Part shown: one piece after another, positions 1 to 64,000 of the stretch
Position numbering within the stretch: the first letter of the stretch is position 1
Layout: each line of letters opens with the position of its first letter
Source: Candidatus Hodarchaeota archaeon
Lineage (GTDB): Archaea > Asgardarchaeota > Heimdallarchaeia > Hodarchaeales > Hodarchaeaceae
DNA: 64,000 bases
NCBI GenBank assembly: GCA_016839815.1
Contig: JAEOTM010000032.1
Location: forward strand, 1-64,000
Direction of reading: 5' to 3'
Made by a program: the position numbers and the translations under genes
Notes under the pieces: model-generated
The model's input: the letters and a program-made list of their open reading frames with translations, nothing else
Told to the model about the DNA's origin: nothing
Database searches by the model: none

Positions 1-691
1 CACCTCCATGAGTTCCTAGGGGCGGAGGATTTACCGAGGGACTCATATTTGTCCAAGTATTAGTATTATAATCATAGGCCCACGTATCTTGGTAAAATGT
101 TTCATTATCATAATAACTTGGTGCAGTAAATCCTCCATAGACTATCATTCTATCGTTTGCTACATCGTATGTCATTGAATGTCCCCCACGGGCGGGAGGA
201 CTTACTGCAGGATTCATATTGATCCATGAATTTGTTTCATAGTTGTAACTCCATGTCTCACCAGGGCCCTCATTCTTCCCACCATTCAGATATGCTTCAT
301 CACTACCTCCAAACCTGATGATCCGATCTGATTCTGAATCGTATGCAAGAGAGCTCATCCATCTACCTCCGTCGTATAACTGGGGAGTAGTTAAATCTTC
401 CCAGGTATCGGTATTATAATCATATGCCCAACAGTCATCCCACGCTGCGGGATCAAAATTCCATTGTCCACTAAACAGAATAATTTTATCTGATTGGGAA
501 TCATAGGCTGTATTTTGCCCGCAATGAAAGCGAATGGGTGGAGCAACTAGTGGTGACGCAATTTGCCATTCATTTTCAGATTCAATAGAGAAAGATTCTA
601 TAGAATTAACTTCTGAGTTAGTTTTCTTCCCAATTGGAAGTGATAAAAGGCAACAACCTAGCATTAATAGTATTATTAGATTAGATTTCAA
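1..691 (-). CDS. Kelch-repeat-like secreted protein, 3' part cut off by window edge
   Basis: My minus-strand translation from a TTG at ~691: LKSNLIILLMLGCCLLSLPIG (signal-like), then repeated 'tYDs.sDkiI.fgG......D.WaYdYnTntW' blades. Not in the ORF track because it is open at the edge. Confidence 0.75.
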   Translation of the reverse strand, partial: MKSNLIILLMLGCCLLSLPIGKKTNSEVNSIESFSIESENEWQIASPLVAPPIRFHCGQNTAYDSQSDKIILFSGQWNFDPAAWDDCWAYDYNTDTWEDLTTPQLYDGGRWMSSLAYDSESDRIIRFGGSDEAYLNGGKNEGPGETWSYNYETNSWINMNPAVSPPARGGHSMTYDVANDRMIVYGGFTAPSYYDNETFYQDTWAYDYNTNTWTNMSPSVNPPPLGTHGG

Positions 692-1495
692 ATTTTAACC
701 GACCTAAATAGTTAAAGCCTGAAGTATTCCGATTTTATTTCAAGAAAATAGTCTTTTATTATAAGAATTTTCTCCTACTTAAGTTTTTCCATGAGAGAGC
801 GAAGTTAACCGCCTTTTCACCCTGTACAAATGTTAGAACACTGAAATGAAGTGACTTATACACTTAACTTAGGAACTCTATGAAGTACTCTTTCCAACAT
901 TTTGCGACAATAATTAGTCAAAATTTCGACTTTTATGACGAATATGTAAATGAACTTCTCACAGGATGGGATAAGTGCTTTACTTTAGAAAGGTTTTATA
1001 CCGTAGACCTATTCCTTGGTAATTCACCTCTAATATACTTCTTCTAAAATGTATAAGGTTCTTCTTGCCCAAAAAGAGATTTTATTAAGACTGGTTCAAT
1101 CTCATCATGATTGTTCCGAAATCGGATATTTTTTAAGAGAAATCTGAAAAATGTAAGTCTTACCTCTCTTAAATTTTATTTTTTATTTGTTAACATGTCT
1201 TTGTAACTGAGATCAGTCAATAATATTTGTCGATGTGTTAAAGGGAAAGGAACTTCGACTAACTCTAAAATCATGTCCACATTCAACTAATTTTTCAAAA
1301 GAAGGATGAAGATGATATTTTACGAGGAATTTGTCAAACTCGTTGAGATAAAAAACCAAATTTATTAAGGGGTAAATTATTCGTTTTTCTTTGATTGTCT
1401 CTGCAAAACTTCTACTCTAATACTGATTGATAAAATCAAAAAGCTAATATATCCATATATGCTAAAAATGTAAATCTTAAGATAGAGTGAATATT

Positions 1496-2449
1496 ATGCC
1501 TATTCAACCTGATACAAGTATTATGACTACCTGGCCTATTGAACGCCCTCGAGGGATTACTGAAATTGTTTCAGAAGCCTTTAATATTTATGGCAAAGCC
1601 TTTATCAATTTTTGGATTCCTTTTCTAATTATTGGGATAGTTTTTGGGTTTATCAATTCCTTTTTGAATATAGCTTTCTACGAACTTTTAGAAGATATCG
1701 CAACAGGTAACTCCATTGACTTTGGTGAGATGGTAATAAATCTCTTTATTTCATCATTTATTTTGATTGGTTTAGCTTTTATTAGCGACGCCATTGCCAC
1801 TGGAATGATTGTGACTATGGTTAAACCCGTTGCTTCCAACCAACTTGCCCCTACTCTTTCTGAGGCTTTTCAACGCGTGATGCGTGTTCTACCTCGCCTA
1901 ATTCTTGCCAGTTTCCTTTTTGGCTTGTTACTCGTTGCTGGTTTTATTTTCCTCATTATACCTGGTTTGATCTTCCTCACTTGGTTTTATCTTATTTCTG
2001 TTTGTATTGTTTTAGAAGATGAGTCTGCCACTGGTAGTTTTACCCGTTCCAGATCCCTTGTTCAAGGTGATGGTTGGCACACATTCGGTGTAATATTTTT
2101 CTCCTTTATCGTTATTTTGATTTTTCAAGTAGTACTTGGCCTATTTGTAGGAATTATCATTCCCTTCGATACTTTTTACAATGGTAGAGATCAGATTTCT
2201 TATATTCTTGGAACACTAATTTTGTTTATTACAGATTCCCTCATTACCCCTCTTGGTGGTATTATAACCACTCTCCTTTACTTCGACCTCAAGGCTCGTA
2301 AAGAACAAAAGCCTTTGAGAGGCGAACCTTATACTTATACTCCAACTTTATCTCCTCCTTCTGCTAAATTCTGTTCAAACTGCGGTGCAACTCTCCCTAC
2401 CGACCCCACTCACAGCCATTGCACTGAATGTGGAACTAAATTCCGTTAA
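1496..2449 (+). CDS. Multi-pass membrane protein (glycerophosphoryl diester phosphodiesterase membrane-domain-like) with C-terminal zinc ribbon
   Basis: Several hydrophobic helices; C-terminus CSNCGATLPTDPTHSHCTECGTKFR (two CxxC). Second Met at 1496 is also a possible start (track start 1487). Confidence 0.6.
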   Translation: MPIQPDTSIMTTWPIERPRGITEIVSEAFNIYGKAFINFWIPFLIIGIVFGFINSFLNIAFYELLEDIATGNSIDFGEMVINLFISSFILIGLAFISDAIATGMIVTMVKPVASNQLAPTLSEAFQRVMRVLPRLILASFLFGLLLVAGFIFLIIPGLIFLTWFYLISVCIVLEDESATGSFTRSRSLVQGDGWHTFGVIFFSFIVILIFQVVLGLFVGIIIPFDTFYNGRDQISYILGTLILFITDSLITPLGGIITTLLYFDLKARKEQKPLRGEPYTYTPTLSPPSAKFCSNCGATLPTDPTHSHCTECGTKFR

Positions 2450-2567
2450 ATTCTCTCATCTACTTTTTTTTTACCAAATTCATTTGATGAGTAGAGCAAA
2501 AAGTAATGCCTACTTTTTGTATTAACGCTCGTTACCAAACGAGGGAATGATGAGATTTACATCAACT

Positions 2568-2579
2568 TTTATATAAAAA
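2568..2579 (+). promoter_or_regulatory. Putative archaeal TATA box
   Basis: tttatataaaaa, about 25-30 nt upstream of a hairpin/SD/ATG leader and ~400 nt upstream of the ferredoxin-AOR operon. Confidence 0.4.
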
Positions 2580-2971
2580 TTTTGTATAGGTTGGTTATAT
2601 GTCATCATTTTCAAACTTCAAAAAAAGGAGGTTCCAAATGTCGCTTTTTCAAGGTGTTTGAAAATAAAGGAATTGGTTTTTCTCTAGTTCTTACCCTGAG
2701 AGGAGAGATTAAGCCTCTCAAAATCAACAATTGTATAATTGGAGACAAAAAGACTTAGGAATGACTTAATTTCACTTACCAATTTGTATTTCTTTGTATT
2801 AATTATCAATTTATTAGGTAAAAACTCAAACCTTATGAGATTTTGTTTGGTTAAATCTTGTATAAAACCTTAAAGATATCTGAATCGTGACTGCAAGTTA
2901 TTTTTTTAAGATAATGATTTAAATTACCCTATTTCCTACTTCCCTCTAAATTTATTTCAGCTGGTTAAGTT

Positions 2972-3409
2972 ATGTCTACGAGATTACGAGTTGCTTATTT
3001 GGACCGATGTGTGGGGTGTTATCAATGTGTATTAGCGTGTGCTCGCACAAATGAAAAAGTTTTATCAATTGATAGAGCATCTATCGGAGTAAAAACAATA
3101 GGAGGTTATGGAAGAGAGGGGTTTGCAGTAGTTGTTTGCCGTGGGTGTTTAGATCCTCCATGTGTTCCAGTATGTCCTATTGAAGGTGCTATTCGTCTTC
3201 GTATCAAAGGAGGAGGAGTACTAGTTAATCGATCAATTTGCGATGCTTCTAAGTGTAATCAAGAATGCGTTCAAACCTGTCCGATCCCTGGAGCTATACA
3301 CATTGATGAGGACACTCAGAAAGCAATAGTATGTAGACAGTGCAGTATGTGTGTCAAATTCTGTCCTACGGGTGTACTAATTATGGAGGAACCACGACCC
3401 GGGTTTTAG
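2972..3409 (+). CDS. 4Fe-4S ferredoxin-type electron-transfer subunit
   Basis: Multiple Cys clusters: CVGCYQCVLAC, CRGCLDPPCVPVCP, CNQECVQTCP, CRQCSMCVKFCP; directly abuts the AOR gene. Confidence 0.9.
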   Translation: MSTRLRVAYLDRCVGCYQCVLACARTNEKVLSIDRASIGVKTIGGYGREGFAVVVCRGCLDPPCVPVCPIEGAIRLRIKGGGVLVNRSICDASKCNQECVQTCPIPGAIHIDEDTQKAIVCRQCSMCVKFCPTGVLIMEEPRPGF

Positions 3410-5209
3410 GTGATCAAGATGAATGTAATTCCCACTAGAATATTGAGAATTGATCTAACCAGTAATAACTATGAATTTATTGACGGATCGAATCTGTTTA
3501 GCAAATGGTTAGGAGGAATTGGTGTTGGTATAAATCTACTGAATGAATATGTACCTACTGAAGCTGACCCCTTAGGAGCTGATAATGCCATTATCTTTGC
3601 TATTGGATCTTTGTCTACCTTTTATCCGATTATTTCAAAAACAGTATCACTATTTAGATCTCCAACCAATAATGATTTGGGTGAATCTTATGCAGGAGGA
3701 AGATTGTCATTAGCACTTCGTTTTGCAGACCTTGGTGCCCTAGTTATAACTGGTAAAGCTAGAAAACCGTCCATTATTTCCATTCTTAATGATGATATCC
3801 AAATTAAAGTAGCTGGACCTCTAGCTCAGATGTATACATCAACCGTTGGACGTGTATTACGAGAATTAATTCCTGCACATGCGGGAAAACGAAGCATAAT
3901 ACGTATAGGTCAAGCAGGTGAAAATAAAGTTCGTTATAGCAATATCGTGGTTGATACGCTAAGACATTTTGGTAGATTAGGAGCTGGAGCTGTTTTGGGC
4001 TCTAAAAAAGTTAAAGCAATCGTTGTTAGTGGTAACAAGGATATACCGTTAGATCAACCAGGAATCGATCGTAGAGCCTATATTAAAACTTACAAGAAGA
4101 TTTGGAACCTTTGTGTTAATACAGAAGTTATGAAAAAATACCATGTTCTCGGAACACCGCAAAATTTGCTTCCACTGAATGAATTGAAATCTCTTCCTAC
4201 AAGGAATTTTTTATATGGACACTTTGATAAAGCTGTTGAAATCTCAGGGGAAAAATTTGTTGAAACATACTTAGGAAGACGGGTCTCATGTAATACCTGT
4301 CCTGTAGGTTGCATTCATGTGGGTATCCTAAGAGAGAGGTATGGACCAACCTTGGCAGATATCCATTCAACTTCAGTTCCATACGATTATGAACCAATGG
4401 CATTACTTGGACCGACATTACTGATTGGGGATGGAAAAGATCTAATGAAATTACTCGAACAAACAGAACGATATGGAATTGACGCGATAACTACGGGTGG
4501 AATACTAGGATATTTAGCAGAAGCATTCGAGAAAAAAATAATCACTGAAAATGATACTGAAGGACTTCCTATTAGATTTGGAGAAATTAATGACTTTTTG
4601 GAAGTAATAAAACGAATTGTCTTTAGGGAAAGTGAAAACAAAAACCTTTATTGGTATGCTGGAGAGGGATTGGATGCTTTAGTGGAAAAATATGGTGGTT
4701 CTGACATTGCTCTGCGTTTTAATAATACAACTCCAGCTGGATATTCAACAGGTCCCTATAGTATGATAGGACATGCTATCGGAGGGCGTCACTCGCATTT
4801 AGATAACGCTGGTTACTCGACAGATTTAAAGATGCTTGGAACTAAATTTAAACCGGAAGAAACTCTAGGAAAATTAGTTAAAGAAGAAGAATGGAGAAAT
4901 ACCCTCAATTCTTTGATAATTTGTTTATTTGCACGTAATATATACACTCCCGATTTGGTGGTCGAATGTTTCAAGAATCTTGGAATAACAAAAACTGAGG
5001 ATGAACTGCTCTCATTAGGTTTTAAAATCCAAAAACGACGAATTGAAACGAAAATACGTTTTAATTTCGATTATCAGGAATTACAAGCATCTTTACCAAA
5101 TCGTCTTTACGAAATGGAAACTGGACATGGAAAATTATCAAAACAATTCATAAAAAACCAATTAGATTTATATAGCTCGATTTTAACTGATCGGTATGGG
5201 ATAAATTAA
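3410..5209 (+). CDS. Aldehyde ferredoxin oxidoreductase family protein (tungsten/molybdopterin)
   Basis: N-terminal 'RILRIDLTSNNYEFIDGSNLFSKWLGGIGVGINLL', CNTCPVGCIH cluster-binding motif, typical length. Confidence 0.9.
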   Translation: MIKMNVIPTRILRIDLTSNNYEFIDGSNLFSKWLGGIGVGINLLNEYVPTEADPLGADNAIIFAIGSLSTFYPIISKTVSLFRSPTNNDLGESYAGGRLSLALRFADLGALVITGKARKPSIISILNDDIQIKVAGPLAQMYTSTVGRVLRELIPAHAGKRSIIRIGQAGENKVRYSNIVVDTLRHFGRLGAGAVLGSKKVKAIVVSGNKDIPLDQPGIDRRAYIKTYKKIWNLCVNTEVMKKYHVLGTPQNLLPLNELKSLPTRNFLYGHFDKAVEISGEKFVETYLGRRVSCNTCPVGCIHVGILRERYGPTLADIHSTSVPYDYEPMALLGPTLLIGDGKDLMKLLEQTERYGIDAITTGGILGYLAEAFEKKIITENDTEGLPIRFGEINDFLEVIKRIVFRESENKNLYWYAGEGLDALVEKYGGSDIALRFNNTTPAGYSTGPYSMIGHAIGGRHSHLDNAGYSTDLKMLGTKFKPEETLGKLVKEEEWRNTLNSLIICLFARNIYTPDLVVECFKNLGITKTEDELLSLGFKIQKRRIETKIRFNFDYQELQASLPNRLYEMETGHGKLSKQFIKNQLDLYSSILTDRYGIN

Positions 5210-5241
5210 CAATTAGCTGAATTTCAGGACAATAGGCCCTT

Positions 5242-6498
5242 TCACAGCAGTATAATTGCTGATATCAGAACCAGAAGAGCAAGGACAATAAACAGAATAG
5301 AAACGTCAAAAAGCCCTAAAGTAGCTCCTGCAATGAAAGAACCAAGTATTGTTCCTATACCTATTAAAGCACGTCTAATAGATAAAACTTTAGCTAAATC
5401 TTCATCATTTATTCTTTCTACTATCCAACTCATGCTAGTGGGAATGACAGCTGCTGTTGTTGCTAGGACTAATAGTAAAGGTCCGAGAGCGGGAAGATAT
5501 GAAGGGATTTTACTTAAATTTGAATAGAAGATAAGATCAAGGAGAATCGATTTTGCTATCCCGAGTCGAATTAAAACAAACAAATATAGGATTAGAATGG
5601 TTGTTCCTGAAAGACCTATCAAAAGAATTTGTCTGTTACCCCTACGATCAGCTAATCTCCCCCAAATGGGCAGAAGTAATACGAAGGGAATTCCTAAAAC
5701 TACTACTCCAAGTTCTATCGATGTTGGGGGAATATTAACACCTGCAATTCTATTCACGATTGTAAAAACATACCCCCCAATTCCAACAACTGCCGAAAAA
5801 GTTATCCAGTGAATATAAACCCGAAGAACATCACGAGAAAAATAAACACCAGAATACTCACGACTAGTTAACGTAGTAACGATATTTTTGATCGATAATT
5901 TCTGATAAGCTTGCTTCTCACTGACATAGAAAATCGGAATGACCGTAAGTACCCTCAGAATCGCGAAAACTAGAAAGATTTTACCAATAAGGGTTTCAAA
6001 TATCAGTGCTCCTCCGACTGCACCGACAATCCCACCCAAAGTAAGTAGAATATTATAATAACCTAAAGATTCAGTTGTTTTATTTTCAGGAACATTGCCA
6101 ATCCAAAGTGCTACAGCTGAACCAGCTCCAAGTGAGCTCCCTAAACCAACAATTGCATTTGAGAAAAATAAACTAAAGGGATCAGTAAATATTGATAACC
6201 CAATCTGACCAACAGCTGATAAAAAACTAGCAAGATAAATGAATAGTCTCCTACCAAAAGTATCACTTAAAATCCCAGCAAAAGGACTAATCAGAAACCA
6301 GAATAGAAAGAAAGTGGAGACAATAATCCCAACATAAGTCATGTCGATATGGAGATAATCTCCCAAATATAAGGGGAGAAGTAATTGTACTGCAGTAAAA
6401 TTAATTGTCGCAATTATTTGCCATAAACCAAGTATCCACACTGATGCATTTAAATAAAAAGTTCTTGAACTCTCTTGGAGTGTATCATCAGCACACAA
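5242..6498 (-). CDS. MFS transporter
   Basis: 12-TM-like hydrophobic pattern; 'GILSDTFGRRLFIY' and 'GRLADRRGNRQILL' MFS loop motifs. Confidence 0.85.
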   Translation of the reverse strand: MCADDTLQESSRTFYLNASVWILGLWQIIATINFTAVQLLLPLYLGDYLHIDMTYVGIIVSTFFLFWFLISPFAGILSDTFGRRLFIYLASFLSAVGQIGLSIFTDPFSLFFSNAIVGLGSSLGAGSAVALWIGNVPENKTTESLGYYNILLTLGGIVGAVGGALIFETLIGKIFLVFAILRVLTVIPIFYVSEKQAYQKLSIKNIVTTLTSREYSGVYFSRDVLRVYIHWITFSAVVGIGGYVFTIVNRIAGVNIPPTSIELGVVVLGIPFVLLLPIWGRLADRRGNRQILLIGLSGTTILILYLFVLIRLGIAKSILLDLIFYSNLSKIPSYLPALGPLLLVLATTAAVIPTSMSWIVERINDEDLAKVLSIRRALIGIGTILGSFIAGATLGLFDVSILFIVLALLVLISAIILL

Positions 6499-6509
6499 GA
6501 AACTTCACA

Positions 6510-7226
6510 TTACGTTTTATTATCTGGATTTGGGACATATTGTGTTGAAAAGGTTTTTCCAGCTAATATATAGATCACTCCAAAGAGAGCAGCCATAGTA
6601 TGTAAGACAAGATAAAGTTCTAGGACATTGAAGATTAAAATTAACCAGGCCACGTACGCATGTCCATGGGAAACAAGTCTCTGTTCCTCATATATAAAGG
6701 TAGAACGAGAAGCTCCTATACTTATGAATGACAAGCATGCATACAGAATAAAGAGTACAAACCACACATTCTGAGTAAGACTAAAATCTCCTATTACTAG
6801 AGTGAACATTCCATTTGCATCAGAGATATTAAAAGCAATTCCTACTAGGAAGGGAACTCCTTTAAGTTGCTCCAGACTACTGTCTAGCCATGCACCATTC
6901 TTGGTGCACATCCCTCGCCTTCTAGCAATTTCTCCGTCGATAACATCGAAAAGTAAGCCTACCCAGCCAACGAATCCAGCCGAAAAGAGGATTAAGTTAT
7001 TATCTCCAGCAATGGCTATGATGTATCCAGCAAGGAAAGTAAATAACATACCTATCCATGTTAATCGATTTGGGGTGAGGAATGTAATTGGTTCTATGAT
7101 ATCAACAAATGGTCGGGCGATTATTCTTAAATATCGGACTGTGATGTCCTCTTTTTTAAAATCCTCGCTATTAATCTTCACATGATTGATTTTTTTCGGA
7201 TTAAAAATTTTCTGAAGAGATACCAT
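6510..7226 (-). CDS. CDP-alcohol phosphatidyltransferase family protein
   Basis: DVIDGEIARRRGMCTKNGAWLDSSLE matches the CDP-OH-P motif (DG..AR........G...D...[D/E]); several TM segments. Confidence 0.85.
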   Translation of the reverse strand: MVSLQKIFNPKKINHVKINSEDFKKEDITVRYLRIIARPFVDIIEPITFLTPNRLTWIGMLFTFLAGYIIAIAGDNNLILFSAGFVGWVGLLFDVIDGEIARRRGMCTKNGAWLDSSLEQLKGVPFLVGIAFNISDANGMFTLVIGDFSLTQNVWFVLFILYACLSFISIGASRSTFIYEEQRLVSHGHAYVAWLILIFNVLELYLVLHTMAALFGVIYILAGKTFSTQYVPNPDNKT

Positions 7227-7448
7227 ATTATCTCACATTTCTTTGTGATGAATGGAAAAAGAGGGAGTATACGGAACATCAGTAATTAACTGTCTATCGA
7301 ATTAAAGCCCGTTTTATTACTCTTTTTGAACTGGTGATGAAAAATTGTCAAAATCAGACACGTTAGAGCACGATTTTCTTTCATCCACAATAAATAACTG
7401 TGGATTTGGTTAAGGGAAATTCATCCTCTGAATCTTTTTTCTCGGAAT

Positions 7449-7823
7449 TTGAACTTCTGTAAAACTATACAAATTTTCTTTAACATATTCTTTCTGAATA
7501 AGATATTAAATATCCAAAAAGAAGGAAGAAGTAGATCCGTTATGAATCTCAAATCTCACATTAAACAGATTCTAGCATTCTGTCAGCTGGTTTTCGATGT
7601 CGGTTTAATTACTAGCATGATTTTTTTACTTAATTTATTCTTTCAGTACTATCCAAACAAAATCTGCTTCATTAATATCTTTTCCAATCCTGTTTTCATT
7701 CGAGACTTTCTCCTCATTTTCTTTCTTGTGGCAATAGGTAATCTTGTATTGAATATTTCGCGATTGTACAAAATCCAGCAAAAAATGTTTTTTATCACAT
7801 CTTATCATATCAAGGATTTTTGA
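7449..7823 (+). CDS. Possible small membrane protein
   Basis: 124-aa ORF with two hydrophobic stretches; real start may be the internal Met at ~7542. Confidence 0.3.
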   Translation: MNFCKTIQIFFNIFFLNKILNIQKEGRSRSVMNLKSHIKQILAFCQLVFDVGLITSMIFLLNLFFQYYPNKICFINIFSNPVFIRDFLLIFFLVAIGNLVLNISRLYKIQQKMFFITSYHIKDF

Positions 7824-7889
7824 GTTATAATTTATCAAGGAAATCTTTTTATAATACAATAATCCAGAAATATGAAATAATTAGAAAAA

Positions 7890-9248
7890 GTGAGGAAAAT
7901 GAAGTTTAATCGAATAAAAATCATCATAATTGTTTTCATTACAATTGGGTTTGTTTTTAACAGAACTTTTGAGCATCAAACCGTTTTTTCTTTTACGAAT
8001 AATTGCTATCCTATAAATGGTTGGCTTAGAACTGATCCAGAAGATTTAGGGATGAATAGTACAGAGCTGGATCGAATGTATCAGGTAATGATTGCTCAAA
8101 ATGTAGGCATTGACAGCATTCACATTGTTAGATATGGTTATTTATGCTATGAAAAGTACTTCGAGTACTATAATTATACAGCTATCCATTGCACGCATTC
8201 CGTGACAAAGAGCGTAATCAGTGCCCTGATTGGAATAGCTAATGCTACTGGAATGATAAAAAATCTTGACGAACCAATAGTAGAGATATTTTCAAATAGA
8301 ACTATACAAAACCTAGATTCAAGAAAAGAGGTACTAACGATTCGGCATTTACTTGAAATGAGAAGTGGGTTGGATGTAAATGATTTGTCTGAATCCTATA
8401 CCACAGCTCCTATACCCTTTAATGATTTTGCATTCCGAACCAATACAACAAATGTACCTCCTGGAACATGGATAAACTATTTGAACCCTGATAATGATTT
8501 TACACGTTTAATAACCTCTGATGACTGGATACAATTCGCATTGGATAAACCTATGGAATCAGAACCAGGTTCAAATTTTGCTTACAGTGACTGTATTACT
8601 CATCTGCTTTCGGCAATTATTAGAGAAAAAACTGGAATGAATACAGAAAATTTCGCCAAACAGTATTTATTTGATCCTCTGAATATCACAGAATATCTCT
8701 GGTGGGTAGATCCATCTGGGTTAAGTATGGGAGCGGATGGTTTATGGCTAAATCCTTATGATATGTTGAAAATTGGTTATCTGTACTTAAATCTGGGAAA
8801 ATGGAACGATTTACAAATAATACCTTCAGACTGGGTATTGAAGTCAATTCAGAATTATTCTCCTGAGTTAGGTGGATACGGATATGGGTATCAGTGGTGG
8901 CTTGATATCAATAATGACTATTATTATGCGGACGGGTGGGGAGGTCAGCATATCATTATCAAACCGAATAGAGATTTAGTTGTGGTATTTACAGCTTGGG
9001 ATGCAAGTTCTATTACACTTAGTAATGCATTTATCCTTGATGCCATTGTGACTGATGTCTCAGTTACTTGTCCAATAATCACTACAACGACAACATCTAC
9101 AACAACTTCACCAATTGCAACGAGTACTACTACTACGGGAATAAATACTCAAACTACTACTACGGAAACATCAGGTCTCGATATTTTACTAATATTAAGT
9201 ATCCTAATAGTGAATTCGCTTTTTGTATGGAAGAGAAAGAAAAAGTAA
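7890..9248 (+). CDS. Secreted serine hydrolase (class C beta-lactamase-like) with Thr-rich stalk and C-terminal TM/basic anchor
   Basis: 'HSVTKSVISALIG' (SxxK), 'YSDC', 'GWGGQH' region; C-term TTTTTSTTTS...GLDILLILSILIVNSLFVWKRKKK. Confidence 0.85.
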   Translation: MRKMKFNRIKIIIIVFITIGFVFNRTFEHQTVFSFTNNCYPINGWLRTDPEDLGMNSTELDRMYQVMIAQNVGIDSIHIVRYGYLCYEKYFEYYNYTAIHCTHSVTKSVISALIGIANATGMIKNLDEPIVEIFSNRTIQNLDSRKEVLTIRHLLEMRSGLDVNDLSESYTTAPIPFNDFAFRTNTTNVPPGTWINYLNPDNDFTRLITSDDWIQFALDKPMESEPGSNFAYSDCITHLLSAIIREKTGMNTENFAKQYLFDPLNITEYLWWVDPSGLSMGADGLWLNPYDMLKIGYLYLNLGKWNDLQIIPSDWVLKSIQNYSPELGGYGYGYQWWLDINNDYYYADGWGGQHIIIKPNRDLVVVFTAWDASSITLSNAFILDAIVTDVSVTCPIITTTTTSTTTSPIATSTTTTGINTQTTTTETSGLDILLILSILIVNSLFVWKRKKK

Positions 9249-9425
9249 GATCAATCTCTTCTTTTTTGTTAATAGAGTGTAAGAAAATGAATTAAAATAC
9301 TCTGTTTCTTATATAAAACAAATCAAGCGAGTTTCTCCAAATTCTTACCATATGAACAATTTCCACATGTTTATATGAACAATGTTTATTGTCCGTACAA
9401 AGAGAAAAAACTTCATAATTTCGAA

Positions 9426-11165
9426 ATGATCGCTATGACCGCTACTGACGCTGTATGGTATTCTTTAAGTAAAGAGGACCGAAAAAAGGAACTAGTACAG
9501 CGTAGATTAGATAATCAAACCTTTGAACAAATTGCCGAAGAATTACTTGGGGATCGTAAGAAAAAATCAACTATCTGGTCATGGGCTCAAAGAAATATGG
9601 ATAATAACGAAATCTATCCTACACTTAGGGCGTTATCCCCTGAAACATTTAAGAAATTTGGTGAGGTAGAACAATGGATAATGTATGACGTCCTCCAATA
9701 CCTGTTTCCGCGTCTTGACGCTATGACGGAACATCTCCTTACTGAAGTCCGAAAAACATTAGATAGACAAGAGAAATTACGTGCAGATCAAAAAATTAAG
9801 TTTGAACAGACTGCAGGCTTTTTAGATAAACTTGAACAACGAGTAATGGATTCAATCCAGCGTAATCTGCAAACTGTTCGTATTCAAGCTAGTTCAGCTC
9901 CTACTCCACCTCGCCCTATGGTTGGTGGAGCTCCACCACCGCCACCTCCACCAGGAAGTGTTTTGGTACCTTCTAGCACGGTACCTGCAGGCACCATGGC
10001 CGCATTACGCACAGACTTTGAAGAAATGAGTATGAAAGAAATCACAGCTCTTCCACCTGACTTTTTAGAAGCTTTGACTCCTGTTGATCGTGGTAGAATT
10101 CAAAATCGCGTTAAAGAACTCAAAATGATTGAAAAGATGTCACCAGAGGAGCGAGAAGAGTATTTACGTAAGAAGGAGGAAGAAAAGGTACGTTCTGAGG
10201 CTGCGGAAGGCCTCGGTTCTTCTCTTACAGCCATGCTAGATGATGATGATTCATTATTTGCACGGATGCGTCGTTCTGCTGATGAATCTGGAGTCTCTGG
10301 TACAGGAACTTTTGGTAAGTTCACCACTGAATACACCTATATTTATTGTATTGCCTGTGGTAAAACCAATCGGTCAGAAGAGGACTCCATTGATGAATGT
10401 GGTTACTGTCAAGCCGACTCTGAGCACCTAGTAGCGGATGATGATAAATCAAACTATAATTACTATGAGTGTCTAGCCCATAAAGCTCAAGAATATGTTG
10501 ATCTTGATTATACTAGGGGAAAACAAATTGTTATCCTATCGCGATGGAAATCACCTATTGGTGAAACAAGCGCGCAACACAATTGTCCTCCTGATCAGAT
10601 TCGAGAAATTACAACCGCGATAATGTCTAAAGCCGATCCCGATAAACAGTTTTCATACTATCTATCTCTATTTCGTCTATATATTCAGCTAAAGCTTCAA
10701 CCAGACTTAAAACCACTCTTTGAGCAACTCTCGACCACGATTCAAAAGCTGCCTGATAGCGCCTCAAAAGAAATCGCAATTACTGATACTTACGAATTGA
10801 TGGACCATATTCTTGCCGTTATTGCCTGGATTACAGAGCGAAATGTTATCGAAGCATTACCTAATTATGCTGAAATTCAAGCAATTATTGATAATCTTGT
10901 TCTAGATATTGATCCTCTAAGAGATGCTGAATCCCCCCAAGAATTACGTAAAGCTAGTGATATCGGCAGTGTGACTTCTAAAGCGGACCAATTACTTAAT
11001 AAATTTACAGCCATTATTCTTCAGATTGAATCGGAAATCGTGATTCCCTCTCAATGGAAATGTACTAGCTGCAACAACATTTTTAAAGTAAAAGACCGCA
11101 ATAAAACTCCTGAGAAATGTGAATCGTGTGGAAAAATCATCACTAAGCTCTTACCAGTTGATTAG
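9426..11165 (+). CDS. Predicted multidomain protein with HTH-like N-terminus, polyproline tract and zinc ribbons
   Basis: RRLDNQTFEQIAEELLGDRKKKSTIWSWAQR (HTH-like); APTPPRPMVGGAPPPPPPPGS; CIACGKTNRSEEDSIDECGYC; C-term CTSCNNIFKVKDRNKTPEKCESCGKI. Track start 9375; internal Met at 9426 also possible. Confidence 0.7.
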   Translation: MIAMTATDAVWYSLSKEDRKKELVQRRLDNQTFEQIAEELLGDRKKKSTIWSWAQRNMDNNEIYPTLRALSPETFKKFGEVEQWIMYDVLQYLFPRLDAMTEHLLTEVRKTLDRQEKLRADQKIKFEQTAGFLDKLEQRVMDSIQRNLQTVRIQASSAPTPPRPMVGGAPPPPPPPGSVLVPSSTVPAGTMAALRTDFEEMSMKEITALPPDFLEALTPVDRGRIQNRVKELKMIEKMSPEEREEYLRKKEEEKVRSEAAEGLGSSLTAMLDDDDSLFARMRRSADESGVSGTGTFGKFTTEYTYIYCIACGKTNRSEEDSIDECGYCQADSEHLVADDDKSNYNYYECLAHKAQEYVDLDYTRGKQIVILSRWKSPIGETSAQHNCPPDQIREITTAIMSKADPDKQFSYYLSLFRLYIQLKLQPDLKPLFEQLSTTIQKLPDSASKEIAITDTYELMDHILAVIAWITERNVIEALPNYAEIQAIIDNLVLDIDPLRDAESPQELRKASDIGSVTSKADQLLNKFTAIILQIESEIVIPSQWKCTSCNNIFKVKDRNKTPEKCESCGKIITKLLPVD

Positions 11166-11184
11166 TGAGTATCCAAACCTTATT

Positions 11185-12486
11185 TTACGGAGTAGCTCGA
11201 TTTATCAGTCGTGGATATAAACAAGCTTCCCGAATATGATCTAAATTTAGGACTGCTTGAATAAATCTCTCTAATCCCAATCCAAAACCTGAATGGGGGA
11301 CTGTTCCATATTTTCGCTGATCTAAATACCAATAGTAAGGTGTTGGATCTAATCCTTCCTCTTTCATCCTATTGAGGAGTAAATCATAGTCATCTTCTCT
11401 CTGAGATCCACCAATTATTTCTCCTACATTTGGGAGGAGGAGATCTGCAGCGTTCATTACTTCAGGATTTGATTCATTAAGTTTCATATAGAATGGTTTC
11501 ATCCCATCGGGAAAATGAGTCAAAAAGGTTGGTTTTCCAATTGTATCTACCAACATCCGCTCTGGACCTTCAGTTAAATCTTCTCCATATTCAAGAAAAT
11601 TTCCTGATTCCCCTTTAATATTATATTCCCGAAGTAAATCAATTGCTTTTTCATATGAGACTCTTTCAAATGGTTTTTCTGGAACAGTTACTTCTTGATC
11701 AAATTTAGTAACGATAGGAGATTCTGCGGCCCTAGAATACACATGGATCATCATATCCTCCATAAATTCAAGCAGGTCTTCAAAATCAAACCAAGGCATC
11801 TCAGCTTCAATATGGGTGTATTCTGTTAAATGTCTTCTAGTTCGCGACTTCTCTGCACGAAATGACGGTAATACACAAAAAACATTCCCCAGACTGGGTA
11901 GGACTGTTTCCAGATATAATTGACTAGATTGTGTAAGATATGCCTCTTCTTCAAAATACTTAAAGCTGAAAAGAGTTGATCCTCCCTCAACTTGAGTTTG
12001 GACAATAGTACTAGGTGTAACTTCCACAAAATCACGTAAAAAGAAAAATTTCCTGAAACTCCGTGTCATAATATCACGAAAACGCATTATATTAGAGGCT
12101 TGTTCTCCTCGCAGGACCAGATGGCGTTTATTTAATAGTACTTGGGGGCCTGAATCAGGTCGTATTTCATGCTCAAGTTCAGGAGAGGCGTAATCAATTA
12201 CGGGAGAAATATTATTTATTTGAAGTTCTAATCCATTATAAGGTGCTCTCTTATCTTCTTTCACAATACCTTTTGCTGTAACAGCTGTTTCACGTGTTAG
12301 TTTGCTAGCAACAGATGTAGCTACTTGTCCACTGGCAGGTTTAATTACTGACTGAATATATCCAGTCGTATCACGAATCACAAGAAAAGTAAGCTTTCCT
12401 TGTCTTCTAACGTGATGTAACCACCCACGTATTGACACTTCTTTTCCTATTTTATCTGAAAGGGATTTAATGGAGTCAAAACTCAA
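11185..12486 (-). CDS. asnS: Asparaginyl-tRNA synthetase
   Basis: OB-fold 'VSIRGWLHHVRRQGKLTFLVIRD', class II motif 2 'FRAEKSRTRRHLTEYTHIEAEMPW', motif 3 'GFGLGLERFIQ'. Confidence 0.88.
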   Translation of the reverse strand: MSFDSIKSLSDKIGKEVSIRGWLHHVRRQGKLTFLVIRDTTGYIQSVIKPASGQVATSVASKLTRETAVTAKGIVKEDKRAPYNGLELQINNISPVIDYASPELEHEIRPDSGPQVLLNKRHLVLRGEQASNIMRFRDIMTRSFRKFFFLRDFVEVTPSTIVQTQVEGGSTLFSFKYFEEEAYLTQSSQLYLETVLPSLGNVFCVLPSFRAEKSRTRRHLTEYTHIEAEMPWFDFEDLLEFMEDMMIHVYSRAAESPIVTKFDQEVTVPEKPFERVSYEKAIDLLREYNIKGESGNFLEYGEDLTEGPERMLVDTIGKPTFLTHFPDGMKPFYMKLNESNPEVMNAADLLLPNVGEIIGGSQREDDYDLLLNRMKEEGLDPTPYYWYLDQRKYGTVPHSGFGLGLERFIQAVLNLDHIREACLYPRLINRATP

Positions 12487-12686
12487 TGTAAGACCTTCTT
12501 ATGACATTCTAAAAGATACTTTTTGGTTGCACTGGATTTCCAATACAGACAGCTCTTTTTCTTCTTAACTTTTACCAGTTTTGAGTTTCAAGTAGGAGTA
12601 TCTTCTCGATCATAGTTCAATCTCAGAGCTTCTATAATCAAAAATCTAATAAATTTGAAAGATCATCCAAATACGAGAAACTCAAA

Positions 12687-13424
12687 ATGAGGATGATGAA
12701 AAAATACATTCTATCACTTCTGATTTGCCTAATCCTATCAGGTTCATATGTAAATGTTTCTCCAAGCCTCTTACAGAACCCAGAATTTGAATGGATGGTG
12801 AATATCGGGGATACAATGATTTATACTTATACAGCTTATTATGACCTTTTGGATTATGATGGGAATGAAGATCCAACCTCAATGACAACTCAACTAATTG
12901 ATGTCGATGGAAATTTGTTTACTGTTTGCATGCAAAAAGGATTGAAGGTTACAGTAGAAATAATTGAATTAGAAGACTTTGCTCATCTTCAATTGACATT
13001 TAATGAGATTAAAACATCTATAGATGAATTCATCTCGATTTTTGATGGGTATGTAGTGCAGAAGACAGTGAACAATAGAACATTTTGGGATTCTCTGTCA
13101 GATCAAAAAATATATAGCGTTACTGGTCTAAATCTCACTACTACTAGGTATCTCGAGGGTGATAATTTTGTGAATAAACAGCAGTTTGATTATACTCTCG
13201 AGGGTACACATAGGCTTATTATCCGAAAAAGTAATTGGAAAACGGGTTGGTTAACCCATCTTCAAAACAAATATTTCAATGAAACTCATCTCATCTATGG
13301 GCTCGAAATCTCGACTGGATCGTCTGGATTCTTCTCCAATTCGGCTTTAGACAGATTATTTCTGCCCGTCATGTTTCTTATTACCTTACTATCAATAATT
13401 ATTCTCCGAAAAAGATCTACTTAG
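12687..13424 (+). CDS. Secreted/surface protein of a local paralogous family (with 48762 and 49736 CDSs)
   Basis: Signal-like N-terminus; 'EFEWMVNIGDTMIYTYTAYYDLLDYDGNEDP' and 'WKTGWLTHLQNKYFNETHLIYGLEIS' match the two other paralogs; C-term TM + RKRST. Confidence 0.7.
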   Translation: MRMMKKYILSLLICLILSGSYVNVSPSLLQNPEFEWMVNIGDTMIYTYTAYYDLLDYDGNEDPTSMTTQLIDVDGNLFTVCMQKGLKVTVEIIELEDFAHLQLTFNEIKTSIDEFISIFDGYVVQKTVNNRTFWDSLSDQKIYSVTGLNLTTTRYLEGDNFVNKQQFDYTLEGTHRLIIRKSNWKTGWLTHLQNKYFNETHLIYGLEISTGSSGFFSNSALDRLFLPVMFLITLLSIIILRKRST

Positions 13425-13604
13425 AAAAAATTCTTTTTGTCAAGTTAAGGTTAAATACAAATACTTCAACCACATTACAAATTATAATGATTGAAGTAAC
13501 ACCTTTTTAAATTCTAAATAGCTAATTATTAATAACCGACTGGTAGAGGTATGAGTTGTTAAGGACTTTCATAATACACCAGTAGAGAGTTAGAGGACAA
13601 TTTT

Positions 13605-14147
13605 ATGGTGATGTATAGCTGTAAGGTCATATTATTAGGACAGGGAGGTGTAGGTAAGACCTCGGTTATCCGTCGCTTTGTAGAGCAAGCTTTCAGCCAT
13701 GATTACAAAACAACAGTTGGCAGTAACTTCCTACTTAAACGTCTTCAACTTGATGCCGAAACACGCATGACAATGCAGATCTGGGATTTAAGCGGTCAGG
13801 ACTCGTTTAGGAATATCCGAACGCAGTATTTCTTGCACTCCCACGGGGGAATCATGGTCTATGATTTGACGCGTCCTGAAACCCTGCATAAGCTTGACAA
13901 ATGGTATGCCGATTTTACTGAAAAAGCGGGTGGAGTTCCCTTAATGCTTTTTGGGAATAAAGTTGATTTAGCGGAGGAAAGAGTGGTCGACTCCGATGCT
14001 GGTGCGAAACAGGCAGAAAAATTTCATGCTACCTATTATGAAACCTCTGCTTTGGATGGTACTAATGTTCAAGAAGCTTTTACTCAACTGGCCAAACAAA
14101 TAATTGCCCACATTGACGCCAGACGAAGTAAAATTTCAAATAAATAA
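13605..14147 (+). CDS. Ras/Rab-like small GTPase
   Basis: GQGGVGKTS (G1), TTVGSNF (G2), WDLSGQ (G3), NKVDLA (G4), ETSALD (G5); no C-terminal Cys prenylation motif. Confidence 0.93.
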   Translation: MVMYSCKVILLGQGGVGKTSVIRRFVEQAFSHDYKTTVGSNFLLKRLQLDAETRMTMQIWDLSGQDSFRNIRTQYFLHSHGGIMVYDLTRPETLHKLDKWYADFTEKAGGVPLMLFGNKVDLAEERVVDSDAGAKQAEKFHATYYETSALDGTNVQEAFTQLAKQIIAHIDARRSKISNK

Positions 14148-14351
14148 GATATATCTCTTTTTCTATGTTAAAACCATACATTTCATTGTTTATCTGACGG
14201 TATTCGAATTTTAATCTTTTGTTTTCTAAATTTATAGAGAAATTGCATAAAGAGCAGAATTTCTTCTGAAATCTACTTTTTTGAAAAATAATCTATTTAT
14301 AGGAGTATTCTGAATAATCAAGTAAGAAAAAATCGAAAGAGCCGAGAAATC

Positions 14352-14549
14352 ATGAGTAAAAAGGATGATCCTCTTTTAATATTCACTACGAAAGTTAGTC
14401 GATGTGCTAACGGCTACCATTTAAAAATTCGTAAAAAAGATGTGGAATTATTAAATTTGGCTGGTCAAATGGTTAAGATTAAGGTTTATACAGTTGGTCA
14501 AGAAGAAGAGGATGAAACTAAAGATCCTTATGAAAAGCTAGTTGATTAA
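14352..14549 (+). CDS. Small protein, possible AbrB/SpoVT-like swapped-hairpin fold
   Basis: 65 aa 'FTTKVSRCANGYHLKIRKKDVELLNLAGQMVKIKVYTV' resembles AbrB-like strand-helix-strand pattern; lies just upstream of the KaiC-like gene. Confidence 0.5.
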   Translation: MSKKDDPLLIFTTKVSRCANGYHLKIRKKDVELLNLAGQMVKIKVYTVGQEEEDETKDPYEKLVD

Positions 14550-14599
14550 CGAAGGCTTTTAACTACATTAGTCTAAAGACTGCACACTGAGGTATTCCA

Positions 14600-15358
14600 A
14601 TGTCAGAAGGTTCTCTAAGTATCAAACCCACTGGGATTACTGAATTTGACAAAATTCTTGGTGGGGGTATTCCTGCGGGATGGTTCATTGCATTACGAGG
14701 TGGCGCAGGAGTAGGAAAAACAACATTAGCCATTCAGTTTTTACTGGAGGGTATTCTCAAATACAACGATCCAGGACTTTTAGTTACTTTTAATGAACCA
14801 TTACCTGCCTTGAATGCGATTATGCGGAATTATGGTTGGGATTTACAAGGATTACAGGATATGGGAGAATTATCAGTCTTAGATTTTAGCTCAACAGAAA
14901 TGGGGATTATGCAACAAGCTAGTCGCTTGCGTGAAGCTTCTCTTGACTATGTTACTCAAAAGATTATTGATGAAGTACGAAGATTGGGAGTTAATCGTCT
15001 AGTAATTGATCCTTTGAACACTTTTTCCCTTCTATTCCGAGATTTGTTTGAAGTGAGGAAAGAACTTCACAGGGTAATCGGTATTTTATGGCAGGAGAAG
15101 TGTACTACACTAGCTGTTTACGAAAATACTGATGATGCAGTTACAGATATACAGAGTCCCCAGTTTTCGACTGAAGACTTTCTTTCGTATGGAGTTATAA
15201 ATCTGCAATATATGCTCGTCAATTCTTCACGTGAACGAGCAATTGAGATCCTCAAGATGAGGGGGATGAATCATTCCAAGCGTGTTCACCCTTATGAGAT
15301 AACAGGCAAAGGAATAGCCATTAAAGCTGATAAACCCATGGAATTTGGAAAAAAGTAA
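14600..15358 (+). CDS. KaiC-like RecA-superfamily ATPase (single domain)
   Basis: 'TGITEFDKILGGGIPAGWFIALRGGAGVGKTTLAIQFLLEG' Walker A, 'RLVIDPLNTF' Walker B region. Confidence 0.88.
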   Translation: MSEGSLSIKPTGITEFDKILGGGIPAGWFIALRGGAGVGKTTLAIQFLLEGILKYNDPGLLVTFNEPLPALNAIMRNYGWDLQGLQDMGELSVLDFSSTEMGIMQQASRLREASLDYVTQKIIDEVRRLGVNRLVIDPLNTFSLLFRDLFEVRKELHRVIGILWQEKCTTLAVYENTDDAVTDIQSPQFSTEDFLSYGVINLQYMLVNSSRERAIEILKMRGMNHSKRVHPYEITGKGIAIKADKPMEFGKK

Positions 15359-15449
15359 TCCAGCTACAAGTAATCCACCACTTCCGAAATTAAAAAATAA
15401 GCTACTTTTCCTTATTAATTTCATATTTATTCTCCAATTATGAAGTGAA

Positions 15450-16238
15450 ATGAAAAAACATCTGCATAATCTCTCTTGGCGTATAATTCCCTACTCTCGA
15501 AATAACGCATATGTCAATATGGGAGTAGACGAAGCAATTTATCAATTATTCAAGGATCATAAGGTCAATACCTTGCGTTTATACAGTTGGGAGCCAAGTA
15601 CTGTGTCGATAGGTCACCATCAATACCTACATGACGAGATAGATCTCTCTATGCTTGAAAAATATAAACTTCAGGTTGTTAGACGTATTTCTGGAGGAGG
15701 GGCTGTTTTTCATGATTCAAGGGGAGAATTAACATACTCCGTTGTAACAACTACGAATCAAGTAGCAAGTACATCTGTTGAAGCGAGTTATTACGAAATT
15801 GTAAATCTTTTATTCTCTCCACTTACTAAGATTGGCATATCCATTGACTTTAATCAAATCCATTGTCCAAGTGTTTTTAGCCAAGGTAAAAAAATTTCAG
15901 GTAACGCACAGGCGCGGTCAGGAGATTTAATTCTACAACATGGAACGATTCTGATAGATTACAACCCTGAACTAATGTATTCTGTTCTTAAAGCCCGTCC
16001 AGGAAGAACAAAGACACAAATGGTACAATCTGTATATCAAAAAGTCACTACAATACATGAACAGTTAGAAAAACCTGAGTTTACTCCTCGGACTCTTGCG
16101 GAATTTATTACGAAAGAGCTTCTAGAGAATCATGCTTCTACTTTTTCCTTAGGCCAATTATCCGCTGAGGAAAAACGTCTTTCTAAACAATTAGTAGAAG
16201 AAAGATATAAATCTAAGCAATGGTTATTTCTCAAGTAG
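15450..16238 (+). CDS. lplA: Lipoate-protein ligase A family protein
   Basis: 'RRISGGGAVFHDSRGELTYSVV' lipoate ligase motif; 'GKKISGNAQARSGDLILQHGTILID'. Confidence 0.88.
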   Translation: MKKHLHNLSWRIIPYSRNNAYVNMGVDEAIYQLFKDHKVNTLRLYSWEPSTVSIGHHQYLHDEIDLSMLEKYKLQVVRRISGGGAVFHDSRGELTYSVVTTTNQVASTSVEASYYEIVNLLFSPLTKIGISIDFNQIHCPSVFSQGKKISGNAQARSGDLILQHGTILIDYNPELMYSVLKARPGRTKTQMVQSVYQKVTTIHEQLEKPEFTPRTLAEFITKELLENHASTFSLGQLSAEEKRLSKQLVEERYKSKQWLFLK

Positions 16239-17211
16239 ATATCACTACGTTCTCCTTAAACTCTTGTTGAAGATAATTCACAAGAAAATTTTCGGGAAAC
16301 AGGTATTTACCATTTATTTGGTATTTAGTCAACTGATGGGGAAATGTTTCCTCAAGATGTGTCACTACTGACTCAGCCACCATTCTAGCCAGAGAAAGGT
16401 CAGATTTCTTATCTGTAATTATTGCACATAGAAGTTTTTCCCGTTTAACCATCACTATAGAATAGTTTTCTGTGATCAGTGAATCTAAACCTCCAGTAGA
16501 CCCCATCATTCCACTTGCAAATTCATTAATGGCGTTTAAAAACCCAGGTACGATATCATTGTCCATAGCTGATTCAGGTTGATTCATAAATAAATGAGAG
16601 ACTATTGGTACTCCTGTACGAAGAAAAAGATAGATTCCTTCAACTTTGATATATTTTTTTGCTATTGAGAGTGCTATTTTTTGAGAAAACCAATTTAAAG
16701 CCCGATCAATATTCATTCCTGTCTTAACAGAAATTTCAAATATCTGGAAGGATCGAGTTGGGCTTTGATGGGGTAATCTCCGTAATTTGACTTTATCAAT
16801 CAACTTAGGTAATTCAATATGTGTCAAATCAGCTTTATTTGCTAGAATCATGAGTGGTGCCTCTGGATTCCATTTTAAGCATTTCCACAGCCATTCCACT
16901 GCAGTATCCAATTTTTCAAGATCATTCGCATCGATCATAAACACGATTCCTTGTGATAGTTTAACGTACTCTTTCCAAAACATTTCTCGGAATCGTTCGT
17001 GTCCCCCCAAATCAAATAGCTGGAAAAGATTGCCTTGAATTTCCAAGATTTCTGTATCTAGTCCTGATGTCGGTACTGTTTTTCCAAATTCTCCGGTTTG
17101 GAGGCGTAATACAAATGAAGTCTTCCCTGCAAACTCTAGCCCGACAATAACTATTGGTATACGTTTTCTTGGAAATCCTTGCATGAATGCCTCAACTCTG
17201 ACATTGCGCAA
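16231..17211 (-). CDS. Arf-like small GTPase with C-terminal longin-like domain
   Basis: GLEFAGKTS (G1), PTSGLDTE (G2), FDLGGHERFREMFWKEY (Arf-type G3), NKADL (G4); C-terminal 'VEGIYLFLRTGVPIVSHLFMNQ...GFLNAINEFASGMMG...YSIVMVKREKLLCAIITDKK' resembles longin regions of the 42093 and 47872 CDSs. Confidence 0.8.
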   Translation of the reverse strand: MRNVRVEAFMQGFPRKRIPIVIVGLEFAGKTSFVLRLQTGEFGKTVPTSGLDTEILEIQGNLFQLFDLGGHERFREMFWKEYVKLSQGIVFMIDANDLEKLDTAVEWLWKCLKWNPEAPLMILANKADLTHIELPKLIDKVKLRRLPHQSPTRSFQIFEISVKTGMNIDRALNWFSQKIALSIAKKYIKVEGIYLFLRTGVPIVSHLFMNQPESAMDNDIVPGFLNAINEFASGMMGSTGGLDSLITENYSIVMVKREKLLCAIITDKKSDLSLARMVAESVVTHLEETFPHQLTKYQINGKYLFPENFLVNYLQQEFKENVVIST

Positions 17212-17365
17212 TTGTTTTCTCCCTATATAGGAGCGTCCTCAGTACGACTCACCACCAATTGTATATAATCATATGTAAATACGCGTTTCGTACGGACTGA
17301 GTTCCCTCTTTTTCTATGCAGAATGTAAAATACCTTCATTTTGACTTGCTGGGAGGCAATCTTAT

Positions 17366-18739
17366 TTACCTAGAAAGAAATTTATTTGCATAATCTCGTG
17401 CAAAAGTAATTAGCTCGGATTGGTGATCGATTCTTTCCTTCGGATCATACACTTCAATTTGCAAAGTATTGTCATCGGTCGCTAAATGAATATGTATCCA
17501 TTCATTCTCCTCTGTAATTAGTTTAATGCCAATAAAGGTGTCAATCACATGATAATCCTTCGGTGGGTTGTTCAAAACAGCTTTAAAAAATTCAAACATT
17601 TTTTCTAATGGAAAAGTTACTTCAGCTGTGCGTTGAGCAAAAACTTGATGATTTCGATAGAGATCTGTTGATTTTAGATTGGTTTTAGCCATTTGTGAGA
17701 GTACGGTGAATGATGCCACAATTGCATCTGAACCTGGTGAAAAGACTGGTAACACAAAAAGGCCAGTATCATTGAATCCATAGATCGCTCTATGTTTCAA
17801 AACAGCCCTACCTATTCCACCGGGTTCTCCATGACCAGAGAAAATTATATTTTTATGTAGATCCTGATAAACGGAAGGATGAACAGAGCTACCCATTACT
17901 ACATTTGCATTCGATTTTGGATCATACCGTGAATGAAGATTAACTGACGCAGTTTCCTCTGCGGTTCGGATTCGTCCTTGACTATCAATAATTATTGCAT
18001 GACGAGCTTCTGCATCTAAAGCTACTCCTAAATCTGCGCCTATGGCACGAACCATATCTCTTAATCGTACTAATGAACTAGGATTGGGTAAAAAGAGTGG
18101 ATTACGAGGTCTATGAGCATTAAGAGTTATAACTTGACATCCAAACTCACTGAGTAGATCAGGCATGATTCTAGAGGCGGGTCCACAAGCACAATCTACA
18201 ACCACCCTTAAATTGGCATTTTTCATAGATTCTTTGCTGGAAGCGAAAAAACCAGCCAATGCACGGTCATATACCTTCATTGCATCAGCAACACTAATCC
18301 AGCCCACATCAGGAGCTGCAGCTCTTCGAAGCTTACCTGATTTTGCAATCTCTACAATTTTCGCTACTTGACTATTTTGATATTCGATTCCAGTTGCTTC
18401 AAAAAATTTTATGGATACCATTCCAGCTAGGTTATGACTTCTTGTTAACATAACACCCGCATCTGCTCCATAACGTCTCACCGCGAACTGCAAGATACTG
18501 GTTGGAATCCCATGCAAATCTATCAACTCAATTCCAGCTGAAAGCAGTCCTCCAGAAAAAGAACGTTTTAACATTCGTGTGTCACGACGATAATCTCGTC
18601 CAATCATTACTACTGCATTAGAATCTAATGATGTACCCATTGCACTTCCTAAAAGAGCCGATAATTCTGGAGTTAGCTCGGTATTTGAAAATCCTGTAAC
18701 GCGTCCACCTTTAGCAAGTAAATCAATTTTATTCAACAT
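17366..18739 (-). CDS. Phosphohexomutase-superfamily protein with degenerate metal-binding loop
   Basis: 'GRDYRRDTRML', 'VMLTRSHNLAGMVSIKFFE' (active-Ser region), but 'GADLGVALDAEARHAIII' replaces DGDGDR. Confidence 0.8.
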   Translation of the reverse strand: MLNKIDLLAKGGRVTGFSNTELTPELSALLGSAMGTSLDSNAVVMIGRDYRRDTRMLKRSFSGGLLSAGIELIDLHGIPTSILQFAVRRYGADAGVMLTRSHNLAGMVSIKFFEATGIEYQNSQVAKIVEIAKSGKLRRAAAPDVGWISVADAMKVYDRALAGFFASSKESMKNANLRVVVDCACGPASRIMPDLLSEFGCQVITLNAHRPRNPLFLPNPSSLVRLRDMVRAIGADLGVALDAEARHAIIIDSQGRIRTAEETASVNLHSRYDPKSNANVVMGSSVHPSVYQDLHKNIIFSGHGEPGGIGRAVLKHRAIYGFNDTGLFVLPVFSPGSDAIVASFTVLSQMAKTNLKSTDLYRNHQVFAQRTAEVTFPLEKMFEFFKAVLNNPPKDYHVIDTFIGIKLITEENEWIHIHLATDDNTLQIEVYDPKERIDHQSELITFARDYANKFLSR

Positions 18740-18773
18740 CAGTTTGTCATCCTCTCAAAAGTGCATTTTTATT

Positions 18774-19928
18774 CTAATTCTTTGTAATCGTTTGATTCTT
18801 CTCAGTTTTTAATCCTGTAATACCTTTAAACTTCGGGCCTACTACTGTCCCTTCATTCAGAAGGGAATTTGTTGGAATAAACACTTCATCACATATAATT
18901 GTATTTTTCATCTTTACATTGTCCTCAATTATTGTGTCATTCCAAATTACAGAGCTTTCAATTTCGCAATTACTCCCAATGTTAACACGATCTCCAATAA
19001 CTGTACGACCCCAAATTCGTGTATTATTACCAATTGTGATTTCATGACCTAATGCTGCAGGTGGTTCTATTGAACTCCCACTTGGAAGAGAAGGAGAACT
19101 CTGATTAATCCAAACATTATTTTCTTCTGATGTCGCACGTGGTAAGTAGGGGAACGCCCATCTTCTTAATACATCCCAATTCGTATAGAGATAGGTTTGG
19201 GGATTACCAGCATCCATCCAGTAATACTGAAGATTATCCGCCCAACCATAGATTCCATACTCCCGGGCTAAATAGGGGAAGACATCCTTTCCAAAATCCA
19301 TCAGATCGTCCATTGATTCAAGAATATCCAATACTTGATGTTTAAAAGCGTAAATCCCAGTGTTAACTAGATTCGATTGTAAGCGAATTGTTTCTTTTTT
19401 TGAGAATGTAAGAGTCGCTAAACCGAGCTCCTGTGGGATTGGCTTTTCCAAAAAAAGTAAGATACGAGAATCCTGATTCAACATGATTACACCGAATGCT
19501 CTAGGTAGAGCGACATCTTTCAGTGTAATACTTGCGATTCCCCCTTTCTCGTTATGAAAAGCCATAAAATCTTGTAGAGGAATATTCGTGACAATATCTG
19601 CCATCGAAACGATAAAGTTATCGGTAGAAATATAATTTGCAGCCTTTCTTACTGCATCAGCAGTATCTAGTGGATCAAAAACAGGTAGAACGATATCTAA
19701 ATCATCGAAATGATCGTTTTCTTTAAAATATTGGATTATTTCCTCTCTCATATAACGAGTTATGATTGCTATTTTGCCTGTAATCCTTGCGTTTCGTAAG
19801 AGCTCCAAATTATAATCAATCATAGGCTTGTTTGCCACAGGAACCAAAGGTTTGGGAATATTATTAGTCAATGGTCTTAATCTTGATCCTATTCCCCCTG
19901 CTAAAACAATAGCACTCCATTCTGTCAT
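18774..19928 (-). CDS. Sugar-1-phosphate nucleotidyltransferase with C-terminal left-handed beta-helix
   Basis: 'IVLAGGIGSRLRPLTNNIPKPLVPVANKPMIDYNLELL'; hexapeptide-like repeats at the C-terminus. Confidence 0.92.
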   Translation of the reverse strand: MTEWSAIVLAGGIGSRLRPLTNNIPKPLVPVANKPMIDYNLELLRNARITGKIAIITRYMREEIIQYFKENDHFDDLDIVLPVFDPLDTADAVRKAANYISTDNFIVSMADIVTNIPLQDFMAFHNEKGGIASITLKDVALPRAFGVIMLNQDSRILLFLEKPIPQELGLATLTFSKKETIRLQSNLVNTGIYAFKHQVLDILESMDDLMDFGKDVFPYLAREYGIYGWADNLQYYWMDAGNPQTYLYTNWDVLRRWAFPYLPRATSEENNVWINQSSPSLPSGSSIEPPAALGHEITIGNNTRIWGRTVIGDRVNIGSNCEIESSVIWNDTIIEDNVKMKNTIICDEVFIPTNSLLNEGTVVGPKFKGITGLKTEKNQTITKN

Positions 19929-20070
19929 CCGTGATGAGCTCCAAGTAGACCGAGTTAAAATCTGAGAATGTGTCTGTTACTCCTTAATTGAGATCCTTTA
20001 TGTTTCCATAAATTCTCAAAGGTTAAAAATTCTATGCTGCTAGGTAGGAAAAATCCTTAGTAACAACCAT

Positions 20071-20292
20071 TCAAAAATGTCTTTTGAAATAAATTCGCCA
20101 ATGACGTTGGCAGAAGCGCTCCTCACATGTTGAGCATTCAATATCCCGTTTGTCCTCTGCATGTTTCTTCTTATAACATGTGTAGGAGTTACAAATAGCG
20201 GGTTTTTTACAGTATCGGCACTCTTGTGAATCAATCTTAGAGCTTGACTTGTCTAGTATGGGTTTAGTTTTCTCTGTAATCAATATAATCAT
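20071..20292 (-). CDS. Small Cys/His-rich putative zinc-binding protein
   Basis: 'ECRYCKKPAICNSYTCYKKKHAEDKRDIECSTCEERFCQRHWRIYFKRHF': regular Cys/His spacing. Confidence 0.5.
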   Translation of the reverse strand: MIILITEKTKPILDKSSSKIDSQECRYCKKPAICNSYTCYKKKHAEDKRDIECSTCEERFCQRHWRIYFKRHF

Positions 20293-20543
20293 CCATATTA
20301 AGAATGTATAGAAGTAAGGGATGATGATTCACGGAAGTACTTCATGCTTCCCCCAGAGATTCAATCGTCCTTTTTCCTCTTACGTGAAGTACTTAAATTT
20401 CATCTTTTTAAGAGTTTTCCAAGATTTTGGGAAATAAGGGATTATTTTGTCTGGGGATTTGATACCCTATGATTTAAAAATATCAAAAACTCTAAAACAT
20501 TGAGCTTTGAGATTATCCTTACTCAAAATTTAAGACTCAATCT

Positions 20544-21242
20544 TTGTGGTTATACATGCAAGATGAGAAAGATATTATTATCCATGATTTACGTGAAGAA
20601 ATAGAACGTATGAAAGACCAATCCCAAACAAAGCTCAGTGAGGCATTCGGCGATTCTACCAACCTTGAAAAGCAATTACAGGAGAGTCGTGATGTTCTCA
20701 GTAATGTTCAAAGCGATTTTCAAGCAGAAAAAGCAAAATCTGAAACGTTAGCTACTGAAAAAGCAGAATTGGACAAACAGATAGAAGAATTGAATGAAAT
20801 CATTAAACAACATGAATCAACCACAGCATCCTATCTACAACAAATAGCCAAGATGCAACAATTGCTTCAAGAAACTGAACAAGAAATTGTGGATATTGAA
20901 GCAGGTCATTTAGCTATCCAAAATCAACTTCAAGAGGAAATTAAACGAACAGAGGATCGCTTTGGCCAGGTAAGTGAGGATCTAACAAGAGGAGCGTCCA
21001 GTAATCATGCACAAGACATTCTTATTCGAACTGTCCTCCAAGAAACCGAGCTAGGCAAAATAACTATGTTCATAGTAGACTACTTCGAGAATCCCAAGAG
21101 AAAAGTGTTAGCTAGAGAAACAATTTCTACAGAGCTTCAGCTTCCTCCAATTATGATACGAAAACATTTACGTTTACTGCATGGTTTGGGAGTATTATAT
21201 TTTAATGAAGTTTCGGGAGAAATAAAACCAGTCATCCAATAG
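20544..21242 (+). CDS. Coiled-coil protein with C-terminal winged-helix-like domain
   Basis: Long heptad-like Glu/Lys/Gln-rich stretch, then 'TISTELQLPPIMIRKHLRLLHGLGVLYFNEVSGEI'. Confidence 0.6.
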   Translation: MWLYMQDEKDIIIHDLREEIERMKDQSQTKLSEAFGDSTNLEKQLQESRDVLSNVQSDFQAEKAKSETLATEKAELDKQIEELNEIIKQHESTTASYLQQIAKMQQLLQETEQEIVDIEAGHLAIQNQLQEEIKRTEDRFGQVSEDLTRGASSNHAQDILIRTVLQETELGKITMFIVDYFENPKRKVLARETISTELQLPPIMIRKHLRLLHGLGVLYFNEVSGEIKPVIQ

Positions 21243-21308
21243 ACCTTGTTTTATTCCCTGAGAAGTAATCTTTTTTCTTATAAAAAAGGACAATTAATAA
21301 TTGGATTC

Positions 21309-21656
21309 CTACTTATTTTTGGAGGAGTCAAGCCGAATGGAATAAACTCCGTTATTTCCTGCAATAACGGGTGATTTTTCTTTCTTAGATTTACGCTTTA
21401 ACAAATTATCCACATTAATATCGTAAATTCCAATTTGTCTTTCTCTAATCGTAAGAAACTCCATGTCCTCTTTTGAATATATCGTTTTATCCGCAGTGAC
21501 TGATACATTCTTATTTGTTTGAGGCTGCATTCGTAAACGAAAGAGACGATGACCACAGGTGCAACCAGTGAAGAGTTCATTTGCTTTTTCTGGTGTACGA
21601 TCACATTTTGCACACCGATAACGAGATAAATTGACCTCTCCACTTGTTAATGCCAT
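21309..21656 (-). CDS. Zn-ribbon protein of the conserved archaeal DUF2072-type group
   Basis: 'YRCAKCDRTPEKANELFTGCTCGHRLFRLR'; gene order with DUF2073-like and Era-like GTPase. Confidence 0.65.
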   Translation of the reverse strand: MALTSGEVNLSRYRCAKCDRTPEKANELFTGCTCGHRLFRLRMQPQTNKNVSVTADKTIYSKEDMEFLTIRERQIGIYDINVDNLLKRKSKKEKSPVIAGNNGVYSIRLDSSKNK

Positions 21657-21671
21657 ATATCCACCAGGAAA

Positions 21672-21989
21672 TTAAACTAGGGCGATTGATAGATGTTCAT
21701 AATTATGGGGAGCTATTACTGTCATTTTCACATTTTTTCGACTGAATAGTCCATTCATTCGCAAAGGTGCGGGATTAAGGATTTTATACCCCAAGAAATC
21801 TTGGTGATCAATTTGGATCATTGCTTCTTCTATTAATGCAGCTTCCTCTTCAGCATCTAGTCCACCTTCAAAGACTACAACACATTCGGATTTTAGTTTC
21901 GAGATAATGAAGTCACATTTCTGGGTGGAGTTCATTTTTCGTGTAGTATTTTCAGTCACGAAATTGATATGTAAGTCCACTTTTTGCAC
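21672..21989 (-). CDS. DUF2073-like conserved archaeal protein
   Basis: 'GGLDAEEEAALIEEAMIQIDHQDFLGYKI' and position between the Zn-ribbon and Era-like GTPase genes. Confidence 0.6.
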   Translation of the reverse strand: MQKVDLHINFVTENTTRKMNSTQKCDFIISKLKSECVVVFEGGLDAEEEAALIEEAMIQIDHQDFLGYKILNPAPLRMNGLFSRKNVKMTVIAPHNYEHLSIALV

Positions 21990-21992
21990 CTC

Positions 21993-22607
21993 TCACATTC
22001 CTGATACCGATAAGATACTTCCATACAATTCATTCATTCCTGACCCATCTTTTGCCGAGATTGGGATTATTTCGCTTTGGAACGTCTCTTTAACGAGTTC
22101 TGGATCAGCATCAGTCAAATCTGTCTTGTTAGCTGCTACGATTATCGGTATTTTTCTTGCTTCAAGATTCCCTATTACAGTCCAGTTTATTTGGTCAAAT
22201 GGTGCACGCGCGGCGTCAACCACTACTATTGCTGCATCCATTTTGTCTAAGCTTTGAATCGCTTTAATGACTCCTCGAGTTGCTTCTTTTGCTCGTTGAA
22301 TGCTATCCTGTCTGGTTAATCCGTGTTGTTGAAATTCTCGATAATCAATTGATGTTGCAATCCCCGGAGTATCCACAATGGTTAAATCTAAAGAACCACT
22401 TTGGTCAGTGATAACACAATGTTCGAGGGCACTACATTCACGAGTTTCATGAGGAACAGGGCTTACTACTCCAAGAGGTTCGCCATTCCCGCATTCATTT
22501 GAAATTCGGTTTGCTAAGGTAGTTTTTCCTGCATTGGGAGCTCCCAAAATTCCTATAGTAATTTGATTTTTCCGACTACGTGCAAACAATCGCGATAAGA
22601 TACTCAT
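21993..22607 (-). CDS. Era/Obg-like GTP-binding protein
   Basis: 'GILGAPNAGKTTLANRI' (G1), 'DTPGIATSIDYREFQQHG' (G3), 'ANKTDLTD' (G4), 'PISAKDGSG' (G5). Confidence 0.88.
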   Translation of the reverse strand: MSILSRLFARSRKNQITIGILGAPNAGKTTLANRISNECGNGEPLGVVSPVPHETRECSALEHCVITDQSGSLDLTIVDTPGIATSIDYREFQQHGLTRQDSIQRAKEATRGVIKAIQSLDKMDAAIVVVDAARAPFDQINWTVIGNLEARKIPIIVAANKTDLTDADPELVKETFQSEIIPISAKDGSGMNELYGSILSVSGM

Positions 22608-22714
22608 CTCAATCGATGCCTCCTATTGTTTCATTCTAATACAATACTAAGTTAGAAAATGTACTACTTCTCGATATTAATAGAAGAACATAATATGGAG
22701 ATGATACCACTACA

Positions 22715-24088
22715 TCACTGATCAAGAGACCCAAGATGCTTTTCTAGTTCAAAATCTAGTGGATTTGTATACATATATCTGTGTAAAACCGCACCGAGTA
22801 CTCTGAGACCGGTTATAAGGAGTAAAAGCACCACTAATACGAATTCAAATTGAGGGTCTTTATCAGTGATACCTAGAAGTATTAATAGTATTTCAACTAA
22901 GAATCCAGCAAAAAGAGATCCAGTAAATGCCAAAATACCTTCAAAAGTGAGTAAAATTGAGTAATAACGAGCGCGAGTGTCAACTGTTGAACAATCAAGG
23001 GAATAGGAAGAAATAGCGGTGTCCTCTGCTCCAAAAGCGAGTCCTCCAGGGATGTTTACCAAGAGTAGCCACCATACATTTCCCGTTACCAACCCAACGG
23101 CATAGCCGAATGGCACTATTGCATAACCAAAACGAGAGAGAATTATCACAATCTTCTTTCCATATCGATCTGCAAATATTCCTCCAACCGATTGGCCAAA
23201 ACCTCTTGGTAAATTGAATACAGCCCACAAAATGGAAACTTCCAACCATGAATGAGCAACTCTAAGTGTCACAAAGGGAAAGATTGGCCAAGCCATACTC
23301 ATACAAAATTTAAAGAAGCTATTGATAGGGAGTAATCGTCGGAAAGGTTCATTCCGGGAAATTAGATCACGTGTAGAAAGATGAAGTTCATCTTGGATTA
23401 CTGTTCTTTTTCGTGCTGTATATTTTTCTTTAAGAAATAATTCACTTGCTAAAGCAATTGTAAAAATTAAAGCACCTGTGAGAAAGGGTATAAAGAAAAC
23501 AGGTTTACTTTCTGCATAAAGAGCGATCTCAGCTGGGAACGGAAAAGGGGAGCTGTCCATCCACCAACCTAGACCTAAAATGACAAAAAGTGAGCTCAAC
23601 GTCCCTATTGAATTAATAAATCCAATAAAAGAGGCTCGTTTTTCTTCAGACGTATAATCTCCAAGAAATGCGACCCATGCAGGTATAAAACTAAAACCTA
23701 AAGAAGTCATGATGATAGAAATAAGTACAAGTTCAAATGGATTGGAAACAAAGGGTGTTAGGAAAATAGTCATTGCTAAAGTTGATAAACCAATGGTCAT
23801 AACTAGTTTGCGACCTTTCAGATCTGCAAGCCAACCCCAAATCGATTGAAATATATTTGAACCTAAATTTCTAACAGAAGTGAGAATTGACTGCTCTAAA
23901 GGACTGGCTCCGATAACAACCCCAAAGTAGGAAAGATAAGTAAAAATTGATGATCTTCCTGCAGCCCATGCAATACTCGTCGTATAAATAGGAATTTTCT
24001 CTCTCTTTTCTTCTGATTTTCTTTTGGATCCAGTAGATTCATCTGAAGATGGAACAAGATGACTATCAGAACTCATAAATTTGTACAT
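22715..24088 (-). CDS. MFS transporter
   Basis: Multi-TM; 'SIWGWLADLKGRKLVMTIG', 'GGIFADRYGKKIVII'. Confidence 0.88.
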   Translation of the reverse strand: MYKFMSSDSHLVPSSDESTGSKRKSEEKREKIPIYTTSIAWAAGRSSIFTYLSYFGVVIGASPLEQSILTSVRNLGSNIFQSIWGWLADLKGRKLVMTIGLSTLAMTIFLTPFVSNPFELVLISIIMTSLGFSFIPAWVAFLGDYTSEEKRASFIGFINSIGTLSSLFVILGLGWWMDSSPFPFPAEIALYAESKPVFFIPFLTGALIFTIALASELFLKEKYTARKRTVIQDELHLSTRDLISRNEPFRRLLPINSFFKFCMSMAWPIFPFVTLRVAHSWLEVSILWAVFNLPRGFGQSVGGIFADRYGKKIVIILSRFGYAIVPFGYAVGLVTGNVWWLLLVNIPGGLAFGAEDTAISSYSLDCSTVDTRARYYSILLTFEGILAFTGSLFAGFLVEILLILLGITDKDPQFEFVLVVLLLLITGLRVLGAVLHRYMYTNPLDFELEKHLGSLDQ

Positions 24089-24222
24089 ATCCCTTATAAT
24101 TGCACAAGCTTGGATTTAGGGGAATTTTAAAAGAAAATCAATAACCCTTGATCACTTTTGGCGAATACCCATTTTGTTAATCAGCTTTCGTATTATGACA
24201 GAAAAAAGGGTTTGTCTTTGGA

Positions 24223-25428
24223 TTAGGAATTATGACGTTCGAAAGCGATTTCAAATACTCGTTTGAGTTTTTTCGAGAATCCTTCAGGGGAACAATAATT
24301 TGCAGATTTTTTTGCGATTTTTCCCATTTTTAAAGCTTCAGTGGGATTGTCTAAGAGATATAGTACTGCATTTTTGAATTCCTTAACATTATTTGGTTTC
24401 ACGAGGAGCCCATTTTTTCGATGCTCAATGTAATCTCTCACTCCTCCTTCATTAACGCCAATTACAGGTCTAGATTGACTCATTGCCTCTATTACTGTAA
24501 GTCCCTGAGTTTCTGTGTCACTTGGAGTAACCATAAACTCACCTAACTGATAATAATAGGGGAGTTTCGTATGAGCAACAAATCCAGTAAAAACCACGTT
24601 TTTTAACCCTAGATTTTCCGCTTGCCTCCGATAAGCTTTCAAATGAGGTCCATCCCCAATAACTAAGAAAGTAACGTCGTTATGGGTTTTCTCAATTTTC
24701 TTGAACCCTTCTAGAACTACTTCAAGCTTTTTCTCAAACGAGACTCTTCCACAATAAGTAATAATTCGATTATTCTCAGGAATGTTGTATTTCTTTCGTA
24801 AAGCAGAACCAAACTCCTCTAAACCGGTGTTTGAGATTTTTGAGTTAAAAAATACCTCAGAAATCATATTAGGTAATGCATATACTGGTGGTTTTAATCC
24901 ATGAACAATGAGATCTTGTTGAAGTGTCTTCGAAGGAGTAACAACAACATCTGATCGGTTATAATAGAGATTGATGAACCACCAAACAGCCCCAGCAAAC
25001 CCCTTGGTGAAATTTTGTGCTTGGAATCCTCCAAGTAGATGCCCAGAATATTTTACTAAATCTGTATGATACGTGTTTACAAGAGGACAATTTTTCAGGG
25101 ATTTTGCCGCGAATAATGCCAGCCACCCTGCAGAGAAAGGACCATGTGAGTGAACCATATCGAGGTCATATTTCCTCATTGCTCTGTTAAATTCAGTGTC
25201 TATCAATGCAAGATTGTAACCGGGATAATTGGGAATAGGAAAACTTCGAATTTTAACAATAGGAACTCCCTTCATCTTATACGGAATTGGCTCCTTTAGC
25301 TTAGGAGTAACAAGGACGAATTCGTGACCTTCTTTACTTAATGTTTTAATCTCATTTATGATTGAGATTGTTACACCATTAATATTAGGTACGAATGTAT
25401 CCGTAAATATTCCTATTCTCAGTGAAAT
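24223..25428 (-). CDS. Glycosyltransferase family 4 protein (start unclear; track start 25275 is truncated)
   Basis: GT4/GT-B motifs 'VVTPSKTL', 'ITYCGRVSFEKKLEVVLEGF', 'TPSDTETQGLTVIEAMSQSRPVIGVNEGG'; frame continues upstream of 25275 as SLRIGIFTDTFVPNINGVTISIINEIKTLSKEGHEFVLVTPK, the expected family N-terminus, without an ATG/GTG/TTG after the upstream TAG. Confidence 0.85.
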   Translation of the reverse strand: MSLRIGIFTDTFVPNINGVTISIINEIKTLSKEGHEFVLVTPKLKEPIPYKMKGVPIVKIRSFPIPNYPGYNLALIDTEFNRAMRKYDLDMVHSHGPFSAGWLALFAAKSLKNCPLVNTYHTDLVKYSGHLLGGFQAQNFTKGFAGAVWWFINLYYNRSDVVVTPSKTLQQDLIVHGLKPPVYALPNMISEVFFNSKISNTGLEEFGSALRKKYNIPENNRIITYCGRVSFEKKLEVVLEGFKKIEKTHNDVTFLVIGDGPHLKAYRRQAENLGLKNVVFTGFVAHTKLPYYYQLGEFMVTPSDTETQGLTVIEAMSQSRPVIGVNEGGVRDYIEHRKNGLLVKPNNVKEFKNAVLYLLDNPTEALKMGKIAKKSANYCSPEGFSKKLKRVFEIAFERHNS

Positions 25429-25557
25429 CGCGTCCTACATCTTCTTCATACATTTATCCATCTATTAGGTCTTTCAGTTCGGAATGTTGGTTAGAAAAAT
25501 AACCTTTATTATATCATTGGAGAGTAGGTAGTTTTACTAAATAATCAAACGAAATTC

Positions 25558-27333
25558 TCAAATATCTTGTCCAGCAAATTGTTTCTCATATAAATCTGTA
25601 AATATTCCTCCTTGAGCCATTAGTTCTTGAAAACTTCCCATTTCGACAATTTTTCCTTTATCGAGCACCACAATTTTATCAACAAATCGAATTGTGCTTA
25701 ATCGATGAGCAATTACTAGAGCAGTACGATTTAGTAGGATATTTTTCATGCTCTGTTGTATCACTAATTCGGTATGGGCATCGACAGAGGAGGTTGCTTC
25801 GTCTAAAATTAATATTCTTGGATCTGCAAGTAATGCTCGAGCGAAACAAATTAACTGACGTTCACCCATTGAAAGACGAGAACCTCTTTCACCCACCTCA
25901 AAATCGAGTCCTTTACTCATCGTGAAGTCATACGCACCTACTTTGAGTAAAGCTCTTTCAATTTCTTCATCTGAAGCCTGAGGATTTCCATATAACAAGT
26001 TATTTTTGATAGAATCACTGAATAGAAAACTATCCTGAGGAATGATGGCGATATTCTGTCGGTAATTTTCTAAATCACAATCACGGATATCAACATCATC
26101 TAACTTTATATACCCATCCTTAAAATCATAGAACCGTAGTAACAAGCTTGCGAGGGTAGTTTTTCCTGCTCCTGTATGTCCCACTAAAGCAAATGTTTGC
26201 AGAGGAGGAATCAACAAGGATAAATCTGTTAACACTGGATCCGTGTCTGGAGAATATTGGAATGTAACATTCTCAAATTCAAGTTTCCCTGTGACATTTG
26301 CTAAGCGTTTTGAGTCTCTAGACACAACTTGAGGGTTGCTATCTAAAATATCAAAAATTCGTTCAATTGCTGCCATTGAGGCTAGTAAGCTATTATAAAA
26401 ATTAGAGAGGACCATTATTGGATGTGATAACCGGGTAACGTATGAGAGAAAGGCGACTAACGTTCCTGGAGAGATAGACTCCTGACCTACAGAATATCCC
26501 CCAATACTGAGTACTAACGCCGTACCTATTGTCAAGAGTAAGTCCATCAGTGGAAACATGATTGCAAAGAGGATCAATGCTCGAATTCGTGCTTGATAAT
26601 TATCTAAATTTAATGTATTAAATTCTTCGGTAACAAATTCTTCCGCTGATAATGCTTTGGTAACCGTTATACCACTAATGGCTTCCTGATAGTACCCAGT
26701 CACTTTAGCGAGAGTTCTTCTTGTGTGTTGCCATGCAGCCCGAGATTTGATTCTAAAATACACTATCGCAACTGCAAGGAATGGAAAGAAAACAATAATC
26801 GACAAGGTCAAAGTAACATCTAAGGAAAATAAAATGACAAACAAGAATCCCAAGAACATCACATTTACGACTGCATCAATAATTCCTGTAGAAAGTAAGT
26901 TCAGTAATCTTTCTACATCATTTGTGACTCTAGAGACTATTCGTCCGGTTGCTTCCTTATCATAATAGTCCATACTAAGTTCTTGCAGTTGATAGAAAGC
27001 TTCCTCACGGATCTTTGTTATTATCTTCAATCCAGTGATTGTAGTAATATAACTCGTGATAACATTTAGAACAAACGAAAATACTGTTACTGAAAAATAA
27101 ATTATTGCAATAAAACCTAAACCATCTAAATCTTTCTTAAGAACATAATCATCGATAACGGATTTAAGGAGTAAAGGTTGTACGATTGTAAACAGGGTAG
27201 AAAAAAGCATACCAATAAGAGCAATGGAGAAGATCTTCCAATGGGGAAGTGTGTACCGAAGTAATCGCTTGAGGAGTTCAAAATCAGAATATTCGTGATG
27301 TAATAAATCCCGCTGATCTTGTGTTCTAGACAT
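25558..27333 (-). CDS. ABC transporter, TM domain + ATPase (half-transporter)
   Basis: 'GHTGAGKTTLASLL', 'LSMGERQLICFARALLADPRILILDEATSSVDAHTE'. ATG at 27333 follows the upstream stop (track start 27357). Confidence 0.93.
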   Translation of the reverse strand: MSRTQDQRDLLHHEYSDFELLKRLLRYTLPHWKIFSIALIGMLFSTLFTIVQPLLLKSVIDDYVLKKDLDGLGFIAIIYFSVTVFSFVLNVITSYITTITGLKIITKIREEAFYQLQELSMDYYDKEATGRIVSRVTNDVERLLNLLSTGIIDAVVNVMFLGFLFVILFSLDVTLTLSIIVFFPFLAVAIVYFRIKSRAAWQHTRRTLAKVTGYYQEAISGITVTKALSAEEFVTEEFNTLNLDNYQARIRALILFAIMFPLMDLLLTIGTALVLSIGGYSVGQESISPGTLVAFLSYVTRLSHPIMVLSNFYNSLLASMAAIERIFDILDSNPQVVSRDSKRLANVTGKLEFENVTFQYSPDTDPVLTDLSLLIPPLQTFALVGHTGAGKTTLASLLLRFYDFKDGYIKLDDVDIRDCDLENYRQNIAIIPQDSFLFSDSIKNNLLYGNPQASDEEIERALLKVGAYDFTMSKGLDFEVGERGSRLSMGERQLICFARALLADPRILILDEATSSVDAHTELVIQQSMKNILLNRTALVIAHRLSTIRFVDKIVVLDKGKIVEMGSFQELMAQGGIFTDLYEKQFAGQDI

Positions 27334-27334
27334 T

Positions 27335-29146
27335 TTATTCCTCTCTCTCCTTAACAATTTTTTCTAATGTAATTTTTATGTCAACTTGTCCATTTTCTTG
27401 CGTTTTCCAGAGTAATGGATAGATTTCGCCTATCTCTATCAACTCATCGTGAGTTCCTTCCTCAATAATTTGACCACGATTTAGGATTATAATGCGATCA
27501 ACATTCTTTATCGTACTAAGACGTTGAGTGATGAATATAACGGTATGTTTCATCGGTGAAGTCTTTAACATATCATCAAAAGCTTCTAGGAACGATGCTT
27601 CTGTAGAGATATCTAATGAGGAGGTAGCATCATCAAGAATCATAATAGGATTCTTACGGAGAAGCATTCGGGCAATGGCGAGTCTTTGTTTTTGACCACC
27701 TGATAGTGTTACTCCTCTCTCTCCAACAAGAGTATCAACACCCTCTGGTAAGGATTTTACGAACTCAGCTAATTGTGTTATTTCCAAGACTTTGTTTAAT
27801 TCCTCTGGTGTACTGTCTTCGAGTTCAAATGTCAAATTCTCAGCAATAGTGCGACCAAAAAGGAAAGGTTCCTGATGGACAAATCCAACACATTTTCTCC
27901 AAGTTGATAGATCGAGATCGTTAATATCATATGAATTCTCTCTATATCGAATGAAAACCCTTCCATTAGATACTTCCTGAAATCGAGGAATCAAAGAAAT
28001 TAATGTACTTTTACCAGAACCCGTTGATCCTAATATGGCAATTTTCTCTCCTGATTTAATTCTTAACGAAATATTAGAAAGTATTGGTCGGTCAGAATAT
28101 TGAAAAGAAATTTGATCAAATTGAATTTCAGGTGTTTGATCTGCAGGAACTCGATATCCAATCATTTCCTGTTCTGTGAATGATGTATCATCAATTAAAG
28201 AGAACACTCGATTCCCTGCTGCCACCACACGTTGATAAGTAATTAATGAAAAAGCGAGAAACCTTGTTGGTAAGGCAAGCATTATAAAGTACGTAAAGAG
28301 TGCAATCAGTGTTCCTGTAGTTATTCGTTCTTGAATGGCTGCTACTCCTCCCGCATAAATTAGTATAGTTACTAGTAAGTTTACAATTAATACAATTGAA
28401 GGTAGGAAAAGCGATCTGATTTTAAATGCGTAAGCTCTGAGCTCCATGTACCCTTGGTTTTGTTGATCAAATTTCCGTTTTTCACGATCCTCCGCATGAA
28501 ACGCTCTTACAATCTGGGCTCCAGAAATATTTTCAGTGATAACAGCGGTTAATTCTCCATACTTTTCCCGCAATTCAAAAAAAAGTGGTCCTAAAATACG
28601 AGAAATCCAATAAGAGAGGATAAGAAGGCTTGGTGTAACAATTGCTATCAAGATAAATAATGTAATATCAAGAGAAAGAAGAATCAAGTAAATACCTACA
28701 TAAGTTAAGAATGCTTGAAGTAAAATACGCTCTCCCCAAACTAAAAATTCTCCGATTGGTTCCAAATCTGTTGTTGCACGTGACATTAAGTCTCCAGTTC
28801 TGTGACGATCGAAAAATCTCATGTTGGATGTTTCATATTTTACAAACAGATCTGATCTAATTTTCCGAATGATTTCTTCTCCCTGCAAGTATCCTGAGTA
28901 TCTTCCTAAAAAGTGGGTGATATTTCGAATAAGACTAGCAATTATGATCGATAGGACTCCCGAAAGAACCAAAGATCCATCAAAATTTCCAGTTTCAATT
29001 GAATCTAGGATATTGTCAATCGTTAGTCCGATTATGAAGGGTATGGTTAATTCCGCAACATTAGAAATGAAAATAGCTACAACCACTATCAAAGCTAAAG
29101 CTTTTTGTGTAAGGATGTACGAAAATAGCTTTTTCAGGACATTCAC
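27335..29146 (-). CDS. ABC transporter, TM domain + ATPase (half-transporter partner)
   Basis: 'GSTGSGKSTLISLIPRF', 'LSGGQKQRLAIARMLLRKNPIMILDDATSSLD'; tandem with 25558 CDS. Confidence 0.93.
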   Translation of the reverse strand: MNVLKKLFSYILTQKALALIVVVAIFISNVAELTIPFIIGLTIDNILDSIETGNFDGSLVLSGVLSIIIASLIRNITHFLGRYSGYLQGEEIIRKIRSDLFVKYETSNMRFFDRHRTGDLMSRATTDLEPIGEFLVWGERILLQAFLTYVGIYLILLSLDITLFILIAIVTPSLLILSYWISRILGPLFFELREKYGELTAVITENISGAQIVRAFHAEDREKRKFDQQNQGYMELRAYAFKIRSLFLPSIVLIVNLLVTILIYAGGVAAIQERITTGTLIALFTYFIMLALPTRFLAFSLITYQRVVAAGNRVFSLIDDTSFTEQEMIGYRVPADQTPEIQFDQISFQYSDRPILSNISLRIKSGEKIAILGSTGSGKSTLISLIPRFQEVSNGRVFIRYRENSYDINDLDLSTWRKCVGFVHQEPFLFGRTIAENLTFELEDSTPEELNKVLEITQLAEFVKSLPEGVDTLVGERGVTLSGGQKQRLAIARMLLRKNPIMILDDATSSLDISTEASFLEAFDDMLKTSPMKHTVIFITQRLSTIKNVDRIIILNRGQIIEEGTHDELIEIGEIYPLLWKTQENGQVDIKITLEKIVKEREE

Positions 29147-29189
29147 GAAGGACTAGCACCTCTAGGGGTACATTGATTGAGTAGGTAAC

Positions 29190-30104
29190 TTAAACTCCAG
29201 ACTCATCAATTCTTTCTTCAAAGTAGCTTAATAGGTCACTTTTCAAGTCGAAAATTGCATAAGGATTTGCAACGATTAAATTAAGCTGAAATAACGATCT
29301 TGTCTTCATAAACCAGCTTATTTCTGTGACTGTACGAGCACCGAATTCTTTAGAGGTAGCTTCTAGCGCCTTCTTTACGATGTTAATTGAATATTTATCT
29401 GCGTTAACATTGACCTCTAATGGATACAAGAAATATTTTTGGTCTTTCTGATTTGCGAACTTTGTTCTCATTCCCTTCAATATATCCACTACATCATCCA
29501 CACTATCGAATGTATCCCCTTCGTGATCTCTCCATGTGATTACTCCCTTATCAATCGATTCAGTAGGAATAGTTATTTCAGTATTCTTAATGATCGTTCC
29601 CAAAAGCTTTTGATTGGTAATTAAAACATGAATTCCTTCTGGGGTAAGAATGCTTGTGTAATTGATGGAAATTTCCTCAACAATACCCTCTACTTTAAGG
29701 TTGGGAAGAATAACATAATCCCCAACACTAAAGGGATTTGTCACAAGTAAGTAAATTCCACTGATAAAATTCCCAATCGTTGATGAAGAGGCAAATCCTA
29801 TTGCAGTACCGAGTAATGCGGCTGCAGCTATAAATAATTCATCTCCACCTAACCATAATAAACCTAAAAGTAATATTATGGCTCTTCCAAACGTTCGTAA
29901 TGCATTATGTTGAGTGGGTGTCAAATTTGATTTAATTCTATTAAGAATAAATCCCCAGAGAAGCCAGAAAACTACAATGACTAGAAGAGTAAACGCTAGA
30001 CCAATAATTTCGGGAGCAGAATTTTCTAAAAATTGCGTAATATCGCTTATTATATTATCAAGAGGATCTTGTAGGGCTGTCAAGAATATCACTTCGATAT
30101 ACAT
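29190..30104 (-). CDS. MscS-family mechanosensitive channel
   Basis: 'GTAIGFASSSTIGNFISGIYLLVTNPFSVGDYVILPNLKVEGIVEEISINYTSILTPEG' MscS core. Confidence 0.88.
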   Translation of the reverse strand: MYIEVIFLTALQDPLDNIISDITQFLENSAPEIIGLAFTLLVIVVFWLLWGFILNRIKSNLTPTQHNALRTFGRAIILLLGLLWLGGDELFIAAAALLGTAIGFASSSTIGNFISGIYLLVTNPFSVGDYVILPNLKVEGIVEEISINYTSILTPEGIHVLITNQKLLGTIIKNTEITIPTESIDKGVITWRDHEGDTFDSVDDVVDILKGMRTKFANQKDQKYFLYPLEVNVNADKYSINIVKKALEATSKEFGARTVTEISWFMKTRSLFQLNLIVANPYAIFDLKSDLLSYFEERIDESGV

Positions 30105-30271
30105 ACGCGGTACTTATTTTTAATTATCTTACCTCTCCAATTCTCCCCTTCAGTAATTTTTGAAAAATCCTATTTCGTTACTGCTTCTATTTTCCTTAAA
30201 ATAGTAAAAATCTAGTCGAAAGTGATTACCATCCTTAGACTCCAAAAATAACTATCTTGAAATCAGTAAAT

Positions 30272-31432
30272 CTAATTTTTATGGATCGTAACAGAGCCAG
30301 TTGTAGTTTCAAGTGTAGATATGATTTTTAATGTCGCTAAATCAAAATTTGGGCTAAAATACGGAAGATCAATTGAGCTCGAAAATCCAGAAATGGTTGT
30401 TTGACCAGTAACAATTTTTGAGTCAAAATAGTATCCAATATTCTCTGTTTCATTATACTTAAAATGATAGTCTATGTCTCCAGTGATTACAAAGAGATCC
30501 AAAAAATACATAGTATTCTGACTATAGGTAAGAAATTGATTATGATTCGTAAAGATATTACCAGTTACTACTTCAATATTCCAGTATAGATCCCCTTCAG
30601 ATAATATATCCATAAAGTGCACATCAATTGAGCCTGTTACGGTTTTTATTTTATTAATAGTGCTCTCATAAGGAAAAAATGTGTTAATAAACGATGCAGA
30701 GATACTTCCAGTTGTTGTCTCTAATGAAACTTCCTCAATAGTGTTTTTTCCTTCCGCTTGAAACAATATTTCTCCAGTAATCACCTGCACATCAAAAGAT
30801 GCTTGTAATAGAGTGGAAACACGAATAAATATGTCATATTTCAAATTATCTCCAGTATATGGATTATAGGAATTAAACAAGAACAAAGTTCGATTGCCTA
30901 TTACTTGAACTTCAAATACATTTGAATCATTTATCGACTTGGATGAGGGCCCATATACTTCCAATTCAGTCATAACCAGGGTATCAGACTCATTCTCTCC
31001 AAAATCTACAACTATTGTACCTACAGAATTATCAATAATAAACTCCACTTCCCTCATTTCTGGATGATCTCTTCTATCAAAAACATCGAATGTACTCCCT
31101 AAGTATTCATAGGAGGTTTCATTCAGAATTAATGAGGTAAATAATGCTCCAGAAAGTACAACAATAATGATGACAGCAATAAAGCCAAAAATGAATGGTT
31201 TTCGGGAGGAAGAAACCCTCTGCGGAGACGAATAAAATTGAGGAGGAGAATCTAATCGTTGGTGTGATTCTTTGCTCGGAAAATATTTCTTTGCAGAAGA
31301 TATCTGAGAACTAACTGACGGGAGTTTTGCTCCACACTGTTCGCAAAATACGGAATCAATTGAAGCTTTCGAGCCACAGTTACGACAAAATTGAGTCAAG
31401 ATATAACACCAAGTATAATAAGAATCAAGCAC
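30272..31432 (-). CDS. Zinc-ribbon + TM + DUF4097-like beta-rich domain protein
   Basis: 'FCRNCGSKASIDSVFCEQCGAKLP', one TM helix, then repeated 'vvTGdi/tTTGSi' strands. A TTG (LTQFCRNCG) may be the real start. Confidence 0.65.
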   Translation of the reverse strand: MLDSYYTWCYILTQFCRNCGSKASIDSVFCEQCGAKLPSVSSQISSAKKYFPSKESHQRLDSPPQFYSSPQRVSSSRKPFIFGFIAVIIIVVLSGALFTSLILNETSYEYLGSTFDVFDRRDHPEMREVEFIIDNSVGTIVVDFGENESDTLVMTELEVYGPSSKSINDSNVFEVQVIGNRTLFLFNSYNPYTGDNLKYDIFIRVSTLLQASFDVQVITGEILFQAEGKNTIEEVSLETTTGSISASFINTFFPYESTINKIKTVTGSIDVHFMDILSEGDLYWNIEVVTGNIFTNHNQFLTYSQNTMYFLDLFVITGDIDYHFKYNETENIGYYFDSKIVTGQTTISGFSSSIDLPYFSPNFDLATLKIISTLETTTGSVTIHKN

Positions 31433-31551
31433 GAGAATTTATAATTCATCATATAGGGGAAGAGAATACTAGAGTAGATGTTGGTAGGTCTCGAATAATT
31501 GAATAACAACATGGTAAAGTCCATTCTAGCAGAAATTCTTGTATAAATTGA

Positions 31552-32475
31552 TCAATCAGGATGAGAAAGTTTTTCTACTGGATCAATTTCTCGTCTGAGG
31601 ATAAATAATGCACTCAGGATTCCAATCAACCCAAAAATTTTGTTGAATGATTGAAACGTGAGAGCTCCCGCAGTAGTGTATACTAGTTCCTCATAAAATA
31701 CAAAATAAGCTCCGATAAACGCAATGGTAACAGATAAGGCATTGGTAATGGGAGATACAATTGATAAGCGGCCACGTTCAAACGCTAATTGCTGCGCAAT
31801 TGTCGCAAAACCATAGGTAATTATAAGCATGCAAAAAGAGTATAGGATTAGGCCTTCTTTTGGGATAGCTGTCTGAATTTCTCCATTCAGACCGATTAAT
31901 AAGCTTTTGGTAAAAAATGTTCCAATTCCAAAGAAAGCTCCAGCAAAAATTGGGAGAATGAATTCTGTAGGAGCGTTTGTTTTCATAATAAAAAGCACAC
32001 TAATCATTAACACGATCAGTCCAATTGTGAGCGGGAAGAAGAAAAGAAGCAAGGACTCATTAAGAACATCGGTAGACTCTATACTAGGTGCTAAGGCAAT
32101 CAGGAGGATTCCTATTATTAATATTCCGACCCCAATCCATTCAATAATTGATAATCGTTCTTTAAATACAACTGCTGCAAAAATAAATGTGAATAATAAA
32201 TTAGTATTGACCAGGGGTTTAACAATGGACACATCATAAGTGTTTAGAGCAATTGTATAAATAATAAAGCCTGTTAAGGCAGCTATGCCTCCGACAAACC
32301 ACATGGGTGTGGTGAGTAAGTTCCACGCAGCTGGAAGAACATCTCGAAAGAAATCATTTAGTTTAATCCCTCCAGATCTGAAAATACCGATTTTCATAAT
32401 GATTGCAGAACCCCCCGAAATAATCCCATATATGAGCATGAAAATCAATACACCAATATTACTATCCAACGTCAT
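31552..32475 (-). CDS. DMT/EamA-family transporter
   Basis: ~10 TM; 'VSIVKPLVNTNLLFTFIFAAVVFKERLSIIEWIGVGILIIGILLI'. Confidence 0.8.
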   Translation of the reverse strand: MTLDSNIGVLIFMLIYGIISGGSAIIMKIGIFRSGGIKLNDFFRDVLPAAWNLLTTPMWFVGGIAALTGFIIYTIALNTYDVSIVKPLVNTNLLFTFIFAAVVFKERLSIIEWIGVGILIIGILLIALAPSIESTDVLNESLLLFFFPLTIGLIVLMISVLFIMKTNAPTEFILPIFAGAFFGIGTFFTKSLLIGLNGEIQTAIPKEGLILYSFCMLIITYGFATIAQQLAFERGRLSIVSPITNALSVTIAFIGAYFVFYEELVYTTAGALTFQSFNKIFGLIGILSALFILRREIDPVEKLSHPD

Positions 32476-32531
32476 ACGTATACCTCTCTGTTAATTTTTA
32501 TTCAGGGGTAATTAGGGGGAGGATTATACCT

Positions 32532-33221
32532 TTATTCTTCTTCTTCCAAACGAATTTCGGATAATTCCTTAATTTCGTCCTGAAATGGATTCGAACCATC
32601 CTCTTGAAGTATTTCAGGGTTCTGTGTTAAGTAGGAAAGCTCATCGGGGGATAATTCCACAGGAGAATTAACAGAATTAGTTGGTTGTTCAGATTCAGTC
32701 GACTCCTCTAAGGAAGGGGAAGAGGAGGATTCTTCGTTCACATTTTCTTGGATTTCTTCATCGATCTTTTCTTCACCAAGAGTGAGATAGCGTAATTCCT
32801 GGGAAGAAAGTTGATGCGAAGTATCTTGCATAATCGGCTGTGGCAAATTTGTTATGGCACTAGGTTCATGAACTACAGGTTCCTTTCGTGTCTTACCTGT
32901 AATTGATTCATAGGTTTCTTGGTCAACATAAGAAATTGTGGTCTCGTGAGTAACCCGATCATCTAGTAAATCATTATCTAATTCGATGTGAATAAAGAGT
33001 TTGCCATAATCCCGTAGAGGAATAACTGGTACGTGAACTTCCAAAAAATCACGATTAGAAGCCCCAGTATATTGGCTACGTACATGCTTTGTCTCATCAA
33101 AAATTTTTACGCGATATTTAGTAAGCCCTTCATTTAATTTGCAGCGAATGTAAAAAGGAATGGGGATATTCATAACAGAAAATTCGTCTCCCGCATCATC
33201 CACAATTTCTATCTTGGTCAT
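32532..33221 (-). CDS. Uncharacterised acidic-tailed protein with repeated LSxxELxYLT motif
   Basis: N-terminal beta-rich domain, low-complexity acidic linker, motifs LSSQELRYLT and LSPDELSYLT. Confidence 0.6.
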   Translation of the reverse strand: MTKIEIVDDAGDEFSVMNIPIPFYIRCKLNEGLTKYRVKIFDETKHVRSQYTGASNRDFLEVHVPVIPLRDYGKLFIHIELDNDLLDDRVTHETTISYVDQETYESITGKTRKEPVVHEPSAITNLPQPIMQDTSHQLSSQELRYLTLGEEKIDEEIQENVNEESSSSPSLEESTESEQPTNSVNSPVELSPDELSYLTQNPEILQEDGSNPFQDEIKELSEIRLEEEE

Positions 33222-33618
33222 GCCTTTCTACTTTCCAGAATTAGTATAATTTGGGTAATCACTCAGAAAAATACTAGGTTTACTTTAAAGATTAGTTTCG
33301 GTCAATCTATTAATTAATTATATGGAAGAATGAATCCCAGAGTACCCGTCTTTACGAGAAATGTCAAAAAAATCGTATTTTCAACAGGAAATCAATAAAA
33401 AATAACCTATTAATGCAAAACATCTATTATGGAGAATAGAAGGAAGGAGAAACCGAAATATCTCCTTCTTTCCATAAAATGGGTTGAATTATGGGTAGAA
33501 ATAGTTGGATATATCTAATTAACAATTGTGAATTTTGATTTAAAAATATTCCTAAAATCCATTCAAGGCTTGAAACTTGAAAAACTAGATTTTTATTCAG
33601 GAATTAGATAGAATAATC

Positions 33619-35334
33619 ATGAACAATTTTCTGAAAAATCCAAAACACAAATTTCTCTTAATTTTTAGTTGTTTCAGTATAAGCTTATTCATATGGACTC
33701 TTACTCCATCTTCTTACCCTATTACAGCAGATACATACGCACCAGATTTTAAAAATGCATCAACAAGTGTTTCAGATACTGTGAATCTCACACTCTTACA
33801 TATTAATGACCTTCATGGATGGTTGAATCCACGTGATGGTATAGGAGGCGTGGCTTCATATATGGGGTATTTTCAAGGGGAAGGATTTGACCCGAATGAA
33901 GAGAATACATCATTCATTCTTCTATCAGGAGGAGATCAAAATACAGGCCCTGCTACTGCGACCTTGAGTAAAGGTGAAGCGGTAATCGATGTAATGAATG
34001 CCATGGGATTTGATGCGGCGTGTATTGGTAATCATGAGTTTGATTATGGTGTAGAATGGATATATAAAAGAAAAACACAGGCTAATTTTCCAATTCTTTC
34101 TTCTAACATTTTTTATAAAGGTACATTAGACTTAGCGAATTTTGCTATCCCGTGGGTTATTCAGAATCACTCTGGAGTAAATGTAGGTATTATTGGGTTA
34201 ACTACTACCTCAACCTCGACTTCAGCTCATCCAAAGGTTACAGGTGACTTTGACTTTGGAGATTACGAAAATGCCTTAAGAGAATATACTCCAGTTGTTA
34301 AAGCTGCAGGTGCAGATATAATTATTATCCTTGCACATGTTCCTCCAACTGGATTAGAGAGTTTAGCTAGCGATACCTCTGATTTGGGAATAACCGTTTT
34401 TCTTGGAGGACATGGTGGTGGGGGTTCTATATCCCACGTAGGAAATTCAATCGTCGCTGCAGCAGAACATAAGGCTCAAGAATATGTGAAAATTGATTTA
34501 ATGATTAATAAGAGTACAAATGAAGTACTCTCAAGTCAAGGAACGCGTATTGATAATATTGACGGCGGTGTGACTCCTAATTCTAATATTCAGACAATTG
34601 TGGATCAATGGGATTCTTTAATCAACGCAGGAGAAATTCTTACTTATTCAAGTGAAGATATATACGATTCAGGTGTCAATTCAGGTATCAGCGCGCTGGT
34701 AACTGATGCTTTTATCCATTATTTTGATTATAAATTTAATTTTGGCATTACAAACCGTGGAGGGGGATTCCGGGATTATTTCAGGCAAGGCAGTATTTCC
34801 ATTTCCGATGTAGTATCAGTAATACCTTTTGAAAACAATTTAATGATCTTTAATATGACTGGTGAAGAGCTGGAGCAATTCAATTACTTTTCAGGGTATG
34901 CGCTCTCAGGGATTCAGCAAGTAAGTGATGAGTATTATATTCAGGAAAATGGAGTATATGCTCCTTTAAATCTCACTAAGAGTTATATAGGGATTATCTG
35001 TGATTATCCTTGGTATGTAAGTTATCAAAACGACTTTAATGTTACTGATACTGGAATACATTATCGAGATACAGTAATATCCTATTTTAGAAAACTTAAT
35101 GATCTCGCATTACACCATGATGTAAATCGAACCTTACTGCCATTAACTACAATTCCCAGTACAAGTACCTCTGACAGTACAAATACTCTTGACAGTAATA
35201 CCTCTATTACGACAGAAAACACAGAGAATACTAGTTCTTCTCTTTCGAGTACCAATGGTACAAGCAATTCATTACTTATGATCCTACTTTCCATACCTTT
35301 ACTCGCAGTATTTCGATATCAGAAAAAACAGTAG
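33619..35334 (+). CDS. Secreted 5'-nucleotidase/UshA-type metallophosphoesterase with Ser/Thr-rich C-terminus and TM anchor
   Basis: 'LLHINDLHGWLNPRDGIGGVASY', 'GGDQNTGP', 'CIGNHEFDYG', 'GGHGGG'; C-term STST...LLMILLSIPLLAVFRYQKKQ. Confidence 0.9.
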   Translation: MNNFLKNPKHKFLLIFSCFSISLFIWTLTPSSYPITADTYAPDFKNASTSVSDTVNLTLLHINDLHGWLNPRDGIGGVASYMGYFQGEGFDPNEENTSFILLSGGDQNTGPATATLSKGEAVIDVMNAMGFDAACIGNHEFDYGVEWIYKRKTQANFPILSSNIFYKGTLDLANFAIPWVIQNHSGVNVGIIGLTTTSTSTSAHPKVTGDFDFGDYENALREYTPVVKAAGADIIIILAHVPPTGLESLASDTSDLGITVFLGGHGGGGSISHVGNSIVAAAEHKAQEYVKIDLMINKSTNEVLSSQGTRIDNIDGGVTPNSNIQTIVDQWDSLINAGEILTYSSEDIYDSGVNSGISALVTDAFIHYFDYKFNFGITNRGGGFRDYFRQGSISISDVVSVIPFENNLMIFNMTGEELEQFNYFSGYALSGIQQVSDEYYIQENGVYAPLNLTKSYIGIICDYPWYVSYQNDFNVTDTGIHYRDTVISYFRKLNDLALHHDVNRTLLPLTTIPSTSTSDSTNTLDSNTSITTENTENTSSSLSSTNGTSNSLLMILLSIPLLAVFRYQKKQ

Positions 35335-35353
35335 AATATCTAATATTTAGGAA

Positions 35354-35782
35354 TTATGATCCTGGTTTAACTCGCTTGGAAAAATAACTTACCTCTTCCC
35401 AGTTAGTGTATCCAGCATTATGAAAGCATAACTTACTTGTGGTATTATCCTCAAAGATTAGGGCACTGTACACTTCTATCTGTTTATCATTAAGTAAATG
35501 TTCTTCTGCAGCCAGTACTAATTCTTTCCCTATTCCCTGATTTTGATTTGCTGGATGTACCGCTAATCGATTAATCCACCCTTTTCGTTCATCATGAGTA
35601 ACTAATACGACACCAATCAACTTATTGTTGTCAAATTTCCCCAGTAATGTGACATTTCCAGATTCTAATTGCTCTTTCACACGATCAGGATGATCACGTC
35701 CATCTACTCGTGGATTCAATCCAACTAACTCCCATAGTTCTAACACTTCAGGATAATTGGAGAGAGAAAGCTGCTGAATCAC
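35354..35782 (-). CDS. GNAT-family N-acetyltransferase
   Basis: 'INRLAVHPANQNQGIGKELVLAAEEHL' acetyl-CoA binding motif. Confidence 0.88.
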   Translation of the reverse strand: MIQQLSLSNYPEVLELWELVGLNPRVDGRDHPDRVKEQLESGNVTLLGKFDNNKLIGVVLVTHDERKGWINRLAVHPANQNQGIGKELVLAAEEHLLNDKQIEVYSALIFEDNTTSKLCFHNAGYTNWEEVSYFSKRVKPGS

Positions 35783-35799
35783 TGATATTTCCCTCTATA

Positions 35800-36624
35800 T
35801 TACTTCTTCCTCAATGATTTCCACTTAGACATGAATTCGCTAGCTTTTTCTAGATCAATGGGTGAATGCAGATTAGAAATATCGTATTTCAATGAACTTC
35901 CAATGATAACACCTGAAATAAGGGGAAATACCGTACTTACATTTTCCATGGTTACCCCACTACCTAAGAATGGCTTATGCTTAGTTTTTGCAACGAATTG
36001 TGTTAATGTGTCTAAAGGGAGAAGTGATCCTGTTTCCCTTCCAGATAATATAATTCCATCTGCACCTCCACGGTCCAACGCATTTCTAGCTGCTTCTTCT
36101 AAAGAAAACTGTCCAAGGGGTGTAGCATGCTTTACTCCGACATCTGCAAGAACTAATACTTCTGAATGTAATCTCTGTTTTTCGTGTATAACTTCCGATG
36201 CCAATCCTTCAATAATCCCTTGATCCGTCACGTATGCTCCTTCCCAAATATTACACCTAATGAAACTAGCGTGATTAAGTGTAGCAATAGTTAATGCCTG
36301 TAAACATGCATTACGAAGAATATTTACTCCAACAGCTATATCAGGAACGGACTCAATTATCTTATTGACAATTTTACTCATTATTAGAAATTTTGCATCT
36401 GAAATTCGTGTTTTGGTATATGGAATGTCGTGAAAGTTCTCTATAAGTAAAGCATCAAATCCTGCTTGTTTTAAGGTAAGCGCATCCGCAATACTTTTTC
36501 TGAATGACTCATTAAAATCGAAATCTGGAGAGAGAGAGCTTTCAAAAGACGGTAAATGTATCATTCCGATAGCTGGTTTCAGGTTCAAATCCAGAGGATG
36601 TTTCGAGATTGGCATATAGGTCAC
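35800..36624 (-). CDS. BtpA/SgcQ-family TIM-barrel protein
   Basis: 'IGMIHLPSFESS', 'DALLIENFHDIPYTK', 'GVNILRNACLQALTIA', 'DGIILSGRETGS'. Confidence 0.85.
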   Translation of the reverse strand: MTYMPISKHPLDLNLKPAIGMIHLPSFESSLSPDFDFNESFRKSIADALTLKQAGFDALLIENFHDIPYTKTRISDAKFLIMSKIVNKIIESVPDIAVGVNILRNACLQALTIATLNHASFIRCNIWEGAYVTDQGIIEGLASEVIHEKQRLHSEVLVLADVGVKHATPLGQFSLEEAARNALDRGGADGIILSGRETGSLLPLDTLTQFVAKTKHKPFLGSGVTMENVSTVFPLISGVIIGSSLKYDISNLHSPIDLEKASEFMSKWKSLRKK

Positions 36625-36729
36625 TTCAGATATTTAATTCCATTCTAACCTCTAGCTGTTATAATTCTTAAGTACCCCCACATTAGAAAAGTTAAAACGA
36701 TCATCGTTAAAGAGAATTGAGTGAATGTG

Positions 36730-36816
36730 ATGACGGTTTTACCGGCTGAACTAAGTAGATTACTATTTAGAGATGATGAGTACTGGCAACCTGATCATAT
36801 AGATGAAATTAAATGA
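36730..36816 (+). CDS. 28-aa mini-ORF overlapping the start of the PP-loop gene (ATGA)
   Basis: MTVLPAELSRLLFRDDEYWQPDHIDEIK*; stop TGA overlaps ATG at 36813. Confidence 0.35.
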   Translation: MTVLPAELSRLLFRDDEYWQPDHIDEIK

Positions 36817-37748
36817 GCACGTGTACTTGTGGAGCATTAGTAGAGCATAATGATCCATTCAATCCATATTCTGGTAATAAGTGCTCTTCTTGCTTTATAG
36901 GATATATAGAGAAGAAAATTCTGAATGGTGTGCCTCGTAGGGTAAGAGGTCATCCAATCCTTGTTGCAGTTTCTGGAGGGAAGGATAGCTTAGCATTACT
37001 CAGTGTTCTATTTACTTTTCGGCAGGAACTCAAAATTCCTTCAATAACTGTTGTTATTCTTGAGGAGGAAATCCTGGATATTAAGCATGAAAGGCAACAA
37101 ACAATTCAATATTTAAAGAACCACTTTTCAGGATTACCGATTATTTATACGAATTACTCAAACCTATTCGGCTATAGCTTACCAGATCTTGTTGCCACAA
37201 ATGACGCTATAAAACTTGGTTATACACCATGTGCCATATGTGGTGTATTTCGTAAGCAGGCTCTTTTTAACTTGGCTCTTCAACACGGTATTAATTTCAT
37301 TGCTCTTGGTACAACCTTAGAAGATGAAACGGCTACCACATTGCTGAATGTAGTTAGAGGAATTTCTCGGACTAAAAAAAATCAGATTTCCACATCCAAT
37401 ATCGATGAACATTTTAAGTTTCCAGAAAGAATTAAACCCCTGGCACGTATTTCTGAAGATCTCATCCGTACCTATATAAAAATTAAGCAAATCCCTACGA
37501 TTTCAAAGCCATGTCCATATGCGAAACGGTCCTTAAGGTCAGAAATAACACCTTTTATTTCTTCATTGAAATCTCGCGATCCTCAAGGTTCATTCCTTTA
37601 CAATATTCTTAAAACTAGACATCTTTTAAAGGAAATGACAATACCTCAGCAGCCTCTTTATCAATGTGAGCGGTGTCAAATGATCTCTCATCAAATTCTT
37701 TGTCCAAGTTGTCGTATTATTGTGAAACTATTGAAGTCTGACAAATAA
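36813..37748 (+). CDS. TtuA/Ncs6-like PP-loop ATPase (tRNA thiolation family)
   Basis: 'VAVSGGKDSLALLSVL' PP-loop; N- and C-terminal zinc-finger Cys pairs; 'CAICGVFRKQ', 'SKPCPYAKRSLR'. Confidence 0.88.
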   Translation: MSTCTCGALVEHNDPFNPYSGNKCSSCFIGYIEKKILNGVPRRVRGHPILVAVSGGKDSLALLSVLFTFRQELKIPSITVVILEEEILDIKHERQQTIQYLKNHFSGLPIIYTNYSNLFGYSLPDLVATNDAIKLGYTPCAICGVFRKQALFNLALQHGINFIALGTTLEDETATTLLNVVRGISRTKKNQISTSNIDEHFKFPERIKPLARISEDLIRTYIKIKQIPTISKPCPYAKRSLRSEITPFISSLKSRDPQGSFLYNILKTRHLLKEMTIPQQPLYQCERCQMISHQILCPSCRIIVKLLKSDK

Positions 37749-37874
37749 CTCCTTTGCCAAGATGTAATTAGTTTTATGGCGGGGATACGAATCTATATTA
37801 GCTTGTATTCTTCCTTCAAATTTATTCTAATCTATAGAAAAATGTCTTCAGAAGTAAGAAAAACGGTTTAAGTC

Positions 37875-39746
37875 ATGCCAGAACAACTTTTCTTAGAATT
37901 ACGAGATGCACTAGCCCATAGAAATATGGATAAGGTTAATCGTATTCATAATGGACTTTTATCAATAAAATCTGGTCATAATTTGGTAGAAAGCTTTTGG
38001 AAACTTCGTATCGAAGCTGAAATCTACCATTTCAAGCGTGATTATCCTCAAGCATCGTCACTTCTAAAAAGAGCACAGAAAATTGTTACAAAATTGTCCT
38101 TAACAGACTCTCAACTGGGAAGCTTGAATGGTAGATATGCCTCTTGTTTATATAATACAGCAAACTATGAAGAGGCGTTAAATTTTTATTCTACTGCAAA
38201 ATTATTAGCTCACAATGATATACCAAGGTCCTATTATTATAAAACAAAAATATTACAGTGTCTAATAAAATTAGAAAAGAAAACTGAATTTTTCGATTTT
38301 TTTGAGGAGACTCTTAATAGTCTTACTTCGGATCCCTTAAAAAAAGTATGGGATCACCATTTGAATTATTTATGGAACTTAGTATCAATCTTTCGACGAA
38401 ATTCATGGTTTTCTGAGATCAAACAGTATATATCTAATTATATTCCAGAAAAAACTAAGGATTATACACTTTCTTTCCTCCAATTCATATCTGCTCTAAT
38501 ATCAAGATCCGAACACAAATATGATGAAATGTGTGGACATATTGAACTTTGTCTCAAATACTTCCAAGACAGCTGGGATCCAGTCGATCACAAGAATTTA
38601 CTCCTAAATTGTGCTAGTTTAGTTAGATATCCATTTAGTGATTTTCAAACTGCAAAAAAATACTTAGAACAAGCTTTAATCCTAAGTCCAAATCCAGATG
38701 GTTGGCGAATCCATATTTTAAATTCATTAGGATCAGTACTTCGTTTTACAGGTGAATATTCTCGCGCTGTTCAAGTACTCAAAGAGTCCATAAATCTTAG
38801 TGTCCTTCCGAAGAATTTATGGCAGCTAGGGTTTGCATACAATACACTAGGGATGATCTATACTCTGTTAGGAAGAAATTCTCTGGCAAAAGATGCTTTT
38901 GACTCAAGTCTTGAATGTAATATTGAGGAAAGTAATGACACGGGGAAAGGATATACATATGGGTCAATGGGTTGGCGAGAATCTGTTTTAGGTAATTTTA
39001 AAGAAGCAGAAAAGTATTATACAAAGAGTATTGCTTCATTTGGAAAATTTGGATATATTCCTCCCATTATCTATTTAGCGAAAGCTGAAATCCTATCAAA
39101 TATTTCTGTAAGTACCTCTTCTGAAATAGATGGCCTATTAAAAAAAGCACATGAAATAATATGGAACCGTAACCTTAGACTCGACAAAGGTAGATATTTT
39201 ATCACCCTAGGAAATATTTCTTTCAATTACAAAGAATATCCGAAGGCTGAAGAGAGCTTTCTCAAGGCGCTTTATTTTGAGGATATCTATGAAGTCTACT
39301 CACAAGCTCTCTTAGGCACAATAAAGGTGAATGCTAGCCTTTATGTCAAAAATGAGGATAATAAATACTTGAATCGAGTAAGAACACATTTAACCTCCCT
39401 TAAAACAATTTCACATCGTAATTCATTATTGTGGGCGGAAATGAATCTGATTTCAGCCATCATAGATATGTCTGAGGGAGACCTCGTTCATGCATCAGAG
39501 TCTTTGTCTGTAATTCGTTCTTATTCTGAATCCCATCAATTATCTGATCTTTTTTCCCGATTAGAAAAACAAGAAAATAACTTAAAGATATATCAAAGGT
39601 ATAATAAGCTCCAAGACCAGATTAAGGATTTCTCTGAAAGAGAATATCTCAAATCACAATCACTGAAGGATATGATGCATTATCTGAAGACAATTTCACG
39701 TTTACTTAGCGCCTACTCCTCAGATACAAAATTAGACAAACAATAA
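37875..39746 (+). CDS. TPR-repeat protein
   Basis: Repeated TPR-like helices, e.g. 'AKKYLEQALILSPNPDGWRIHILNSLGSVLRFTGEYSRAVQVLKESINLS', 'AEKYYTKSIASFGKFGY'. Confidence 0.85.
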   Translation: MPEQLFLELRDALAHRNMDKVNRIHNGLLSIKSGHNLVESFWKLRIEAEIYHFKRDYPQASSLLKRAQKIVTKLSLTDSQLGSLNGRYASCLYNTANYEEALNFYSTAKLLAHNDIPRSYYYKTKILQCLIKLEKKTEFFDFFEETLNSLTSDPLKKVWDHHLNYLWNLVSIFRRNSWFSEIKQYISNYIPEKTKDYTLSFLQFISALISRSEHKYDEMCGHIELCLKYFQDSWDPVDHKNLLLNCASLVRYPFSDFQTAKKYLEQALILSPNPDGWRIHILNSLGSVLRFTGEYSRAVQVLKESINLSVLPKNLWQLGFAYNTLGMIYTLLGRNSLAKDAFDSSLECNIEESNDTGKGYTYGSMGWRESVLGNFKEAEKYYTKSIASFGKFGYIPPIIYLAKAEILSNISVSTSSEIDGLLKKAHEIIWNRNLRLDKGRYFITLGNISFNYKEYPKAEESFLKALYFEDIYEVYSQALLGTIKVNASLYVKNEDNKYLNRVRTHLTSLKTISHRNSLLWAEMNLISAIIDMSEGDLVHASESLSVIRSYSESHQLSDLFSRLEKQENNLKIYQRYNKLQDQIKDFSEREYLKSQSLKDMMHYLKTISRLLSAYSSDTKLDKQ

Positions 39747-40238
39747 TTTCGAGGATTAATGAATCGTATCTTCGACGTAATAATTATTATCTTGGGTCTT
39801 CCCTCCCACTTTTCCCTATTTATCTCCCATTACACCTCTCTTCTCATGTTCTCCATGATTTGCATTCTACCTTAGCCAATTTTAGTAGAACGTCAGTAAT
39901 ATTAAATTTTGGTTTACCTGATCTAAGCACCTTTGCTTTCACTTTTTTTCATAGACCTAGTCATTTCTAGAGGGAATAACCAATAAACATCTGCAGACCG
40001 CCTAAAATATCTTTTGGTGACTTATATACCTCTTAAAAAGAACTGATAGAATCTTTATCTAGAATCACTAGATCCCAATTAAACATTAAGTAAGTGTTTT
40101 AGGGGTTAATTATTCGATTTGCTAGGTATAGATTCTTAATCAACCGTCTTCGTAAAGAAAAATTCTCAGCATCAACAAGAAATTATTAAATTGTATATAG
40201 ATAGAGAAAAGTATTCAACTATAATTGGTGGGATTCTT

Positions 40239-41390
40239 ATGAGAACAGATATCCGTGACTACTTCCCAGTAATTGAAAAAGCAATTTACTTAAATCATGC
40301 AGCTATTGGTCCATCGCCAAAACCCGTAACGGAGGAAGTCCAAAAGTGGATGGTTCATCACAAATCTTACGGAGATATGTATTTTTCGCCTTTAAATGTT
40401 ATGTACGAAGAAATAAATCGAGATCGTGAAGTATTAGGTAAGTTAATTAATGCTCGCTTTCCTACAGATGAAATATCATTCACCTACAATACAAGCTATG
40501 GTTTAGCAGCTATTGCTGAAGCAATACCTTGGAAAAAGGGTGATACGGTTATACTAAACTATTTAGAATATACATCAAACTCTTATACTTACCAAGCTTT
40601 AGCTCGCAAGTTTGATCTTAAAGTGAAGACTATTCCTCATGTTAATGGTAAATTACCTTTAGAAAAATTTCAAGCAGCGCTGGATCAAACAACTCGGTTG
40701 GTAGCAATCTCTCATGTCCAATTTAGTAACGGTTTTCGTAGTGATCTTGAAACTTTAACTTCTCTAATACATGAGGTGGGAGGAGAAATAATCGTTGATG
40801 GAATTCAATCCTTGGGAGCTGTTCCCCTTGATGTTCAGAAGACTAATATTGACTACTTAGCCGCAGGTGGATATAAATGGTTGTTAGCACCCATGGGAAC
40901 AGGATTTATGTATGTAAAACGAGAATTGGCAGATACTCTCCAGCCTTCCTTCGTTGGAAGTATGTCCGACTCTGCGCCTATGAATCTTTCTCATCATCAT
41001 TATGTCCCTGGCCCATCAGCTAAGAGGTTCCAAGCTTCTCTCGGTCCAAACTCTCATCTTCTTTCGGTAGCTGTAAACTTTCTCTTGGATATTGGTGTAG
41101 ATAATATATTTGAGCACTTACTTAGTCTTACTGATATTATTATAGAGTATGTTCAAGATAAGGCAAATTTTGAACTAAAATCTCCAGTAGATGATGTAAA
41201 AAACAGAAGCGGAATTATTAATTTCACCTGTCCGAATGCAGAGAGCATAATCCCTCGTTTACGAAAACTTGAAAAGCCAATTGCTGTTTCTTATCGTGAA
41301 AAAGGTATTAGAATCTCCCCACATTGTTACAATACTGCAGATGAAGTAAGAACCTGTTTAGAGACAATTTCTCAATTAAGTGTATCATAA
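40239..41390 (+). CDS. Class V aminotransferase-fold PLP enzyme
   Basis: 'IYLNHAAIGPSPKPV', 'EIIVDGIQSLGAVPLDV', 'DYLAAGGYKWLLAPMGTGFMYV' (PLP Lys). Track start 40191; Met at 40239 fits the family N-terminus. Confidence 0.88.
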   Translation: MRTDIRDYFPVIEKAIYLNHAAIGPSPKPVTEEVQKWMVHHKSYGDMYFSPLNVMYEEINRDREVLGKLINARFPTDEISFTYNTSYGLAAIAEAIPWKKGDTVILNYLEYTSNSYTYQALARKFDLKVKTIPHVNGKLPLEKFQAALDQTTRLVAISHVQFSNGFRSDLETLTSLIHEVGGEIIVDGIQSLGAVPLDVQKTNIDYLAAGGYKWLLAPMGTGFMYVKRELADTLQPSFVGSMSDSAPMNLSHHHYVPGPSAKRFQASLGPNSHLLSVAVNFLLDIGVDNIFEHLLSLTDIIIEYVQDKANFELKSPVDDVKNRSGIINFTCPNAESIIPRLRKLEKPIAVSYREKGIRISPHCYNTADEVRTCLETISQLSVS

Positions 41391-41407
41391 GATTTGGAAT
41401 TGTGAAT

Positions 41408-42103
41408 TTACTCCATTTTCCATACACTTTCCCCATGCCAATCCCGGATCCTCTTGATAGGACTACCAGCATAAATTGAATTTGGTTCTAAAACCCTATT
41501 TGCTGGAATCACTGAATTACTGGCAACAATAACGTTATCCTTAATTGTAACACCTGGTAAAATGATTGTTCCAGCACCAATTGTGCAGTTTTTTCCAATG
41601 ACAATTCGTTTGCGGAAAAGTTCTCCTTGAGATATAGCATGTGCCCCAATAATACAACCAGTTCCGATAGAAGTATTTTCTCCAATTTCCATTAATTCAA
41701 CATCCCAGATTCGAGTATAAATGGCTGCTCCCTTACCAATTTTAGCCCCAAATAATTTATAGAAAAGTGAGGGGAACATCTGGTTAATAAACAGTTTATT
41801 GACAAAATAATAAGCAGTATCTGCAGCTGTCATACCGACTCCCCATAACAGTTGATCTCGACCCGTCAAGATTCCTTCTTCTTTCTTCATAAACAATCTC
41901 GCTAGCTTATGAATGATTGCTAAGATGAACAATCCTGTGAATAATGTTAGAGTAATTGCACAGATGATTGACAAATACAGATTATTTACGAATAATCCAT
42001 TGTAAAAGAGATCAAAATACCATACACCGATGAAAATTACTGATGCTAGTAACACAATCTGAAAGAAAACCCAGGTAACCATATTCATACCCTTAGATTT
42101 CAA
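41408..42103 (-). CDS. Membrane-anchored hexapeptide-repeat (left-handed beta-helix) acyltransferase-like protein
   Basis: Two TM helices, then 'IGENTSIGTGCIIGAHAIS...IVIGKNCTIGAGTIILPGVTIKDNVIVASNSVIP'. Confidence 0.82.
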   Translation of the reverse strand: MKSKGMNMVTWVFFQIVLLASVIFIGVWYFDLFYNGLFVNNLYLSIICAITLTLFTGLFILAIIHKLARLFMKKEEGILTGRDQLLWGVGMTAADTAYYFVNKLFINQMFPSLFYKLFGAKIGKGAAIYTRIWDVELMEIGENTSIGTGCIIGAHAISQGELFRKRIVIGKNCTIGAGTIILPGVTIKDNVIVASNSVIPANRVLEPNSIYAGSPIKRIRDWHGESVWKME

Positions 42104-43751
42104 TGTTTGTTGAAGGAGATAGATGACCGAAGACCTCTTCTGCGATATCTACAGCTCCATCGAACACACTGCGTGCTCCATTCCAAGTCGCTAGGTGTTT
42201 ACCGTACTGAGCACAGAATTGAATTTGGAATTCATGCAATGCCTTTTTTAATTCCATATCATGTTTATTACAGAAAATGACGGTAGAAATTCCTGTATCT
42301 TTATCTTTATCAGTAATAATGAAGTGATTACCATGTCTGACCAGATTCAAGTTACCTTTTTCCCTCATCATTTCAGACATAAAGGAAGAAACAGCAGTAA
42401 GTGCTCCTGAAAGTAGTGTGAGCTCAATATCGGTATCTAGTTTTTGTTGAAATGCATAATCAAATAGTGGTAAGCCACCCTCTTCAATCACCATGAGTAA
42501 CGTGAAGTCTAATGGTTCATAACTATCAGTTGTCCAAAATAGAGGAAATGCAGCGAAAACCGCTAAGATAATCAAAATGTATGTCACGTAATCTAAATTC
42601 TCGAGGAGTGGAACTAAGAACCAATGGCCAACACCATACCCTGCACCAAGTCCTAAAGCTAGCGATATAAATCCTAGTGCAAAATATCGTCCTAAACCAT
42701 CACGAGGAGAAAGATCAGCCCACAAAGAAGAATCTAATGTAGGATGGATTAGTGCAAAAGAAAATCCGATCGTTAATGCTGAAATGAAGAAACTTGCTTC
42801 AGATTTTTCGAGACCTAGTATCATTGCGGAAAAAACAATGCCATATATCGCTAATACGATTAAATTCTTCCGACCAATTTTATCAGCTAGAAATCCAGCT
42901 GGTATAACTAACAGCAAATCACCAACTAATACCAAAACCCAAAAAAGTTGATCTACACTAAATTGCAGTTCCCCAAGGGCGGGAAATTTAAAGGTTTCTG
43001 TTATATCCAACACTGATCCTATTAAAGGGAATATAGCTATAGAGATTCCAAGCATACAGTACAATAAGAAATGAGTACTCAAATATGCTTGGACAGACCG
43101 ACGACCAACAATTTTCGTAAATTTGGTTGGCCATGCATCAGGTACCCAGTATTTCAAATCACGGGAGAGTAAAAAGAATACTAAAGTCAAGATGAGTCCC
43201 AATACCCCAATTCCTGGAATGATTACAACCCAGCTATTACTTAATGGATCAGTTTCAGCAAAATCAGAGGAAATCTCATTTCCAATTATAATACTCACAA
43301 GTACTAAGATAATAAATAGAAAAATTGCAGTAGAATATGTTTTTCCGCGTGAAGCTGAATTAGTTAATCCTGCAAATAGTGTCCCACTGCTTGTAAGGAG
43401 AATAGCAAAGGAAAATGCTAATCCGACCAGTGAAACAGAAAATAAGATAGCTGAATTAATAAAAACAATGAATAACGTTGAGGTTATTGATGCACCTAAC
43501 ATACCAATCATAATCCCCTTCTTCAGAAATTCAGGATGTGAATCAAGATAATGTCCTGTGAAATAAAGGACTAGAATCACGAGAAGAAGAAGAACGCCTA
43601 ATATTACTATTCCCAAACCCATAAAAGGATTATCATCAGATTGTTCGACATAATCTAATATTTCGAAAGAATAAATCAATAATAGAGTAGCTGCTAAGCA
43701 CCATGTGAATGTACTGGGTATTATAATGAGGAAAAATCGTTTTACATCCAT
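42093..43751 (-). CDS. MFS-like membrane protein with C-terminal longin-like domain
   Basis: ~12 TM with 'GFLADKIGRKNLIVL'; C-term 'FTLLMVIEEGGLPLFDYAFQQKLDTDIELTLLSGALTAVSSFMSEMM...NLNLVRHGNHFIITDKDKDTGISTVIFCNKHDMELKKALHEFQIQF'. Likely start Met 43751 (track 43838). Confidence 0.75.
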   Translation of the reverse strand: MDVKRFFLIIIPSTFTWCLAATLLLIYSFEILDYVEQSDDNPFMGLGIVILGVLLLLVILVLYFTGHYLDSHPEFLKKGIMIGMLGASITSTLFIVFINSAILFSVSLVGLAFSFAILLTSSGTLFAGLTNSASRGKTYSTAIFLFIILVLVSIIIGNEISSDFAETDPLSNSWVVIIPGIGVLGLILTLVFFLLSRDLKYWVPDAWPTKFTKIVGRRSVQAYLSTHFLLYCMLGISIAIFPLIGSVLDITETFKFPALGELQFSVDQLFWVLVLVGDLLLVIPAGFLADKIGRKNLIVLAIYGIVFSAMILGLEKSEASFFISALTIGFSFALIHPTLDSSLWADLSPRDGLGRYFALGFISLALGLGAGYGVGHWFLVPLLENLDYVTYILIILAVFAAFPLFWTTDSYEPLDFTLLMVIEEGGLPLFDYAFQQKLDTDIELTLLSGALTAVSSFMSEMMREKGNLNLVRHGNHFIITDKDKDTGISTVIFCNKHDMELKKALHEFQIQFCAQYGKHLATWNGARSVFDGAVDIAEEVFGHLSPSTNIEI

Positions 43752-43970
43752 TTTAACATATCCTGTAGAATTATACTTAGTTAGGGTGTGGATCTCAAGC
43801 TTTGGTAAGGATTTCAAAGCTCTAGCAATAATTATCAAAATAGGGTAAAGAGATTAAATCCTTTATTCAGCTTTCTCACATTATACTAACACCTTAAATA
43901 AACCTCATCGAAGCATATTAGGACAAGAATCTTTTTGGAAAAAGGATTTTTACTCAAGATAATTACAGGG

Positions 43971-45035
43971 ATGCCGAATCAATTGACAATAAATAACTAT
44001 TTCACTCTACTCTCCGAACTTGTGAATATTCCAGGACCTGTTGGACGAGAGGAGAAAGTTCAACAGTTTTTAGCCAATAAATGGAAAGCTTCTGGTCTTG
44101 ATGTTGAATTAGATAGAATTGGAAATTTATATGGACGTCTGAATGGAGAAGGTCCGCATTGGGCAATTGTATCTCATGCTGACACAATTGGTTTTCTTGT
44201 GCAACAGATACTTTCTAATGGTTTCTTGAAAGTGGCATTTAATACTGCTGCAACTACACCCGATGCCCGTTTCCTCGCAGGATCCAAGATTCGATTCCTA
44301 ACCAATGAATCTCAAGATATATTCGGTTATTTTGGATTGAGAAGTGGTCATCTTGCAGGAATTGAGGGGAAGAAAAAACCAATATTATTTGATGAAATGT
44401 TTATTGATCTTGGAACAAACTCAATTGAAGAAGTGAAGAAATTAGGAATTGATATCGGGACCCCTGCTGTTTTTAACTCTCCTATATATCAAATTCAAAA
44501 CAATATTGTAGGCCCTTCAATGGATAACCGAATTGGAGGTACTATTCAGACTATTCTTGTCGCCAATTTGATGGAAAAAGGACTCCGCCCAAATTTGACT
44601 TTGATTTCAACTGTTCAAGAGGAGATTGGAATGAAAGGAGCTGCAGCAGCTGCAAAAAATGGAGAATATGATGGAGTGGTAAACCTAGATGTAGGATTAA
44701 CAGGAGATATCCCGCCTTCCAAGCAAGACTACGTACCAACTAAACTCGGACATGGACCTATTCTTGTTGTAAAAGACTTTTCAATCCATTATTCTCATTC
44801 ATTATTAACATCACTTGCTGAGGTTGCTTTACATGAGAAAATTCCATTCCAGAAAGCAGTGTTCAAAAATTATAACACTGATGGAATGCATTTCTTTATG
44901 AATGGATTCCCTACAATTACTGTTTCCATACCATGTAGATATACTCATACAAACTTCGAAACGATTAATCTTTCTGACGTTCAAAATACGTTAACTTTAC
45001 TAGAATCATTACTTTCATTATCAGTAAATGTGTAA
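43971..45035 (+). CDS. M42-family metallopeptidase (glutamyl/deblocking aminopeptidase-like)
   Basis: 'WAIVSHADTIGFLV', 'GPSMDNRIGGTIQTILV', 'STVQEEIGMKGAAAAA', 'NTDGMHFF', 'IPCRYTHTNFETI'. Track start 43935. Confidence 0.88.
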   Translation: MPNQLTINNYFTLLSELVNIPGPVGREEKVQQFLANKWKASGLDVELDRIGNLYGRLNGEGPHWAIVSHADTIGFLVQQILSNGFLKVAFNTAATTPDARFLAGSKIRFLTNESQDIFGYFGLRSGHLAGIEGKKKPILFDEMFIDLGTNSIEEVKKLGIDIGTPAVFNSPIYQIQNNIVGPSMDNRIGGTIQTILVANLMEKGLRPNLTLISTVQEEIGMKGAAAAAKNGEYDGVVNLDVGLTGDIPPSKQDYVPTKLGHGPILVVKDFSIHYSHSLLTSLAEVALHEKIPFQKAVFKNYNTDGMHFFMNGFPTITVSIPCRYTHTNFETINLSDVQNTLTLLESLLSLSVNV

Positions 45036-46761
45036 ACAAGAATCGTGTGTGTCCACTGTGAATCAAAAAAACGTAATCCTTGTCAAACTGGGAGGAAGTC
45101 TAATAACCTATAAACAGGATGAGAATCGAATTAAAGAGTACATATTAGCTATTGAACAATTTCGCTGCGGTACGGCTTCATTAGAAGAATTAACTTCAAC
45201 AATATCCAACCTTCTAAATACAAGTACACTTAAAGAAATATTTAGAACCCTCAACATCTATATACAGAGTAATCCCTCCTCGAAAGTTATCGTTATACAT
45301 GGAGCTGGATCAATAGGCCATTCTCTTGTTTTACATCTCTTAAAGACTGAAACTGACCTAGAATTTGTCTATCCTCTAATCAAACTTGCTGTCTCCATTC
45401 AGAACCACTTAATTACTGGAATCGGTATACAACTAGGTCTAAATGCTATTTCACTCTCATCTCATCAGCTTATGCTTGGATATCCTACTGATAAAACATC
45501 TTCTCCTCGTATCGATGCAACTGATTTATCAACTTTGGAAACACTGATTCTGAACACTGACTCTGTTCCTATTTTCTTCGGGGATGTTGGACTTACCCAA
45601 AAATCACATGTGGATTTACCTGGTGAATGGAAAGTCTTTTCGGGTGATTTAATACCAACTGCACTTGTTCGGAGTTTTAAAACCTTACAAATTGATAAAG
45701 CAATCTTTCTAACTCAAGTACCAGGAAAAATGACTGGAATTTATTCAAAAGATCCTGATCTAGCTGATGCACAATTTATTAGACGCATCGAAGTTGGATC
45801 AAAAGCCAATCGGTATTATAATGTAGAGAATTCACAAATTCATTTTCACAAAGATGCTACTCAGTCAAAATATGATGTAACTGATGCAATGGAAGGAAAA
45901 TTAAGGAATTTGATTGATTTAGCGCATCAGAATGTTACTAGCTGGGTAATTGGATTTGAGGAGTTTGATAAAGCCCTACGGGGAGAACTCGTCGGAACAA
46001 GAGTTCTTCCAGAAAAAGATCTCAATATCAAGGCTGTTTTTCTAGGTAGAGGAGATGCATTTAGTTCAGGTGGATTTAAAAGTGCCTCTATTTTACTAGA
46101 ATTTCAAAATAAAACTATTTTGTTAGATTGTGGTCCTCATACACTGCAAGCTTTGAAAGCTTCTGGAAGAAAATCAACAGAAATTGATTGGATATTAATT
46201 TCGCACTTCCACGGAGACCATTTTGGAGGTATTCCATATTTTCTCTTAGAATCAACATTTCAACACCAGAGAAACAAGCCATTGACGATTATTGGCCCTC
46301 CAGGAATCGAAAAGGTTGTGAACGACCTTTTTACATCATTGTATAAGCGTGAATCATCAAAAACACGCCCATTTCCCATTAAATATAGGGAAATTACACC
46401 TGCTAAACCTTATGACGAAAATGAAATTATAATAACAGCGTATCAAATGAATCATACTCCCGAGGCACAAGGTTATAGAATAAAAAGTAATTCGAGTTTT
46501 ATTGCTTATACCGGGGATACTGGATGGACTGAAAACTTGATTCCTCTAATTTCTGATGCACAACTCGCAATTCTTGAGTGTAATTTCTACCAGAGTCAAT
46601 TTGAAACCCATTTGAATTGGCAGGAAATTCTGAATGTGTATCATCTTGCTGAAAAAACTGCAATAATACACCTTGGTGCAGAGATGGTTGCAGAAATTGA
46701 TAACCTAGTTGGTAAAAAGAATCTTTATATTCCCTTAGAAGGTCAAACTATCAGAATCTAG
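45028..46761 (+). CDS. Fusion: amino-acid-kinase (isopentenyl phosphate kinase-like) + metallo-beta-lactamase (RNase Z-like)
   Basis: N-half 'VILVKLGGSLITYK', 'VIVIHGAGSIGHSLV', 'VFSGDLIPTALV', 'KYDVTDAMEGKLRNLIDLA'; C-half 'SHFHGDHFGGIPYFLLE', 'YTGDTGW'. Single uninterrupted frame. Confidence 0.87.
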   Translation: MCKQESCVSTVNQKNVILVKLGGSLITYKQDENRIKEYILAIEQFRCGTASLEELTSTISNLLNTSTLKEIFRTLNIYIQSNPSSKVIVIHGAGSIGHSLVLHLLKTETDLEFVYPLIKLAVSIQNHLITGIGIQLGLNAISLSSHQLMLGYPTDKTSSPRIDATDLSTLETLILNTDSVPIFFGDVGLTQKSHVDLPGEWKVFSGDLIPTALVRSFKTLQIDKAIFLTQVPGKMTGIYSKDPDLADAQFIRRIEVGSKANRYYNVENSQIHFHKDATQSKYDVTDAMEGKLRNLIDLAHQNVTSWVIGFEEFDKALRGELVGTRVLPEKDLNIKAVFLGRGDAFSSGGFKSASILLEFQNKTILLDCGPHTLQALKASGRKSTEIDWILISHFHGDHFGGIPYFLLESTFQHQRNKPLTIIGPPGIEKVVNDLFTSLYKRESSKTRPFPIKYREITPAKPYDENEIIITAYQMNHTPEAQGYRIKSNSSFIAYTGDTGWTENLIPLISDAQLAILECNFYQSQFETHLNWQEILNVYHLAEKTAIIHLGAEMVAEIDNLVGKKNLYIPLEGQTIRI

Positions 46762-46775
46762 AGCGTTACCTATTG

Positions 46776-47015
46776 TTACTTGAGAGTTTCCAAACGCCAA
46801 ACGATATTTTTCCTTTTACCAATTCCCATCGACTCAACACGATAAGAGATTTTTCCTTCCATTCTCATTTGTGTTAGAACCATAGGAATTCGATCCGCGC
46901 AGTCTTGATTGAACATACTAACACGATCAACTATTTCTTTTGTACTTGCTTCATGGAGTTCTCGTAAAACAACTTCTATCCATTTTTCTGTCCCAGAAGT
47001 ATCCGAGTTGTCCAT
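46776..47015 (-). CDS. Small winged-helix-like protein
   Basis: 79 aa 'LRELHEASTKEIVDRVSMFNQDCADRIPMVLTQMRMEGKISYRVESMGIGKRKNIVWRL'. Confidence 0.65.
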   Translation of the reverse strand: MDNSDTSGTEKWIEVVLRELHEASTKEIVDRVSMFNQDCADRIPMVLTQMRMEGKISYRVESMGIGKRKNIVWRLETLK

Positions 47016-47306
47016 TCTATATAAGTCTCCACTTTCTCCTTATTCAAAAGTAAATATGTTTCTAATCAGTGGTGTTATTCTTACCAGTCAGTAACTCGAA
47101 ATTGTCTTTATTTCAGTTACCTTTAATTTGAAATAATTTATCAGATTGATTGTATATTATCACACTAACCATGATATTATCATAGTAAGTATTACATTAG
47201 AAAATAATGAAGAGGGGAAAAAGTAGCTTAATACCGCTTTAGCTCCGTACAAACAAATCAAAATGCATCTAAATCAGTAAAAGGATTATTATCAGGAAGG
47301 AAAGTT

Positions 47307-47867
47307 ATGACAAGCAAAGAAATCAAGCATGTATTAAAAATACTGCTCCTTGGGGATGGAGCCGTCGGAAAAACTTCATTAATTCTAAGATTCATTGAAA
47401 ATAAGTTTAAAGATGAATATTCTGTAAGTTTGGGAGTGGATTTTCTCACCAAAACCATTAATTTCATTGATGAAGATGATATTAAGCGAGTGGTATCCTT
47501 ACAAGTGTGGGATATAGCAGGTCAAGCGAGACATGTGTCTTACTCACACCTCTACCTCAAAGGTGCATTAGGAGCGTTTTATGTATTTGATTTAACCAGA
47601 AAAGACACTTTGGCGCAGATTCAGAATCGCTGGCAACTCCAAGCTCTCAAGGCATCACCTAATCACATTGGTATTCTTATTGGAAATAAAGCGGATTTAA
47701 CTAAAGAGAGAGCGGTTCCTGAATCGCAATTGAAGCAGATTATTGATAGTATGCATGTTCTTGAATTTATAGAAACGTCTGCAAAGACAGGTAGAAATGT
47801 TAACAAGGCTTTTCAAAAATTAACCACAGAAATCCTGCGTGTGAAACCAAAAAAATTCCTGAAGTGA
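47307..47867 (+). CDS. Rab/Ras-like small GTPase
   Basis: GDGAVGKTS (G1), SVSLGVDF (G2), WDIAGQARH (G3), NKADL (G4), ETSAKTG (G5). Confidence 0.93.
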   Translation: MTSKEIKHVLKILLLGDGAVGKTSLILRFIENKFKDEYSVSLGVDFLTKTINFIDEDDIKRVVSLQVWDIAGQARHVSYSHLYLKGALGAFYVFDLTRKDTLAQIQNRWQLQALKASPNHIGILIGNKADLTKERAVPESQLKQIIDSMHVLEFIETSAKTGRNVNKAFQKLTTEILRVKPKKFLK

Positions 47868-47871
47868 GCTC

Positions 47872-48642
47872 ATGTCCCCTTTAACCGAATTTAAAGCCGT
47901 GAAAGCATTTTTCATCTTTGAAAAAGATCAAGGCACTACATTATTCACCCGATCCTATGAACGGAGTTCAACTGCACCCGATGCTCATCTTGTTGTCGCA
48001 TTCTTAACAGCTATGTTTTCTTTTGCAAAAACAACATCACTTAGTGACTTAAGAGTTGTGGATATGACCGATATTCGATTCTCATTTATTGAAAAAAATA
48101 GATTAATCTTCGCAGTTCTAGTCTCCCCTCTTGTTTCACCTCTAGATATTCAGTTCAAGCTATCCACTATAGCGAGCTTGTTTTTCTCGGATTATGGAAA
48201 TGAGCTAGATTCAATTGATATTGTTGACACAGAAATGTTTGATGATTTCAATGACTCAGTTGATGAGATTTTTGGTGGAGAGACACGCCAAATGCTTAAA
48301 TCATCGAAAAATGCAGCTCTATTCTACTTGAAGAAATTAGTATCCAAAGAAGAGACAGGAGCTCGAGGTGCGATGATTTTATCTTTTACAGGTGATATTC
48401 TCCTTGAATATAAAATGGATCAGCCCCGAATGGCTGCTGCTATTCGTATTTTGAACGTAGGAACCTATATGACCAATCTTCGATACTTAGTTGTTGCTTC
48501 TGAGTCAACTCACCTTGTTGCATATAAAATCAGTGAGGGATTACTACTTGCAGTTGATGGCCACCCATCATACGGTCTTGAGGATCTAGTAGTGAATGTT
48601 TCCGAAACGGTGAAGCAAATAAAGGAAATTATTCCCCATTAA
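47872..48642 (+). CDS. Longin-like + roadblock/LC7-like two-domain protein
   Basis: N-half 'VKAFFIFEKDQGTTLFTRSYER...FLTAMFSFAKTT...IRFSFIEKNRLIFAVLVS'; C-half 'GARGAMILSFTGDILLEYKMDQ...NLRYLVVASESTHLVAYKISEGLLLAVDG..PSYGLEDLVVNVSETVKQI'; 4 nt after the GTPase stop. Confidence 0.78.
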   Translation: MSPLTEFKAVKAFFIFEKDQGTTLFTRSYERSSTAPDAHLVVAFLTAMFSFAKTTSLSDLRVVDMTDIRFSFIEKNRLIFAVLVSPLVSPLDIQFKLSTIASLFFSDYGNELDSIDIVDTEMFDDFNDSVDEIFGGETRQMLKSSKNAALFYLKKLVSKEETGARGAMILSFTGDILLEYKMDQPRMAAAIRILNVGTYMTNLRYLVVASESTHLVAYKISEGLLLAVDGHPSYGLEDLVVNVSETVKQIKEIIPH

Positions 48643-48761
48643 CTGGTTTACGGTCAGTTTTAAAATGTTCTCATGTGGAAAGCTTTTTTATCTGGAAAGA
48701 TCCAACAAAAGCAATTTATTTCGACTTCATAGATTTATTGTTTAATTAAGGAGGAAATTTA

Positions 48762-49502
48762 ATGAAGAAAAAATTGCTTAACTTTTTACTGGTTTTTCTT
48801 GTCTTATTGACATTCAGCAACATGGAAATTGTTGCTGCACCTGAAACAACTATGGTTGCAACAACAGTCATAGATGAACCGATCCCAGGGATGGATCCCA
48901 ATCTTGAATGGAAAGTGTCTGTAGGTGATGTGAAGACCTTTACCTACACAAAAACCTATGATCTATACGATTTCGACGAGGACGGGAATCCAAATACTCA
49001 GAGAATGTACGTTGAAACAGAAAATGGAACTGAAATAGAAATAACAATTAAAGCTGGTTCAACACTCTCCTGTGAAATATTAGCTTTGGATGACTACGCA
49101 ACCATTCAGATCACAATTAATGGAGTAAAACTAGATCCCTCGGAAGGTGGAGGGGGTGGCATAGTGATGAAAACCACTGATAATAAAACTTATTGGGAGA
49201 CATATGCTAGTCAGGCATCGAATGAATACCAAAATGTTTCGGTAGAAGGTAATTTTGTGGTTTATAGTTCAGTTGAAGAATGGTCTGACGGAACTTACGA
49301 ATACAGATCTAAATTCAACTGGAGAACTGGGTGGCTTGAATCTATATATAACAAAGAAACAAATAGCACACATCTACTTAGAGAAATGGAAATATCCTCG
49401 GGAGGATATCCTGGCCTAACTCCAGGTTTTGAAATTTCCCCCCTGTATGCCTTTCTAATTATATTACCTGCCTATTCCTTAAGAAAACGAAAAAGGAAAT
49501 AA
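48762..49502 (+). CDS. Secreted/surface protein, local paralogous family
   Basis: Signal peptide; 'NLEWKVSVGDVKTFTYTKTYDLYDFDEDGNPNTQRMY'; C-term GLTPGFEISPLYAFLIILPAYSLRKRKRK. Confidence 0.8.
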   Translation: MKKKLLNFLLVFLVLLTFSNMEIVAAPETTMVATTVIDEPIPGMDPNLEWKVSVGDVKTFTYTKTYDLYDFDEDGNPNTQRMYVETENGTEIEITIKAGSTLSCEILALDDYATIQITINGVKLDPSEGGGGGIVMKTTDNKTYWETYASQASNEYQNVSVEGNFVVYSSVEEWSDGTYEYRSKFNWRTGWLESIYNKETNSTHLLREMEISSGGYPGLTPGFEISPLYAFLIILPAYSLRKRKRK

Positions 49503-49540
49503 TCTCTCCATAATATGAAAAAGTAAACAAAATTCTCAAC

Positions 49541-49617
49541 CTTCATACGGTCTTGAGGATCTTGTAGAAAATGCTTCCGAAACAACGAAGCAAATAAAGG
49601 AAATCATACCCCATTAA
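49541..49617 (+). pseudogene. Fragment: duplicated 3' end of the longin-roadblock gene
   Basis: Translates to PSYGLEDLVENASETTKQIKEIIPH*, versus PSYGLEDLVVNVSETVKQIKEIIPH* at the end of the 47872 CDS; no upstream part of the gene is present. Confidence 0.85.
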
Positions 49618-49735
49618 TTAGTATGCATTCAATTTTGATGAGTTCACCTGTGGAAAGTTTTTTTTAGCTAAGAAGTCCTATCGAAACCGATTCATTTGCC
49701 TTCGTAATTTAATTAGTTATGTAGGAGGATTTGTA

Positions 49736-50473
49736 ATGAAAAAGACAATTATTTACACCTCATTATTTATTTTAGTCTTATTGAAATTAAGTACCATTAA
49801 TCTTGCAGTTGCATCGGTAGAAATAACTGATCAGTCTATTTTTGAGCCAAATCTGGAATGGAAAGTATCCGTAGGTGATGTAAAACAATTTACATACAGA
49901 AAAGTCTATGACTTGTATGACAGTGACGAAGATGGGAATCCAAATACCCAGAGGATGTATGCTGAGCTTGAAAACGGAACTGAAACTGAAATCACCATAA
50001 CTTCTGGATCAACCCTATCTTGTGAAATCTTAGCATTGGATGAGTATGCAACAATACAGATCACAATCAACGGAATTGAGTTGGATCCCCAAGAAGGAGG
50101 TGGGGGTGTACTGATGAAAACTACTGATAATAAAACCTACTGGGAGGAAATTGCTAGCCAAATCTCTGATGAACACCAAAATGTTTCTGTAGAAGGAAAT
50201 CTATTGGTTCACCGATCAAAAGACAGTTGGTCTGACAAGACTTTTGTAGGGATTACGAAAACGAATTGGAAAACTGGTTGGCTTGAATATGTGTACAGTA
50301 AGGAAACAAATAGCACACATATTCTTAGAGAAATGGAAATAACCACAGGAGGAACCCCAGGACTTATTCCAGGATTCGAAATTGCACCCCTCTATGTTCC
50401 ATTAATAGTATTGGCTACTTTATTTTTGAGAAAACGGAATAGGAAAGACTTCACATGTAATATGAAAAAGTAA
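49736..50473 (+). CDS. Secreted/surface protein, tandem-duplicate paralog
   Basis: High similarity along its length to the 48762 CDS; C-term GLIPGFEIAPLYVPLIVLATLFLRKRNRKDFTCNMKK. Confidence 0.8.
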   Translation: MKKTIIYTSLFILVLLKLSTINLAVASVEITDQSIFEPNLEWKVSVGDVKQFTYRKVYDLYDSDEDGNPNTQRMYAELENGTETEITITSGSTLSCEILALDEYATIQITINGIELDPQEGGGGVLMKTTDNKTYWEEIASQISDEHQNVSVEGNLLVHRSKDSWSDKTFVGITKTNWKTGWLEYVYSKETNSTHILREMEITTGGTPGLIPGFEIAPLYVPLIVLATLFLRKRNRKDFTCNMKK

Positions 50474-50573
50474 ACAAAACCCTCAAGAAATCGGATCAAT
50501 AGTCATTTATTTGAAGTAAACTCAGAGTTCTTAGTTAAATATTAAGATTAATTTATTTAATGAGTGTATTCAG

Positions 50574-51050
50574 ATGTCAAACGCGTCATTTTTTCTACAA
50601 CCTCCATTTAGCGAATTTCCCTTCAAAACTTTCCCCCAAGTAATAGACAAATTAGAATATCTTGGTCGAGATGAGGAGCAGACACCTTATGAAATTTCTC
50701 CAGGTACTGACCTTTGTATCAGTGATACTTATTATTCCTTGGGCTTTTTAACTTATTTACATTCCTATGGGAAAGTAGTCTCCAAAAATGGGGAATGGTT
50801 TCTAGGTCCCAAGGGAAATCCTGACTCTGATAAACCGTATAGGTTCGCTCTCATATCTGATGCCGCGCTAATTCTTGAACAACTATTTGAAGGTTCCAAA
50901 AATGTACAAGAACTTGATAAAAAGTTATCTGATCTTTCTTCTGAAGAAATAACCACCTATCTTAGCATTCTTTCCTTAATTACTCAGAAAGGGAAAGTGA
51001 CTCAAGAGGCAAAGGGATGGGATGCATCTTATGTGCTTAAAGATTGGTAG
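50574..51050 (+). CDS. Hypothetical protein, possible winged-helix fold
   Basis: 158 aa ORF on the main coding strand with no competing ORF of similar quality; 'TYLSILSLITQKGKVTQEAKGWDASYVLKDW'. Confidence 0.5.
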   Translation: MSNASFFLQPPFSEFPFKTFPQVIDKLEYLGRDEEQTPYEISPGTDLCISDTYYSLGFLTYLHSYGKVVSKNGEWFLGPKGNPDSDKPYRFALISDAALILEQLFEGSKNVQELDKKLSDLSSEEITTYLSILSLITQKGKVTQEAKGWDASYVLKDW

Positions 51051-51157
51051 GTTTTCCTAGCAATATTTACAAGAAACATAATTTAGCTGTTTCTACGAAT
51101 ACCTACTCCTTCTACTTGGAACAAATTCATGTCCGATAGTCGAAATGAGGCGTTAGC

Positions 51158-52225
51158 ATGGCTAATTATGATTTAGAAAAAATAAAAAAGACCCAACGTG
51201 AATTATCCGAACTGATTGGCGTTTCAGGATTCGAGGCACCTGTAGTAAACTATGTAAAAGCTGAAATAGAGAAATTTGTTGATAAAGTATGGGTTGATCC
51301 TTTAGGATCATTACTAGCAATAAAAAAAGGAGAAAACCCTTCAGAGAAGCTTCTTCTTGATGCCCATGTTGATGAAATCGGTTTTATGATCAATTACATA
51401 GATCCCAAGGGATTCTTACGCTTTGTGCCAATCGGTGGATGGGATAATCGCATTTTACTTGGTCAATCCGTTAAAATAATTGGGAAAGATAATAAAATTT
51501 ATGACGGAATAACAGGATCTAAACCCCCACATTTAACAACGCAAAAAGAACGTCAAACAGCAGTTAAAGTTTCGGATATGTATATTGATACTGGAATGTC
51601 ATCCGAACAGATTATTGAAGCAGGGATTCATATCGGCTCTGTAGGAACATTATATGATCCATTTGTAGAATTTCCGAACGGTATGATCAGAGGTAAAGCC
51701 TTTGATGATAGAACTGGTGTAAATGTATTAATCCAAATAATTCGGGAGTTTTCACAAACTAGCCACATCGATGATCTTTTCTTCAGTTTTACAATGGGAG
51801 AAGAAGTAGGAGGAAGAGGAGCTGGTCCAGCTGCTTTTTCTCTTGATCCAACAATGGCTGTAGCCATTGAAAATACAACAGCTGCCGATGTTCCAGGAAT
51901 TCGCGATTCAGAGTGCCCAGCATACATTGGTCGAGGCCCCGCAATCTCTGTTGCAGATCGGTCAATGATCGCTCATCCTAGGGTAAATGAACGGTTAATT
52001 CAAAATGCAGAGTATGAAAATATCCCGTATCACATGAAAAAGCCCATTTTTGGCGGTACAAATGCCGGTATCATTCATAAATCACGAGCAGGAATTCCTT
52101 CCTCGGTTGTTTCTGTCCCATGTCGATACATTCACTCACCAACTTCCTTATTATCTTTGAAAGACATTTATCATACAGTACAATTAATTTCGGCATTTAT
52201 TAGAAACCCTAGCCTAGCTAGATAA
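51158..52225 (+). CDS. M42-family metallopeptidase (second copy)
   Basis: 'LLDAHVDEIGFMI', 'GKAFDDRTGVNVLIQII', 'FTMGEEVGGRGAG', 'IPSSVVSVPCRYIHSPTS'. Confidence 0.93.
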   Translation: MANYDLEKIKKTQRELSELIGVSGFEAPVVNYVKAEIEKFVDKVWVDPLGSLLAIKKGENPSEKLLLDAHVDEIGFMINYIDPKGFLRFVPIGGWDNRILLGQSVKIIGKDNKIYDGITGSKPPHLTTQKERQTAVKVSDMYIDTGMSSEQIIEAGIHIGSVGTLYDPFVEFPNGMIRGKAFDDRTGVNVLIQIIREFSQTSHIDDLFFSFTMGEEVGGRGAGPAAFSLDPTMAVAIENTTAADVPGIRDSECPAYIGRGPAISVADRSMIAHPRVNERLIQNAEYENIPYHMKKPIFGGTNAGIIHKSRAGIPSSVVSVPCRYIHSPTSLLSLKDIYHTVQLISAFIRNPSLAR

Positions 52226-52328
52226 ACAGATTAAGTTGATTAAAGGCATTAGCGAGAGTTTAATAAGATGCATAGGATCATAAATAGAAGAATCCAAGTA
52301 ATTTGGCAGTGAAAGGAGACTAAGGAGA

Positions 52329-54695
52329 TTGACTGAAGAATCAGTAATTTGGGATTTAAAGGATATTAAAAGTAAAGATACTGAAGTAAAGTGGACGGCT
52401 GTAAACAATCTTAGTAAGTTCCTCCAGAATAACCCAGAGAATTTTCGCACCCGGATGATCATTAAATCGTTCCTTACATTGATTAATGATCCACATGAAG
52501 GCATCCGAGAAGCAATTTATGCAACCTTAATCAAGAATCTCCAACCGAGTCAACTTGAAGGACTTATCAAACGAGGAATAGTGGATTCCAGTCCTAGCAT
52601 ACGCTCTATTAGTTTAGAATGGTTGAATTCCACGAATCATACTTCTGTCACTTCTCAAGCGGTCTCATCTCTGCAAGATCCAAGTGAAGCTGTCCGCAAG
52701 ATAGCACTCGATATTGTAGTTGCCAGAAATATTAGAGGGGTTGAGCAGAGGTTATTAGAACTACTTAAAAAGGAAAAAGGAGGCTTACGACGTACTGTTA
52801 TTTACGCGTTAGGAAAGATAAAAACCGCTACTGCAGTTGGCACTCTTATTGAAATAATGAGGGATCCAGAATTTGATGATTGGACTAGAAATCAAGCTAG
52901 TTCCGCATTAGAGCATTTAGGAGGGAAAGATTTAGTAATTCCTTTTCTTGAAAATTTAATTGATGATAATGATTATGTCCGACAAACTGCTGCAGCTTTT
53001 CTTAAGAAAAATGAAAGTGATGTCACCTCAGTAGTTTTAACAGAAGGAAAACTTGAATATGTAGCGCTTCTCCAATATGCTACTTCAACTACAAAACAGG
53101 ATTTTGGTGGTACAATTAATACCCTTATTAATCAAATGACTGAAATCATTCTTTCGTATTCTATGCAGCTACAAAATCGGGATAAATTCTCATTAACAGA
53201 ACTATCAGAAGAATGGGGAGCCTCCTCCATCGCCGCAGAAATTATGCTGAAAAATTTTATCGATCTGAGGTTTTTTCCACAACCTGGAGGCATTTATTAT
53301 ACCGATAAAGGATTAAAAGCTCTCCTTATAGAGAAATTTAATGAGAAAAACTCTCTCATATTGACTGATATTAATGAAGAATCACCATTTAATGAAATTG
53401 ACATCGAGGTAATAAAAGAATTACTGAGTACTCTTACTGGATTAAAGTGTGTTTTTTCTGATTTATATGTCCACGAACAAACCTTTAGTGAAATATCAGA
53501 GAAATTTACGATAAACGGACTCCTACCTTTGAAAGAAATAAGTACGTCACTTAAACAACCCTTAGAACTGGTCACTCTGGAATTTACCCAAGCATTTATT
53601 TCAACTGACGAAGGTTGGGTAAATTCCCAAGGTGAATATCTTACGTACAAGTTTATTAGCCAAAAAGCGAAAGATTTCCTTATAGAAAACCAAATAATTA
53701 ATTTAAAAGTGTTTTTGGCTAGCTTAGGAGATCCAAATATTGATATATCAGTCTTAAAACCAATTATTGAGAGTCATTCACCAGGTAAGTGGCTAGATGA
53801 CATCCAAGTATATATCACTCAGGAAGAATTCAATGAAATTGAAGAAAATTCCATCAGAATTGATGAAGATCGAGTAAAACATTTACTAGATCCAATAAAT
53901 ATGAACTTCCCACAGTTTCTCGAAAGTCTACAGAAAGTATTGGAAATTAGTACCTACCAATCTTCAGAGGGCCAATTAATTTCTCTAGAAAGTCTCTATC
54001 CTCTCATTAATCAGGAAATTGATGAAAAACAACATATCTCACTGGAGGAATTTCTCAAGAACAATGCTCTAGATTCCAGTGTAAAATCTGTGATATTGAA
54101 TTATATTAATCAGAATTATCAGGGGAGAGTTGATGAAAGTGCCCAATATTTCTTTACACACAATATATTAAATGATGTGAAAAAAGAATTTCAAAACCAA
54201 ACAAGAATTAATTATTCTGTTCTTGGATTCAAACTTAATATACAAATCGATATTTTGCAGAAGATTATTCAGGATATTCTAAAAATCTCCGGAATCCACA
54301 ACAATCTTGGTGAATTAATTACACTGGAAGGAGTTAAAAATGAGTACAGGCAAATTATTGCTCATAAAGCTGAATTTCCGATATTAACTCTACTCGAAAT
54401 CCTTGAGGTGATTGATAATCAAAAAGCAATTAATGTTATTGAAGACCAAATAAAATCTGATCCTGCTCTCTACTTATCAGTTAATGGAGATCAAGTATGG
54501 ACTCATCGTCGGGCAATCGAAATTGTGAATAGATTTGTGAAAAGCCCTCAAAGCTTAACAAAAAAGGCGATTTCTTTTTCTGATATAAGTCAAGAAACGA
54601 AAGTGTCTCAACCTGACATAGTTACTATTCTCAATACACTTGTAGACAAGAAACTTTTATCTGGAAGAGTTGAGAAGAAGAAATACGTTCAATAA
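52329..54695 (+). CDS. HEAT-repeat protein with tandem winged-helix-like C-terminal segments
   Basis: HEAT repeats 'RRTVIYALGKIKTATAVGTLIEIMRDPEFDDWTRNQASSALEHLGG'; later 'SLTELSEEWGASSIAAEIMLKNFIDLRFFPQPGGIYYT' and 'ISFSDISQETKVSQPDIVTILNTLVDKKLLSGRVEKKKYV'. Confidence 0.7.
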   Translation: MTEESVIWDLKDIKSKDTEVKWTAVNNLSKFLQNNPENFRTRMIIKSFLTLINDPHEGIREAIYATLIKNLQPSQLEGLIKRGIVDSSPSIRSISLEWLNSTNHTSVTSQAVSSLQDPSEAVRKIALDIVVARNIRGVEQRLLELLKKEKGGLRRTVIYALGKIKTATAVGTLIEIMRDPEFDDWTRNQASSALEHLGGKDLVIPFLENLIDDNDYVRQTAAAFLKKNESDVTSVVLTEGKLEYVALLQYATSTTKQDFGGTINTLINQMTEIILSYSMQLQNRDKFSLTELSEEWGASSIAAEIMLKNFIDLRFFPQPGGIYYTDKGLKALLIEKFNEKNSLILTDINEESPFNEIDIEVIKELLSTLTGLKCVFSDLYVHEQTFSEISEKFTINGLLPLKEISTSLKQPLELVTLEFTQAFISTDEGWVNSQGEYLTYKFISQKAKDFLIENQIINLKVFLASLGDPNIDISVLKPIIESHSPGKWLDDIQVYITQEEFNEIEENSIRIDEDRVKHLLDPINMNFPQFLESLQKVLEISTYQSSEGQLISLESLYPLINQEIDEKQHISLEEFLKNNALDSSVKSVILNYINQNYQGRVDESAQYFFTHNILNDVKKEFQNQTRINYSVLGFKLNIQIDILQKIIQDILKISGIHNNLGELITLEGVKNEYRQIIAHKAEFPILTLLEILEVIDNQKAINVIEDQIKSDPALYLSVNGDQVWTHRRAIEIVNRFVKSPQSLTKKAISFSDISQETKVSQPDIVTILNTLVDKKLLSGRVEKKKYVQ

Positions 54696-54721
54696 CATGC
54701 AATCTTAGGACATACATAGAA

Positions 54722-55441
54722 ATGAGTCAACCTCTAAGCATAATAGTAGACCATAGAGAGCCTCCAGAAATTAAAAGAAGGTTGATTAAACTAGGTATGG
54801 AGATTAAGGAAGAACAACTGGATGTTGCCGATTATGTCTTATCTGATACCGTAGCTGTTGAAAGAAAGACAGGTGCAGATCTTATTTCATCTATCACAGA
54901 TAATCGGTTATTTGAACAAATAGATCGATTAATAGCAACTTATGAACAACCAATTCTAATTTTAGAGAATTTAGAAACAGCTTTTGAACGAACAGAATGG
55001 AAAAAACGTAAAAAACACGTTTTTGGAGCTTTAACCTATATATTTCTCCGAAGACAAGTACCAACTGTACCAACGACACGAAAAAGTGAAACAGCTATTC
55101 TACTAAATCGAATAGCCTCATGGACTCAAGAAGAAAAATCTGATCCCTTAATAGCAAGAAAATCACCTAAAAAACGTTCTCTGAGAGATGACCAACTCTT
55201 CTTTCTTCAAGGATTGTATAATACAGGGCAGAAAAAAGGGGAAATACTACTTGACTCCTTTGGTAATAGCCCAGAGAATGTGTTAAACTCAATTTTACAA
55301 ACAGAGGTAGTCTACACAAAAACAGGAAATCCAAAAGGACTCGAAGGGCCAATGAAAGCACTAGAAGGATTTGGCCCAAAGTATGTGATGAGTAACCAAC
55401 GACTACTTCGATCCTCAGAGACTCAAAACTCAAGAAAATAG
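54722..55441 (+). CDS. ERCC4-type (XPF/Mus81-like) nuclease without helicase domain
   Basis: 'IIVDHREPPEIKRRL', 'DVADYVLSDTVAVERKTGADLISSI' ERKxxxD nuclease motif; C-terminal HhH-like segment. Confidence 0.88.
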   Translation: MSQPLSIIVDHREPPEIKRRLIKLGMEIKEEQLDVADYVLSDTVAVERKTGADLISSITDNRLFEQIDRLIATYEQPILILENLETAFERTEWKKRKKHVFGALTYIFLRRQVPTVPTTRKSETAILLNRIASWTQEEKSDPLIARKSPKKRSLRDDQLFFLQGLYNTGQKKGEILLDSFGNSPENVLNSILQTEVVYTKTGNPKGLEGPMKALEGFGPKYVMSNQRLLRSSETQNSRK

Positions 55442-55457
55442 TCATTTTCTTTCATAA

Positions 55458-55721
55458 TCAGTGCCAAAAGTACTGAATAGAATCAATTTTAGTGTTTAAA
55501 TCAGTATATTCCTGATTTGCTTCACGAATAACACTTATAACACATTCTAACGGTTGTTTTATTCTACAAATAGGTAACCATGGGCATTCCAACTCACAAA
55601 ATGGAAACGGAATGATTTTCATTCTTTTTCGAAGCTGTCTCAATTCATCTGTAAGAAGCTTACGAGTCGTACTATGTAGCTCATTTATTCCACCAGAATC
55701 AAGATTAAAATCGGAATGCAT
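55458..55721 (-). CDS. Small Cys-containing hypothetical protein; true start uncertain
   Basis: 'FPFCELECPWLPICRIKQPLECVISVI'; frame stays open upstream to ~55861 without ATG/GTG/TTG. Confidence 0.4.
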   Translation of the reverse strand: MHSDFNLDSGGINELHSTTRKLLTDELRQLRKRMKIIPFPFCELECPWLPICRIKQPLECVISVIREANQEYTDLNTKIDSIQYFWH

Positions 55722-55846
55722 TTCAGAGTCAATACAGTAGAGACAACTAGGATTTATAAAAACTTCTATGGCCTTTAAATAGGATTTACCAGAGAGAGAA
55801 CATCGAAAATGACGAAAATGAAACCGTCGTTGAATAGATGATATGT

Positions 55847-56653
55847 TTACTTTGGCATTTCATAGCTATAACTAAGATCAGGAAATGATTCTTCTCGTAC
55901 CTCACGATTATATTCCTGAACTGCAGATAAAATATGCTTTTTGAGATCCGCATATCTCTTCACAAATTTTGCTTTAAAATCAAAATAACCCAACATGTCA
56001 TATGTTACTAGAACCTGACCTGAACAATGTGGGCCAGCACCAATTCCAATTGTTGGAATTGAGACCGCTTCAGTTATATTCTTAGCTACTTCCCACGGGA
56101 TAGCTTCTAATACCAGAGAGAAGATACCAGCTTCTTCTAAAACCCGAGCTTCTTCTATTAATTTCTTTGCTGTTTCCTCTGATCTACCTTGTACCTTGAA
56201 GCCACCAAATTTGTGAATTGATTGAGGGGTTAAGCCTAAGTGTCCCATCACAGGAATTCCTGCATCTAAAATTCCCTCTATTGCTGAAATACGCTCACTT
56301 CCTCCTTCTAGCTTAATAGCTTCTGCATTTCCTAATTGAATCAATTTTATTGAATTTCTAATCGCTTCTTCACGAGAGACCTGGAATGTGCCAAAGGGTA
56401 GATCCCCAACTACCATAGCGGATTTGGCACCCCTAGCTACAGCCTGTGTGTGTCTAATAGAATCCTCTAATGTGACACGAAGAGTAGTTTTTTGACCATA
56501 AACCACCATTCCCATAGTATCTCCTACTAGAAGAATGTCAGTTCCAGCTTCATCAAGAATTGAAGCCATTACATAATCATACGCCGTTAACATCGTGATC
56601 TTCTGATTTGAATCATATAATTCCATAATATCTAATACTGTTTTCTTTTTCAA
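55847..56653 (-). CDS. panB: 3-methyl-2-oxobutanoate hydroxymethyltransferase
   Basis: 'MLTAYDYVMASILDEAGTDILLVGDTMGMVVYG', 'VMGHLGLTPQSIHKFGGFKVQGR', 'TIGIGAGPHCSGQVLV'. Confidence 0.95.
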   Translation of the reverse strand: MKKKTVLDIMELYDSNQKITMLTAYDYVMASILDEAGTDILLVGDTMGMVVYGQKTTLRVTLEDSIRHTQAVARGAKSAMVVGDLPFGTFQVSREEAIRNSIKLIQLGNAEAIKLEGGSERISAIEGILDAGIPVMGHLGLTPQSIHKFGGFKVQGRSEETAKKLIEEARVLEEAGIFSLVLEAIPWEVAKNITEAVSIPTIGIGAGPHCSGQVLVTYDMLGYFDFKAKFVKRYADLKKHILSAVQEYNREVREESFPDLSYSYEMPK

Positions 56654-56662
56654 TCTTTCACC

Positions 56663-57442
56663 TCATATAGTCAACTTATCAGTCTCTGCTAGTGATTTTA
56701 ATCTCTCAGACATAAATATTAGAGCATCTTGTAATAATGATTCGTTATTAAATTGGTTTAATCGTTCAGTAAGTTCAGCTTTTGATAAATTTGAAAGTTT
56801 TTTAGCAAAATCGATCATCTCGGGAACTGCACGGATTATATTATTGGTGATTGAAACATTTGCAGTGAGGGAAGTTCGAGATAATGGATTAAGATCTACA
56901 GTTACAACATTCTTACCTAAGTGTCTTAATGCCTGAGTGCGATCTCCATCCTCTAATGGTACAAAAACACAATCTGAGATTGCTATTCCACGAGTATCCA
57001 CAATACGTCTCAAATGAGAAATTTCGTCTATGGTTTCTTGAAATTCTGGATCAAGACCTAATATCTTTTCAGCTCCAGCACCAATAAGTTTAGTTTTAAT
57101 TGCCTGTTCTCTTTCTTGCGATCGATAAAACAGATTAATTTCGAGGGGAGCACGGAGAAGTTTCCCTAAAGCCACAATCTCCTCCGGACACATGGCTGCA
57201 ACATTTCCGTTGACAGAAATAACAGGTTTCTTAGCTGCAAGCATTTTCAGAACTGCAAATTCCTCCTGTTTTAATGCAAACTCGGGAGTAACCTCACCTA
57301 GAATATAGTCAAATGCCTCTCCTCTCCCATGAGCAATAAGTCCTGCCTCTGCAACTACTTTTTGATGCATTCCACTTATTATAGCTTCTCGAACGGTTAA
57401 CGATAAGTATCTTGGATGATCTTTGGGAATTTCATGGTTCAT
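56663..57442 (-). CDS. 4-phosphopantoate--beta-alanine ligase (archaeal phosphopantothenate synthetase)
   Basis: 'IPKDHPRYLSLTVREAI', 'AEAGLIAHGRGEAFDYILGE', 'SVNGNVAAMCPEEIV', 'VDLNPLSRTS'; in CoA gene cluster. Confidence 0.92.
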   Translation of the reverse strand: MNHEIPKDHPRYLSLTVREAIISGMHQKVVAEAGLIAHGRGEAFDYILGEVTPEFALKQEEFAVLKMLAAKKPVISVNGNVAAMCPEEIVALGKLLRAPLEINLFYRSQEREQAIKTKLIGAGAEKILGLDPEFQETIDEISHLRRIVDTRGIAISDCVFVPLEDGDRTQALRHLGKNVVTVDLNPLSRTSLTANVSITNNIIRAVPEMIDFAKKLSNLSKAELTERLNQFNNESLLQDALIFMSERLKSLAETDKLTI

Positions 57443-57444
57443 AA

Positions 57445-58329
57445 TTAATTTAATCTCCTTACAGTCTGTTCACATATCTCTTCAGGTTGAATTGTACCAA
57501 ATGGTAACTGGACATCACTTAATTCATCAGAATTTGTATAAAATATGAACAATGCATCTCCTAACATTATTTGGGCCCCAATTATTTGCGTAGGAAGACT
57601 CTCCAAAATTGTTTGAAGTTGTGGGGAACATAATTGAACTCTATGTGTAAATTCTTTCACAGAATGTATGAATGTAGTAAAGTCTGGATTTTTAATCAGA
57701 TTTGCGATTAATTCAGAGCTGGTACGATTAATTATTTCCCGCTTTCTGGGATTAGATAGCACGGATGAGGTGGAAAGAGGCCCTAAAGATACTGTAGCAA
57801 CTTTCCAATCATCATTCTTTATCATGTTAATCGTTTCACCGTAACCAGGAGCTCCCCCTCTAATACGAATCTCCAATCCCCCCTGGAATAAGCCAATTAC
57901 ATCCCCCAAACCGGATTTTGTAAGTACCTCAGCTTTGTGAGCAACTTGAAATAGCTCGAGATCACTTAATCCAAGGTTAAAGAATTCATTAATACAGAAC
58001 GCCGTTCCTAATGCTCCAGCTGCTGAAGCTCCGAAACCACTACTAAGTGGAATTTCAAACTGATGATGAATCTCAAAATTCCATTGTTTACTCTCTGGAA
58101 GTAGTAATTTAATCGTTTTTTGGGTAATCAAAGTGCGAGATGCTGGCTGAGGGACGTCATCAAAGTGAACAACAACTGTCGATTTGTCAGTTTTCTGAAT
58201 AGAAGTTTTTACTCCTCTTTGAATGGAAAAACCAGCCCCTCTTGACCCAATTTCAAGCAAGCTATCATACTGATCGTTTATTTCGAAAAGACCTGTTAGA
58301 TGAGCAGCAACCCAAAATTCCGTTTTCAT
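57445..58329 (-). CDS. Pantoate kinase (GHMP superfamily)
   Basis: 'FEIPLSSGFGASAAGALGTAFCINEF' GHMP motif; located between PPS and panE-like genes. Confidence 0.88.
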   Translation of the reverse strand: MKTEFWVAAHLTGLFEINDQYDSLLEIGSRGAGFSIQRGVKTSIQKTDKSTVVVHFDDVPQPASRTLITQKTIKLLLPESKQWNFEIHHQFEIPLSSGFGASAAGALGTAFCINEFFNLGLSDLELFQVAHKAEVLTKSGLGDVIGLFQGGLEIRIRGGAPGYGETINMIKNDDWKVATVSLGPLSTSSVLSNPRKREIINRTSSELIANLIKNPDFTTFIHSVKEFTHRVQLCSPQLQTILESLPTQIIGAQIMLGDALFIFYTNSDELSDVQLPFGTIQPEEICEQTVRRLN

Positions 58330-58341
58330 TGCTACATTAAC

Positions 58342-59274
58342 TCAACTTATTAGTATTTTCTTTTCTTTTGTTTCAAGATGACGAATTACTTCTGTAATCG
58401 CCATATTAACAGGTGCTTTCATTCCATGAACTCGACTTTCTGTAGTAATATATCCGTTCATAAATTCAATCTCTGTACGACGTCCTCGCTCGATATCCTG
58501 AAGCATACTACATTTATTATCCTTTGTTTTATTAATCACTTCTTTTATAAATTCAGGAGAAGTAGAAAAATCTTCATCTGGAAGAAGCTGATTAGCTAGA
58601 GCTATTCCTTCTTTAAGAATCGCGTTAAAAATCCGTACAAAAGAAGGCCGTTTTAGAATCTCTCCATTCTTTGCATGAAGAATCGTACCAAGTGGACAGA
58701 TAGCAGCATTAGCAAGGAGCTTATACCACATTTTTAACTGAATATTTTGAGTTTCTTTTATATTGAAACCTGATGAGGATAGTATTTGCTCAACTTGGCT
58801 ACTAAATCCATTTCCTTTACCTGATACAATTCCGAAAGAAGTCTTTCCAAAAGCAACATGCTTCACAACTGCTGGTTGAAGGTGTTCTGCTGCCTCTGTA
58901 GTAACAGCACGATAAATTGGATTTTCCGGAAAATTTTCCTTGAATATGGTTTCATTTCCCATTCCATTCTGAATAATGAATATGGGTGTTTCTTTATTGA
59001 TCCGATTAGATAGCGAACTTGCTACAGTATGATTATCGTATGCTTTAGTTGTGACAAATAACGCGTCGGATTTTTGTTGTGTAGGATTATATTCGGTATT
59101 TGCAGGTAAGAACGAAACAATGTTTGATTCATCCTCTAAAATCGTGAGGCCTTTTTCTTGAATTTTGTTGACGTGATCTTTTCGTCCAACTACATCTACA
59201 TCAAAACCCGAATAAGCAACTCTACCAGCAAATAATGAACCGATACTTCCTGCTCCAATAACGGATATATTCAT
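58342..59274 (-). CDS. panE: 2-dehydropantoate 2-reductase
   Basis: 'ISVIGAGSIGSLFAGRVAYSGFDVDVVGR', 'TTKAYDNHTVA', 'KMWYKLLANAAICPLGTILH'. Confidence 0.9.
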   Translation of the reverse strand: MNISVIGAGSIGSLFAGRVAYSGFDVDVVGRKDHVNKIQEKGLTILEDESNIVSFLPANTEYNPTQQKSDALFVTTKAYDNHTVASSLSNRINKETPIFIIQNGMGNETIFKENFPENPIYRAVTTEAAEHLQPAVVKHVAFGKTSFGIVSGKGNGFSSQVEQILSSSGFNIKETQNIQLKMWYKLLANAAICPLGTILHAKNGEILKRPSFVRIFNAILKEGIALANQLLPDEDFSTSPEFIKEVINKTKDNKCSMLQDIERGRRTEIEFMNGYITTESRVHGMKAPVNMAITEVIRHLETKEKKILIS

Positions 59275-60524
59275 TATGATGCCTTCCTCTTAGTGATTTC
59301 GACCGAAATTAGATTTACTAGCTCATTCCCGAGTGTTTCCTTGGATCCTTTCAATTCAAGAATCGCTTGTTGGTCACGAATTACAAATAATTCGTTCGAT
59401 TTCGTCATAAATCCCTTATCTGGTTCTCCTACCCAGTTTGCACAGACAATATCAACATTATTCTCTTTTAGATACTGAGTTGCCTTTGAAACCAACTCTT
59501 GTTCAGCAATTCCAACTTCAGCCTTAAAGGCAACAATAAATAAGGAGGGAAACTCTTTTTTTATTGCTTTAACAATCTTAATTGTGGGTTTAAGCTCAAT
59601 CGACATGTCTTCTTGGAGAGAAGGAATTTTCCCCTTTTGATAATTTGGTTGGTAATCCGAAATTGCAGCAACTGATATTAGCCCATCAACTCCCCCTTTT
59701 GATATCTGATCTCTGATATATTTATACATATCAGCAGTAGAGCGAACAATCGTTACTGATGGTATATCGAGATCTGTTTGTATCGTATTTCCTTCTCCCA
59801 AAACATATTTAACCTCAGCACCATTTTTCTGAAGCGCTCTCGCTATATACAGAGATGATAACCCACTTGAGGGATTGGAAAGGAATCTAACATCATCTAG
59901 ATACTCCCGAGTAGCTCCTCCAGTTACAATAAACTTGGTACCTTCTAAAGGACGAGAATGACTAAGTATTTTAATGATTTGATCCATCAGTAAATTTAGG
60001 GAAGGAAACTTATACTTTTTTTCTTCCTCCTCACTTGTCAGGAATTGTACACCTAACTGTTTGAGAAAATTCATACTTTTCTGGGTTATAGGATTGTCGA
60101 GTAAGACGCTATGGGCTGCAGGTACAACAATACAAGGAATTTTTGCTCCAATACACGCTAATGCAGTTAGAGGAACTGGACCGTCAGCAACTCCTGAAGC
60201 CAACTTAGAAATCGTATTTGCTGTAGCTGGGCACAGTAAATATAGATCTACTTTTTCCTCTGGATCTACACTCCATTTAATATGCTCCGATAGCCCGGAA
60301 ATCTCCGTATAAGGCGGTTCTCCCATTGACCAAGTTAATGCATCAGCAGTAACAAATCTCGAAGCTTCTTTAGATAGAACAACAAATGGTTTACCCGAAT
60401 AACGCAGAATTTCTCTTACTAAATGTGGAAGTTCGATTGCTGCGATAGAACCGGTAACACCGATTAGGATCCGCTTACCCTCTAGTAACTTACCTTTAGT
60501 TCCATAAATTTCGGCGATACTCAT
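59274..60524 (-). CDS. coaBC: Bifunctional phosphopantothenoylcysteine decarboxylase/phosphopantothenate-cysteine ligase
   Basis: 'RILIGVTGSIAAIELPHLVREI', 'LLCPATANTISKLASGVADGPV', 'FIVTGGATREYLDDVRFLSNPSSG'. Confidence 0.93.
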   Translation of the reverse strand: MSIAEIYGTKGKLLEGKRILIGVTGSIAAIELPHLVREILRYSGKPFVVLSKEASRFVTADALTWSMGEPPYTEISGLSEHIKWSVDPEEKVDLYLLCPATANTISKLASGVADGPVPLTALACIGAKIPCIVVPAAHSVLLDNPITQKSMNFLKQLGVQFLTSEEEEKKYKFPSLNLLMDQIIKILSHSRPLEGTKFIVTGGATREYLDDVRFLSNPSSGLSSLYIARALQKNGAEVKYVLGEGNTIQTDLDIPSVTIVRSTADMYKYIRDQISKGGVDGLISVAAISDYQPNYQKGKIPSLQEDMSIELKPTIKIVKAIKKEFPSLFIVAFKAEVGIAEQELVSKATQYLKENNVDIVCANWVGEPDKGFMTKSNELFVIRDQQAILELKGSKETLGNELVNLISVEITKRKAS

Positions 60525-60837
60525 TATAATAGGATCCTATCGTAATTTCGATTTCCTTCGGGTTCTAATGAAAATTTATCAACATTTTCTTTTAAGAATC
60601 AGGGTTATGCATGGAAAATATGAATATACAAAATATACTTGGATTCTGTCACAACGTATCTACAATTTAACATCTCAATAATGACGAGTTTTCGTCCAAA
60701 GAATAAAGCTAGGAGAGATGACTTTTTCTTACTAATTTCTCTCAACTAAGGGTGAAAGCTCATAAGTCCCATTTATTGACCGTTTTCTGAAAAGGAGTAG
60801 AAAAATAAATCTCACTTTCTTTATAGTTCTTAATGAG

Positions 60838-61677
60838 ATGAGTTTAATGGCCTTACTTCAATTTATTGGAGACAATATTATTACAGATCCATTCCAAGCA
60901 ATATTTGCAATCATTTTTTCATTTTTTGTAGGCATATTATCCTCTGCATTAGGCGTTGGAGGGGGATTCATAACTACTCCATCTTTAATGATCGCAGACA
61001 TTGAAGAAACTCATGCTATTGGTACAGTACTTTTTATGATTATTTTTACTGCTATTTCATCAACTATTGCTTATTCACGACAATCTGGATTAATTGAATA
61101 CCGTTCAGGATTATTAATTGCTACAACTACAATAATAGGATCTATTTCAGGGAGTATTACTAGTTCCATACTTGCTGTTGAGGATCCACAATTATTCCGC
61201 ATCGTTTTCGTACTATGTTTAATACCAATAGCTATAAAAATGATTCTTTATCCAAAAGAAAGAAGGAGAGGAGCATCGTCTGAAGAAGAAATCGAACACG
61301 ATGATGTGGTCTGGTATGGATATGAAAAACGAGAGATTTATTCCACTGTGTTCGGTTTAGTGGCAGGGTTCTCATCAGGATTGTTAGGTATAGGTGGGGG
61401 AGTTGTTATGGTTCCTATACTTGTAACACTGGGAAAAATACCAATGCATAAAGCAGTAGCAACATCGATGTTCATAATGATTTTCACAAGCCTTGCAGGA
61501 GCAGGGGTAAAAATCACCCAAGGATATTTTCATCCAGATCTGGCTTTATTTCTCATCATTGGTATTGTTCTAGGAGCACAAGTAGGTGCTAGGCTTGTGA
61601 AACGGGTTAATACGATTCATTTACAACGAATTTTTGGATTCATGATGATAATTGCCCTTATTTCCATAGTTCTATGA
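60838..61677 (+). CDS. TauE/SafE-family membrane transporter
   Basis: 'VGILSSALGVGGGFITTPSLMI', 'GFSSGLLGIGGGVVMVPILVTLGKIPMHKAVATSMFIM'. Confidence 0.9.
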   Translation: MSLMALLQFIGDNIITDPFQAIFAIIFSFFVGILSSALGVGGGFITTPSLMIADIEETHAIGTVLFMIIFTAISSTIAYSRQSGLIEYRSGLLIATTTIIGSISGSITSSILAVEDPQLFRIVFVLCLIPIAIKMILYPKERRRGASSEEEIEHDDVVWYGYEKREIYSTVFGLVAGFSSGLLGIGGGVVMVPILVTLGKIPMHKAVATSMFIMIFTSLAGAGVKITQGYFHPDLALFLIIGIVLGAQVGARLVKRVNTIHLQRIFGFMMIIALISIVL

Positions 61678-61682
61678 GATAA

Positions 61683-61895
61683 TTACCTCATCACGTTACA
61701 ATAAAGGTACATTTCTCATTATCTGCAGAAAATAGCCCAACTCTTGAAGTTCTAAAAGCCTATGAATATAAAGCTTCATTGTATACTCTAGATGGGAACA
61801 GAGTAAATCCGTATGTGATATGCTTCTCGATAAAACCGTTACATCTAGCAAACTTAAAGCAAACAATTCCTCGGTATATAGGTGTTATTAAATGA
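61683..61895 (+). other. Open frame without ATG/GTG/TTG start at its 5' end, ending in ATGA overlap with response regulator gene
   Basis: LPHHVTIKVHFSLSAENSPTLEVLKAYEYKASLYTLDGNRVNPYVICFSIKPLHLANLKQTIPRYIGVIK*; not in ORF track. Confidence 0.35.
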
Positions 61896-62278
61896 AGGGT
61901 GACTCTATTTTAGTAGTGGATGATGAAGAGGATACTGTGGAATTAGCTAGAATGGTTTTAGAATTTGAGGGCTATCGGGTGTTTTCCGCTAATAATGGCC
62001 AAGAAGCTATCGATTTTTTGAAGGCAGAGAAAGAAAAACCAAATCTAGTTTTACTAGATGTACTCATGCCAAAAATGGATGGATTAAAAGTCTGTAAGTG
62101 GATAAAAGAAAATCCTGAGCTAAACAAAATTCCAGTTCTATTATTTACTGCAAAAGTAGGCAATAAAGACCGCAAAGAGGGGGAAAAAGTAGGTGCAGAT
62201 GCTTACATCGCAAAACCTTTCAGTGCTGACGACTTATTAAGCCTGATTCAGACGCATCTTGATAAGGCAAAATCATAG
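61892..62278 (+). CDS. Response regulator receiver-domain protein (stand-alone)
   Basis: 'ILVVDDEEDTVELARMVLEFEGY', 'NLVLLDVLMPKMDGLKVCKWIK', 'LLFTAKVG', 'GADAYIAKPFS'. Confidence 0.95.
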   Translation: MKGDSILVVDDEEDTVELARMVLEFEGYRVFSANNGQEAIDFLKAEKEKPNLVLLDVLMPKMDGLKVCKWIKENPELNKIPVLLFTAKVGNKDRKEGEKVGADAYIAKPFSADDLLSLIQTHLDKAKS

Positions 62279-62295
62279 ACCTTATTCAGTTAAAA

Positions 62296-62619
62296 TTACT
62301 GAATGTTTCTAATATACATGGTGGAAGAGGGAAAGAATTTCGTGACAGATTGAAGAAATTCATTAGTTTCATATTTCACGTGGAAAGTTAATTGCAGGGC
62401 CCCTGCTTCATGAATATAGTAAAAATGGATAAGAATACTTGAGGGTTGTTTCTTTTCAAGAAAACGAAAGCGGAATTTCAGTGCAACTGGATGATTCAAT
62501 ATTTTTAGGAAATCGTCTTCAAAATAACTCAAAAATAACGTATCAGGAGTCTGTTGATAGCCTGTTAGAAGATGAATACCTTCAGGCAGATACATTAAGA
62601 AGGCATCCAAGGTAGTCAA
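62296..62619 (-). CDS. Hypothetical protein
   Basis: 107 aa ORF; stop directly abuts nothing else, start adjoins the stop of the FAH gene (62620), suggesting co-transcription. Confidence 0.5.
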   Translation of the reverse strand: MTTLDAFLMYLPEGIHLLTGYQQTPDTLFLSYFEDDFLKILNHPVALKFRFRFLEKKQPSSILIHFYYIHEAGALQLTFHVKYETNEFLQSVTKFFPSSTMYIRNIQ

Positions 62620-63414
62620 TCAATCAACTCCTACCGTCAAGGTTCCTATTTTTTCTATAGTAGCCTGTAGAATATCTCCGTGTTCAAATTTAGCTACTCC
62701 CTCTGGAGTTCCAGTTGCAATCACATCCCCAGGTTCAAGTGTAATTATACTACTACAATATTCTATGATTCGATCAATTTTATGAATCATACTCTGTGTA
62801 TTTCCATCTTGTCGTATTTCACTATTTACCTTGAGTCTAATAGAAAGCGAATGAGGGTCGTGGATTTCGTCAGAAGTGACTACTACAGGACCTAAAGGAC
62901 AAAATGTATCAAAGCCCTTTGCAACAAACCAAGGATGCCCTTTTTCCTTTGCTTTTGATTGAATATCTCTTGCTGTAATATCCAATAAGATTGTATATCC
63001 GAAAATATGCTCTTTTGCTCTTTCCTTTGTTATATTTTTTCCTTGTTTTCCGATAATTACAGCTAATTCAATCTCATGGTGCACTTCCTGAGTTTGTTCT
63101 GGAATGATAATATTGTCACCAGGTCCTATTACTGAAGAGGGAGGTTTCAAAAACAATGGGGGAAAAGGAGGTAGTTTACTTGGATCAATTCCCATTTCTA
63201 TAGCATGGGCTGAATAATTTCTAGCTAGGCATATAATTTTCACGGGAGTAAATGGTAACTGTAATTTCGGGGCATCAGTAAGGAGTAAACTTCCTGTTTT
63301 TTCTAACAGTCGGGGATCTGAAATCAACGGTAATATACTATTCAAAGTTGGATATTTTCTAATTTCATTATCTTTCCACACTACTACTGACCCTTCGCTC
63401 AATCCAACCTTCAT
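62620..63414 (-). CDS. Fumarylacetoacetate hydrolase-family protein
   Basis: 'IICLARNYSAHAIEMG', 'PPLFLKPPSSVIGPGDNIIIPEQTQEVHHEIELAVIIGKQGKNI', 'GDVIATGTPEGV'. Confidence 0.93.
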   Translation of the reverse strand: MKVGLSEGSVVVWKDNEIRKYPTLNSILPLISDPRLLEKTGSLLLTDAPKLQLPFTPVKIICLARNYSAHAIEMGIDPSKLPPFPPLFLKPPSSVIGPGDNIIIPEQTQEVHHEIELAVIIGKQGKNITKERAKEHIFGYTILLDITARDIQSKAKEKGHPWFVAKGFDTFCPLGPVVVTSDEIHDPHSLSIRLKVNSEIRQDGNTQSMIHKIDRIIEYCSSIITLEPGDVIATGTPEGVAKFEHGDILQATIEKIGTLTVGVD

Positions 63415-63627
63415 AAAGTATCCTTCTGTTCATTCTAAACCTATTAGCTCTAAAATATTGTGAGTTAAACTTGAAATAATTAACTGCAATTTAATCCTGT
63501 CGATTGAAAAGTAATATGTAACTCATCCGGTTTTTCGGGAAAATAAAACAAGAAATCAATTAAAGAGCTTCCAAAACTAGTTCTATCAAGATAAAGTCTT
63601 TTGTGATAGCTTAAGTCAGGTGAAAAA

Positions 63628-64000
63628 ATGAAAGTTTTGGTTACTGGAGGAGGTGGCTTTGTAGGCAGTCATTTGATAGAAGAATTGCTTATTCAAGGTA
63701 ATGAAATCGTCTGTTTAGATAATTTCACTACAGGAAAAACCAGAAATCTAAAATCCTTTGAAGAAAGAATCACACTTATTGAAGGTGATATCTTAAATCC
63801 TAATGATATAAAAACCGCTCTTAAGGATGTGGAATCAGTATATCATCTAGCAGCACAGATTTCTGTATCTCATTCTGTCCGCGATCCACTCTACGACGCA
63901 TCAATAAATATCAATGGATTTATTAACATACTTAATGCGATCCTTAATAGGTCTGTGAAAAGAATTGTCTATGTAAGTACTGGAGGGGCAATATATGGGG
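63628..64000 (+). CDS. NAD-dependent nucleotide-sugar epimerase/dehydratase, truncated by window end
   Basis: ATG at 63628: MKVLVTGGGGFVGSHLIEELLIQGNEIVCLDNFTTGKTRNL...VYHLAAQISVSHSV...RIVYVSTGGAIYG. Confidence 0.93.
   Translation, partial: MKVLVTGGGGFVGSHLIEELLIQGNEIVCLDNFTTGKTRNLKSFEERITLIEGDILNPNDIKTALKDVESVYHLAAQISVSHSVRDPLYDASININGFINILNAILNRSVKRIVYVSTGGAIYG

Follow-up and report, generated by a model that had tools for sequence, protein, structure and literature searches.

An Arf-type GTPase and a longin-fold domain joined in a single chain in a Hodarchaeales archaeon

The window analysed here is the whole 64,000-nucleotide stretch at the start of contig JAEOTM010000032.1 of a Candidatus Hodarchaeota archaeon (NCBI accession no. 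GCA_016839815.1; order Hodarchaeales). A gene on its minus strand encodes an Arf-type G domain followed by a longin-fold domain, and related longin domains are encoded at two further places in the window (Table 1). The longest open reading frame (ORF) of the gene extends over positions 16231-17211 on the minus strand, and the opposite (plus) strand is full of stop codons there. A first-pass annotation of the DNA had given these coordinates and quoted peptides exactly and had left the strand unstated, while the N-terminus that it printed (MRNVRVEAFMQGFPRKR) is probably nine residues too long. That the ORF is a real gene, and not a chance frame, is confirmed at the level of sequence by its match to the Pfam Arf model (E 6.4e-32), by full-length orthologues and by low non-synonymous divergence (dN).

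The true start is likely the ATG at 17184 rather than the TTG at 17211, because three orthologues (L041, L043, and L044) start at the equivalent codon, with a GTG exactly where the window has its ATG and with no in-frame start codon upstream of that GTG. This comparison disfavours the TTG, although a purine-rich stretch ahead of the TTG leaves room for its use in the window. Read from the ATG, the 317-aa protein begins MQGFPRKRIPIVIVG. An inverted pair, GGACAC...GTGTCC, was observed in L041-L044 between a conserved TACTGAGGAC and the start (17185-17245 in the window, where the pair is imperfect), and is a possible operator or leader hairpin.

Table 1. Features of the Arf-longin gene and related longin domains in the window.
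Feature	Position	Strand	Basis or remark
CDS, 317 aa	16231..17184	minus	Preferred ATG at 17184; start matched in orthologues
27 nt TTG-to-ATG segment	17185..17211	minus	Probably 5′ leader, non-coding
Arf-type G domain, residues 1-174	16663..17184	minus	Pfam Arf 6.4e-32, AF2 model, VIA-align
G1/P-loop GLEFAGKT, residues 15-22	17119..17142	minus	Gly20 and Lys21 invariant in 25 aligned G-longin proteins
G3 DLGGH, residues 58-62; His62 at the Arf Gln71 position	16999..17013	minus	Direct reading
Longin-fold domain, residues 179-317	16234..16650	minus	AF2 models, PDB fold matches, leave-out profile E 4.7e-25
Related longin domain, C-terminus of MFS-type transporter 42093-43838	42132..42506	minus	Leave-out profile 1.6e-16; hhalign 88.8% vs group alignment
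Related longin domain in 256-aa protein 47872-48642	47899..48273	plus	Leave-out profile 9.3e-13; own-genome profile 2.4e-10

The gene and a convergent lipoate ligase gene (15450-16238) share 8 bp, an overlap that is retained in close orthologues. Six orthologous loci share the gene order of 13605-22607, which comprises a Rab-like GTPase, a KaiC-like ATPase, the lipoate ligase, the Arf-longin gene, a phosphohexomutase, a nucleotidyltransferase (sugar), a coiled-coil protein, a small zinc-ribbon-like protein and an Era-like GTPase. No operon partner was found among the neighbours conserved in the six genomes, whose functions are mixed. Altogether, eight more full-length orthologues, 52-85% identical to the window protein, occur in seven other genomes (one of which has two copies), and the kinship table places all orthologue-bearing genomes in the same genus; two of the orthologues (L047 and L048) are located outside the conserved neighbourhood. 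Compared with close orthologues, the G domain has a dN of 0.06-0.07 and the longin domain one of 0.12-0.13, at a dS of 1.1-1.8 that is near saturation, and purifying selection is indicated for both domains.

The Arf-type character of the intact G domain (residues ~8-174), already recognised in the first-pass annotation, is borne out by the Pfam Arf model, at 110.9 bits against a cut-off of 22.3, by matches to solved Asgard ArfR structures, and by the position of the protein in a G-domain tree. The nucleotide motifs G1 (GLEFAGKT), the switch-I Thr (PTSG), G3 (DLGGHE), G4 (NKAD), and a G5-like SVKTG are all present, and in an alignment of 25 proteins Gly20, Lys21, Thr39 of switch I, and the NK-D residues of G4 never vary. 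A PDB profile search with the G domain returned 8oul and 8oun (‘Arf GTPase’/‘GTP-binding protein’ entries) as its top matches, and VIA-align gave Z scores of 26.5 for GerdArfR1 (8oum), 25.9 for HodArfR1 (8ouk), and ~25 for Arf1/Arl1. The solved Asgard ArfRs (8ouk, 8oul, 8oum, and 8oun) are the closest solved G domains, at ~29-33% identity and Z 26, but their chains are single-domain and only 178-192 residues long.

The tree has 41 rows, with reference rows for SAR1a and RagA that are identical to PDB chains and with human Arf1 and Rab1 as further reference rows. The window protein and its orthologues, hereafter group A, are supported at 100/99 and fall on the Arf side of the tree, separated from Rag by a split of 92/94 and from Rab by one of 90/90, with long branches flagged. 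Branching order within the Arf side is poorly supported. Two other groups of GTPase-longin proteins, B and C, join at 92/87, whereas A and the Aegir-type group D do not join them, so that a single origin for all four groups is neither supported nor refuted by this tree. Orthology with Sar1, prompted by the DLGGHE motif, is not supported: Sar1a, on a long branch, groups with D (93/94) and not with A, and the His of the motif varies among orthologues.

This His is a feature that the first-pass annotation passed over. The Arf-type motif that it reported is present, but with His in place of the catalytic Gln, as in Sar1. At the position of Arf Gln71, seven of the nine group A members, including the window protein, have His, and L042 and L047 have Gln; the tree makes L042 sister to the window protein (100/92), which implies more than one change at this position. 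Sar1 is an active GTPase and a member of the Arf family. Human SAR1a (8dzm) carries the identical DLGGHE motif, and by analogy we infer that His62 may be catalytic and that the protein may hydrolyse GTP, although the Gln of two orthologues lends no support to a special role for the His. It is very improbable, in our estimation, that the G domain is degenerate or non-hydrolysing and that the protein serves mainly as a longin scaffold. Such a role would suit the exchange of the catalytic Gln for His in most group members, and has a parallel in a related family of GTPase-longin proteins (L029, L033, L034, and L037) in which G3 reads DLGKE in place of DxGGQ, suggesting that those G domains are degenerate. 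In group A, however, the remaining nucleotide motifs are intact and conserved, the altered motif is that of an active GTPase, two members have the Gln, and the G domain has the lower dN of the two domains.

Modelled alone with AlphaFold2 (AF2), the C-terminal domain reached a mean pLDDT of 82.6 and a pTM of 0.79. DSSP applied to both AF2 models returned the order b1-b2-a1-b3-b4-b5-a2-a3, which is the longin order (b1 179-188, b2 193-198, a1 211-224, b3 234-237, b4 241-247, b5 251-258, a2 263-280 with 282-291, and a3 300-309). When VIA-align was run against the chains top-ranked by Foldseek, the domain matched Sec22b at Z 13.3 (123 residues, 2.8 A) and TRAPPC4 at Z 13.2 (128 residues, 2.6 A), followed by VAMP7 (12.8), Mon1 (12.4), and Fuzzy (12.3); solved longins align over 115-131 residues at Z 11-13. 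The longin domain that the first-pass annotation had placed in the same chain is thereby supported, and structure prediction, the check that it had proposed, yields neither an unrelated fold nor disorder in this region. The longins of Sec22b, TRAPPC1/TRAPPC4, VAMP7, Ykt6, and Mon1/Fuzzy share the fold and its strand and helix order, but they are joined to SNARE motifs or found in GEF/adaptor complexes and not joined to a GTPase, and their identity to the window domain is mostly 9-18%. The window domain itself matched no curated Pfam longin model above the cut-off; within the family alignment A3, 5 of 20 rows matched Fuz_longin_1 (best E 2.9e-6), and Sybindin was matched at 4.2e-4.

A sub-threshold Pfam match of the window protein to MAPKK1_Int (LAMTOR3; 0.008) raised the possibility of a roadblock domain. 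We set this assignment aside, as Ragulator roadblocks reach Z 11.3 and below over only ~100-105 residues, whereas longins align over a greater length and at higher Z, a preference that is not absolute between folds that are kin. The same match would suit a Rag/Gtr-type GTPase, with a roadblock module, an obligate Rag-like dimer and a part in nutrient-type signalling. Rag and Gtr GTPases, familiar from eukaryotes and including the Asgard LokiRagO (8yl2), have the identical domain order, a G domain and then a C-terminal roadblock-superfamily module in one chain, and in Rag GTPases this module mediates heterodimerisation (PMC8254048). Foldseek aligns LokiRagO, SpGtr (8fw5), and RagA (6s6a) with the window protein over ~305-313 columns, and Arf-annotated fusions of this kind in Asgard archaea have been classed as Rag-like (Tran et al., 2024; PMC10933270). 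Over both domains, these Rag-type chains align at an rmsd of 14-15 A. Their G domain, however, belongs to another family: the Pfam Gtr1_RagA model matches the window G domain at E 4.4e-4 (20.2 bits, under the cut-off of 22), against 6.4e-32 for Arf, and in the tree group A belongs to the Arf side, apart from two Rag-like proteins of the same genome (L088 and L089) that match Gtr1_RagA best and group with RagA. Their C-terminal module is a roadblock and not a longin, and the longin order found here includes the C-terminal a3, which is absent from roadblocks, with longins also scoring better. We therefore regard a Rag/Gtr-type protein as improbable.

On composition and folds we are nearly certain that an Arf-type switch is joined to a longin domain. 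The domains and the kinship proposed in the first-pass annotation hold, but the fusion is not new: the Arf-like/longin architecture has been on record in Asgard archaea since 2016. According to Box 1 of PMC4917890, 5 of 41 longin domains in Lokiarchaeum are joined to Arf-like small GTPases (Klinger et al., 2016), and in MK-D1, 26 of 74 small GTPases also carry a roadblock or longin domain (Tran et al., 2024; PMC10933270). These fusions have the same architecture, an Arf-annotated G domain plus a longin domain in an Asgard archaeon; the group described here, from Hodarchaeales, has no N-terminal amphipathic helix and mostly has His at the catalytic Gln position, traits in which it may differ from them. 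The loss of the helix and the His/Gln variation may be previously undescribed, the 2025 ArfR literature aside.

In group A, 4-7 residues precede b1 in the members measured, and by alignment the remaining members have no more. The corresponding count is 15-24 in the other GTPase-longin groups, 11 in ArfR 8oun (a basic extension), 16 in Arf1, and 24 in Sar1a. A basic amphipathic start is kept in groups B (L003 type, MSLLKRLFRR), C (L002 type, MSSILRRIFKGK), and D (Aegir type, MPFGRLISNLLGLFRR). By alignment and by the residues counted before b1, no N-terminal amphipathic helix is present in group A, which, judging from these aligned N-termini, has lost a helix that its sister groups retain. With only 4-7 residues before b1, we claim an Arf-type G domain and not an Arf-type membrane switch. 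Neither candidate N-terminus, MQGFPRKR from the ATG or MRNVRVEAF from the TTG, has a Gly2 myristoylation signal, and the earlier statement to this effect applies to both.

How the two domains sit against each other is less constrained than their individual folds. The full-length AF2 model has a pTM of 0.64 and Rag-type matches have an rmsd of 14-15 A, neither of which fixes how one domain is placed against the other. The C-terminal end of an Arf-fold G domain lies away from the switches. In the model, a linker of only ~4 residues separates the last G-domain helix (159-174) from b1 (179), which could favour control in cis, with the longin domain packing on the switch regions of its own G domain and governing the nucleotide state; the same short linker would, however, keep the longin near that C-terminal end, from which the switches of its own chain may be hard to reach. 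A longin domain is known to bind an Arf-kin GTPase in trans in the signal recognition particle receptor, where the SRX longin of SR-alpha holds SR-beta (PMC4686813), and under control in cis the window protein would resemble SR-beta/SRX in one chain. In that receptor the two lie on separate chains, and SR-alpha has its own SRP-type GTPase. In Rag GTPases, too, the C-terminal module contacts switch I when GDP is bound (PMC8254048). The G domain does match Pfam SRPRB (E 6.4e-13), but the Arf match is far better, and we consider control in cis unlikely, although it is the chief competitor of the explanation favoured below.

The resemblance of the longin domain to the MFS-fused domain, described in the first-pass annotation as the ‘same pattern’, turned out to be real homology. 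The three longin segments of the window are linked by a family profile of 15 sequences, with both group A and the MFS protein left out; its rows were gathered using the window domain as query and are thus no blind sample. Among 210 real and reversed ORFs, this leave-out profile matched the window ORFs 16231-17211, 42093-43838, and 47872-48642 (E-values in Table 1) and no others, the next best match being at 0.39. A profile of group A only did not match the 47872 protein, whose link is seen solely with the wider family profile. In hhalign comparisons with the family profile, the C-terminal domains of groups B and C reached a moderate 84% and 75%, respectively, against 11% for B, 5% for C, and 10% for D when group A alone was used. 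A second protein with the MFS-longin layout (L078, contig C101) was observed in the same genome.

Longin domains of this family are numerous. The genome itself has 36 matches at E<=0.01, and by ORF reading these lie in MFS, multi-helix membrane, TPR, HerA-like, ParA-like, and GTPase proteins. A phylum-wide sample of 59 genomes had matches at E<=1e-5 in 57, with up to 46 in each. For the full-length architecture, a profile built with rows of groups A, B, and C, its matches scored by sequence alone, had matches at E<=1e-45 in 47 of 58 genomes of the class, most of them spanning ~260 or more of the 317 positions in frames of 300-350 aa. Two families (f4 and f7) had no matches to this profile, and more distant ones may occur there; in another family, one of the matching proteins is a 315-aa frame (G022:C136) with a C-terminal part that the longin profile matches at 1.3e-16.

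From the architecture we infer, as the first-pass annotation did, that the protein could act as a ‘self-contained switch-plus-platform’. The explanation that we somewhat favour overall is an ArfR-type switch in which the longin domain is a docking or dimerisation surface that sets the address of the protein instead of the lost helix. The G domain would bind GTP and hydrolyse it slowly, His62 (or Gln) positioning the attacking water as in Sar1, while the longin domain would provide the switch with a fixed docking or dimerisation surface. The address would come from the pairing of this longin with a partner and not from an Arf-type N-terminal helix, and the state of the switch would decide which effector is engaged at that site. 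Taken separately, the part played by the longin domain as a dimerisation or docking surface, proposed by analogy with SR-beta/SRX and the Rag C-terminal module, is evenly balanced in our judgement, and we hold more tentatively, at rather less than even, that it replaces the helix in setting location. The alpha-1 Gly/Ala residues and other conserved positions may reflect core packing rather than an interface.

There is a slim chance that the longin proteins, which number dozens per genome (MFS transporter, multi-helix membrane, TPR, HerA-like, and GTPase fusions), pair through their longins, which would place the helix-less GTPase on particular membrane proteins. If such longin-longin pairing is true, an Arf-type switch would be addressed in a combinatorial way. 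Chains that contain both a G domain and a longin are natural material on the early cooperation of switch/adaptor pairs, which for comparison include TRAPP and Mon1-Ccz1 with Rabs. As the helix is lost in group A and kept in its sister groups, comparison with the same-genome paralogues L002 and L003 could separate the role of the helix from that of the longin.

Elsewhere in the window, at 47307-48642 on the plus strand, a gene for a Rab-like GTPase is followed after a 4 bp gap by the gene for the 47872-48642 longin protein, which bears a distant resemblance to the first FUZ/MON1 longin (Pfam Fuz_longin_1 at E 0.005, below the cut-off) and possibly has a second such longin domain. Operons of GTPase and longin genes are reported to be uncommon in MK-D1, and the two genes are a candidate GTPase/longin pair.

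Follow-up and report, generated by a model that had tools for sequence, protein, structure and literature searches.

Recurring fusions of membrane proteins to a longin-like domain point to a possible membrane-sensor arm of small-GTPase signalling in Asgard archaea

The Hodarchaeales have been proposed as the sister lineage of eukaryotes. Asgard genomes encode dozens of small GTPases alongside longin and roadblock domains, and in eukaryotes domains of this type control small GTPases. Longin and roadblock domains serve as dimeric platforms for small GTPases and are often exchange factors (PMC10933270), yet gene layout in Asgards hinders the pairing of GTPases with their regulators (PMC10933270). 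Longin domains and GTPase-longin fusions are already known from this phylum, including longin-GTPase-roadblock proteins, in Lokiarchaeum and MK-D1 (PMC4917890, PMC10933270), and longin has also been described in combination with ESCRT-related domains (PMC10936438). A precedent for a roadblock-type signalling output is NitrOD3, a roadblock-related output domain of archaeal response regulators (PMC5847659). For carriers, the precedent is the lysosomal transceptor SLC38A9, which signals through its cytoplasmic part to the Rag GTPases and the roadblock-based Ragulator (PMC4922434). In a survey of Asgard transporters, longin receives no more than a brief mention in the introduction (PMC7997004). 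Our search of the open-access literature, with subscription papers and preprints outside its scope, returned no report of longin fused to transporters or receptors.

Here we describe a major facilitator superfamily (MFS)-type membrane protein that ends in a cytoplasmic longin-like domain. It shares phylum and domain superfamily with the known Asgard GTPase-longin fusions, one of which type is encoded in the window at 16231. Those proteins are soluble, whereas here the partner is a polytopic membrane protein and the chain contains no GTPase. The likeness to SLC38A9 is one of analogy only: that protein transports amino acids, belongs to a different carrier family and binds Ragulator through its N-terminal cytoplasmic region, whilst here the longin-like domain itself sits at the C-terminus of an MFS protein. 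NitrOD3 differs in being REC-associated, in coming from other archaea and in not being fused to a membrane protein. The window, that is the whole 64,000-nucleotide stretch of Hodarchaeota contig JAEOTM010000032.1 that was analysed, contains the following features:

42093..43751, minus strand: MFS-longin protein, probable true ORF (ATG start, 552 aa, MFS_1 E=1e-10)
42512..43751, minus strand: 12-TM MFS moiety, residues 1-413 (transmembrane and charge count, Pfam MFS_1)
42506..42529, minus strand: linker T-D-S-Y-E-P-L-D of about 8 residues, from TM12 to strand 1 (read from the sequence)
42096..42512, minus strand: cytoplasmic longin-like domain of about 127 aa, DFTLLMVIEEGGLPLFDY ... to the C-terminus (genome family, fold, PDB profile and roadblock profile-profile comparison)
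41408..42103, minus strand: membrane-anchored left-handed beta-helix (hexapeptide) acyltransferase (Pfam Hexapep 2.7e-12, synteny)
47307..47867, plus strand: Ras/Rab-like small GTPase, candidate partner (Pfam Ras 3.7e-42; ortholog near MFS-longin in 7 congeners)
47872..48642, plus strand: longin-like protein beside GTPase 47307 (first domain of the same family, 4.6e-11; weak Fuz_longin_1, E=0.005)
16231..17211, minus strand: Arf-like GTPase fused to the same longin-like domain (Arf 6e-32; domain profile 2.2e-10)
13605..14147, plus strand: Ras/Rab-like small GTPase (Ras 9.9e-48)

A preliminary description had placed an ORF at 42093-43838 without stating its strand. The reading frame is real and lies on the minus strand, and both the MFS loop motif quoted there (GFLADKIGRKNLIVL) and the quoted C-terminal sequence match the translation letter for letter. 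The length of 581 aa probably does not hold. The TTG start of the long ORF is probably unused in favour of the ATG at residue 30 (43751), which coincides with the start in a close ortholog (L069) and therefore makes a product of 552 aa likely. The soluble C-terminal domain is neither chance nor read-through, since 10 MFS orthologs and paralogs encoded on named Hodarchaeota and Heimdallarchaeota contigs have it too, two of these contigs being labelled as chromosomes. All named relatives of the protein come from MAGs assigned to Candidatus Hodarchaeota or Heimdallarchaeota, in line with a Hodarchaeales-type Asgard source for the window. A run-on or assembly artefact was ruled out by the occurrence of the same fusion in many independent MAGs, these chromosome-labelled contigs included. 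A plasmid search gave no match.

The N-terminal moiety carries the roughly twelve hydrophobic helices of MFS type that had been proposed; 12 TM segments were counted and Pfam MFS_1 was matched at 41.5 bits against a gathering cut-off of 33.4. Lysine and arginine residues are distributed very unequally between alternate loops (17 at cytoplasmic parity, 2 at outer parity), so that by the positive-inside rule both termini are cytoplasmic (N-in/C-in). The MFS motif G-x-x-x-D-R/K-x-G-R-R/K is kept in the C-half, in loop 8-9, as GFLADKIGRK, and is degenerate in loop 2-3 of the N-half (GHYLDSHPEFLKK). Among orthologs the linker after TM12 follows the conserved pattern DS.(E/P)PL, and in distant MFS-longin proteins the pattern (E/D)(S/T)LPP/S..EEMEW.

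When the domain was searched against its own genome, 7 copies were found, 6 of them on other ORFs. A profile built from these seven returned 36 matches at E<1, 30 of which were at 1e-4 or below. The resemblance to regions of the proteins at 16231 and 47872, suggested previously from the sequence alone, was borne out by this profile, which was made without either protein and recovered both (2e-10 and 5e-11, respectively). Two MFS proteins, four 7-TM-like proteins and two further polytopic proteins end in the domain at the C-terminus, as do two large proteins with an ectodomain and a single TM segment, one of which has Ig-like repeats. Further partners are a ParA/MinD-like ATPase, a HerA-like ATPase, TPR repeats (the ParA, HerA and TPR labels being assigned by eye, not by model) and Rag-like GTPases, and the domain also occurs alone. 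The copies include two GTPase-containing ORFs on contig C198.

We then asked to which fold this family belongs. The domain itself had no match in Pfam and NCBIfam scans, neither to Robl_LC7 nor, significantly, to the curated longin HMMs. When 62 family members were scanned singly, 6 matched Fuz_longin_1 (1.4e-4 at best) and three matched Robl_LC7 (6e-5), with further matches to Intu_longin_1 and Sybindin. The genome has 11 Robl_LC7 matches, at loci distinct from the longin-like set apart from one borderline overlap. A profile of the seven domains found no relative in the PDB, and broader profiles were needed. With 30 domains the leading matches were MON1, TRAPP subunit 23, a dynein roadblock chain and AP-2 sigma; with 62 domains from several Asgard families they were TRAPP subunit 23 (0.0024), MON1A (0.014) and MglB (0.015), and an Asgard roadblock and TRAPP subunit 1 were also among the top matches. 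By sequence profile the closest solved relatives, through weak matches, are thus the first longin of MON1/FUZ/HPS1 and the TRAPP longins (Bet5/TRAPPC1, Trs23/TRAPPC4), which are soluble parts of heterodimers in eukaryotic Rab exchange factors and not fused to carriers. Moreover, hhalign aligned the family with nine true Robl_LC7 domains of the same genome (P=1.4e-6, prob 90), the controls giving P 0.28 for the reversed profile and 0.025 for the best of 40 column shuffles. A weak match to MetOD1, which belongs with HNOB/V4R (PMC5847659), was dropped.

Structure prediction gave weak models. The single-sequence AlphaFold model of the whole protein was uninformative (pLDDT 41), and that of the domain, from 18 window and Hodarchaeal sequences, was of low confidence (pLDDT 53.5, pTM 0.44). 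For this reason we used Foldseek as an enrichment pattern and not as a source of significant matches. The best match was the Sec22b longin (prob 0.92, E=0.014), with nothing below 1e-3, and among the top 50 matches listed all 50 belong to the longin/roadblock superfamily and none to PAS or GAF. Longin domains are ordered beta1-beta2-alpha1-beta3-beta4-beta5-alpha2-alpha3. The low-confidence model of the domain gives strand, helix, three strands and two helices, strand 2 not being formed. Roadblocks start with a helix that is absent from longins, which carry an additional helix at the C-terminus (PMC10933270). The domain can be aligned with the core strand-helix pattern of roadblock/LC7 proteins (MglB, LAMTOR, archaeal roadblocks), but it lacks their N-terminal helix, its strand 1 starting about 8 residues after TM12, and it has two C-terminal helices. 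We prefer the label longin-like to roadblock because strand 1 comes directly after the membrane and helices follow strand 5; no membership of any named longin family is claimed. Each of these tests is weak or modest alone and all converge on the longin/roadblock superfamily, a placement that is strong but indirect and that supports the fold assignment first proposed. Neither an unrelated fold nor a known MFS-associated domain of another fold emerged.

Treated earlier as a lone curiosity, the protein belongs instead to a set of membrane-longin proteins found throughout the phylum. With a profile that ran from the last MFS helices into the domain, both parts were recovered together in 11 of the 12 genomes available for the genus and in one further genome from the order. 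Distant examples were then used to build a second profile, which extended this to at least 64 of 228 Asgard genomes from at least 10 families, counting matches across both parts on ORFs of 430-611 residues. Most of the MFS-longin proteins scanned were above the cut-off for MFS_1; two fell just below and one (L117) had no match. The gene is under purifying selection (MFS part, dN/dS 0.03-0.04; domain, dN 0.06 with dS saturated), and between orthologs the domain is the better conserved (67-70% identity against 54-58% for the MFS part). A tree of 63 domains contained three MFS clades with support and placed the Ig-ectodomain protein of the present genome beside an MFS-type domain (support 100/80), so the domain has been swapped between membrane partners. 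Tandem MFS-longin gene pairs are found in the genus and in family f19. In two genomes of that family (L101 in G107, L102 in G106) a stand-alone longin gene of 130 aa lies one gene away from MFS-longin and is a possible heterodimer partner. A 366-aa ORF (L057, G080) combines about half an MFS (5 hydrophobic segments) with the longin domain; it may be a gene that has been truncated or else a carrier of half size.

The GTPases at 13605, 16231 and 47307, named as possible partners in the preliminary description, all belong to the Ras/Arf families by Pfam. Kept together across the genus are the MFS-longin gene or tandem pair, the hexapeptide acyltransferase, a kinase/metallo-beta-lactamase fusion, GTPase 47307 and longin 47872. 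The acyltransferase gene overlaps the stop of MFS-longin; nearly all congeners keep it alongside, some with two copies, and it could be a clue to the substrate. The fusion (45028-46761, plus strand) unites amino-acid-kinase and metallo-beta-lactamase domains in one ORF, the long form being kept in relatives, and its kinase part is possibly isopentenyl-phosphate-kinase-like. The GTPase and its longin neighbour lie within 5 kb in the window, as do their orthologs in seven congeners, and are missing in one (L090), a count that leaves out L094, where the pair was not assessable. Genome-wide, Ras-family genes lay near the domain hardly more often than by chance (P about 0.04 at 2-3 kb, 0.18 at 5 kb and 0.48 at 10 kb). 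Proximity was therefore rejected as proof of function and the conserved neighbourhood is taken as suggestive only, as it may partly reflect general gene order within the genus. The earlier proposal that such a protein could couple a small GTPase to transport or membrane identity thus has contextual support, from this neighbourhood and from the fusions of the same domain to GTPases.

With moderate confidence, we read the protein as transceptor-like, with a longin output that would bind small GTPases. Substrate binding or transport would shift the C-half of the MFS moiety, whose TM12 connects to the domain through some 8 residues, and so short a linker could let the conformational change reposition the domain. 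The longin domain, alone or dimeric with another longin (probably as a homo- or heterodimer), would then dock or activate a Ras/Rab/Arf-like GTPase at the membrane. This reading is favoured because the domain is present in at least 30 copies in the genome, including GTPase fusions and partners in the window and on C198; because membrane-longin fusions recur in many Asgard families with the domain better conserved than the MFS part; and because the GTPase and longin pair is kept close by in seven congeners. The 12-TM N-in/C-in topology, the fold evidence and the exchange of the domain seen in the tree also count for it. The role of longin and roadblock domains as GTPase platforms (PMC10933270) and the carrier precedent of SLC38A9 (PMC4922434) argue in the same direction. 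It is weakened by the poor AlphaFold model, by the lack of a Foldseek match below 1e-3 and of a direct Pfam longin match, and by a genome-wide GTPase proximity that barely exceeds chance.

The same anatomy and synteny would also fit a true carrier of the MFS, perhaps an exporter, that is switched or positioned by a GTPase binding to its longin, which would make the protein an effector and not a sensor. The intact loop 8-9 motif is that of MFS carriers, and the conserved acyltransferase neighbour suggests a small-molecule or lipid substrate. We nevertheless regard a GTPase-gated carrier as rather doubtful, as the loop 2-3 motif is degenerate in the subfamily and the domain also ends 7-TM and Ig-ectodomain proteins that resemble receptors, not carriers. 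Longins also act without GTPases, in SNARE and adaptor binding, which counts against the transceptor-like reading too. Many eukaryotic ones, such as SNARE longins and the AP sigma and mu subunits, serve in dimerisation or as adaptor or peptide-binding modules (PMC10933270, PMC4917890). Here the domain could likewise have such a role and sort, cluster or autoinhibit the membrane protein with no direct GTPase contact, which would be compatible with heterodimers from the tandem gene pairs and with the weak genome-wide proximity to GTPases. This we consider unlikely, given that Asgard members of the domain family occur in direct fusion with Arf- and Rag-like GTPases and that one adjoins a GTPase in the conserved neighbourhood. 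That the fold is instead a different alpha/beta one from the broader PAS/GAF/roadblock group, with the domain serving for instance in ligand-binding regulation of a transporter, is very improbable: the low-confidence model, the missing Pfam matches and the grouping of longins with the PAS/GAF superfamily (PMC4917890) leave room for it, but the best 50 Foldseek matches without PAS or GAF, the sequence-only profiles leading to TRAPP, MON1, MglB and roadblock, and the roadblock alignment with clean controls all speak against it.

To return to the transceptor-like reading, the MFS proteins, the 7-TM proteins, a 7-9-TM protein with an HTH-like stretch and the Ig-ectodomain protein with one TM segment are best read as sharing the domain as their cytoplasmic output. 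These recurring fusions suggest that small-GTPase signalling in Asgards has an undescribed arm at the membrane, where sensors and carriers may drive the GTPases. The membrane-longin set makes GTPase control testable with defined protein pairs, and offers a possible archaeal counterpart of eukaryotic carrier-to-Rag signalling. More broadly, and tentatively, one portable longin might form a membrane-receptor-to-GTPase layer as the shared output of MFS transceptors, 7-TM receptors and Ig-ectodomain receptors, replacing histidine kinases and representing a prokaryotic precursor of carrier/longin/Rag-type nutrient sensing.

Lastly, the domain was noticed at three loci elsewhere in the same genome. 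At G000:C149:57591-57962 and 58709-59098, the 7-9-TM protein ending in an HTH-like stretch and longin is convergent to a HerA-like ATPase with longin. Clustered at G000:C89:5188-9146 are two roadblock proteins, a Ras-like GTPase and a ParA/MinD-like ATPase with a longin domain, a candidate GTPase-regulator operon. Two divergent genes at G000:C198:1979-3278 each encode a Rag/Arf-like GTPase preceded by a longin-like domain, an arrangement that recalls paired Rag-type GTPases.
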